From Lactarius indigo (lineage: Eukaryota; Basidiomycota; Agaricomycetes; Russulales; Russulaceae), in the NCBI GenBank assembly GCA_025766275.1, contig JAFKAC010000256.1:1-43806 (forward strand): DNA of 43,806 nucleotides, in the 5' to 3' direction. The notes beneath the pieces are model-generated. The model saw only the letters and a program-made list of their open reading frames with translations. It did not search any database and was not told the DNA's origin. Positions within the stretch are counted from its first letter, which is position 1; every line of letters starts with the position of its first letter. Position numbers and translations under genes: made by a program. Below, in pieces: positions 1 through 43,806 of this stretch.

Positions 1-112
1 CATGTGCTGACCAGGAAAGAACAAGAGGCGTGCATATGGACTTTCATGTGAGGTGGCCGTGTAGATATGCCCCAAAAACTGTGGTTTTAATGATTGCTGC
101 ACTACGCGGAGA
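1..112 (+). repeat. Dispersed repeat, copy A
   Basis: This segment is recognisably similar to 15447-15550. Shared words include tgtgctgac-agg, a catatgg-ctttc-tgtgagg block, cgtgta-atat-cccc-aaaa and tttt-atgat. The two copies differ by many substitutions and small indels, so the duplication is old. Translated on the plus strand both give related short peptides with an R-C-(R/K)-Y-(A/T)-P-K core, so the repeat probably descends from a once-coding sequence, perhaps a mobile element. No terminal repeats or target-site duplications were seen. Confidence 0.6.
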
Positions 113-402
113 GATGGAGAGGAGCTAACATCGATAGCACCCTTCAGTAACAGGTAAATGATGACCCGTATAGTACACGCGAAGTAGGCCTGGGCCCACC
201 GCTCAAATTGACACTTTGGCACAGGCCGTCACAAGCGCTGGTAGAGCGGAGTTTCAATGGGGGGCGTGACATTGCGTACTTGCTTGCGGTTCGATGATGG
301 GGTGCCGTCTAGGGGACTACAGGTGTTGGGCTTGAACCCCACGAGCAGTATTTTGGCCCTTCCCCCCATCTTCCCTCTTACACGCGTTCTGCACAACTTG
401 TC

Positions 403-3400
403 ATGTCTAGGAAGTCCAGGAGAAGAAATAACTTTCGGGTTCCTGATCTTGAGGCTCTGCCTCAGGACGAAGGTGTGTATTATAACTCCCTGTACATACA
501 CGCTCTGCTCACCATTTGTTCATAGTGGTCAGACAGAGAGGAGCTAATGAAATGAGAATCCATACGTCCGGACGCAGCGGTAAAGTTTCGACAACCAGCG
601 GAAGTATCACACTAATGGTGCAAGCAGACCTCGAAGATCAGGCTGGCTCATCAACTCGGTCGCGGGCCCAGGCCCAGAAAGAAGGGCCCTCGGGTTCTGG
701 TGAGTTTTTTTTTTCGTATCGTAGCGATTTTGGATTTAACGTGTTACAAATAAACAGGTGACGATCATCAACCTGGCAACCGGAGAACTCCCAGCGACAC
801 CACTCAGTCGGTGCCCCCTCGGATGATTGGGGATTTTGACGGCAACGCCAATGCCTTCTGGTCTCTTCACATGAATGAAGCAAAGAGTCACGATGAAGCC
901 CGAATTCAATCCTTAAAAGATGATATGGGCAGTGTCCTCATATTTGTATGTATCCATATTCCCATACAGCATTTTCTGGCCTGAGCTGATATGCCGTCGC
1001 CCAGGCTGGTTTATTCTCCGTTTCTCTCGTCTCTTTCATCATCGATAAGATTCATGATCTTGAAGTCGATCCAGCGAAGCAAATGGTCTATTACCAACAA
1101 CAGAATAACGCCCTACTCGCCCAGATCTCTACCCAGGTCTCTTTCATCGCCCCACAGATCCCGATCCCTTACACTCCAACTCCAGATTATAAATATTCAC
1201 CAAACTCGTCCGATGTCCGGGTCAACGCTTTCTGGTTCATGAGCCTCGTGTTCAGCATTTCTGCCGCGCTCCTCGCGACGCTCGTTCAACAATGGATACG
1301 GGACTACATGCATGTATTTCAGCGGTACAGCAACCCCCTGAAGAGCGCGCGACTACGCCAGTATCTATACGAAGGCGCAGAGGGATGGTATATGCCAATG
1401 GTGGCGGAGTCTGTCCCAGGGCTTATCCATGTCTCTCTCTTCTTATTCTTCTTTGGACTCTGTGACTCTCTTTTGAATCTGAACACGACCATTGGCATCA
1501 CGACCATCGTTCCGATTGCCGTCTGCGGGTTACTTTACGTCTTGTCCATGTTCGCTCCGATTTGGGACCCCCAGTCACCATTTCAGACCCCATTCTCCGG
1601 CATGATCTGGTATCTGAGGCAGAAGGCGTTTCCACAACACTACTCGGATCGTGAATCTGGTGGAGCTCTCAAGAATGTGAGCCCGGACATGTCTACAGGG
1701 AAGGCGCAACTGGCGATGGAAGAGACCGAAGAACGCAAAGGTCGTGACGTCCAGGCAATCCGATGGTTGATCGATAACAGTACAGAGGACGACGAGGTGG
1801 AATCGTTTGCGATGACCATGCCTGGCACTTTCACCTCAGAGTGGGGCGTCGAAGTATGGAGAAAGGTTTCGGAAGTAAAGCGATATGAAGGCGCCAATTC
1901 CAGGCTGACTGACTTTACTGTCACATCGCAGACTGATGCAGGCCTTCGGTTGTCCACTCTACCATATCATGGTTCCCCACATCCACGGCGCACCTTTCAT
2001 CCTCGCACCCTCCTTCGTCCCTTCGGACGCATTCTTGGGACACGCACCGTGAATACCATCCCCCGCGACGTGATGATGGCCCAGTCAATACCTCCCACAC
2101 CGAACGACGCTCATGTAGTCAGGGATCTTGCCATCGATGATCTTTGCAAACGCGTACGGCATCTTCTCGGTACATGCCACAATCGCGGCCTATTCGCAAA
2201 CAAGGAATTGTGGCGCAAGCGTGCACGCGGATGCGTCGAAACGGTAGCGTTACTCGTGTTCTGTCCTAATGTCAAACTGGAACTGTTTGGAGATCTCGAA
2301 GACCTCGAAAGGCTACTCCACGAATTAGGCGAAACTGAGAAGATCCGTGATCTGTCAGCCGCGGGACCTGATGGGCCATTCGTCACACGCTGGATATGCC
2401 TATCCCTTGTGATCGTCACCCGGAGGATTTCAAGCCACGACATGATAAAATCGTATGCAGAATTGGCTATCGATTACCTTTCTAGGTTCCAAGTAGAAGA
2501 CGACGGGGAACAAACAAACAGTGATACTGTTGAAAAGCTACTCGAGATATCCCGAAGGATCGACAGTGACTTCGAGACCGCGAGCCAATTTTGTGTTTAT
2601 GAACTGAGAACGGCGTTCAGTCAAGGTCAAGTGGGAAGTACGGAAGATCAAGCCAGAGGAGTCCTAGCACGCGACTACGAGGCCGACATTTCCCGGCTTG
2701 AAAACGTCACCTCTGTGGTGGACGAGATGGAGCGCATCGATATGGCCGTCTCTGAAATTAACCGTATAGCCAAAAATGGGTTGAGTGTACACCTACCTGG
2801 TGTATCTTTCGACGAGTTCAAGGGGACAGGACTCATTCAGCCGATTCAATTCCTCAACTTTTTGGTTGCCGAAGGGCAAGAATCCACACCCCAGTTCGTA
2901 TTCCTGTGTCAGCGCCTTCGACTCTTATGCTCCTATGCCCCCAAATTGCGCGACATCATGGACGGACGAGGCGATGACGTTTACCAGGACGTCGTCGGGA
3001 GCCTAGGGAGCCTGTGGGACAATGCTGATCGCAGGCGGTCAGTCGTTGGTCAACAACATCTGATGGAACGACAGCTATGGCGCTTGCTGGACCTTCGTGA
3101 TGGTGGCGGCTTCGGATTTTCAGTTGAGGTTTTCTTTCTTGTGCTCGCACGACTATCATCGCCACAGGATACAAACACCGCCCTTTATATCAGAACGTTC
3201 AGAGCCATCACGTCCGGCTGGAGACAACACAGAGATTGCATTGGGACGCAGCGTGTGATTCTTAACTTGATCTGCGACATTGCTATTTGTGACCGTGGCA
3301 TCTTTTCTGAACCCACTTTCCCAGCAGACATCGCCAACGAGCTTCTGATACTATTTGAGAACATGATGGAGGGGCAGTCCGGTTCGCATCTTGACGATGC

Positions 3401-3509
3401 AATGGCGGAACTGCGGCTAGGTCCTCCATTGATTATTTACAATGACCCAGAGTTTTTCTCCAAAGCACGGGAAATTATCTACCGTTTGAGTGCTCGTGCA
3501 GCTCCATAG
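403..3509 (+). CDS. DUF6535 domain multi-pass membrane protein
   Basis: Proposed exons are 403-476, 533-699, 758-945 and 1005-3509, which sum to 978 codons including the stop. The last two introns (700-757, GTGAGT, and 946-1004, GTATGT) are secure: they join FWSLHMNEAKSHDEAR... to LIF|AGLF in frame, the usual start of a DUF6535 domain. The first intron and the ATG at 403 are less certain. Membrane segments are visible at LIFAGLFSVSLVSFII, FWFMSLVFSISAALLATL, a stretch around LIHVSLFLFFFGL, and TIVPIAVCGLLYVLSMF. The C-terminal 600 residues are soluble, helical and charged. DUF6535 proteins are strongly expanded in Agaricomycetes; their biochemical role is unknown. I see no frameshift in the large exon. 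Confidence 0.85.
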
Positions 3510-4170
3510 ACTTACGCGATGGCCGCTGGCGCCAGTAATACCAACAGTTTACTTTTTCAGATCAGAACATATTCATGAGGGACTGTTTGTCTAAATGTGC
3601 CGGTCATGTGAATTTACTGTAGCTAACACTATTCTCGATACCCTATTGCACAAGAAACAGAAAAAAAAAAGACAAAAAAAACAACAGAACATACACGAGC
3701 ACGTACTGCTAACATACCAGTTCACTTGGAAGACAAGTCACAGCCAGCAAGATAAATAACAAACGCGACGCAAACGACAGGGGGAGAAACTTGCCTCTGT
3801 CATAGAAACACAATAGGAGGATATCGGGATATTCAGCATAAGCAGACAGACATAAAACGTCAGTACTGGTCAGTAGATGACGTAACGAGGATGTGTGGTG
3901 CCGTCAAGAACTGCCGGGCCCGTATCGATGTATTTTTATTTTTATTTTTGGATCAGTTTATATTCCGGGATGCGCACGCGAGGTACAGACCGGTCGTAGT
4001 AAACTACAGTTATGAGAAAACGTGGTACGGGTGCCCCGAGTCATAAGTAAGGGAAGGCCGAGAAAGCAGACACACAAACAAACGAAACGGGAAAGCGTCA
4101 GGTTGAGCCGTGAGGCGCGTTAATAGGTGGGTCGAGACAACAAACGGAGAAGCATGAGGCAAGACGGACC
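3510..4170. other. Intergenic, no gene seen
   Basis: This is the 3' flank of the DUF6535 gene. It holds A-rich runs near 3660-3680 and a T-rich ATTTTT repeat near 3931-3948. No open frame with protein-like composition and no RNA gene was recognised. Confidence 0.6.
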
Positions 4171-4176
4171 CCTTAC

Positions 4177-5775
4177 CTAGTCGGGTTCGGGAGGCACATC
4201 GGGAGGGGGCGGACCGGATTCTGGACGGGACGCAGCACGCGACAATTGAAGGAACTGGAGCCGTGTCGATGTATTCCCAGGGCTTTCTGTGTTAAACATC
4301 GTTTGTACACAAGGTAGAGTAATTGACCGGATGAGAGTGCATTCAAGAACTCGGCTGGATCTGGCGAACCATACAAGTAAGGGAGAGGAGATGCAAGAGG
4401 GGACGGGCCCTGGGAAGTAACGTGTGTGTGCACGTGACCGCATCGTCGGGGAAGGCGTACCACGCCTTGCCGCCACCATCCACGCCAGTAAATGCGTCGT
4501 CGTCGTTATCTTCTTCTACCAGTGTTCGCGGCTCCACAGGCCCCTCCATGACAGTGAGATTGCGCATCATATCTACCCGTCCGCTCGCGGCCGTTTCTTG
4601 TTGGACGTCGCGGGGTAGGGATTGAGTGTTGGGACTCTCGAGCGTCGGTCCTTGTCCCGCGTCTCCCGCTTGAGTATTTCCTTCCGAGCGCACTCTTGCT
4701 CGTACACACAGCCTTCCATCCTGCTCTTGCTTCTACCGAACATCGCCTCGTAGACCGTGTTGAGGTATCGCACGGCAACGCCCCGCTGCTTCTCGAGGCT
4801 CTCGATCTTGAGGTCTTGCTTGGGTCCATCCGCCGCCGAGCACCAGGCGCTTGTCCTGTGGTTCCCGCGGCACGCGCTTGCTTTCCCCGTCGACGGTGAA
4901 CTCATCCTCCTCCCCAGAACCGACTCATCGCGGGACCTACACCATGGAGATGGGGGACGACTTGACAGGCAGCACGTCGGACAGTTCAGCCAGCGATGCG
5001 ACGCGCGACTGCAAGCTGCAGTCGCTGCCCGCATCTCAGGTGTCATCTGATAAGGATCGCTTTCCTCCAGTTTGCGCAAGGTGAGCATGTCAGGTCGGGG
5101 TAATCCATTCCCAAGACATGCCGCTTCTGCAGTTCGCTCGTAGAAAGCGATGCCCCGGATGGAAACCTTGTCGGGGTAGTATGTAAGGCGTGAATGGAGG
5201 GGAGTCGACATCTGGAAGACTACTCAGTGATGTGTTCGCTTTGTTGTGGGGGTGATGAGGCTTCCGATTGCGGGGGGGGCATTTGTTGCGCGTTGGACCT
5301 GAAATATGATCAAGAATGCGTTGAGATAAGATAAAATGCGCGGACGTACACCACCAATAAGACGAAGTACCCGACTTCCGAGAAGTGCGAGAGCGAGATG
5401 CCCTGCAAGGGGTACGGGTCAGTTGGACTGACCATCCTAGAGAAAGAGCGACAGTTTGAGGTGCGGGCGCTGGGGGTGAACGGGCTCGAGGTGCATGCGG
5501 GGATACTGCGCGGCGAGAGGGAGGCCGAATTCAGATCAAGCCTCGAGTGGGAGGTCCCATGCCAACTCTTCCGTTCGGCGTCGAGGGAATTTGGCAAAGA
5601 AAATAAAATCACAGAAACGCCGGGCAGCGTAGACGGAGTAAGGAGGGTCGGTGCAAGACAGATGACGGACTGAAGGCGCCAACGTCGCAAAGGAGCGCAG
5701 CCGAACGGGTGTGTGACTCTTTGATGCCGACGTGATCGGTCTGGAACGGAGGGACCGGGGTAGTGGATGAGGCAT
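4177..5775 (-). CDS. Unrecognised spliced gene or gene remnant
   Basis: No family is recognised. The minus strand has protein-like segments in changing frames. From 5775 there is an Arg/Ser-rich, acid-free start resembling a mitochondrial presequence (MPHPLPRSLRSRPITSAS). Next comes a short hydrophobic segment (VGYFVLLVV) before a GTACGT donor near 5355. Near 4790-4720 there is a helical stretch (LEKQRGVAVRYLNTVYEAMF). An acidic stretch near 4510 (TLVEEDNDDDAFTG) follows. A Pro-rich last exon ends PPPPDVPPEPD at the stop 4177-4179, after a probable acceptor near 4290. I could not join these into one frame without assuming indels. It could be one gene, two genes or a decaying copy. Confidence 0.3.
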
Positions 5776-5899
5776 TATCGGCGTCGAAGGAAAATTGAGT
5801 GACTGCGTCGGTTTACGTCCATGCCCTGGCGTCATGACTGTAATTGGCTCACTGCGGTCGCAAGTAGCCATACCTCTCGGCATGTTTCTGGACTCACAA

Positions 5900-6760
5900 A
5901 TTTATCTGCTCTGCACAAGCTCTGCCAAATGCCAAATGCATCATGTAGTAATTGGATCCTTCCCATGCAATATTTTCACAGGTGGTACCCTCACTGATTG
6001 GCATTTGCTTGGGCATTTGTGTTTTCACACTCATGGTGCAGGGAAGGGCATACCTTTACCCAACCCTGGAGAGCTGGAAGCATTGAAGAGTCTAGCAGAG
6101 AAGGGTAGAGGCTCAGGACCAAATGAGATGCCTAATGATCTAATGAGTATGCCTAAACATCTTTGAAAGGGTCCATGGCAATAAAGCCAAAAACATGACC
6201 AAGTATATCACATACAGCTCCACTACACAATTCCTGCTCAATTGAACCCAAACATTCCCTACCCCAATGCCTCTAATTGAAAAGCACTATTAACAAGTAT
6301 CCCAGTAAATAGAAGACTTGACAAACCAATATTTGTATCCACCAGAAAGCCTATAAATTGCCCAACAGTGTATCTATTAGAAGATTGGGGGAAATGTTCC
6401 CTGATTGTTGACATGATATTTGCTCCCTGACAGTCTGACTCTGCTTGAGTAAGAGCTGATCCAACTGGAGTACCAGAAAGGCACAAAACAGCTGCATGCT
6501 TGAAAATGAGAATGATTGCTAATTGAAATGTTAAATGTGCTGTAAAAAATAGGAAAGGCAAATACCCAGTCTCAAATGGTAGCTGTTGGCACTAGCAGGA
6601 TTGTACTGAGAAATATGGTAAGTGGAAGTAGTGAGAGCACATCACCATAATAAGAGAACAGCACCTCTGAAATGATTGAAAGAGACATAGCATGTGTTAT
6701 CTGGTGAAGTAAGAACCATAATTGACCAAGGATATAAAATACTTACAATCTAGATGTTCA
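5900..6760. other. AT-rich tract flanking the intron array
   Basis: Base composition becomes clearly AT-richer than in the neighbouring genes from about 5900, and the change fades into the first units of the tandem array near 7000. The minus strand carries the proposed terminal exon of the G-domain gene (6572-6700) and a 100-codon open stretch (6259-6561). On the plus strand an open stretch ends at 6166 with a peptide ending in PNDLMSMPKHL. No transposon ends were recognised. Different composition suggests a different origin or mutational history from the GC-richer part of the gene. Confidence 0.4.
6259..6561 (-). CDS. Hydrophobic open stretch, possible C-terminal continuation
   Basis: This is a 100-codon minus-strand frame rich in hydrophobic residues (FLFFTAHLTFQLAIILIF; GQFIGFLVDTNIGLSSLLF) that looks like membrane-spanning protein. 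It lies just downstream of, and one frame off, the terminal exon of the G-domain/micro-exon gene at 6572-6700. A single-base indel near the TTT at 6574-6578, or an unrecognised splice, would join them into one polytopic C-terminus. One-base slips are common in this window, so this is plausible but not shown. No family is recognised. Confidence 0.3.
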   Translation of the reverse strand: MPFLFFTAHLTFQLAIILIFKHAAVLCLSGTPVGSALTQAESDCQGANIMSTIREHFPQSSNRYTVGQFIGFLVDTNIGLSSLLFTGILVNSAFQLEALG

Positions 6761-9700
6761 ATGATAGACACTATCAGGAGACTTAAAAAGAAAAAGAGGC
6801 AGCACTCACACTCTGAAGAGACAGAAATGGGCCCAATCAGTGAAGTCAGCAAGAGATGGGAGGCACTCACATCCTAAAGAGTCAAAAAGGGTCTTCATAT
6901 ACAAGTGTGAAAGAAATCAAGTAGTAGGCACCCACCAACTGTAGAGCCAAGGGTGAACCCAGTCAACAGGCTCAAAAAGGTGCCCTAGACAACAGCCACT
7001 CACTTTCTGTAAAGCAAAGGGTACACTTGTCAGAGGTATGGAAAGGGAGTCAGAGATGGTAGCTGCTCACTTCCTGTAGTGCAAATGGTGGGCATGGTCA
7101 GCAAGCATCACAGCCAAGTGCAGGTTTAGTCAGTGGAATGGAAAGTGTGCTAGTGACTCACTTTCTGCGAAGTCAAGGGTGGACTTGGTAAGCGGGTTGG
7201 AAAGTATGCAAAAGACTGCAGTAACTCACCATCTGTGGAGCGAAGAGTGGTCATGATCTGCAGGTGAGAATATATCCGGGGACAGCAGCAACTTACTTGC
7301 TGCAGAGCGGGACATGACACTCGGTTAGCTTGAATGGATGCCAGAGACAGCCGTGCTCACAATCTACAAAGATGCGGTCAGTGGGGTTAAAAGGTAACCA
7401 GGGACAGCAGCCGCTCACCTTCTGCAGAGCCAATAGTGGGCCTAGTCAGCAGCAAACTTAAAAGGGAGCTAGGGACAGCAACGACTCACATGCTGCACGC
7501 CAGCTCAATTAGCGAGGTTGAAAGAGAGTCGGGGACAGCAGTCACTCACCTCCTACAGAACAGCAGGTGAGCCTGATCAACGGAGTCGAAAGGAATCCCG
7601 GGACAGTAATGACTCACCTCCTGCACAGCATAGGGAGAACTTGGTCAGCGTAAAAGAGGTATTAGGGACAGCGGCGACTCACAAACTGTAGAGCCAAGGG
7701 CGGGGCTAGTCAGGAGGCTCAAAGGGTGCCAGGAATAACGGTGACTCACGAACTGCAGAGCCAAGGGCGAACTCTGTCAGTAGGTTTGAGAGGCTGCGAT
7801 AGACAGCAACTCACTTTCTGCAAATTAAAGGGCAGGCTTGGTTAGTAGGCCTGGAGGTGCGAGGGACAGTAGCGGCTCACGTCCTACAAAGCCGAGGGTG
7901 GGATCAATCAGCGGACATATAAGCGTGCAAGGGATAGAAGTGACTGACGATCTGCAAAGCCAAGGTGGGCCTGGTCAGCGGGCTTGAAAGTGTACTAGAG
8001 TGTAGCCACTCACGTCCTGTAGAGCCAAGGACAGGCTTGGTCAGCGAGTTCAAGAGGCTAGGAACCAAAGCCGCTCACGTTCTACAAAGCCGAGAACAGG
8101 CTTGGTAAGTGGGTTTGAATGCATGCCAGGGACACCAGTAACTCACGTTCTACACAGCCGATGGCGAGTTTGGTCAGCGGGCTTGAGAAGGTGCTAGGTA
8201 CGATAACTCACCTCCTGCAGAGTTGAGAGCAGACCTGGTCAGTGGACTTGAAAATGTGATAGGGACAGTAGCTGCTTACAAACTGCAGAGCCGAGGGTAG
8301 CCTTTATCAGTAGTTTGAAAGCGTACCAGGGATAGCAGCGGCTCACACACTGCAGAGCCGAGATGGGCTTTATCAGCGGGCTTGAACGGACAGTAGCGAC
8401 TCACGTTCTGCAGCGCCGAGGGTAGGTTAAATCAGCGCGTTTGAAAGCGTGTCAGGGCACAGCAGCGACTCACACACTACAGGGTGGACGGTGGGCTTGA
8501 TCAGCGAGCTTAAAGGGACAGTAGCAACTCACAAGCTGCAGAGCCAGGGACAGGCTCTGTCAGCGGGTTTGAAAACGTGCCAGGGATAGCGGCAACGTAC
8601 ACACTGTAAAGCCGAGGGCAGACTTTGTCAGCCGGTTTGAAAGCGTGCCAAGGATGGCAGCGACTCACACACTACAGAGTGGAGGGCGGGTTTTGTGAGC
8701 GGGTTTGAAAGCGTGCCAGGGGATAGCAACAACTCACGGGCTACAAAGCCGATGGCAGGCTTTGTCAGTGGGTTTGGAAGTATGCCAGGGGATACTAGAG
8801 ACTCACAATCTGCAGAGCCGATGACAGGCTTTGTCAGCCGGTTTGAAAGCTTGCCGGGGATGCAGCGACTCACACACTATAGGCAGCCCTTGTCAGCAGG
8901 TTCAAAAGTATGCCAGGGATAGCAGACTCACAATCTGCAGAGCCGAGGGCAGGCACTGTCAGCAGGTTTAAAAGCGTGCTGGGGATAGCAGTGACTCACG
9001 GGCTGCAGAGCGAAGTGCAAGCTGTGTCAGCGGGTTTGAAAGCGTGTGGGGACAACAGCGACTCACACACTGCAGAGCCGAGGGCGGGCATTGTCAGCGG
9101 GTTTGAAAACGTGCCAGAGATAGCAGCAACTCACAAACTACAGAGCCGAGGGTAGGCTTCACATCAGCGGGTTTGAAAGCATGCCAGGGATAGCAGCAAC
9201 TTACACACTATAAAGCCCGAGGGCGGGCTCTGTCAGCGGGTTTGAAAGCGTGTCAGGGATAGTAGCGACTCACACACTACAGGGTCGAGGGCAGGCTTGG
9301 TGAGTAGGCTTGAAAGGGAGCTAGGGATAGTAGGCACTCACCAGCTGCAGAGCCGAGGGTTGGCCCGGTCAGCAGCCTTGAAACGGTGCTAGGGAAAGCA
9401 GCTACTTACACACTGCAGAGCGCCGAAGCCAGGCTTAGTGAGCGAGATTGAAAGGGCGCCAGAGATAGCAGGCACTCACACACTGCAGAGCCAAGTGTCG
9501 GCGTGATCAGCGGGCTTGAAGACGAGCCAGAGACGACAGCAGCTTACCACCTGCAGAGGCGATGGTGAACTTGGTCAGTAGACTTGACAGAACGGACACT
9601 AGCCACTCACAAGCTGCAGAGGCGACGGCGGTCTTGGTCAGAGCCCTCGAAAGGGAGCCAGGGATAACAGCCACCTACAAGCTACAGAGCCGAGGGCAGA

Positions 9701-12700
9701 CTTCGTTAGGGGGTTTGAAAGGGCGCCAGCAACAGCAGCCACTCACAACCTGCAGAGAGAAGGGCGGGCTTTGTCAGCGGGCTTGATAGGGTGCCAGCGA
9801 CAGCAGCCACTCACGGACTGTAGAGGCGAAGGTCGGCTCGGTCGGCAGACGTGAAATAGTGCCAGGCAGCGACTCACAAACTGCAGAGCCGAGGGTGGGC
9901 TTGGTCAGTGGGCATGAAAGTGTGTAATGGATAGTTGCCACTCACTTCCTACAGAGACGAGAGCGAGATTGGTCAGCGAGCTTGATAGCGTGCGAGGCAC
10001 TCACTTTCTGCAAAGCCAAGGGTAATCTTGGTCAGCGGACTTGAAAGCGTGCTAGGGGGAGCAGTCACTCACATACTGCAGAGTGGAGGGCGGGCTTGGT
10101 CAGCGGCTTTGGAAGTGAGCCAAGGATAGTAGCCGCTCACTTTCTGCAAAGCCAAGGGCAGGCTTGATCTGCGGGTTTGAGAAGGTGCCAGGGATCTACT
10201 CACCTGCTGCAAAGCCAAGGGCGGGCTTGGTCAGCGGGTTGAAAAGGTCCCAGTGACAGCAGCCACTCACAAACTGCAGGGTGGGCTCGGTCAGAGTACT
10301 TAAAAGGGTGTCAAGGACAGTTGTGACTCACAATCTGCAGGACCGAGGGCAAGCTTAATTAATGGGCTTGAAAGGACGTCAGGGACAACATAGACTCACG
10401 TTCTGCATAGCCGAAGGCAGCTTGATCAGCAGGGTTGAAGAGTCAGGAAGAGCAGTTACTCACCTCCTGCAGAGGCGAGTGTGGGCTTAATCAGCGAGCT
10501 TGGAAGAGTGCCAAGGTAGCAACCACTCACAAACTGCAGAGGCGAGGGCGAGTTTGGTTAGTGCGTTTGAAAAGAGACAATAGTCACTCACTCTCTGCAC
10601 AGCCGAGAACATCTTAGTCAGCGGGCTTAAAAGCGTCCCAGGGACAGTAGTAACTCACTTTCTACACAGCCGGGGCCGAGTTTATTCAGCGGCTTTAAAG
10701 GGGTCATAAACATTACAAGACTCACAAACTGCAGAGTGGATGGTGAGTTTGATCAGGGCTTGAAAGGGCATCACGGATAGCCACTCACTGTCTGCAGAGC
10801 CAAAGGTAGGCTCGGTCAGCAGGCTTAAATGCGCAGCACGGACAGCAGCCACTCACCCTCTGCGGGGCCAAGGAGGGGTCTTGATCAACGGGTTTGAAAG
10901 TGAGCCAGGGGCAGCAGCCACTCACATCCTGTCGGGCCGAGGGTGTGCTTAGTCAGCAGGCTTGAAGCGGTGGCAATACTGGCAGTGACTCACAAACTGC
11001 AGAGCCAAGAGCAGGCTTGGTTAGCGGGCCTGAAGCGGTAGCAGGGACAGTAACGACGTAGCGGCTCACTCGCTGGAGAGCACGCATAGGCTTGGTCAGT
11101 GGGTTTAAGAGGGTGCTAGGGAACCACTTCACATCCTGCAGACCCAAGGGTGGGTTTGGTCAGCGGGCTTTCCAGGGACGGCAACCACTCACTTTCTGCA
11201 GTGCCGAGGGCGGGCTTGGTCAGCGGGCTTGAAATTGTGCTAGCGACAGTAGCCACTCACGTCCTGAAGAGTCGGAAGTATGCTCGGTCGGTGAGCTTAG
11301 ACAGGTGCCAGGGGACCGTACTCACTTCCTTTAAGGTCGGTGTCGGACTTGCTCAGCAGGTCTTAAAGGGTGCCAGGGTCAGCAGCAACTCACAAACTGC
11401 AGAGCCGGTGATGGGCCTGGTCAGCGGGCCTGAAAATATGCCAGGGACAGCAGCGACCCACAAACTGTACAGTTGATGGCCGGCTTGGTCAGTGGGCTTG
11501 GTCGCCAGGGACGAGTAACTCACGTTCTACAGAGCCGAGGGCGATCTCAATCAGCGGTCTCAAAACGGAGCCTGGGACAACAGTCGCTCACCTCCTGTGG
11601 AGCCAAACGTGTACTTGGTCAGTGGGCTTGAAAGCGAGCCAGGGGAAACAACAGCTTACTAGCTGCAGAGGAAGACAGGTTTGGTCAGCGCCTTTGAAAG
11701 ACCGTGAGGAAAACTTGCAACTCACGTCCTGTAAAGCCACGGATGGGTTTGGTAAGTAGGACTCAACGGGGCAAGCAACTGCAGCGACTCACAAACTGCA
11801 ACCCAGGGGTGAGTTCGGTCAGCAGGCTCGAAAGGGTGCCTGTGACAGTAGCGACTCACATCCTACAGAGTCAGAGTGAGGATGGTCAGCGGGCTTGAAA
11901 GGGTGCGCGGATAGTAGCAGCTCACCAACTATAGAGTCGATGGTGAGCCTCGTTAGCAACATTGGAAGGGTGCCGACGACCTCAGCGACTCACAAACTGC
12001 AGAGCCAAAAGTAGGTATGGTCAGCAGGCTTGAATGGGTGAAACAGCAACTCACGTCCTGCACATCCGGGGTATGCTTGGTCAGTGGGCTTGGAAAGGTG
12101 CCAGTGATCCTCGCGACTCACTTCCTGCAGAGCCGAGGTGTGGGTTTGGTCAGTGAACCCGAGCGACCAGGAACGGAACCACTCACTCCCTGGTAGCAAA
12201 GGCCAAGTACAGGCGGTCAGTAGAGCCGAAATATGGCGAGCAACAACATGCACTTACGAACTGCGGTGTCGCGCGATATCGAGCATGAGAAGAAAGGACC
12301 CCACTTGCCAAAAAAAAAAAAAAAAACTTGCCCAGATTTGGGGAAATGCGAAAAGGCATGCCCTCACTACAAATCTTGTCTTTTCGTTATAGAGCCCCAT
12401 AACGCTTCAATCTCTGGTGAGACAGTACCCTCTTCCATACATGTAGAAAACTCACCGCTTGACTGCCACGTTGATGCTGAGTTCCAAATTACCTCTCTGT
12501 GCGGCCAAAAGCATGACGATGACTGTATCGTCATTCAACGCATCGGCTGTCTCATCGAGAAGAGCCTGGCAACTCGTCTCTGGCCTGTTCATATCTTTCA
12601 TAAGAGGATTAGTACATGCCCTCCACATTTGACGCTGAACGGACTTCTCAATCGCACGAACCTCTCACCGACACCAAGGTGAGACAGGTAGTGATCATTA

Positions 12701-13493
12701 AATTGTCTCTCCGCCACCGCCACATCAGGTACGTCATCTGGATTTCCGTAATCCTCCAAATGCATTCTCACGTTTCGCAGGAATTGGTCGTATTTGGTGA
12801 ATATCGCTATGACAGGGACTTGGAACTGATGTGTTAAACAGCTTCACAGATGTTCACGACAACGTACCATTCTTGTCAGGGCAAATGTCGTTGAAGTGTT
12901 TCAGGTCCAGCTCTGGTCGTTGGTTGTCCATTGGGACGCAGTACCTGTAAAGCACGACCATTAGTGATTGTAATCGTGAACTTGAGTAAGCGAACCATAT
13001 TGCATGCAATCTATCCTGCATACGCCTTTCCCCAGACCTTTCTCGAATGAATTCCTGCACGATTGCCAACTCCTCGATACTACCAGCCTCGAATCCACAG
13101 GAGTCATGAAAAATGTATCCGTCATGATTGGAGAACTCAAGTTCATCCTTGATGGTGTGCTCGCCACGCTATCTCGAAGATCAGAACGGCCGCAGTGAAG
13201 TACGAGTGCCACCCACCTCCATGGACGGGTGAAATTGAACCTTGTGAGGAAGGGAGTGGTGAGTGCAGACTAGTAGAGTGAAAAATGACAAATACCCGCT
13301 CTCTGTGGTCGCCCGTTCGACGGTAAATAATTGGGCTGTCCGTAGTGTTGCACAATCTCTGCAAGATGGACGTCTTGCCAGCATTTGCACGCCCTACAAT
13401 GAGAACTCGGAACTTGATTTTTGGGAGTCGACGGCCTTGGAGGGGCATTGCGGGAACGGGAACGGGAGCAGGAACGGAGGGTTGGTCTCCCAT
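6572..13493 (-). CDS. G-domain protein with a C-terminus encoded by 84 single-codon exons
   Basis: This is a predicted small GTPase-like protein of the Agaricomycete G-domain family. Exons on the minus strand are 13493-13296, 13240-13217, 13168-12996, 12944-12868, 12818-12645, 12594-12456 and 12404-12305, which sum to 885 nt or 295 codons. Motifs seen are G1 GRANAGKTS, G3 in FHDSCGFEAG, G4 FTKYD, then FVRL-NMNRPET, ALLDETADALNDD and QRGNLELS, all in family order. The domain ends near AFPQIWAS; a 17-T run follows, coding Phe. Intron 12261-12304 then leads in phase 0 into 84 exons of 3 nt (12258-12260 down to 6747-6749). Intron 6701-6746 leads to the last exon 6700-6572, which ends LLVPTATI and a TGA. 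Predicted length is 421 aa. The start ATG at 13493 is the first in frame. The G-domain exons are well supported. That the array and terminal exon belong to the same mRNA is inferred from phase. The poly-T run is the weakest joint. Confidence 0.75.
6747..12260 (-). repeat. Tandem array of intron units separated by 3-nt exons
   Basis: About 83 diverged units average some 66 nt. On the plus strand each reads ACTCAC-NNN-CTGCAGAGCCGAGGGCGGGC, then TTGGTCAGCGGGCTTGAAAG and GTGCCAGGGACAGCAGC. On the minus strand that is donor GTGAGT, branch CTGAC about 24 nt before the end, and acceptor CTGCAG, followed by three free bases and the next donor. All 84 junctions keep AG, exactly 3 nt, then GT. Donor variants are GTGAGC, GTAAGT, GTAAGC, GTGGGT, GTCAGT, GTACGT, GTAGGT and GTGAAG. 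Acceptors are nearly all CAG or TAG, with one AAAG near 11332. Units in the middle (about 8300-9450) resemble each other most; those below 7400 are AT-rich and most diverged. One merged intron of 88 nt lies at 7074-7161. Confidence 0.93.
6747..12260 (-). other. Peptide spelled by the 84 single-codon exons
   Basis: The first exons (plus coordinates, residue) are 12258-12260 F, 12187-12189 G, 12122-12124 E, 12055-12057 D and 11994-11996 F. The last are 7004-7006 K, 6936-6938 L, 6871-6873 D, 6810-6812 S and 6747-6749 I. Residues 1-18 read FGEDFLDFDLENFFEDKD. Residues 39-56 read VLLVCCLCCFCPICIPCC. Residues 62-79 read ENNDIDKFFEEHKIQMKE. Charged residues (D, E, K, R) number 18 of 37 in positions 1-37, 0 of 24 in 38-61 and 11 of 23 in 62-84. 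Aromatic residues recur every three or four positions before the hydrophobic part, as in an amphipathic helix. There is no stop in this phase; the other two phases stop at the 8th and 10th codons. Positions 38-61 would be one Cys-rich membrane span. Confidence 0.85.
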
Positions 13494-13559
13494 GCTTGTT
13501 GGGTGTATGAAGCAAGAGTGGCTGCACCAACCCACCTTCCTTTTTAGTGGGGGTTGTCA

Positions 13560-14640
13560 GACTGCAGTTGCCCGGCATTGGCAGTGTTGACAAGGTTAGA
13601 GTGACCATGGTCGGTAGTCGGTGGTCAGTCAATTAGACCCTTGGCGCTGGGGTCTGACCCGCTAAATCAAATATAATCCAAAGCAAATTTAAAGTACTCT
13701 ACCAACTCCGAACAAATGTGCATACCTTAGATCTAAGCACGTGACAGGAACCGTCGGTCTGGGACCCTTTATACACTACACCGAAGGCGCCATCTCTGTT
13801 CGTATGTTATATTTTCTCCCTCCGACTGTATTAACAGATGACTCCAGATCAATGCCGAAAAGCGTCGAAACTCGAAGAAAACGTTTGGTGAGCGCACGCA
13901 TACCCCTACACCTCAGTAAGATCGCCCATTCTATAGTCGACACAGACCATGCCCCGGTGCATACGTTTATCTGGAGCTGTTCCGCCAAGTTTTTTTGCGG
14001 ACGACAACTTATACACGCATACGACCAGGCCTTAAGCAAGAGCTCAATGATGAGCGGAATAACAATAATAAGAAACCTTGACGAAAAGGATAGGTACAGA
14101 GTTATGCAGCGCGGCCAGATTCTCGGATGTCGACGATCCGGACGTAAGCCTGCTCGGTGGGACACTGACAGTTGTGAACCGTGGCCTGGTAGCAAGAACG
14201 AGTACGGGTACAGCGGTGGGCACAGGCGCGATACTGGTCACGCCGTCAAGCCCAGCACTTGAGCTAGTACCGGCCTCTGCAGCAGTGCCGGCGACAGCGG
14301 CGTACCCCCAGCAGCATACTGGGGCTCCAACTGACCAGCACATTCCTTCCGGACGCCCATCTCCTACAGACGCTCGCAGTGCTCCGCCTGCGCTGCGGCG
14401 GCGTACGTCTGTCTGAGTGCCCCCGCCCCGGGCGCACCTGTCGCTGCTGCGCATGGAGTCGCCCGAGCCGCTCGGCATGGATGGCGGCACGCACCAATGT
14501 CGGTGAGTGCGCCATCACCAGTGTCTTTGGGCGTGCGGTCTGAGCGACGCCCCAGGGCCATGACGGCGTGACGCGAGGTGATGGCAACCCAGGGTTCATT
14601 CTATGTGAAGCCAGCTGCGACGCGCCGATAACCACAGTCA
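13560..14640. other. No confident gene
   Basis: This is the upstream region of the G-domain gene. A plus-strand open stretch (14078-14416) encodes an Ala/Pro/Thr-rich sequence (around DVDDPDVSLLGGTLTVVNRG) with some protein character, and further fragments continue in other frames to 14570. No family, no convincing start and no complete exon chain were found, so it is probably a gene relic. Confidence 0.35.
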
Positions 14641-14671
14641 ACACACATGCAGGATATACCAGAATCTGTGG

Positions 14672-15390
14672 TTGGCGCAGGTGGCTTCACTGCTCTGTGC
14701 CGCGGCTCAGACGCTAAGCTTACGATCACCCCCGAGACCGAGGCTACGGCTCTGCAACTGCCACCTATTAATCTGCTGTTTCCTCTACATTGCCCACATC
14801 TATACAGACACGCAAGCTACATATCTTCTCAGTGCCCTTCCCTCGCCAATACGATCCAGAAGGACGGCTCCCAAACCTGTCTTCAGGGTACCGCCAAAGC
14901 CTAAGCCTCTCCCATCGGAGAGCTTACGACCCGGGAGCCCAGGGACCTCTAGGACAGACATACCGTCCTCGCCGCGCCGTCCGTCAATACTCTCTTTCGG
15001 TCTGGTATAATCTGACGCACTTTTCTTCTCAGGGTGCCCTCCACATCGAACCTACGTCCCGCGCATTATGACCAAGCAGGCAATGACCGAAGCGCAGCTG
15101 CTCGTGCTGAAGGGATACGTGACGTCCAGGTGGGACTCGAACTCGCCAGGATCAGTGAGAACGAGTAAATGCGTGTCGATGTCACTCCTGAGCAACCCCG
15201 ACCGATCGAGGTCAAACTGCGAGCGCTCGACAAATCCGTGCGTGTCCTGCGTCCGTTGCAACGCGCCGCATGGCGTCAACTTGACTAATCGCCCTTCAGG
15301 GCCACACCTTCCGCGGCGAAAAGGTGGCCAAGGGTTTGTCATTTGAGCTTGAGCAACGAGTATATGCCGCATACCTTGATAGGAAGTAGC
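14672..15390 (+). pseudogene. Decayed spliced gene, family unknown
   Basis: A plausible exon chain is visible. A Pro/Ser-rich exon ends near 14988 (TSRTDIPSSPRRP), followed by an intron with an internal CTGAC and a TTCTCAG acceptor at about 15033. The next exon contains SNLRPAHYDQAGNDRSAAA and ELARISENE, then a TAA. After the stop the same frame continues into VTPEQPRPIEVKLRALDKS, a GTGCGT donor, a branch CTTGACTAATC, an acceptor near 15299 and GEKVAKGLSFELEQRVYAAY, with a second in-frame TAG at about 15390. Two stops in otherwise sensible frames suggest a pseudogene, although single-base errors are common in this window. Confidence 0.4.
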
Positions 15391-15446
15391 GCTTGCTGGA
15401 GAAGCGGCAGAAGCAGGGCCTCGTAACGGGCAAGGACCGTGTGCTG

Positions 15447-15550
15447 ACTAGGGGAGAACAATAATTGGCACATATGGCTTTCGTGTGAGGCGGTCGTGTA
15501 AATATACCCCAAAAGACTGTGATTTTGATGATCGTTGCACCACTGGCAGG
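15447..15550 (+). repeat. Dispersed repeat, copy B
   Basis: This is the second copy of the repeat at 1-112, in the same orientation. It reads through into an acidic open stretch (15485-15751) rich in Asp (around SDDDQDDGRKDQD) that ends in TGA. The copy lies directly downstream of the decayed gene, so the shared unit may be the 3' part of an old element or gene family. I cannot name it. Confidence 0.6.
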
Positions 15551-15751
15551 AACTACAAGTCGTCAGAGTCCAACGTTGAAGATGACCCAGACGATAAAGA
15601 TCCAACTGCGTGCTCCGATGACGACCAAGATGACGGGCGGAAAGATCAAGACATAAGTGAGCCCGATGTTAAAGATCTTTCAGACATCGTCCGCGTCGAT
15701 GTGAGCAGGATTTATTATGATACGTGTTATGAATCACGAGACGGAGAGTGA
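15485..15751 (+). CDS. Short acidic ORF, doubtful
   Basis: An 88-codon open frame begins inside repeat copy B. After a Cys/Arg-containing start (RRSCKYTPKDCDFDDRCTTG) it is mostly Asp, Glu and Ser. No domain, signal peptide or membrane segment is seen and no intron is needed. It may be the tail of the decayed gene upstream. Low complexity makes an open frame easy to obtain by chance. Confidence 0.25.
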   Translation: MRRSCKYTPKDCDFDDRCTTGRNYKSSESNVEDDPDDKDPTACSDDDQDDGRKDQDISEPDVKDLSDIVRVDVSRIYYDTCYESRDGE

Positions 15752-15933
15752 GCTGCTTGCTGAGCTATATCAACCTCTGTACTATTTCCGATGTAGCTTT
15801 GTATCATATACGTATGATTATTTCGCGAGGGGCAGACTATCCAAAAGTGTGCAAAACAGAACCCTGCAGGGCATAGATGTTCGTCGTGGGCGTTAATTCA
15901 TGAAACCATGTGAAGGGCGCTGAAATGTCAGCA

Positions 15934-18900
15934 TTACGGATCCCTCGCATGAACTGGGCAGCTTTTCCCGCGCTGGAGCCAGGAGGACAAACACGCTGTG
16001 GGGTGCATCAGAAAATCATAACAGCGGCACATTAATCAAAACTTGCCGTTATGGAAACTACAGAGGCAGCTCAAACGCGCGACCATGGAGCCCTCCACAA
16101 ACTCTTCGAGACAGATGACACCTAGAGACCAGAGCACGTGAGGGACTGGACGGTCTGAGTACTCGGATAAAAACGCACATTCAATACCAACAAGCGTGCT
16201 TTCCCCGGGGAGGCGGTAAACGAGATACTTGGCAGTTGGCGGAGACTGACCCTTCCCGCCATCCAAGCAACCTCTGACGTGAGCCTCCTGTTCTGCAGCT
16301 GAACCAAGCTCGGCCAGGTTCTGACTGCAGACGGGACACCTAAAATCGTGATGAGGGCGGCCTGTCGGTTGGATAAAACGTAAAAACCCATACTCTGCAA
16401 GATCGCTCAGCTGCGAGCTGGTCTCCCGCGAGAGACTGGGGACCGACAGCCTCGCCTGGTCGACGAAGATCCTTTCCATCGACGACGCTCCGTTGTCACG
16501 AAATCGGCTTGGAACAGTAACGTTCACTGCGTCGTAGCACGATTGACACACTCTCTGAGAAGACGTTGAAGCAGAGGAATCGTGGAGGGTCGGATCTTGT
16601 ACGATCTCGGATGGGTCGAGAAGGACTCTATATGAGGAACAACGGTCACAGAAGATACGGCCGCAACGACGACAGTGCTGCGACTTTCGTCAATACTGGG
16701 CGAAGATAGATGATCTCACGACTCACATGCTAGAAAAGTGTGTTAGTGTCAGTCATGTCACGAAGGATGGGAAGTTATAGACGTACCCGCCGAAGCAAAA
16801 AACTGAATCGACGTTGGCAATCGCGACAATTCTGGACAAGGTGATCCCTCTCCCAGCGCGCATGTACCTCGTGCGGTGTGGGGGGAGTATATTTTGGGGC
16901 TACCACTTTTTGTGGGGCCTCATGGGTTGGGACTCTAAACTCGGGAGCTTGCGACAGGTGAGGTGTAAGATCTGTGGGAGTTCGTGATGCGGGCCGCTGA
17001 TCAAAGTAATCCGTCGAGAACGATCGGATAGACGAAGTACGCCTCGTTCCCGGAGGTGAAGAGCCAGGGTAATGAAACTCGCCGTCATCGTCGTCGTCCT
17101 CTTCAATGGGATCGTCATCTGCCGATGATGCCGACCGTTAGCGTGATACCACGTAGCGTAGGAAGAGTGGTACCCTCTGTGTTGAGAAGCAGACCTTGCG
17201 CGCCAGCTGCCAGACGCCGGCGCTCGAGCTCTCGACTATATGCGTTCAGAAGAACCTCGGCCTGGGTTTTCCGTTCCAAGTCGTTGTCGCCTAAATAAAC
17301 AGACCACTTCAGTCAAGGCGCCAACAAAGGCTTCTACGAAGTACCTAGAATACCCTGCCTCAATTCCATCGTAGCACGCTCGAGCTTTGCTATTGCCCTG
17401 CGAGCTTCAATGGCCGAATTGAGTTGATAAACATTTTCAGAGTCTCGGACCTGTGCACCAGCAAGGTACCGGGCGCGTGCGACGTAATCTTGAGCCGAGG
17501 CAAGAGGATTGCTCGGAACTGCTGTAAGTTCCTGGCCTTCAGAATCGCCGGAATTATTGACGCTGTCTTCAAAGGGTAACATCGTGCCATCATGGAGCCA
17601 GTGATAGTAGCCACCATCAGGACCGAGGAACGGCAAGGGAGGAATGTCCAGGCGACGTCTCATCACACGCACCCAACGTCTTCTTCGAACCCAAGAGTGA
17701 GCAGGAGTTAGACCAGAGCGAGAGCGAGAGCTGCCGCCAGAGCCTGAAGCACTGAGCGCCGCCATTGCAGTGCTACTCGCCATGCTACCCGCCAACAGAC
17801 GTTCAAGCCGAGCTGGGGGCTCGGGTGTCCAGTGGTCGTCAGGGTCGTCAAATGACTGGGCGTATTGCCATCCTGTTTCCGCGTCTACTTCAGGAAGCGT
17901 CACATCCAAAGTCCAGTCGGAGCTGGTAATGGATATTAATGGCTGGAAAACTTGTAACCTCAATAATGGAAGGCTTACAGCCAGAAGTGACTCCTCTCAA
18001 CTCCGCTCTGCACGTCTTTGATACCAGGTTTAGGGAGTTTGAAAGGTTCTTCTCTCAGCGGTAGAAGCACGGCACTCCTCCATGCAGGAACGAGTTTCTT
18101 CCCCGTCTCCTCGTCCATTTTGAGCAGCTTCAATTCGAATGGAGGCCGACGCCCATGTTTACCTAATCCGGACGCCGAAAACTTGGGCCGCCCACCGGAA
18201 ACGGCCAAAGTCTTCAACCGTGTGTCCAACCGTTGATTTTCGTACAATATAAGGGGCACAGTGGTATGCACAGCCAACGGATCGTAAGGGACTGAAAACT
18301 GCTGCCATCGTTCTGCCTCGAATTTCGAAAGAACCTAGAGGGGACAGTTTACTCGCTATTACGAGCAGAACACCAAAGCCTACTCACTTCACAGATCCAT
18401 ACTTCGAACACGGCAGCCGATGCATCGTACGCAGTTTCACCCCAATTGTTCCGGACGAGCGGGTCGGCGGATTGCTTCGTCAAGAGGTAAAGAACAACGG
18501 GGAGATGACCCTTCGATGCGGCGTTCACTAGACAACGTTTAGTATTGGGGTAGTACACGCAAACAATCAAGCGTACTGAGAGGAGTCCAACCGCCCTTGC
18601 TGCGCGCATCAACACCAGACACGCCATTAACCGACGTCGCCGCGCCGCCTTGTTCACACAGCCACCGAACAATGTCGAGATAGCCCTTTTCCGAAGTCGG
18701 CGCAGGCAATTAGAGCAAGAATGCAATTGCATACCTTTGAACAGGCATTATGCAGAGGCGTCCAACCATCAGCGTCCTGTGCACGGACGTCGGCATCGCT
18801 CGAGACCAGAAATTGTACTACGCGCAAGCGACCATGCAAGGCGGCTTTATGCAAAGAAGTCTAGAGTGGAGTTAGTCATTCGTAAGGAGGAATACCGAAT

Positions 18901-19656
18901 GACATTCGTTACCTCTCCTTCCTTATCCTCTAAATCGGGGATTGCACCACAACTCTCGACCACTGCGTAATTCGTTAGGGGTCGCGTGCCTCAAGAAAGC
19001 AGGTTCAGCTTACGCCATTTGACGATATCGAGATAACCTCGACTTGCAGAGGCATGGAGCGCAGTCAGTCCAGTGCGCGAGGATGCGTCATTCACTAGGG
19101 AGAAAGGCTCAACATTGCTTGTCTCCGACGCGTTCCGTATGATTCCTTGCAAGAGAGGCAAGTCGCCAGAGGAGGCCGCAGCATATAGCGCCTCTAATTG
19201 TGCGGGAGACGCGTGAGTCTGTGTTGGAGGAGAGGGACTCGGGCTTGGACTCGGGCCTGGGTTGGAGGGGGCACGAGGCGAAGACTGATGCAAGGCAGCA
19301 CTGGACGAGGGAGACTCAGTCACATCTTGTTGTTCGAGTGGCAAGGCTTCCTGGCTTTCGGCGGCAGGGGGAGGTGTGGCGGACGTGATGATGTCAGAAA
19401 CCTCGGGTGCTTCGAGTGGGGCTGGGTCCACCGGAGCAGGGTCGTCGGTGGGGGAAGGGTACACAAACTCGTCTTCGTCATCATCAACTGGATTGTGAGA
19501 GTCGGGCTCCTGCTGGGAATCTGCAGGGTAAGAGAAGGAGTCTGAATGGCTGCTCGCTGTTCTGGACACCACATCGTCAGGAGATGCCATGCCCAGCACG
19601 CAGCTGTTTGACACGTACTCCTCGATAGTTCCGAGAAGATGTCGGTCCGAGTCCAT
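15934..19656 (-). CDS. Ankyrin-repeat, FYVE and RING zinc-finger protein
   Basis: This is a likely endosomal or vacuolar-membrane protein and E3 ligase; the PI3P-binding and ubiquitin roles are inferred from the domains. The N-terminus is acidic and Ser/Pro-rich. Four or more ankyrin repeats follow (TGLTALHASASRGYLDIVKW; GWTPLHNACSKGYLDIVRWL; GWTPLMNAASKGHLPVV). Next comes a middle region with a dysferlin-like pattern (GWQYAQSFDD ... WVRRRRWVRVMRRR). The FYVE finger has RRHHCRRCG, IFCDRCSS and RVCQSCYD. A C2H2-like knuckle follows (CPVCSQNLAELG), then a C-terminal RING (CVICLEEF ... CLCSFHNACLSSWL ... CPVH) and a stop at 15934. About ten introns all fit. The RING needs intron 15996-16046 to use a GC donor (GCAAGT), and the FYVE motif needs the 3-nt exon at 16727-16729. 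All zinc ligands are intact. Confidence 0.9.
16727..16729 (-). other. Single-codon exon (His) inside the FYVE finger
   Basis: The minus strand reads LLRR, a GTACGT donor, a 57-nt intron (16730-16786) ending TTTTCTAG, the three bases CAT, a GTGAGT donor, a 49-nt intron (16678-16726) ending GTCGCAG, then CACTGTCGTCG. With CAT included the protein reads RRHHCRRCG, the canonical PI3P-binding FYVE signature. Without it one His is lost. This is the same AG-NNN-GTGAGT layout as the 5.5-kb array, in a gene whose correct product is known from its family. Confidence 0.88.
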
Positions 19657-20162
19657 ATTTTTATTTTATTTTATTATTATTATTTTTCCCATTCGTTTGG
19701 CAATTGCTATCCGCGTGATCGATTCAATATTCTTCCTGTCAAAGCTGTACTTGGGTACTTGTACCTCGCCCAGGTTTCTTACAGCCGTGATTGGGCATAT
19801 ACAGCACCACTGCATACGGTTCCGTTCTTTTCACTCGGACTGTTCCCGGCGACATTGCTCTCCCTTTACCTTAGGCTTTGGACGTCCACGATAGCGTTAC
19901 ACACTACTGCATATGCCGACCGATAAATACACCCTTAGATTACGCTAACCACTTCTTCCGAGTCTTAATTGCATGCTACCCAATGCACGAATGCGGGTTA
20001 TTAAACATAAAGGCTTCAAGGTGAGATTTGATGAGAGAGTAGACACTTGCAGATGCATTCGGTACCACGTCGGCACATCCGCGGGGTACCCATTACCGTA
20101 AGAGGTTTACTGGCTGCGCCGCATCAGCTACCTCATCGGGCGAAAAAAAGGCCCACTGTTTG
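19657..20162. promoter_or_regulatory. Divergent intergenic promoter region
   Basis: About 500 bases separate the start of the ankyrin-FYVE-RING gene (minus) from the aminotransferase start (plus). A T-rich stretch (TATTTTATTTTATTATTATTATTTTTCCC) lies next to the ankyrin gene start. No specific factor site can be assigned and no gene was seen. Confidence 0.4.
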
Positions 20163-21986
20163 ATGCTTACCGTCCTTTGGGCAACGACCAAGAAATCTCT
20201 CAGACGACCTCTCACCACCCTCTATTCACAGATGTCCCAGACCCGGAACGAATCCACGAACGGACCGCAGGACGGTGCTCGCCGTCAACCTGTCTCGATA
20301 CCACACTCGTCTCGTCTCCTCGAAGGACGTGCATTGGCACAGGATGTATGGTCCATCTTCAAGTATGTCCGACTCTTCTCTCCCTCGATTCGATGGGATT
20401 TGAGCTTTGACGCTGTGTAGTGCCGCCAATCTGCCCTCAGATTGCCTTAACCTCGGTCAAGGGTATATGAACTTTGCACCTCCTAAATGGATCACCGACG
20501 CCGCAACGGAAGCCTTAAATACCGTGGGAGCAAACCATTACTCTCATCCCAAAGGGCGCCCGCGTTTGCGCCAAGCAATCAAGCAATTCTATGGATCTCA
20601 GTTCAACAGGGACCTCGATGTTGAGTCAGAGATCCTCGTCACTAGCGGGGCTAATGAAGGCAGGCGGCTATTTGGTACTTCTTAAGCCATCGACCGTTGA
20701 TCCGTCATAACGAGCAGGACAATACTCTGTGTTTGTGGCGTTTTTGGAGCACGGAGACGAAGTCATTATGTTTGAGCCCTTCTTCGACCAGTATCTGCCG
20801 TCCGTTACATTCAACGGTGGAAAGCCCGTATACGTTCCCCTGCATCCGCCTTCCCGCGACATCACAAAGCCAACTAGCAATGATTGGACTATCGATTTCG
20901 ACGAACTGAGGTCAGCTCTCGTCTATTGCGCCTGAGACCTCACGTTAGAACATGGTTCTCAGAGCCGCTGTCACACCTCGCACCAAGATAATTATCGTTA
21001 ACACGCCTCACAACCCTGTGGGGAAAGTTTTTACTCGCGTTGAATTGGAGAAAATAGCCGCACTCGCAGAGGAGTTCAATCTCCTCGTCATGGCGGACGA
21101 AGTGGTGCGCCCAAGCCGTCCCTAGCGTTGTGCCTTCCTACTAATCGATTCTATGACCAGTACGATTGCCTCGTCTTTGACAACAAAGAACACGTTCGTA
21201 TCGCTACATTGCCTGGAATGTGGGAGCGCACCGTCACTGTTGGATCTGCTGGGAGTGAGTACCTTTCTTTCTCTCTCTCTGCTCTTTCTTATTCTGCGTC
21301 CGTCTAGAGTCCTTCGCTGCCACTGGATGGAGAGTCGGCTGGCTGATCGGGCCCGCATCCATTATATCGCCGACTTTGGCGGCCACCACTCGGATCGTAT
21401 TCTGTTCAAACTCCCCTCTTCAAGAAGCCGCCGCTGCAGGACTTGAGCAGGCGGCGGGACACCGATTCTTTGAGAATCAACTGAAGGAGTACCAAGAAAG
21501 GCGCGACATCTTTGTTGATGCCCTCGACAAACTCGGAGTGACCTACACACTTCCGGAGGGAACTTATTTCGTTCTAATGGTCCTCTTTATTCCTCTTTCA
21601 TTACGTCAAAATTTTATCCCTTTTGTAGGACTCGTCCAATGTTAAATTCCCCGACGATTACCCCTTCCCGAAAAGTGTGTTAGGGAGAGGTCGCGACTTC
21701 AGGTATGCGTTCGTACCTTGGCCCCGTTTAAAAAGATGCTGACCCACCGACAGGGCGTGCTGGTTTATTGCGATGGAGATTGGAGTTTCTTCAATTCCGG
21801 TCAGCGAGGTACGCACTGACAATTTGCTTGCATGACTGCACTGGTTCACGACGTTTGAACTAGTTCTACTGCGAAGAACACATGTCCCTGGGGGAGAATT
21901 ACATCCGTTTTTCATTCTGCAAGGATTTGGAAACGTTGAAGGCAGCCACGGTGCGGCTGCAGAACCTCAAGAAGTACTTGGCATAG
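20163..21986 (+). CDS. BNA3: Kynurenine aminotransferase (class I/II PLP aminotransferase)
   Basis: Transfers the amino group of kynurenine to a 2-oxoacid, giving kynurenate. Family features in order: CLNLGQGYMNF near the N-terminus; NHYSHPKGRPRLRQAI; TSGANEG; GDEVIMFEPFFDQY; NTPHNPVGKVF; MADEVYDCLVF; the PLP-lysine motif GSAGKSFAATGWRVGW; and a C-terminal GENYIRFSFCKD. About nine exons join cleanly and end in KKYLA-stop. The ATG at 20163 gives a basic, acid-free leader (TVLWATTKKSLRRPLTT) that could target mitochondria; a second ATG lies about 23 codons downstream at MSQTRNES, so both forms are possible. The intron 20660-20717 uses a GC donor (GCAGGC), needed to join SGANEG to QYSVFVAFLE. 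Confidence 0.93.
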
Positions 21987-22072
21987 ATGTAGAAAAACGA
22001 AAGAAGTTGTTTCCCATAGAATAATGTACAAGTCAGAATCCCAAATGTTCTAGAGAAGTCAAGGGTGCAGTT

Positions 22073-25000
22073 CTAGCGTGATTGAGTAGGCGTGTCAATG
22101 ATGGCTACTCCATCTCGGTGACCTTGACCTTCAATCAACTCCTCCAATTCGTCCACGACCCGTGAAAGGCGCTCGTCTCGAGTTCCTTTGCAGTCGTAAT
22201 AGGTGGGATTAGACACGATACGTTGGGCCAGGAAAGTCAAAGATAACGCTTGAACACCTTCATGCTTGCTGCTAATATGTCCGCGGCTCCGGTGGTGCTT
22301 GTACCACTGTCGCAGTTGATCTGAGCGAAGGAGCTGAGACTCTAGCGGAAGTCCGCCCTCCAGGAATCGCATGTAAGTGTCTTTATCCTCCGCCTGGCAA
22401 AATAGATGGAAATGGCCCATGTCCCCGTGACGTACTGCGCGACCTTGCATATGGACGAGCTCTTCTAAAGTGTAGTCACGAAGCTGACGCCTCGCACCGT
22501 CCTCGTGGATGGAAATATACTGCGTGCCCATTACGACCACCGCCGCTGCACGGACGGGGAGCGTCCAGCATGCTTCTCTGGCCACGACTAGCACCTGGAT
22601 AATGCCCCCCGTGTACAGCTCCATAATCGTCGCGTGGTCCTGTTTATGCATGCCAAGGTGCAAAATGCCTACGCCATTCGAAAGGAGGTTGGACATGCCA
22701 GGATCTTGCAGCCTGTGGAAGTACGACTGGAGGAACTCCGGGGATACACTGGGTGACAGGTATCCGGCCCCTGCGCCGGTTTCGAGGGTACAGTTGACGA
22801 TGAGATCCAGTGCGACGGAAGAGCACTGGGTCCGAGAGGGTACGAACACGATCGCGGGATTGAGGCGAATGGAAAGGATGGCAGTCGAGGCGGGCCTGGC
22901 CATGGCTTTGAATAAAGCGGCCGAGTGCGGGATCGCGAACGTGTGCACGGCCACGTTCAGCGACTGATCCCGGTCACTGGGTCGGAAGCTGTGGAAGGCG
23001 GACGGCGCTACGTCTAGCCACGTAGCCAGGTCCCCCGATTCATTTAACGACGCCGAGAACCCAACGACACGTGTTGGCTGAGTTCGGATGACGCGGAGAA
23101 GAGACGATATGGCAAGTTCATAATATGGATCTAGTTGCTCAAGGTTCTCGAGAACGACCAACTGCAGTCCGGGGTAGGAATGTGCCAAGTCCTTCTCCTC
23201 GGAGAGCGCGGCGACAAGATGAGAGGAAGTCGTTAAACGTATCTCCTTGCTTCTCGCAGGTGCAAGCGTACCCGAACCAGTAACAAACTTCATGGAAAAA
23301 CCCATCACCGGCGGTACCCCACGCAAGTCCGACATCCACTCCGTGACGATACTGTGCCGCGGAGCGATAACAAGGACATATCCCTGACTCGGAATTCGGG
23401 CCAACGTCTCGCTATCAAACAGTTCAGTGATCTCGTTAAAAATGAGAACATCTTTTTCTCACCATGTTAAGATGTGGCCCAAGGTGGACTTACCGGAGCC
23501 AGTCGGCGCACAGAGAAGGGCGTTGCTTTGTGTATTCACTGTGCTCCAGAACGCCTGCGTCTGGATAGCATTTAAATTGCGTAGTTTCGCAGCGAATAGT
23601 TCCCTAAGAATATGGTTTTGCAGGACCGAGGGTGATAAGAAGGGGAGATCTAAACGTGGTGTATGACTATTGGATCGGGAGGGCATAACCAAATCGTCGA
23701 AAGGAACTTTGATTTCATCTTCGGAACCCATCCACCTTTCGGAAACAACACGTATGGTCACGAAAGGTGGGATCTGTCCTTCTGGGACGGAAATTACAAA
23801 CGCCACATCCAATCTGTCCGTGGATTGTCGGAGAAGCAGATACGAAAGTTGTAGAATCACTTTTTCTTCATGGTCTTCGATCCAAAGCCAGAACGGCTCG
23901 ACAGATCCGTGCCGGGAAGTCCACGAGAAGGTACTACGCACGTGCGTGTCAATTCTGAGAACATCAGGGCCGAGAGGGCGCAGAGAATGAGAGACTTGGA
24001 CTGCGGGAAGTTGTTTTGCAGCGTCCAGGATAGCTTGTCCGTGAATAGGATTGAGATGAACTAACTTCCCAATCTCGGTTGCTGACATCCGCACTAATTC
24101 GGATGCCGAGTAATCGTCGGCCCATTGCTCGAGCCCATAGTATACATCTGGCTTCAGGTTGAACTGCTTAAGCGGCTGGTCGAAAGGCCACAGGCGCTTC
24201 TCAATGGCCTTGCTGACCCCCATCAGCACGGCGCTCGTGTTGGCCCACTTTTTGCTGATGGCGATTTCAAGAAGGGCTCGAACGATGCGTCCAGCATTCT
24301 GAGCGACATATTGCATATCTGACACCAGGGCAAAGTCTTCCACGACAGCCCACGAGATATAACCTTGGAGAAGTACATTGACCTTGCCTTCACGTGTAAA
24401 TAACGCTTCCGACTCGTCATTGGCCTTTTCTTGCTTGTTCCGGGAGGCTTCTCCACTAATGCGAACCTTGCCTGAGCTATTTTCGAATGCGTTCTGACAG
24501 TGAGGTGTCAGACAGCTCGAGAGTTCACGCCTAGCGCGATCTCCCTACGAACCTTCACATTGCATGGAGCTATTTCAAGAAGTTGCGTAAGCTCCTTCGT
24601 CTCGTTCTCCCGAACTTGGATTTGATCAAACTACGATCGTTAGGCGATCATTTCTTAGATTTCGATCAGAGTCGCCTACCTCGGTGCTGAGACTAACCAT
24701 GGACAGCACGTCTGCCTCTGTCATGCGTGTCCGGAGTTCCCGATTGAAAATTTCGATGGACTTGTGATGGATGTAGTACTTCGCCGCAAGTCGGCCGAGA
24801 TCGTTGATAGTAAATGAACTACTATCTTCGTCGAAATTAATCATTTTAGCTTCTACAAGGCTGCGTGCAGCTGCGCGAACCAGCTCATGTCGCTTGCGGT
24901 CTAACGTTCGGTCGTACTTTACGTCGTCATAGGAAACCCCTTCTTGTTTTTCAGACATTGTGGAGAGGAGTCTCGGAGGGGAAACTCACCATATAATGTA

Positions 25001-28000
25001 GGAGTCTTTTGCATCCGAACGAAGAGATAGGTGTATCCTAGCCATCGGACGGCGTCGTGAACTGTCGTCACGGTGCCGAGAGAAATTTCGGCATTCATGG
25101 CGTCGATCATACCTTTGACGAACCTGGAGGAGAGGATATCAGTTACCGTTTCGCCACACGACGATGTGCATACTGCGACTCGATGGGGATCTGCGCACGC
25201 CGTGAGTTGAGAACAAGCGGAGATAGAGTACAGTACGCTACCTGAGAAGTGACTGCATCCAAATAATGCTGTAACTTGTCTTCGGTAGTACATATGTAAC
25301 CCTCCCCACTGGTTTCAAAACCTGGCCGCCCGGCTCGCCCGAATACTTGGAGGACATCAAGGACGGACAGATCCACAAACGAGCCTTTAGAACTATCGTA
25401 TACTTGAGTGCCTTTGATGACAACTAAGTGTGCACGAGAGAAGTGAGCTAGAGCCATATTTACAGGCGAAAGTGCTAACCCGCGTGGGCCGGTAGATTGA
25501 CTCCCCATGCAAGCGTCGCAGTGCAGCACAAAACCTAGCACAAATCAGAGGGCGCGAAAAACGGAACAGGTAGCAAATACCTTGATAGCTCTAGCACTGA
25601 ACATCCTTTCCATCATAGTTCTATCCGAACGTAGCATTCCAGCGTGATGAATCCCGAAGCCTTCATCGAATAATTGTTTCATTTCTTTGTTCCGAGATTT
25701 GCCAATCTCACGGCGGAAGTGACCGAAGTTGGGATGCTCCTCACAACTGAACTCATGCAAGACACTATCCTTAGAGGCGGCCTCCCGAAGGGCTAAAGCG
25801 GCTTTTACTGTTTCCTTCCTCGCATGGACGAACACCATAACCTGGTGTCCCTCCCGAACCAGCTCAGAAACCTTCTCGTAAGTCACGAGATCTAAGTTCA
25901 TCCGTGACTGGGGGCTTCCGGGCTTTCCTTTGACTGCGATAAAGCGCTGTTCGAGTGGAACCGGTCTAAACGACGAATCGAAGAAGAACAACCCGGTTTG
26001 TCGTGAAACACTAATGCCAGGTGAGCCTTGCGATGCTAGCCATGCACGTGGACCCAAACCTTAGAAAATCAGCAACATCGACGTAATTTGGGAGGGTGGC
26101 GCTCAAGCCAACAATGCGGATGACAGATTGACTCGACTCAACCTGATCGGGGTATAAAAAAGTCAGGAAAACGCTTGGAATTCTGGGCGATAATGTACTT
26201 GACGTAAAGTTCGAGCAACAATCGTCTCTATGACTGCACCACGTTCTTCGTTTAGGAGGTGAACCTCGTCTATGATCAAAAGCTTCAGTTTCTGTATCGG
26301 CCAATCACATCAAGATCCTTCCTCCGCGGAGAGAGTTACGCATACCGATGCGATCTCCCCTTCACCGGTGGGTTTTCTAGTGACAACATCCCACTTCTCT
26401 GGTGTGGTCACAATGACTTGTGTCTCTGCGATCTCGGCCTTTGTTAATTGCATATCACCGGTGAGCTCCCGGACACGGATCGAAAGCCATTGGAGCCGCT
26501 TGGAGAATTTCCTCACGATCTCTGCGGCCAATGCCTTCATAGGAGCACTGGACCAACTCCAGCGATTAATTTCTACCCATATCCAAGACTTGAACACTTA
26601 CACATAAATGATCTTGAAATCGTCTCTTCGGATGGAAGCAGGAAGCGGATTGGAGCGGCTGCGATGCTGGTCCAGCACACGAAGTATTGTCAACATAGCC
26701 ACGTCAGTTTTACCCTAGTCAGGACATGGGGTTAAAAGATCATAGAGCATGCCACCACGACGATAGGTAGACGCACTGCGCCAGTAGGAGCTAGAGGAAC
26801 CGACGTCAAAGCTCACAAACAGCCAGATAGATGGTGTCATTATTCACCACACACTAGCATGTTCTCGTTCGAACGGTAGGCAGTGGGATAGATAATGGAT
26901 TGCATCCTATTCAATGAGGAGTAACCCTATGTGTACACTCAGTGAATTTGAAAAACCACATGAATGGGCGAAACATACGGGGAACGACTGTTTGGCGAGA
27001 TCATCAAGTTCGCCCACGGAGATGAGTCTTTCCGAGGCGCGTGGGGGATCTTCTTTGCAGGAGGAATGATGACCTCTTCGTAGTACTAAATTTTGTTAGG
27101 CACAGTACGCGGACAACTTGGTAGATTATTTACGCCTTCAGTGTGTCGGGTAGTGCCTACTGGAAGGGTGAACTTTTGACCGGATTGCGAGAGTATATTT
27201 CCCCCAGAAGCCGAGGAACTGTACACATGTGGTAAAACTTCTGGGGGATCTGTCTGCTAGAGTAGACGATATGAAGCAGCGTAAGGCAGGGAGGGAAGAA
27301 TTACGAAACCGTTGGTCCCACAAATAACGGTCGCTCCGCATTGCGCTGGAATGCCTCTTCCATCCGTCTTTTCGCATCGGTCTGTGTAAAACCGGTTCCA
27401 CTATCTGATAAGATAACAGGCTCGTTCACCACCTTTCAAGAAAGTAAGGTTAATTACCACGTCCGCCCGTAGCCGCATCAAGAGGTCCCTTCAAAGCTCC
27501 TTCTAGCTTGTTAATATATCAATTGTCGATTTCTGGCGGAATGCAAAGTTGGTCTCACCTCCGCCGCGACTAACGACCTATTCTCGAGAATCTCGACGAT
27601 CATGTCCAGTTCGTCATAACCCATCATATCAGACAATTCCTCGGAAATTGCCTCATTCGAGGCGGAAGATGCGAGGACCGCATGTAAAGGAGACGCAATG
27701 GCTTGCAATTTCCGATCTCTATTACCAGCAGGGTGGAATCGATCACTCCACGCAATTAATGTACACGTACGAAAGTAGTCTGTAAATCAACTTGTCGCGC
27801 AATGCTGTATTGTGCGAGCGATATAAATCAAGGACCGACTCCTGATATGAGGCGTCCGCAACTTCGGGTAGCTCGGACGCAACCTCGTCACTGTCTTTAA
27901 ACGACCGGTATCAGTTCTGTGGAGAGATACGGAGAGTGGACTCGAGACCTCTATCTGGGACTTTGAGACTGCAGCAGACCAGTTGCGCCAGGATCAGTTC

Positions 28001-28127
28001 TTGATATGCACTTTGCACGCCAAGCAAACAGCCAGACGCACGATGTCCAACGATCCAGGACGCGATCGCCCGAATGATCCTGAGACGAACCCATCAAGAA
28101 CTCCACATGTTCGAGAAAACTTGTCAT
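22073..28127 (-). CDS. SLH1: Slh1/ASCC3-like double-cassette RNA helicase, C-terminally short
   Basis: Ski2/Brr2-class helicase of the ribosome-quality-control type. The N-terminus reads [19 protein letters not shown], then [20 protein letters not shown]. Cassette 1 has [77 protein letters not shown] and [10 protein letters not shown], followed by a Sec63-type segment. Cassette 2 has APTGSGKST, a degenerate box 2 ([10 protein letters not shown] instead of DExH), [19 protein letters not shown] and QGRAVR. The reading stops at 22073 soon after [15 protein letters not shown], so most of the second Sec63 domain expected in the family is missing. More than 15 introns fit. The P-loop of cassette 1 is split by a 14-nt exon (26777-26790). 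A one-base frame slip near 28015-28024, within WLFA..AYQELI, breaks the N-terminal frame. Confidence 0.88.
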
Positions 28128-28321
28128 CTTTGATGGCTGAGCACACTGGTCGGAGTCAACGTTCAATTGGCTTAAATCTGGATGTATGCGCAGCGCAGGG
28201 CGAATTGGTTCAGGTCAGGTGACGTGGTGTGACGAGTGGGAGTGGCTCAGGCTTCCACCGCCACCAAGTACCACAGCAGCAAACGCACTACTTCGCCCGC
28301 CCCTACAACACAAGGGACGCT
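28128..28321. promoter_or_regulatory. Divergent promoter, helicase and EMC3
   Basis: Only 194 bases separate the two divergent start codons, so the two housekeeping genes must share this region for both promoters. No specific site was recognised. Confidence 0.45.
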
Positions 28322-29389
28322 ATGGCGCCATCGTGAGTTTATATCGAGTCCTTGTGACCTGCAGGTTCGACGTAGTTTTTCCAGTGTGCCTCCTCTCTAT
28401 CTCGACCCCCAAATTCGGGACTGGGTTCTATTCCCAATCACCATAGTCATGGTTCGTTGCCCTTACTATCGCCGTATTTCTACCCACACGTATTGTTTCA
28501 GATACTCGTCGGAGTGTTGAGACACTATGTGGTCGTTCTTTTGCAGTCACCTCCGACAAAGCTCCCTAGGGCAGCTATCCGAGAACAGTGTGTATCCATA
28601 CCTGGTGGCGCGAATAGTTCTAACGCAAACCGTAGACGTGCACTCGTGCGCTCGAACGTCTTACGCGCGACATCTACAAACTCTCCCATACCCTTTTCTT
28701 TTTACCAGACCATCTCGCAGAACCTGTCCAAAGCATTTGCTGAGGGCACGTACCTGAAGGATGGTCCCCCAAAGCAAGGCGAAAATCCGGCGCCCCCAAA
28801 TCCTCTTTCGGACCCTGCAGCTATGGACGGAATGATGGCTGGAATGAGAACGCAGATGGTCATGATGGTGCCGCAGATGATCGTCATGGGGTGGATAAAC
28901 TTCTTCTTTGAGGGGTTCGTCGTGAGTACGTGGCATTTCCCACTGGACGCTTACTTGCGACAGCCACTGACCTATGGTGGTTGACAGTCAAGCTACCTTT
29001 TCCGCTGACTTTGGGTTTCAAATCTATGCTGCAACGTGGAGTCCAGACGGCCGACATGGATGTCCGTTGGGTGTCATCGTTGTCATGGTACTTCCTGAAC
29101 TTCTTCGGGCTAAACGGGTTGTATCGCATCATTCTTGGCGGAGATGAAGGTGGGTCTTAGGTGGCTGGCTTGACGTTTTCCTGGCTAATGTGTGGTTCTA
29201 GTGGGCGATGCAGCTCAGAATCTGGCTGCTAGCCCATTCGCCGTTGCTACCCCTCAGGCTGGACAACCTCAGGACTTCAACAAATTGCTCAAGGCGGAGC
29301 GTGACAACCTGGAGTTTTCAGAGGGGCTACACAAGTGGATAGGTGATGATGTTGAGATACGGATACTCAAAAAGTATGGTAGGCTGTGA
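28322..29389 (+). CDS. EMC3: ER membrane protein complex subunit 3
   Basis: This is a core subunit of the EMC insertase, which inserts tail-anchored and multi-pass proteins into the ER. The start ATG GCG CCA TC is followed by an intron and then VPPLYLDPQIRDWVLFPITIVM, the conserved first membrane segment. Later come LVGVLRHYVVVLL, SKAFAEGTYLKDG, MMAGMRTQMVMMVPQMIV, MGWINFFFEGFV, KLPFPLTLGFKSMLQRGV, VRWVSSLSWYFLNFFGLNG and a C-terminal LLKAERDNLEFSEGLH. Six exons are proposed. Five junctions are clean. The junction near 28921 and 28988 is one base short with the canonical GTGAGT donor, so either a base is missing or splicing is unusual. It is divergent to the helicase gene. Confidence 0.93.
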
Positions 29390-29612
29390 GGAGTAGGATT
29401 TGTTGAAATCTACTGCGATCTGACTGCGAGATCATGCGTGACTATTACATGGCAGACGATAGAAGTACAACAAAACAAGGATCAGAACGAAATGTAAGCT
29501 GGATACAGCGCGAGCACCAAGCGTCCAAAGTACGGGTGTAAGATATATCTCAGATAGTAATAATGGGGTATGACGCGCGGCGCTCTAAGGGAATAAGGGA
29601 AATGCTACCGGA

Positions 29613-30443
29613 CTACACAAGACCGTCGTAGAGCGAGAGTGCCTGCGATCGGGTGAGAACAAGGACAGGTATGAAAGACCGTGGGACGGAACGTACGTCC
29701 ATAACAGTAGGGTCCTGCTTACTGCATTCTACGAACTCGTTGTAAGTGATCTTGGCGTCCTTGTCCTTATTCATACTTCGGAATATCTTTTCTACCCGCT
29801 GCACAGCATAATCAGCGCATGTACCGGAGGCCGCGCAGTGAAATGAAGACCTTCTCTGGTGTTTCCTCGTTCTCGGGGAGCTTCAGCATCTGACCTGTCA
29901 TCTTGTAAATGGCTTGAACTATTTGGAGCATTTCTGGTAGGTTATAGTGCCATCTTTATTGATGTCATACAACTGGAAGGCCCCTGTGAGAGACGAAGTT
30001 AGTGTATGGGAATGGGCAAGTCAGATAAGGGCTCACATCGGAGCTTCTCTTCTAAACTGCCTCGGCTAGTGGCGCTGAGTGCGCAGATGAACTCCTTGAA
30101 ATCAATGTAGCCGTTCTTGTTCTCGTCAAATACGTCGAAGACGTAGTTGGCGAATTCGGCGGGATCCCCAAACGGGAAGAACTGTGTGTATATCTTGCCG
30201 AAATCCTTCTTGTCTAAACGACCTTCTGGGCAATCCATGATGAACCCCTGATACCTAGGCCGGTTGTCAATAAAGATGAATCGGGAAGAAGTTCAAAGGA
30301 TGGACCATTGCTGGAGTTCACGCTTGTCGACTGTGACAGAATAAGGAAACAGATGATAGAGAAAGAAGAAACGGCGGACAATACGTGTTCTTTTGAAGGT
30401 CGGATAATTGCTCCGGGGTGAGCTTGCTCTGGGACTTGCCCAT
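29613..30443 (-). CDS. FRQ1: Neuronal calcium sensor / frequenin (NCS-1, Frq1)
   Basis: Ca2+-binding regulator; fungal orthologues activate the phosphatidylinositol 4-kinase Pik1. The start [13 protein letters not shown] carries an N-myristoylation glycine. Then come [46 protein letters not shown] and the EF-hand loops [22 protein letters not shown] and [12 protein letters not shown]. The C-terminus reads [14 protein letters not shown]. About six exons join at good splice sites. The third EF-hand has a one-base slip at 29931-29940 (TACCAG then AAATG), where the family has T-Y-x-E-M-L; the rest downstream is intact, so a sequence error is likelier than decay. Confidence 0.92.
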
Positions 30444-30600
30444 GGATAGTCGTAGTTGCTTCTAAGTAACGCCGGCCCGGTAAGCCAGTCAGTGGTCACC
30501 GCGTGTGCGATCTCTCCTACATTTATTATCCGGAAGGCTCTCCCCCCCCTTTCCTCCTCCCCCCCCCCCCCCTCACATACACACACACTCTACGATCAAA

Positions 30601-32173
30601 ATGTGCTACATCTACGGCTCAGTTCAGGTCACCACCAGTGTCTGTCCGATGTGCAAGGTCTTCAAGCCTAGTGGTGCAAGGTATAATCACTTATCAACTC
30701 TCCTCCGTAGCCTCATCTCCCCCCTCAGATGTCCCCACAAGCACGATGTGTGCAAGAATAGCGCCCCTTCACCCACGCCACGACGTCGTGCACATGCGCA
30801 ACGCCGAAGGTATCTCAACATCCCCGATACGTATACCACTGCCACCATTTTGACCCATCTCGTGTGTCATAGTTCAAACCTTCAATGGATGCGGTTACTG
30901 CAAGGTACGCTTTGTCGATTACCTTGTCTAGTCAGCTCTCTCTTAGTGCTGGATGTACTAGTGGGCCCGCACCAACCCACCGCCAAAGCAAGCCGGATCT
31001 GCTAATCCTGGTTGGCCCGGGTGCTGTCGCAAACCGGAACCAGGCGAGAGTCGCTTGATTCCCCCAGCCGATTGGATTGCTGTGTCCACGGTCCATCACA
31101 TTCCCGTTCCGCCTGAAGTCAAGTTGTTACTGGAGAGCATCAATTCAGTGACGTCCAAAAGTGGCAGTTCCTTCGGGAATTCCTCTCCGCTCGGGAAGTC
31201 CACATTGGCCTCCATTCCGCCCCCGTCTCTCGATCGGAGAAGCAGCTCAGGCGCCGTCCCGTCTCGGTCATCCTCTGCCCCTTATGCCCCTCGCACACAG
31301 CCCCTCGCCATTCCCATAAAGTCACGTTCGACCGGCAGCCCAAAAGAGCCAGTCGTGTCACTCACCAGTGCCACTACCCGTACACCCCTTAGGGACAGTC
31401 CGCCCACTTCTAATTCGGCCTTGGTCGAGTTTGGGCCGACACATCACCGCAAAACCAGTGTCGATAATGCAGAGAAACGTGGCGACTCCCCGAACACCCC
31501 ATCTCCCCTCCGACGAAGCATTGAACTCGAGCGAGCGGAGTCTTCACGTGGCGCCCCCCGTCGCTCCTCGGTCTCAAAAGCCACCTCAGTATCACTAAAG
31601 TCACTTGTGGATCCACCCTCCGTTATTCGTCGTCGTGCTTCTATCACGGAGAGTCCATCACTTACCGGCCCGCAGCTTGCGTCCATTGGCCGCCTTGAAC
31701 GCCGAGAGACGATCTCCGCGGGCAGACCCAATACGAAGAAGTCGAGCCTTGACATCGATTTCAGCGTCCTCAGCATCTCGACGGGTTCCTCTAAGTCACC
31801 GATCAGCGCACACAGCGACAGCAGCGATTCAAGTTCCCAAAGTGGGAGTAGCGAGGGCACAATCACCTCAGACGGGGCATTCACCGACTACCTCTCAGAC
31901 GAATCAGATGCAGAGCTCCAAAAACAGGCCGAAGTCAGAGCTGCGCTACTCGCTCAAACACACGCCGAGGAACAGGAGTTCCGGGCTGCCCGACAGCAGC
32001 TTGCCAGCGTGGGCCTCCGCCCTCCCAAGTCATGGGGCACTGGAAATGGCAACAGTCAGGTGACCCCTCGCGCCCAGGGTACAGATCAGGTGTATGGAGT
32101 GCTGTCAACTCCCTCATTTCCAGCCCCTACCAGAGGTCAGGTGGATGCAGTCGGTGTGGGCCGAGCCCGATGA
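30601..32173 (+). CDS. Cys-rich N-terminus, Ser-rich low-complexity protein
   Basis: No named family. Exon 1 encodes MCYIYGSVQVTTSVCPMCKV, with Cys pairs that may bind zinc; later exons add CPHKHDVCKNSA and NGCGYCKWARTNPP, then the long exon ending at 32173 (PADWIAVSTVHHIPVPPEV followed by about 330 Ser/Thr/Pro-rich residues). The MCY... start with spaced Cys resembles many uncharacterised Agaricomycete proteins. Intron positions fit. The frame between CKNSA and RHDVVHMRNAEV needs one base fewer in the CCCC run at 30764-30767. The gene is divergent from the calcium sensor, 157 bases away. The disordered part includes acidic Ser clusters near the C-terminus (SDSSDSSSQSGSSEG). Confidence 0.75.
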
Positions 32174-32366
32174 GAGATTCTAGCCCGTTTGTGGGAACAC
32201 GTGTCAAAACCAACTCGCATTTCTTCTTCTCCATTCTCAATATACATCCGTCGCTGTGTTGTTGTAATTAGGGAATATTCAGTCGGGCCGTGATGTGCCG
32301 TGTAGCCTGAGTGACCAAGCGGACTGGCGCTGTCGTTACCTGGGCTCCTGCCCCGTTGTCCTTCAA

Positions 32367-33933
32367 ATGAACCTTGCTCGGCATTCCATCTCTGCCACAG
32401 ACCCTCTCGTGTTATACGATGTCCGGTTTGATTCCGATTGCCAGATCTTCACCGCCTCTTCTCCAGAAGGTTTCGCCCGTCTATCGCGTACTACCTTTGG
32501 ACCTCCTCAAGAAGCGCGGTAAATATCGTCTGACCATCACCCCAGATTATGGTTGATCGTCCTCGACAGAGGTCAGCGGAGGCATATTATCCTCTGTCGT
32601 CCCAATGCACTGCTCATCCCTATTATTCCTCGTCGGTGGCGGTAGAGACCCCCGGTACCCGCCCAATAAAGTCATATTCTGGAACGAGGCTCTCGGGAAA
32701 GAGGTCGCAGAGCTCGAATTCAGGGAGAAGGTCAGGGGACTCGCGTGTCGTCGCGGCTGGCTTGCGGTGGCACTCCGCAGACGTGTGGTTGCTTTCGAGA
32801 TAGGGGAAAGCATAAAGAGGTATGGCGAGTGGGACACCTACGAGAATACGAGGGGTGAGCACGTCTTCCGTCATTAGTACAAGGACACCTCGAGATGGGC
32901 CGCGTCTTGTTAGGTGTCATAGCCATCGCCACTGGCGCATACTCGACCCTACTTGTCGCGCCTGCGCGACAACCTGGACACGTACAACTTATCCATCTCC
33001 CACCCTGTCCCCCACCAATCCCCGTTGGCCCGCCCCCTTCTATCCCTCCCCGGCTGCCACCACCGGTGACGAAGCACCCGCATTCTGTCATTGTCGCACA
33101 TAACACTGCCATCACGACCCTGGCTGTCACACCATCCGGACGATTACTCGCTACTACTTCTGTCCGAGGGACGTTAATTCGCGTATGGGATACTGCCACC
33201 GGAAAGCAGGTCCGCGAATTAAGACGCGGCTCTGATCAAGCAGAGATCTACGGCGTCGCCTTTCGCCCAGACGAAGCAGAAATCTGCGTCTGGAGCGATA
33301 AAGGCACCATCCACGTCTTCTCATTGGCCGCGGGAGCGGGGCTGTCGTGAGTGGTCTCACAATATCACATTCACGAACGCCGCACTTTCACTGCAAATCT
33401 CCTCTTTTAGAAATCGGCAGTCAAAGTTATCCTCGTTGACATCGTTCATTCCGATCCCCAAATACTTCGAATCGGAATGGTCATATGCACGGTTTCGCAT
33501 ACCAACGCAGTCTGCGCACATCTCCTTGACGCAACAGGCCGCCGCGCGCGATGCAAACCCCGATCTCGCCGAAGAGGAGAAATGCACGGTCGGCTGGATC
33601 GAGGCACCCACCTCCCCTCAAACCACTGCTCCTGCACCATCACCCGTGACCGATTACCAGCTGGTCGCTCTGACGTATACCGGCGGTTGGTACCGCCTAG
33701 CCCTCCCCAACAAGAAGCCGTCCTCCGTGCCTGCGGGCTCTGCGCAGACCAATATCACTTCTTCCGGATCCGTGCGTTCGGGGACAGCGCGACCGCCTAG
33801 TGTGTCGTCTGTTGCCGGAGGGGGGCGCGCCGACAAAGGCAAGGGTGTTTCCCGAGATTCTGATAGGAAAGAAGGTCGCGATTGCACTCTGTTGGAGTTC
33901 AGACGCTTCGGCAGCTGGGATGGATGGGGCTAG
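32367..33933 (+). CDS. PROPPIN (WIPI/Atg18/Hsv2-type beta-propeller)
   Basis: Phosphoinositide-binding beta-propeller of the autophagy family. It starts with LVLYDVRFDSDCQIFTASSP and continues with VYRVLPLDLLKKR, GGGRDPRYPPNKVIFW, ELEFREKVRGLACRR, VIAIATGAYSTLLVAPAR, HNTAITTLAVTPSGRLLATT, IRVWDTATGKQVRELRRG (the L-R-R-G lipid-binding motif), AEIYGVAFRPDEAEICVWS and DYQLVALTYTGGWYRLAL. A Ser-rich insert precedes the last strand (LLEFRRFGSWDGWG). The KVIFWNE and LRRG pattern is closest to the WDR45/Hsv2 branch. Five exons. A CCC run at 32476-32478 is one base too long for the conserved GF-VYRV frame. Confidence 0.9.
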
Positions 33934-34048
33934 ACGACGGATTCACGATTACACCATGACGCATGCATGTACCAGTAACTGTATCCACTAGGCTTAGACA
34001 TCATTAATTAGTCAATGATCGGCCCGACCTCACTCAACCTCGACTACG

Positions 34049-35918
34049 ATGGCGACGGTTCAAACAATCGTTGAACCGTTTCGTCCATACAGCTCATCAT
34101 GTGGATATTGTAACAGCAACAGAAATACGAACTTCCAGTCTGCATGCCTCCACGCGTATCGCATGTCGTGTTCGGTGTGATCTTCTCTTTTCCACGCCGC
34201 GAGGCCTGCGTATGTGGTATGCTCAAGGACGACCGAAAGGTCTATCAAAGGATGATCGATCGCGGCTGGCGCAGATCGGGTCTATTCTGCTACAAGCCCG
34301 ATCTCAAACGATCGTGCTGCCCGCAATACGCCATCAAGTGCGTGTGATGCTGCTGTCGGGCAGTGATGTGGGTCTCTGATCTCCTCCGCTGTTCAGGCTG
34401 GACGCGACTGAGTTCAAGGCGTCGAAGAGTCAGCGCAAGCTCATTAATCGGTGAGTCAAGCCCGCCGGGGCGTCGTATGGCCCCGCACACGCGCCGATGC
34501 TGATCGCTCCGCACTGGGCCTCCTCTTCCCCGATAGTTGGAACCGCTTCGTGTTTGGCGGCGATAATGAGGCTGGTGAAGACACGGCGTAGGTCAGGAAG
34601 CTGTACCACATGACCGTGATATACCTATCGGAGAGCATTTCTAGGCCGCGCAAGGGCAAGGGCTCGTCGAACGAGTCCCAATTCGTCCTGGAGGACGCGA
34701 TCCACGCGTCAGAGAATGCCTTGAATGGTTCTGCACACGTCTTCGAGGTTAGTGCCTGGGAACATAGTTAGTCTGTCTCTCACGGAGGTCATGTGGATTT
34801 TTACAGGTCACCCTGGAGCCTTCTGGTTACTCGGACGAGAAATTCGCCTTGTTTCAGAGTTACGAGAAACACATACACAAGAATACCGAGAAGATCAGCG
34901 GTGATTTCAAGCGATTTCTTGTAGAGACCCCCCTACAGGTGAGTATGTCCATTTCCGTGGATGGACAACTTCGTCTAAGACAGTCCCTCAGAGGGAACCC
35001 ATACCCTATCCTTCGACGCCACCAGCTCGTCTTCCTTCCCACTATGGCTCATATCATCAGCTTTACCGCCTTGACGGTAGACTTGTGGCTTTGGGCGTGA
35101 TAGACATCTTACCCAGCTGCGTCTCGAGCGTATACTTCATGTGGGAGAAGGAATACGAGAAGTTTTCTCTCGGAAAAGTCGGTCGTGGAGCCCGCGAGAT
35201 TATGACGTCTGCCTGACCCTTCGACTATCCCAGTTGAGTGCTTTGCGAGAAATCTCGCTGGCCAAGGAATTTCACGATGCTGGCATCTCACAACTGAAAC
35301 ATCTGTATATGGGTCAGAACATCGTCACTTAAGTAACTTGGATTGCGAGCACTGATGATTCCATTGTGTAGGGTACTACATCTACACCTGTCAGAAGATG
35401 AAGTACAAAGGAGAATACTCGCCCTCTTTCTTAGCTGACCCGGTACGTGCGACTTTTTAGCACTTCCGGTTCTCAGACTTATTCGCCTACTAAATAGGAA
35501 GATTTTACTTGGCACCCGTTGCCTGCGTGCCAGAGGGAACTAGAACGATTTAGATATGCTTGTTTTGCACATCCTGAGCATTCATTGGAAGGGCCTCCAC
35601 CATCACTCGGAATCGGTGCGTACTCGTATGCTCGATTATCGTTTACTTACAGTGGTAAATTTCATTGAAGAACCTCCCCCAAAAATACCGGAGAAAGAAT
35701 TGAGCCATGTGCGCTACTTTATGGGTACGCGAGAAGACCCGTCAAGAGTCGTGACAGTGACAGTGAGTTCTTTTTCACGACGACCCTCGTGCTCGTTGAA
35801 AGATCTGTGGCGGCAGAAGTCGAAACATTGGAAGAACCAGATGTCGCGCGAGAATATCTTGTATGCTGTAGAATACCTAGGAGTAGAGTTGTCGCAAGAT
35901 GTGTTATTCTTGCCCTGA
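34049..35918 (+). CDS. ATE1: Arginyl-tRNA-protein transferase
   Basis: Adds arginine to N-terminal Asp/Glu of proteins (Arg/N-degron pathway). Seen: [20 protein letters not shown] (Cys pair of the N-terminal domain), [150 protein letters not shown] and DFTWHPL. The C-terminus is [19 protein letters not shown]. About ten exons. An in-frame TAG at 34589-34591, right after [11 protein letters not shown], is not removed by any canonical intron I can find; it may be an error, a GC-donor intron or a real nonsense change. Confidence 0.92.
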
Positions 35919-36088
35919 GGATGTTGTAGAGTAGATTTTTCATTCGAGTTATCTGCCAAGCCAAGCACGGGGTTCGCCATGGTGAACGTGAACCTAACTT
36001 AGCGTAAGCGCACGACAAAGCGAGTCTCCTCTTCCGGACTCGGGTTCCGACGCCTCGGTCGGTGTTGTTTCGAACTTTGCGCATTTCA

Positions 36089-36930
36089 ATGCGTACCGCA
36101 GCAGGCCATTCCTTTCGCAACCCTGGCCGCTTCTTCCACAGTGGCACAAACTCCTCCTGGACCTGGAAAAACCGCTTCTCCACAAACAGCAACCCCGCCT
36201 TGCGATTGATCTGGTCGACGCTCTTCTGGCTCCCTACCCTCACTGTCTTTACGCAAGTCAGGTGCACGATCCGTGCCGTGACCGGCGATAGCATGCAGGT
36301 CGGCAGGGAACAACAACTTCATCTCACCCCTCCGTTGCTTACAATAACGTTGTTTTTGCCAGCTAGCCGACGTTGAATCCTGACCTATCACGCCCTCGAG
36401 ACGTCGCCCTCTTCAATCGCTGGTCCATCGTGATGAAGCGGCGGTACGAGCGTGGGGACGTCGTCGCGTTCAGGTCGGTGCAGCATTCGCGACTGTGTTA
36501 TTAGGAGCTAGAACTCACAAACGGTTCCAGGTCACCCCAGGAGCACGGCAAGCTATTGGTCAAGCGGCTCGTTGCCCTTCCGGGAGACAAGGTGAGCAAG
36601 ACAACCTATTGCTCGCTCATCTGGTGACCCCCTTCCTCTCTGATACCTCGTTCTGGTTGTGCGTCCGACTAAGGTGAAAACGCTGCCACCGTACGCGGAC
36701 GTGGAGGTCGTCGTCCCCGAGGGTCATGGATTGCTAGAGGGTGACGCGTCATTCAACTCTGAGGACAGCAATCACTTCGGACCGGTAAGCCTGGTAAGTC
36801 CTTGCTGGTGTCCAATTGTTCACTCACTTAACTAGGTTCCTTTGGCCTGATCGATTCAAATTGACGTACGTTGTTTGGCCCCCAAGCGGCTCGGTGCCAT
36901 CACTTCCCATACGACGGCACCCAGTCCGAA
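36089..36930 (+). CDS. IMP2: Mitochondrial inner membrane protease subunit 2
   Basis: Serine/lysine signal peptidase acting in the intermembrane space. Exon 1 gives an Arg/Ser-rich leader and a membrane segment (LRLIWSTLFWLPTLTVF). Next comes the catalytic Ser motif TGDSMQPTLNPD, split by an intron after GDSMQ. Then RDVALFNRWSIV, RYERGDVVAFRSPQ, the catalytic Lys motif LLVKRLVALPGD, PEGHGLLEGDASFNSEDSNHFGPV and LTYVVWPP. The last exon carries three apparent one-base slips between 36838 and 36890, all at short homopolymers, so the exact stop cannot be assigned; about 200 residues is normal for the family. Both catalytic residues are present. Confidence 0.9.
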
Positions 36931-37144
36931 AGAGTTGTCGCCTTACCGCGTTCTTAAAGTTTTTTCATGTCATTTTATGGGACCGGATTTCCCCCAGGCT
37001 GCTCAACGCCACAGGGAGCTTTCGCTTTTAAGAGTGCCACTATTTAGCGTGTGATGGTCATCGATGCATACAACTTTTGTCACTACAACTGGACGTGATA
37101 TCTACCATGCGACGGGATACTGTAACCCGCAGTCCACTAGGGGA

Positions 37145-37833
37145 TCAATCGAACTCAGGCTTCAGGTCATCAACATGTCCCCCTGGAATGGGCGACTGCG
37201 CTTGAGCCACGCCCTCTTGAGAGCGTATCTTTCGTTCCCTTTCCGTCCGCAACGCCTGAGCCCTGCGATCATCCATGAATGCCTCCTTTGCCTAGAAACA
37301 CGACCGAGTTCTTAGCGAAAACGGTTGCTTTGGTAGCGAGAAGGAGACACACCCTCTTTATCCGGAGCTCCTCTTCCACCTTGGCCATCCTCACCTTGAG
37401 TCCTCGTCCTCTTCCTTGCCCGCCGTCTGCAGCGCTTCGCGCAGGATAGCCGCACCGATCCGCAGATCCGACATGGTGCTTGTCATTGAACGTGTAGTAA
37501 GGTTGGAACTGGTCGGACCTACGCGAGTAATAGTGTGCGGGTTCGTGTGAGTCTCGGAACTCAACTGCGGGGGGGGGAAAGGCTAGACCTCAGGGCGGAA
37601 CCCCATCTGCGGTGGAATAGAGTGTGAGGCAGGAACCGAGACTCGGGAAGCAGAGCATAATTTCGACGGACCGCGACGGCGTATTCGAGGGAGCCCTTGG
37701 GATCCACGATATCCCGCTTAATAATCGTATTTGTAGCTTGAATTGGCGAAACTTGGGTTGTTGGGCTCGCGGAGCAATTCTCGGCGATTGTTGACAGGGT
37801 CCTATTAGGAAGGAACACAGTGAATAAAGACAT
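37145..37833 (-). CDS. Unrecognised small basic helical protein
   Basis: Three exons are proposed: an N-terminal exon (MSLFTVFLPNRTLSTIAE ... SLEYAVAVRRNYALL); a middle exon entered through an acceptor after a C-rich tract near 37571 (VEFRDSHEPAHYYSRRSDQF ... KVRMAKVEEELRIKR); and a last exon after a GTGTGT intron (AKEAFMDDRRAQALRTERER ... DDLKPEFD-stop at 37145). The frame is open across both junctions. The first residues could be a mitochondrial presequence. The C-terminal half is a long charged helix. I do not recognise the family. Confidence 0.5.
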
Positions 37834-37872
37834 TCTCCGAGCGAGCTCCCTAGATTACGTGTAGTGCTCTCA

Positions 37873-38028
37873 ATGCACATCCTTAGAATTCGGCCGCATG
37901 ATGCCTGGATCTACGAGACGGCGAAATTCGATGCGTTTTTGCGTGATTTGCGTCGAACGGCTGCGGATCTTGCACTGCATCTAGAAGAGGCGAAGCACCC
38001 CTATGAGTCGTCGCTCAAGAGCAGTTAA
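37873..38028 (+). CDS. Short helical ORF
   Basis: A 51-codon frame starts 39 bases from the divergent start at 37833. Its sequence (RIRPHDAWIYETAKFDAFLR, then TAADLALHLEEAKHPYESS) looks like real protein rather than chance, with an amphipathic C-terminal helix. It may be one exon of a longer gene; downstream to 38470 I found no convincing continuation. Family unknown. Confidence 0.35.
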   Translation: MHILRIRPHDAWIYETAKFDAFLRDLRRTAADLALHLEEAKHPYESSLKSS

Positions 38029-38518
38029 TCGCTCCTGACGAGCAGAACTGGACGACGCGTCGCGCTGCGGGGAAAGACGTAAAGATTTTTCTTGCTCATC
38101 GAATTGTGACATTGAACGGAACGAGACGGGAACGAGAGGAGATCACGACACAGATTAGGGATACGATCACGTGGACGATCCTGTCAACATATTATACAAT
38201 TCCGTTACAATTACGAAGAATCCTCCTCGTCGTCACTTCCAGTTGCCTGTGTCGCTTCTCGGTCTGCGAAAATCCGCCTCCGTCTGGCCGATTGCGTAGT
38301 GCACCGGGATGGTATGCTTGCCTCTGCGGTTCATCCTCGCGGACGAGCCATCGCTACTCCCAGAAGTCTCACGCTGCGGCCAGCGGGTTCTTCACGCGCA
38401 AACAATCGGCCCCTGACGACGTATGGGAAGCCGTGAGTCCGGGGAACGACTGCGTTCGTAGGCGCTGATAAGAAGGACGCATTATCAGGAGGTCGGGCAT
38501 CTGTAGGTTGTGTTGGGG
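38029..38518. other. No confident gene
   Basis: Open stretches exist on both strands. On the minus strand a segment ending ATGSDDEEDSS-stop near 38217 and another containing HPGALRNRPDGGGFSQ look partly coding, but they overlap in different frames and no start or exon chain was found. They may be an alternative 3' end of the lipase gene. Confidence 0.3.
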
Positions 38519-41394
38519 CTACCCATCCCTCGGGAGCATCCAGTGTCGGGTGTCGAAGTCGTCATCGTCACTCTCGGCTTGAGGCTCCACCGCACGACTC
38601 ATATTACTTTGAAGCCCCGCAGAAGCCGGTCGCAATGGCTCGTTAGACACACGAAAGGAAGGACCTGGCTGTGGCGGTCTTGGTTGCTTGACGTCCAAGG
38701 TAGATTTGACGCTCCAAGCGCATACGGTTCTTTATCATGTGTAGCTAGGGAGAGAATAAGCAGCATATCCTGCCGGTACTGGCAAGCTACAAACCTTGGG
38801 CCATGTCACAAATTGAACCAACGTGCAGTAAGCGTGGCCATCTCTGGTGGGTCGGGGTCCGTCAAGATTCGTAACCAATCCTGTTTCCATTAACGTGTGA
38901 GCTGCATACAACTGGTGAGGGTGGGGGAACAACCATAAAGCGAGTTCTTGGCCAAATTCTGTATGAAAACAAGATAAATCCTGAGTGACTGCAGCAGCAA
39001 TAAACGGCTTACGTTACTGCCCCATCGAACCGCTGGAGGAAAACGCTAGACCAATCGGACCCAAGAATTTCGGGAAGCAGATCTAAATCACGAATAACCT
39101 GATATATACCGGTTGTTAGGGCTAACCAAGTGGCAGACTCGAGAAGACGAACCTTGAAGTTCTTTGTAAGCTCCAATTTGAGCCACTGCTCAGCAGCTGA
39201 GAGCAAAAAGTTTCCCCTCCAACCTGCCCGTAACAAATCTTAGTATGATGGCATTCTAGTCAAGATCCAGCCTACCTTTGCTCTTCCTGTGGGCCACAGG
39301 TTTGCCTGCCGACCCTCGTGGGGCAAAGAAGAACAGGTGTACATGAGGATTTGCTTGAGCAACAACAGGGTGTGTGACTGAGAAGGGAGGGAATTAACGC
39401 CCGATTCGTCACGCACGCGTGTCATTTACCATTAAAAAGAAGGTGAAGAGACTGAAGTGGTATGTCTACCCTGGAAAAGCACTGAGTAACGGGAACTGCG
39501 TCACAATCACATTTGAAGGTCTGCTTACCGCAGAGATCCATCTTTGAACTTGCTCCCCCAATTCCAAGGCACCAACCGACCAGTCTTGAGCTTCTGCATT
39601 AGTACCACCGGATTCATAATACCCGGAACAGCAGCTGTCGCCAGCAAAGCGGACCAGATAACGGTATCAGGGGCAGTGATATAGTTTAATACTTTAGTAG
39701 GTCTGCAACCTTTCGTAAGAACACGATAAGAAGCCTTAGACTCAGCCTTACGAATGTCGGTCAGAAGGGACAACAGAAATATTGAGCACACGACCAGTCT
39801 TATTGTAGGCTTCTCGGAACGTCATCGATCCAAAGGTGAACCAACACGCCTGTGAAAATCATTGTTAACTTGGAGAGGGGGATCCATGAGTTGTACCTTC
39901 CGGGCCCAGTCAACAGAGTCAAACCGAGCACCAGTTTTCCAAAATCTAGTAGCCCAGACGTTGATTGGTTCCTCACAGGCGTTGATCTTGTTGGCAAGTT
40001 CTGGGACCAATATTTGCCTGAGTTCGTCATCCGTATGCGTGCAGGCCAATGCGGCGACCAAGGCGCCCGCTGATGTCCCAGTTATAATCCGAGGTAGAAG
40101 TTTCGCATCGAGAAAGGCTTTGACAACACCGAAATGGTCTGCAGGCCATATGGTAAGTCGGTTCCCTTGTCTGCACGCATTGACTACTTACAATATGCGA
40201 ATGTGGCCCCGCCTGAGAGACAAAGGGCAGTAAGACCTAGATTAGTGTTGGCATTTTTGAAGAACCGTTTTTTCTCTTCGTTAGATAGAAGCGGGGTTTC
40301 ACGAATATACTTGAGTGCGCTTTCCAGTTCGTCGATGTATGCTGGGTCCGAATTAGTTGAATGAAACAGAACGCGCCTCGATGCCTCACATTCTATTAAG
40401 TCTTTGGTTCCGTAATAGGTCTGCAACGAGTTGACTTCACGTGCGCCAATGATTTACGATGTGCCTACCTCGCTGTATAATCTGTGGCGCAATTAGTGGT
40501 GATCGGCGTGTGTCCGTGAGAACAAACCTAGGTGACTCAACACCAGCGAAACTATTGCGAATACAAGTCTCCAAGATTTCTAAGACACCGCGAACGTCGT
40601 TGTTCGCCCGAAATGTTCGCAAGGACTTCTTGACCTGCAAGGAACACCCTAGGTGTCAATTACGGAAGTAGGAATAGCAGCAGAACACTCCGACCTTCCG
40701 GACCAGGCGCCAGTCATAGTATGGGTCCTCGTCAGACCGCTTCCATTCATCGAAATCAAGAAAATCGTCGAGTACCGAGGCTGCGTCCACCCATTCCTAA
40801 ACCGGGATTAATGCGTTAAGTCCCGCACAAGAAGGTCAGGACCATACTTCGTAGGTCCTGGATGCCCGCAACTGCTTCCTCAACTGGCCTTTGCGGCCAC
40901 GCCCTATGAAGAATTCATTAATGATTGGATTTTTTACAAGTGGATTCTACTGACACGCTGATAACCATTCCTTCGCATTAACCACCTGGCGGATTGCCAC
41001 ATAAAAGCCGAATTCGCATGCAATAAATAAGCCAATCAATAACTGCGTTTACAGAAGTCAGCTCAACGACGGTGGGGTCAAATAAATGGTATACTGACCA
41101 ACAGTGGCCACCGTAAGAGGATATACAGCCACTCTTGTTTCTTATGAGGCGGTCCTGTCCTTTTCTTCCGTCTGGATTCGCTATTAGGAACAGAACCAGT
41201 CACAAAACGACGAACGCGCACCTGTTCACCTTGATATTAACTGGGGCAAAATCTGACATCGCAGACACTTTGCGTATTCGCGTGGTTCCAATCGATTGGG
41301 GCACCGTTGGGCTGTTTGGTTGTGAAGGGCCGGAGGTTGCATAGTCTACAACCGATTTGCCATCAGCCGTGAGGGCTTCTTCGAAAGCCCTCAT
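38519..41394 (-). CDS. Patatin-type triacylglycerol lipase (Tgl3/4/5-like)
   Basis: Lipid-droplet lipase family. N-terminal segments: MRAFEEALTADGKSVVDYAT and VSAMSDFAPVNIKV; a hydrophobic stretch near 41010; VLDDFLDFDEWKRSDEDPYY; RANNDVRGVLEILETCIRNS; and SETYYGTKDLIE. Catalytic core: oxyanion loop LCLSGGATFAY, nucleophile elbow IITGTSAGALVAAL, then NVWATRFWKTGARFDSVDW, YITAPDTVIWSALLATAAVP and the catalytic Asp in KFKDGSLR. C-terminal: QANPHVHLFFFAPRGSAGKP, WLKLELTKNFKVRLLES and GHAYCTLVQFVTWPK, ending with an acidic tail (ESDDDDFDTRHWM) and a stop at 38519. The last two exons are the least certain. Ser and Asp of the catalytic dyad are intact. Confidence 0.87.
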
Positions 41395-41669
41395 ATGACT
41401 GTCACGACCCTAGCGTCAATCAAGGAGTCCAAATGACCACGGATACCTCAAGGGACATACTCTTCGTCTACATATGTGAATGGATCAAGAAGTCTGTGGG
41501 TTGTGGAAGGAAAAGTGCGGCGCCTTCGCAAGTCGGAATGAGACATGGTAGAACGGAACCAAGTTACAATATAATAAAAGAGAGAGAGCGGAAAACGAGT
41601 GATGTGTCCTTGCGGAGTGCACGCATAAGGTACATAACATTGCAACCCATCAGCCAATTTCACGTGACA

Positions 41670-43806
41670 CTACTGGGCGCGTTTAAACCACTGATTTAAG
41701 TTCGTTTGCCCCATTGCAGACACCATCTGCCTTATACCCTCCTTCTCGACCATGCATTTATACCGCATAAATTGCCTCATTGTACCTGCTGGAATTGGAG
41801 TAACAGCAGTAAAGACCTTACTGGCGATGAGTTGCTCAAAGGCCTAGGAAATGTCTTGCGCATCAAGATGTCGGCTTGTGAGAAAGCACTATAGTCGCGC
41901 ACCGTCATCAGAACCTCCTTGTTGCAGCGCACCATGCCAATACTACTACCCCCGATTTGAACTGGCGCTGATTGTGATGTGCGAACCTGCTTCTGGAAGA
42001 GTCGTGTAACATCTCGAATGTGATTGACTCATGTCCGGCAGTGTCAGCGTGGACCGATGCGATGAGAAGACACGCAGCGGGATAGGATATATCTGAGAAT
42101 GCGTCACATATCGTCAGGATCGGTCGGTAAATGAAACGTACCAGAAAGAAACGGGAAAGGCGCTGGAACCTTTGAGATGCTATCGCGTCCGATAGCCGAG
42201 ATGCATTTGGCAAAGGAGACGTCGGGGACAAATTTAGTACGAGGTCCATCTGAAAATAGGTAGATGTCAGATAGAGCTTGTAAGCCGAAGCTGAGATGAC
42301 GCGCCAGGATTCTGTTCAGGATCCGAACGTCCTTCGTTAAGTCATACGTATCCGAGAGGGCCGCCTGCACAGAGCGGTCGTTGAGGAATTTTTCCACAGC
42401 GGTTGCCCACCAGAGCTCCCAGTCTTCGTTCGATGGACTAGGTTTGGCAGTGAGGGCGTTCCTCGCAATCGAAATCCAGTCATCCAACGTGCCAGGGCCA
42501 GCCGTACGCAGCATACGCCCAGAGAAACGACTCTTTACACGCTTCTCAAGTAAGTTAATGGTGTCCACCCGTGTCGTCACCCCGATGACCGCAATGCCCT
42601 TGCTGCCCTTGCCAGCGCGGCAACTCTGCGCAGTATCTAGGAGGCAGTAGAGCAACGCCTGGCGACCATGGATAGCGAAGAGATCGAATGCCTCTAGTAT
42701 GAGTACGGTAGGTCGAGGAAGCGTCGGAAGAGCAGAGATCAAAGTCGGTAGGTAGGTAGGAGGCGGAAGAGGCAAGGTATGGTCAGAAGCATCAGCAGCA
42801 CGCTGAGACTCGTCTTCCATGTCTGTCACTTCGATATCAAACGAACGTCCGGTCTGGGTGGAAAGCTGCCTCGCTATCTCACGCAGAGCCAGTCGGTCGT
42901 TATGCTGAACGTGCCCAGATAGCCGAATGACGATTGGCTGGGAAGAAAGGGAAGCAAGCGCCTCGTCCAAAAGCTGAACAGACGAAGCTGTCATTAAGTG
43001 GTGTCTGTTCCAGAAGCGTGGATACTGACACGAGATTTCCCACTTCCACGGGGACCGATGAGCAGACAGCTATTTCCTTCACCCCGCTCCAACGTCCCAG
43101 TGAAAAGTGCCTTTAGCTGCTCCAGTACGACAGCATTTGCAGTAGGTGCCCCGTTTTCATCTTCTTGATTGAAGACAGCAGTTTTCGGATCGTTTAGTGC
43201 GTGAAAGATAGAGCGTTTCTGCGCTTGCAGGCACCGAGGGGAGTATGCGTATCCCGGAATATTCTGGATAATGCTTGATTGTGTACCTCGGGGAGCGGAC
43301 TGTCCTAATAGTTTAGAAGGACTCATGCGATTGGCGGTAGTTTTTTTAAGGGATGTCGGGGATCGAGACGACGACGGAGGGGCCCTTTGAGCCACCTTTG
43401 GCCGGGTAGGGGTTGGTGAAGAAGAGCCGGCCCCTGTCTTTGCTGGTAGACGTTTCGAAGGACGAGGTGCTGGTGATACTATCTCAACGTAAACACGAGG
43501 TAGCTGAGAGGGCTTCAACAAGGCCGTCTCTTGTCTCTTTTTCTTCCTATTAGGTGACAGCAGCAACTCGTCGTCAGACTTAGCGTCTTCCTGATCACTA
43601 GAAAAGTCTGCATGGGGAGTTTCAGAATGAACGACAAGAGGCGCCTTGGTCTGAGAGCGAGTAAGATGTTTCTCTCTTTCTTTCTTGACGGGCTTGGCGA
43701 GGGAACAGACTTGGTGGAACGGTTGGGAGCGCGGCGTTGGACACTAGAGGTGGTGGTTGTGAGGCATTCGGATCTTTTAGCTGGGATTCCCGGGATGGAG
43801 AGAAAG
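41670..43806 (-). CDS. ORC4: Origin recognition complex subunit 4 (5' end near or beyond window edge)
   Basis: AAA+ subunit of the replication-origin complex. The N-terminus is disordered and basic (PNRKKKRQETALLKPSQLPR). Then IIQNIPGYAYSPRCLQAQKR, LEQLKALFTGTLERGEGNS and Walker A LLIGPRGSGKS. Walker B is LILEAFDLFA, with Glu-Ala where Asp-Glu is common. Then LLYCLLDTAQS, GVTTRVDTINLLEKRVKSRFS, a winged-helix segment YPAACLLIASVHADTAGHES, SAPVQIGGSSIGMVRCNKEV and a C-terminal GQTNLNQWFKRAQ-stop at 41670. Introns fit. A missing base at a TT run (41997-42001) shifts the frame between EMLHDS and FQKQVRTSQS. The upstream frame stays open to the window edge, so the true start is not fixed. Confidence 0.92.

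Follow-up and report, generated by a model that had tools for sequence, protein, structure and literature searches.

An array of 84 candidate single-codon exons in a predicted GTPase gene of Lactarius indigo

Introduction

The micro-exon genes (MEGs) of Schistosoma hold most of their coding region in very small symmetrical exons and encode variable proteins, according to the accessible part of their description (PMC4350168). The aphid cassette effector KQY1a is described, in the available portion of the source, as a 45.7-kb gene with 37 exons of 6–416 bp (PMC7495047). Fungal introner-like elements are near-identical spliceosomal introns present in many copies (PMC4457414, in extract), and recursive splice sites consist of AG|GU with nothing between acceptor and donor, in the accessible passages of a review (PMC13149111). 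In fungi, some NLR genes, such as het-d and het-e of Podospora, contain highly conserved internal repeats (PMC12222747 and PMC4986451, both in extract).

Here we analyse a 43,806-nucleotide stretch of Lactarius indigo DNA (contig JAFKAC010000256.1; hereafter referred to as the window), which contains an array of 84 three-base units. Like MEGs, the array and its relatives in the genome would combine very small symmetrical exons with a variable protein, whereas the Lactarius array exons are all one codon, stand 30–84 in series, are separated by introns that are tandem copies of one another, and lie in a predicted GTPase gene. Moreover, tiny exons divisible by three make up most of the coding sequence in MEGs, which also form many isoforms by alternative splicing, whereas in the window gene 84 of the 94 predicted exons are 3 nt and account for just 84 of some 481 residues. 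The aphid KQY and bicycle genes also have many miniature exons, but the KQY exons are of many sizes and encode secreted insect proteins, and the accessible part of their description mentions no run of one-codon exons. At the DNA level the arrangement recalls het-d and het-e, in which an NTPase is followed by tandem repeats with high internal conservation and few variable positions. The repeat unit of het-d and het-e is coding (WD40 and similar). In Lactarius, each repeat joins an intron to a single codon, and the G domain resembles MMR_HSR1; the NLR-type pattern of conservation at all but a few sites is seen in the DNA of the arrays, but the conserved part is intron. Introner-like elements are characterized by scatter over unrelated genes and by target-site duplications or terminal repeats; the Lactarius introns are likewise near-identical and numerous, but lie head to tail at a spacing of about 68 nt and, among the places collected, mostly beside one gene family. 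Recursive splice sites similarly place an acceptor near a donor, but three bases separate the two in the arrays (in 84/84 units of the window, as against a zero-length AG|GU in a long intron), not one of 830 triplets is a stop, and proteins of related species have variable peptides at this position.

Results

The minus strand of the window carries a chain of AG|NNN|GT sites that runs unbroken through 84 units, from TTC at 12260–12258 to ATT at 6749–6747, as the first-pass annotation had claimed, the three bases between AG and GT being required by the search procedure itself. The array (6747–12260) would comprise 84 three-base exons, encoding a predicted 84-residue peptide and separated by introns of 55–88 nt. 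When the region was shuffled 20 times by mononucleotides, the longest control chains had 1–3 units, and the rest of the minus strand gave chains of 2 and 1; the longest on the plus strand, of 11 units, lies inside the array itself (8560–9233) and is a chance motif repeated along with the array unit. A splice-unit pattern found 66 matches in the window with up to two mismatches, compared with 0.47 expected, and only one, on the plus strand, lies outside the array. By DNA the array is a tandem repeat with a unit spacing of 58–91 nt (exactly 68 in 28 of 83); its introns differ from one another by 41%, and we regard it as old.

Phase 0 is stop-free over the 84 codons, and the other two phases meet their first stops at codons 10 and 8, in agreement with the earlier reading that both close by codon 10. 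Per-site diversity is 0.73, 0.66 and 0.69 at the three exon bases, whereas donor positions +3 to +6 have values of 0.23, 0.09, 0.02 and 0.28, with G at +5 in 83/84 units. The triplet had been called the most variable part of the unit, which holds for the three-base block and fails for each single base, since intron position +7 reaches 0.71, about the same as the exon bases. A CTNAY branch-type motif is present 10–45 nt 5′ of the acceptor in 78/84 introns (shuffled mean 26.7, maximum 36). Recounting the charged residues of the peptide gave the reported 18/37, 0/24 and 11/23, with 10 cysteines in the middle block. Within this uncharged block the introns are somewhat more alike, with nearest-neighbour mismatches of 17.3 versus 22.0 and 24.4 in the rest, as expected if the block was amplified later. 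A reading of this block as a meaningful membrane span was not supported, as the longest uncharged run in 14 other arrays is only 4–9 residues.

The array is flanked by predicted MMR_HSR1-type G-domain exons (12332–13493) before it and three C-terminal exons (6259–6700) after it, all on the minus strand. Predicted exon 1 (13296–13493) contains the start codon and the P-loop GRANAGKTS and is homologous to L. hatsudake P0001. It is followed by predicted exon 2 (13217–13240, 24 nt), exon 3 (12996–13168, RGEHTIKDELEFSNHDGYIFHDSCGFEAGS...HAIW), exon 4 (12868–12944), exon 5 (12645–12818, with FTKYD and an unusual 3′ border, donor GTCCGT) and exon 6 (12456–12594, with an unusual acceptor, AAAG). Predicted exon 7 (12332–12404), whose acceptor was picked by its match to P0001, is the last before the array and ends with FPQIW in phase 0 at a GC donor, GCAAGT. 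After the last array codon, the predicted first C-terminal exon (6665–6700, ITHAMSLSIISE; compare TVQIMSLPTIRN in the family) resumes in phase 0, followed by the predicted second C-terminal exon (6566–6605, YNPASANSYHLRL) and the predicted last exon with the stop codon (6259–6518, AIILIFKHAAVLCLSG...; compare AVILILKHATFLRLSN in P0122 and related proteins). The sole stop-free phase of the array is the phase set by the flanking exons on both sides. About 481 residues, the G domain among them, would be translated from the predicted message, of which the 252-nt mRNA envisaged earlier would be only a part. Introns of the G-domain part are 48–55 nt long, and the array introns, mostly 65 nt, are slightly longer. 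The GTCCGT donor, the AAAG acceptor and the GC intron start before the array suggest that the window copy could be partly disabled; the remaining family exons are open despite these unusual splice sites.

GTPases are characterized by a P-loop, GxxxxGKT/S, and a T/NKxD motif, and GRANAGKTS and FTKYD are both present in the window gene. The Pfam family MMR_HSR1 (PF01926) matched the gene with 27 bits, above the curated cut-off of 21.9, and a paralogue (C2m) with 22.8 bits; the other Pfam matches in the part before the array were weak ones to Septin, G-alpha and Roc, with neither NACHT nor NB-ARC among them. A search at E ≤ 1e-3 returned 580 homologues with many paralogues, the best being an L. 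hatsudake protein with 80% identity, and the named homologues among those listed are fungal. The gene resembles basidiomycete MMR_HSR1-type GTPases in its G domain, its C-terminal exons and its many paralogues. It differs in the array peptide, which is missing from 8/8 examined L. indigo gene models; these stop at or before the array and so provide no support for its translation.

Across the 90-Mb genome, the splice-unit pattern with at most one mismatch occurs at 878 places, compared with 25 for the reversed pattern, and the same layout was found at 17 fetched related copies besides the window. Among the matches listed we collected 37 places (11 resting on a single match), of which 33 are preceded, on their own strand and by no more than 5 kb, by a GTPase exon taken from 63 matches, and four are not. 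Three single matches (C2:768984, C5:180654 and C157:414605) were left out of this count, and inspection of the sequence found no array at the first two; nor was an array present at a GTPase-like locus examined on C101.

Array lengths run from 30 to 84 units. In 15 pooled arrays there are no stops in 830 triplets, compared with 89.7 expected from position-wise composition if units are treated as independent. In the 14 arrays other than that of the window, the mean pairwise difference is 0.57–0.72 for triplets and 0.06–0.25 for introns, counted over units spaced 68–70 nt, and only 8–20 distinct codons serve 30–77 units. Codon use is uneven: in 12 arrays GAA occurs 139 times and GAG 6 times, unlike in the open frames of the window, and NAG accounts for 6/174 NAG and NAA codons, compared with 153/284 across five long open reading frames in the window. 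A NAG triplet in an array would create a competing acceptor; in the window array, NAG is not avoided (7/19). Glu, Arg, Leu, Phe, Asp and Ser make up about 70% of array residues, and Ala, Pro, Thr and Val 0.6–2.4% each.

Two loci (L019 and L023) with flanks 98.7 and 99.2% identical differ per site by 2.5% in introns and 45% in codons over 43 aligned units, and are probably alleles with mostly different codons. An unrelated peptide in homologous genes of relatives had been named as grounds for rejecting the single-codon exons; as probable alleles of one genome already differ in most codons, this ground is unusable as worded. Close copies behave differently: codon and intron differences are 0/252 and 9/5289 between the window and C1, 1/90 and 7/1932 between C2p and L021, and 1/96 and 17/2061 between L021 and L022. 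C2p and L021 also differ in length by exactly two whole units (136 nt). As codons are not clearly faster than introns in these pairs, we rejected a steadily high triplet mutation rate, and the hypervariability is seen within young arrays. Many triplets also occur alongside their reverse complement (TCT/AGA, GAA/TTC), but close unit pairs showed 11 such cases versus 10.1 in shuffled codons, and we rejected inversion of triplets as the origin of the variability. The codon is nearly independent of its adjoining intron, being shared by 25 of 92 close pairs (16 expected).

Six proteins of relatives (P0125, P0127, P0128, P0129, P0131 and P0132, on contigs of 914–1547 nt) read uninterrupted across those L. 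indigo intron positions that fall within their span, and have a variable insert of 31–46 residues between FP[FY]IW and TK or TTRVM. The missing introns suggest that these contigs are cDNA, and the position of the inserts that they derive from one-codon exons. By log-likelihood, the insert of P0125 is unlike the array composition (−12.6), whereas the other five resemble it (+4.5 to +18.8); the first ~27 residues of P0128 lie outside the frame of the family. In P0119 (1107 nt), FPHIW-LFEEEGDTFIE gives way to VSGCNGLI after 11 insert residues, as would be expected from translation of an array-type intron start, and several gene models of relatives similarly read into the first array introns. P0047, considered as partly spliced evidence, was set aside owing to its ambiguous codon register. 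In the predicted structure of P0127, the insert lies mostly in blocks with confidence values of 41–57 and is followed by a helical region (residues 261–350; 84–95); a structure search with this model returned no PDB matches at E ≤ 0.001. P0120, an L. quietus protein with the whole G domain, had 312 structural matches. The best of these were to dynamin-like, IRG and heterotrimeric G proteins, with E-values of about 1e-6 to 1e-5 and query TM-scores of about 0.3.

Discussion

We estimate a probability of roughly 85% that the window gene is a member of a large Lactarius family of predicted GTPases, in which the 84 units are likely to be spliced as single-codon exons and translated into 84 residues, with recognition as the most likely use. 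That the one-codon exons are spliced and translated is very likely, judging from the phase of the gene, the lack of stops, the recurrence after GTPase genes and the spliced-looking proteins of relatives, all of which favour the central claim of the first-pass annotation. Each array intron would be removed singly by the ordinary spliceosome under intron definition, for which its donor, branch-type motif and acceptor make it fit, probably in a roughly 5′ to 3′ order. Arrays may grow and shrink by exchange of whole intron-plus-codon units, so that residues would be gained or lost in frame, with recombination keeping the introns alike and selection maintaining a mixture of codons. The resulting protein would be a GTPase in which a hypervariable and probably flexible linker or sensor precedes a predicted helical C-terminal part. 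By analogy with other hypervariable fungal NTPases, its most likely use would be recognition, of self and non-self or of invading elements; the linker perhaps serves self/non-self recognition. We consider it only slightly less than an even chance that the arrays act as a protein-coding minisatellite with an intron as its repeat unit, in which single codons are gained, lost and reshuffled in frame through recombination between near-identical introns, forming a diversity device with dozens of loci and peptide-divergent alleles, probably for recognition.

The best surviving alternative, which we nevertheless find doubtful, accepts the one-codon exons and takes the peptide as a neutral linker without a recognition role, which tolerates any in-frame codon and from which only stops and splice-breaking triplets are purged. 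The low predicted confidence of the inserts, the wide range of array lengths and the near-independence of codons from neighbouring introns would all fit a neutral linker, but the uneven residue composition would not, and neutrality alone would not leave the introns homogenized far more than the codons. It is quite improbable that an older, ordinary coding sequence was invaded at nearly all of its codon boundaries by near-identical mobile introns. Such insertion would account for young arrays in which differing codons are set among near-identical introns, and introner-like elements have been reported in fungi (PMC4457414, in extract); it is opposed by the few triplet types per array, the excess of GAA over GAG, the change in length by whole units and the association of 33 of the 37 places with one gene family.

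Slightly less probable again is recursive or alternative splicing, in which the units would serve as ratchet points or as a menu and at most a few of the 84 codons, if any, would survive in the finished mRNA. The closeness of AG to GT recalls recursive sites, and any combination of the 84 exons could in principle be skipped with the frame intact; some transcripts may skip part of the units. The six cDNA-like inserts, however, overlap the sizes of whole arrays, and P0119 has 11 consecutive codons before its retained intron. Least probable of all is an untranslated satellite in one large intron, or a dead gene, with motifs copied from one founder and the 5.5 kb removed or unused, as the tandem repetition, the truncated L. 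indigo models and the relatives' models that read into array introns might suggest, against which stand the absent stops (about 90 expected), the agreement of the only stop-free phase with the exons on either side, the variable inserts in uninterrupted proteins and a three-base chain unbroken in an old array with intron indels, albeit in a search that demanded three bases.

If single-codon splicing is correct, the arrays show how far exons can shrink under intron definition, with as many as 84 one-codon exons in succession and about 93 introns in one predicted gene. The layout, common to a gene family, would allow a direct test of exon- versus intron-definition models of splicing; it would also explain the loss of the gene middle in the gene models examined, and provide for frame-safe protein evolution through recombination in non-coding DNA. 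The open-licence literature, as far as its accessible parts extend, yielded no description of an array of consecutive one-codon exons, and its full texts contained none of the phrases 'single-codon exons', 'one-codon exons', 'three-nucleotide exons', '3-nt exons' or 'tandem intron array'. The main text of a study of Lactarius symbiosis transcriptomes (PMC8417538) contains neither 'GTPase' nor 'exon'. The phrase 'arrays of introns' occurs in two papers on plant gene families.

Splice-like units of the window array

The minus-strand array starts at 12260, ends at 6747 and comprises 84 successive units, each consisting of an intron-like stretch (55–88 nt, mode 65) with a terminal AG, mostly CAG or TAG, followed by three bases and a GT donor. 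With a chain defined as AG, three bases and GT recurring in steps of 50–100 nt, the chain is unbroken throughout the array. Under the same definition, 20 mononucleotide shuffles of the array region yielded chains only 1–3 long and the minus strand outside the array yielded chains of 2 and 1; the plus strand has a chain of 11, located within the array itself, because a chance motif recurs with each unit. G occupies donor position +5 in 83 of the 84 units and A occupies position +4 in 80, and a CTNAY branch-type motif is in place in 78 introns, as compared with 26.7 in shuffles. Diversity at the three exon bases is 0.73, 0.66 and 0.69. The first-pass annotation had reported a single open phase and an uncharged stretch between two charged ones, and its phase and charge figures were reproduced on recount.

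The predicted GTPase host gene

Lactarius indigo is an edible ectomycorrhizal milk-cap. The sequence 5′ of the window array is homologous to the regions upstream of its other arrays (tblastx, down to 2.5e-95; alignment), and the predicted exon product before the array reads MGDQPSV...GRANAGKTSILQ...DSCGFEAGS...FTKYD...FPQIW. Pfam MMR_HSR1 scores above the cut-off in this gene, and one L. hatsudake protein is 80% identical to its product over the query. The last pre-array exon, whose acceptor was picked from several AGs by likeness to the L. hatsudake model P0001, closes on a whole codon (FPQIW), and the array is therefore read in phase 0, its sole stop-free phase. The donor of this exon is GC in the window gene and GT in seven aligned paralogues. 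Downstream, three C-terminal exons follow in frame on the minus strand, at 6665–6700 (ITHAMSLSIISE), 6566–6605 (YNPASANSYHLRL) and 6259–6518 (AIILIFKHAA... up to the stop); they agree with the family C-terminus TVQIMSLPTIRN / ...YHLIL / AVILILKHATFLRLSN in the paralogue alignment, and also with proteins of relatives. The gene is thereby predicted to comprise 7 + 84 + 3 exons and to encode a product of about 481 residues. The weak point of this model is the intron after exon 5, with donor GTCCGT and acceptor AAAG. The intron preceding the array (12331–12261) begins with GC and contains a run of 17 T; P0001 seems to translate the homologous intron, and its residues there are compatible with TTC as the first array codon.

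A family of arrays in the genome

In the searched assembly (90.3 Mb, 291 contigs), a unit pattern of 14 fixed bases with at most one mismatch occurs at 878 places, as compared with 25 for the reversed pattern. At least 37 places were gathered among the matches listed, 11 of them by one single match, and at 33 of the 37 a GTPase exon lies within 5 kb upstream on the same strand. Three single matches, C2:768984, C5:180654 and C157:414605, are outside this count; the first two loci were read and showed no array. Pattern clusters or single matches with no GTPase exon detected upstream lie at C82:67730–69679, C82:88408–89602, C231:150584 and C231:243920. Among three additional GTPase loci, fetched where the pattern listing showed no array, two carry arrays, of 46 and 58 codons, and none is present at the third, a diverged GTPase copy on C101.

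Altogether, 17 arrays were read in addition to that of the window. Pooled counts cover 15, namely the window array and 14 others of 30–77 codons each, and leave out C1, L021 and L022, which closely duplicate the arrays of the window and of C2p; the pooled set retains two probable allele pairs (L019/L023 and L026/L028), and the L028 array is cut at its 5′ side. The L027 array (C91:52000–57500), grouped with pattern matches at 69–70 nt spacing on contigs C50 and C82, is that of a divergent GTPase subfamily. Its intron sequence is quite different, indicating that the layout is not bound to one intron sequence, and its codons come from a small set (GAA, GGA, TTC, CTC, CGA, GTC and TCC).

Array triplets as very probable codons

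TAA, TAG and TGA are all absent from the 830 triplets of the 15 arrays, a total that may be about 10 too high because in C2m, L020, L029, L030 and L031 the chain seems to continue into the C-terminal exon by one unit and because the first four L027 units have introns unlike the rest. Position-wise base composition predicts 89.7 stops, a figure that assumes independent units, which array units are not; stops are likewise absent in each single array and among the 234 distinct array-codon types. An NAG triplet would make a second acceptor immediately before the donor. In 12 arrays, 6 of the 174 NAG and NAA codons are NAG; the figure is 153 of 284 for five long open frames elsewhere in the window, and 7 of 19 for the old window array, in which this avoidance is not seen. 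Codon usage in the 12 arrays comes close to a single codon for each amino acid (GAA, AGA, TTG, GGA, TCT and GAT), unlike that of the five long open frames.

Transcript-like sequences from relatives

In the first homology search, 43 proteins among the 120 matches listed have an FPxIW match, the end of the last G-domain exon, with sequence continuing beyond it. Translation into an array-type intron occurs in several protein models, namely P0061 (SGCDASLRFEPADDACPRLSSG), P0080, P0100, P0086 and P0114, from the species L. hatsudake, L. vividus, L. tabidus and L. sanguifluus, in which array units are therefore present. Six of the 13 matches of one search (P0125, P0127, P0128, P0129, P0131 and P0132) lie on contigs of 914–1547 nt and are cut on the N-terminal side. 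Their reading is uninterrupted at the L. indigo intron positions after RLE, KR and IW and in the C-terminal part, and we therefore regard these contigs as cDNA; P0128 is out of frame over roughly its first 27 residues. Between FP[FY]IW and the TK or TTRVM that the C-terminal exon encodes, each of the six proteins has 31–46 residues, with array-like composition in all inserts except that of P0125; the L. quietus gene model P0120 has 38 array-like residues in the corresponding position. P0119, from a 1107-nt contig, has FPHIW, 11 further residues and VSGCNGLI in succession, the reading that removal of 11 introns and retention of the next one would give; it looks like a partly spliced transcript and hints at a 5′ to 3′ splicing order. 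Structure models give the insert low confidence, and after it, in P0127, they predict a helical part with good confidence.

Variation within and between arrays

Within the 14 non-window arrays, introns differ by 6–25% and triplets by 57–72%, counting only units with 68–70 nt spacing and with the L027 intron value inflated by a register shift. Each of these arrays has 8–20 codon types (8 for 46 units in L031), so that codons have probably spread by copying. Codons are not homogenised in the way that introns are, from which we infer that selection for a mixed peptide counters their homogenisation. For 92 unit pairs from nine arrays in which both neighbouring introns have at most two mismatches, the codon is identical in 25, as compared with 16 expected. 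With 300 permutations per array, the codon–intron link is weak in some (L019, reached once; L026 and L028, never reached) and absent in others (for example L031, reached 254 times).

L019 (60 units) and L023 (48 units) are probably alleles, with flanks 98.7% and 99.2% identical. Over 43 aligned units their codon sites differ by 45% and their intron sites by 2.5%; they share 17 of the 43 codons, in an alignment that is uncertain since the units are so similar. Older array copies are stable. The window and C1 arrays have all 84 codons in common, and their downstream flanks (4 kb) are only 90% identical. One array gene is present in three copies, L021 and L022 (103 kb apart on C231) and C2p (on C2), with upstream flanks (3.8 kb) 98.6–99.2% identical and downstream flanks (4 kb) 98.3% identical between C2p and L021 and 85% between L021 and L022; the C2p array is two units (136 nt) shorter than the other copies.

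Relation to known gene layouts and neighbouring genes

The nearest known layouts are the schistosome micro-exon genes (PMC4350168) and the aphid miniature-exon genes (PMC7495047); in the available portions of the two papers, neither shows consecutive one-codon exons or a repeat unit of near-identical introns. No description of one-codon-exon arrays was found under obvious names in the open-licence literature. We rate the layout as new in kind and its splicing chemistry as ordinary.

Elsewhere in the window, an open frame on the plus strand (990–3506) matches Pfam DUF6535 (E 2.7e-37), which is a protein family of unknown function. Two long frames on the minus strand (22073–24544) look like a BRR2-type helicase, which we presume them to encode.
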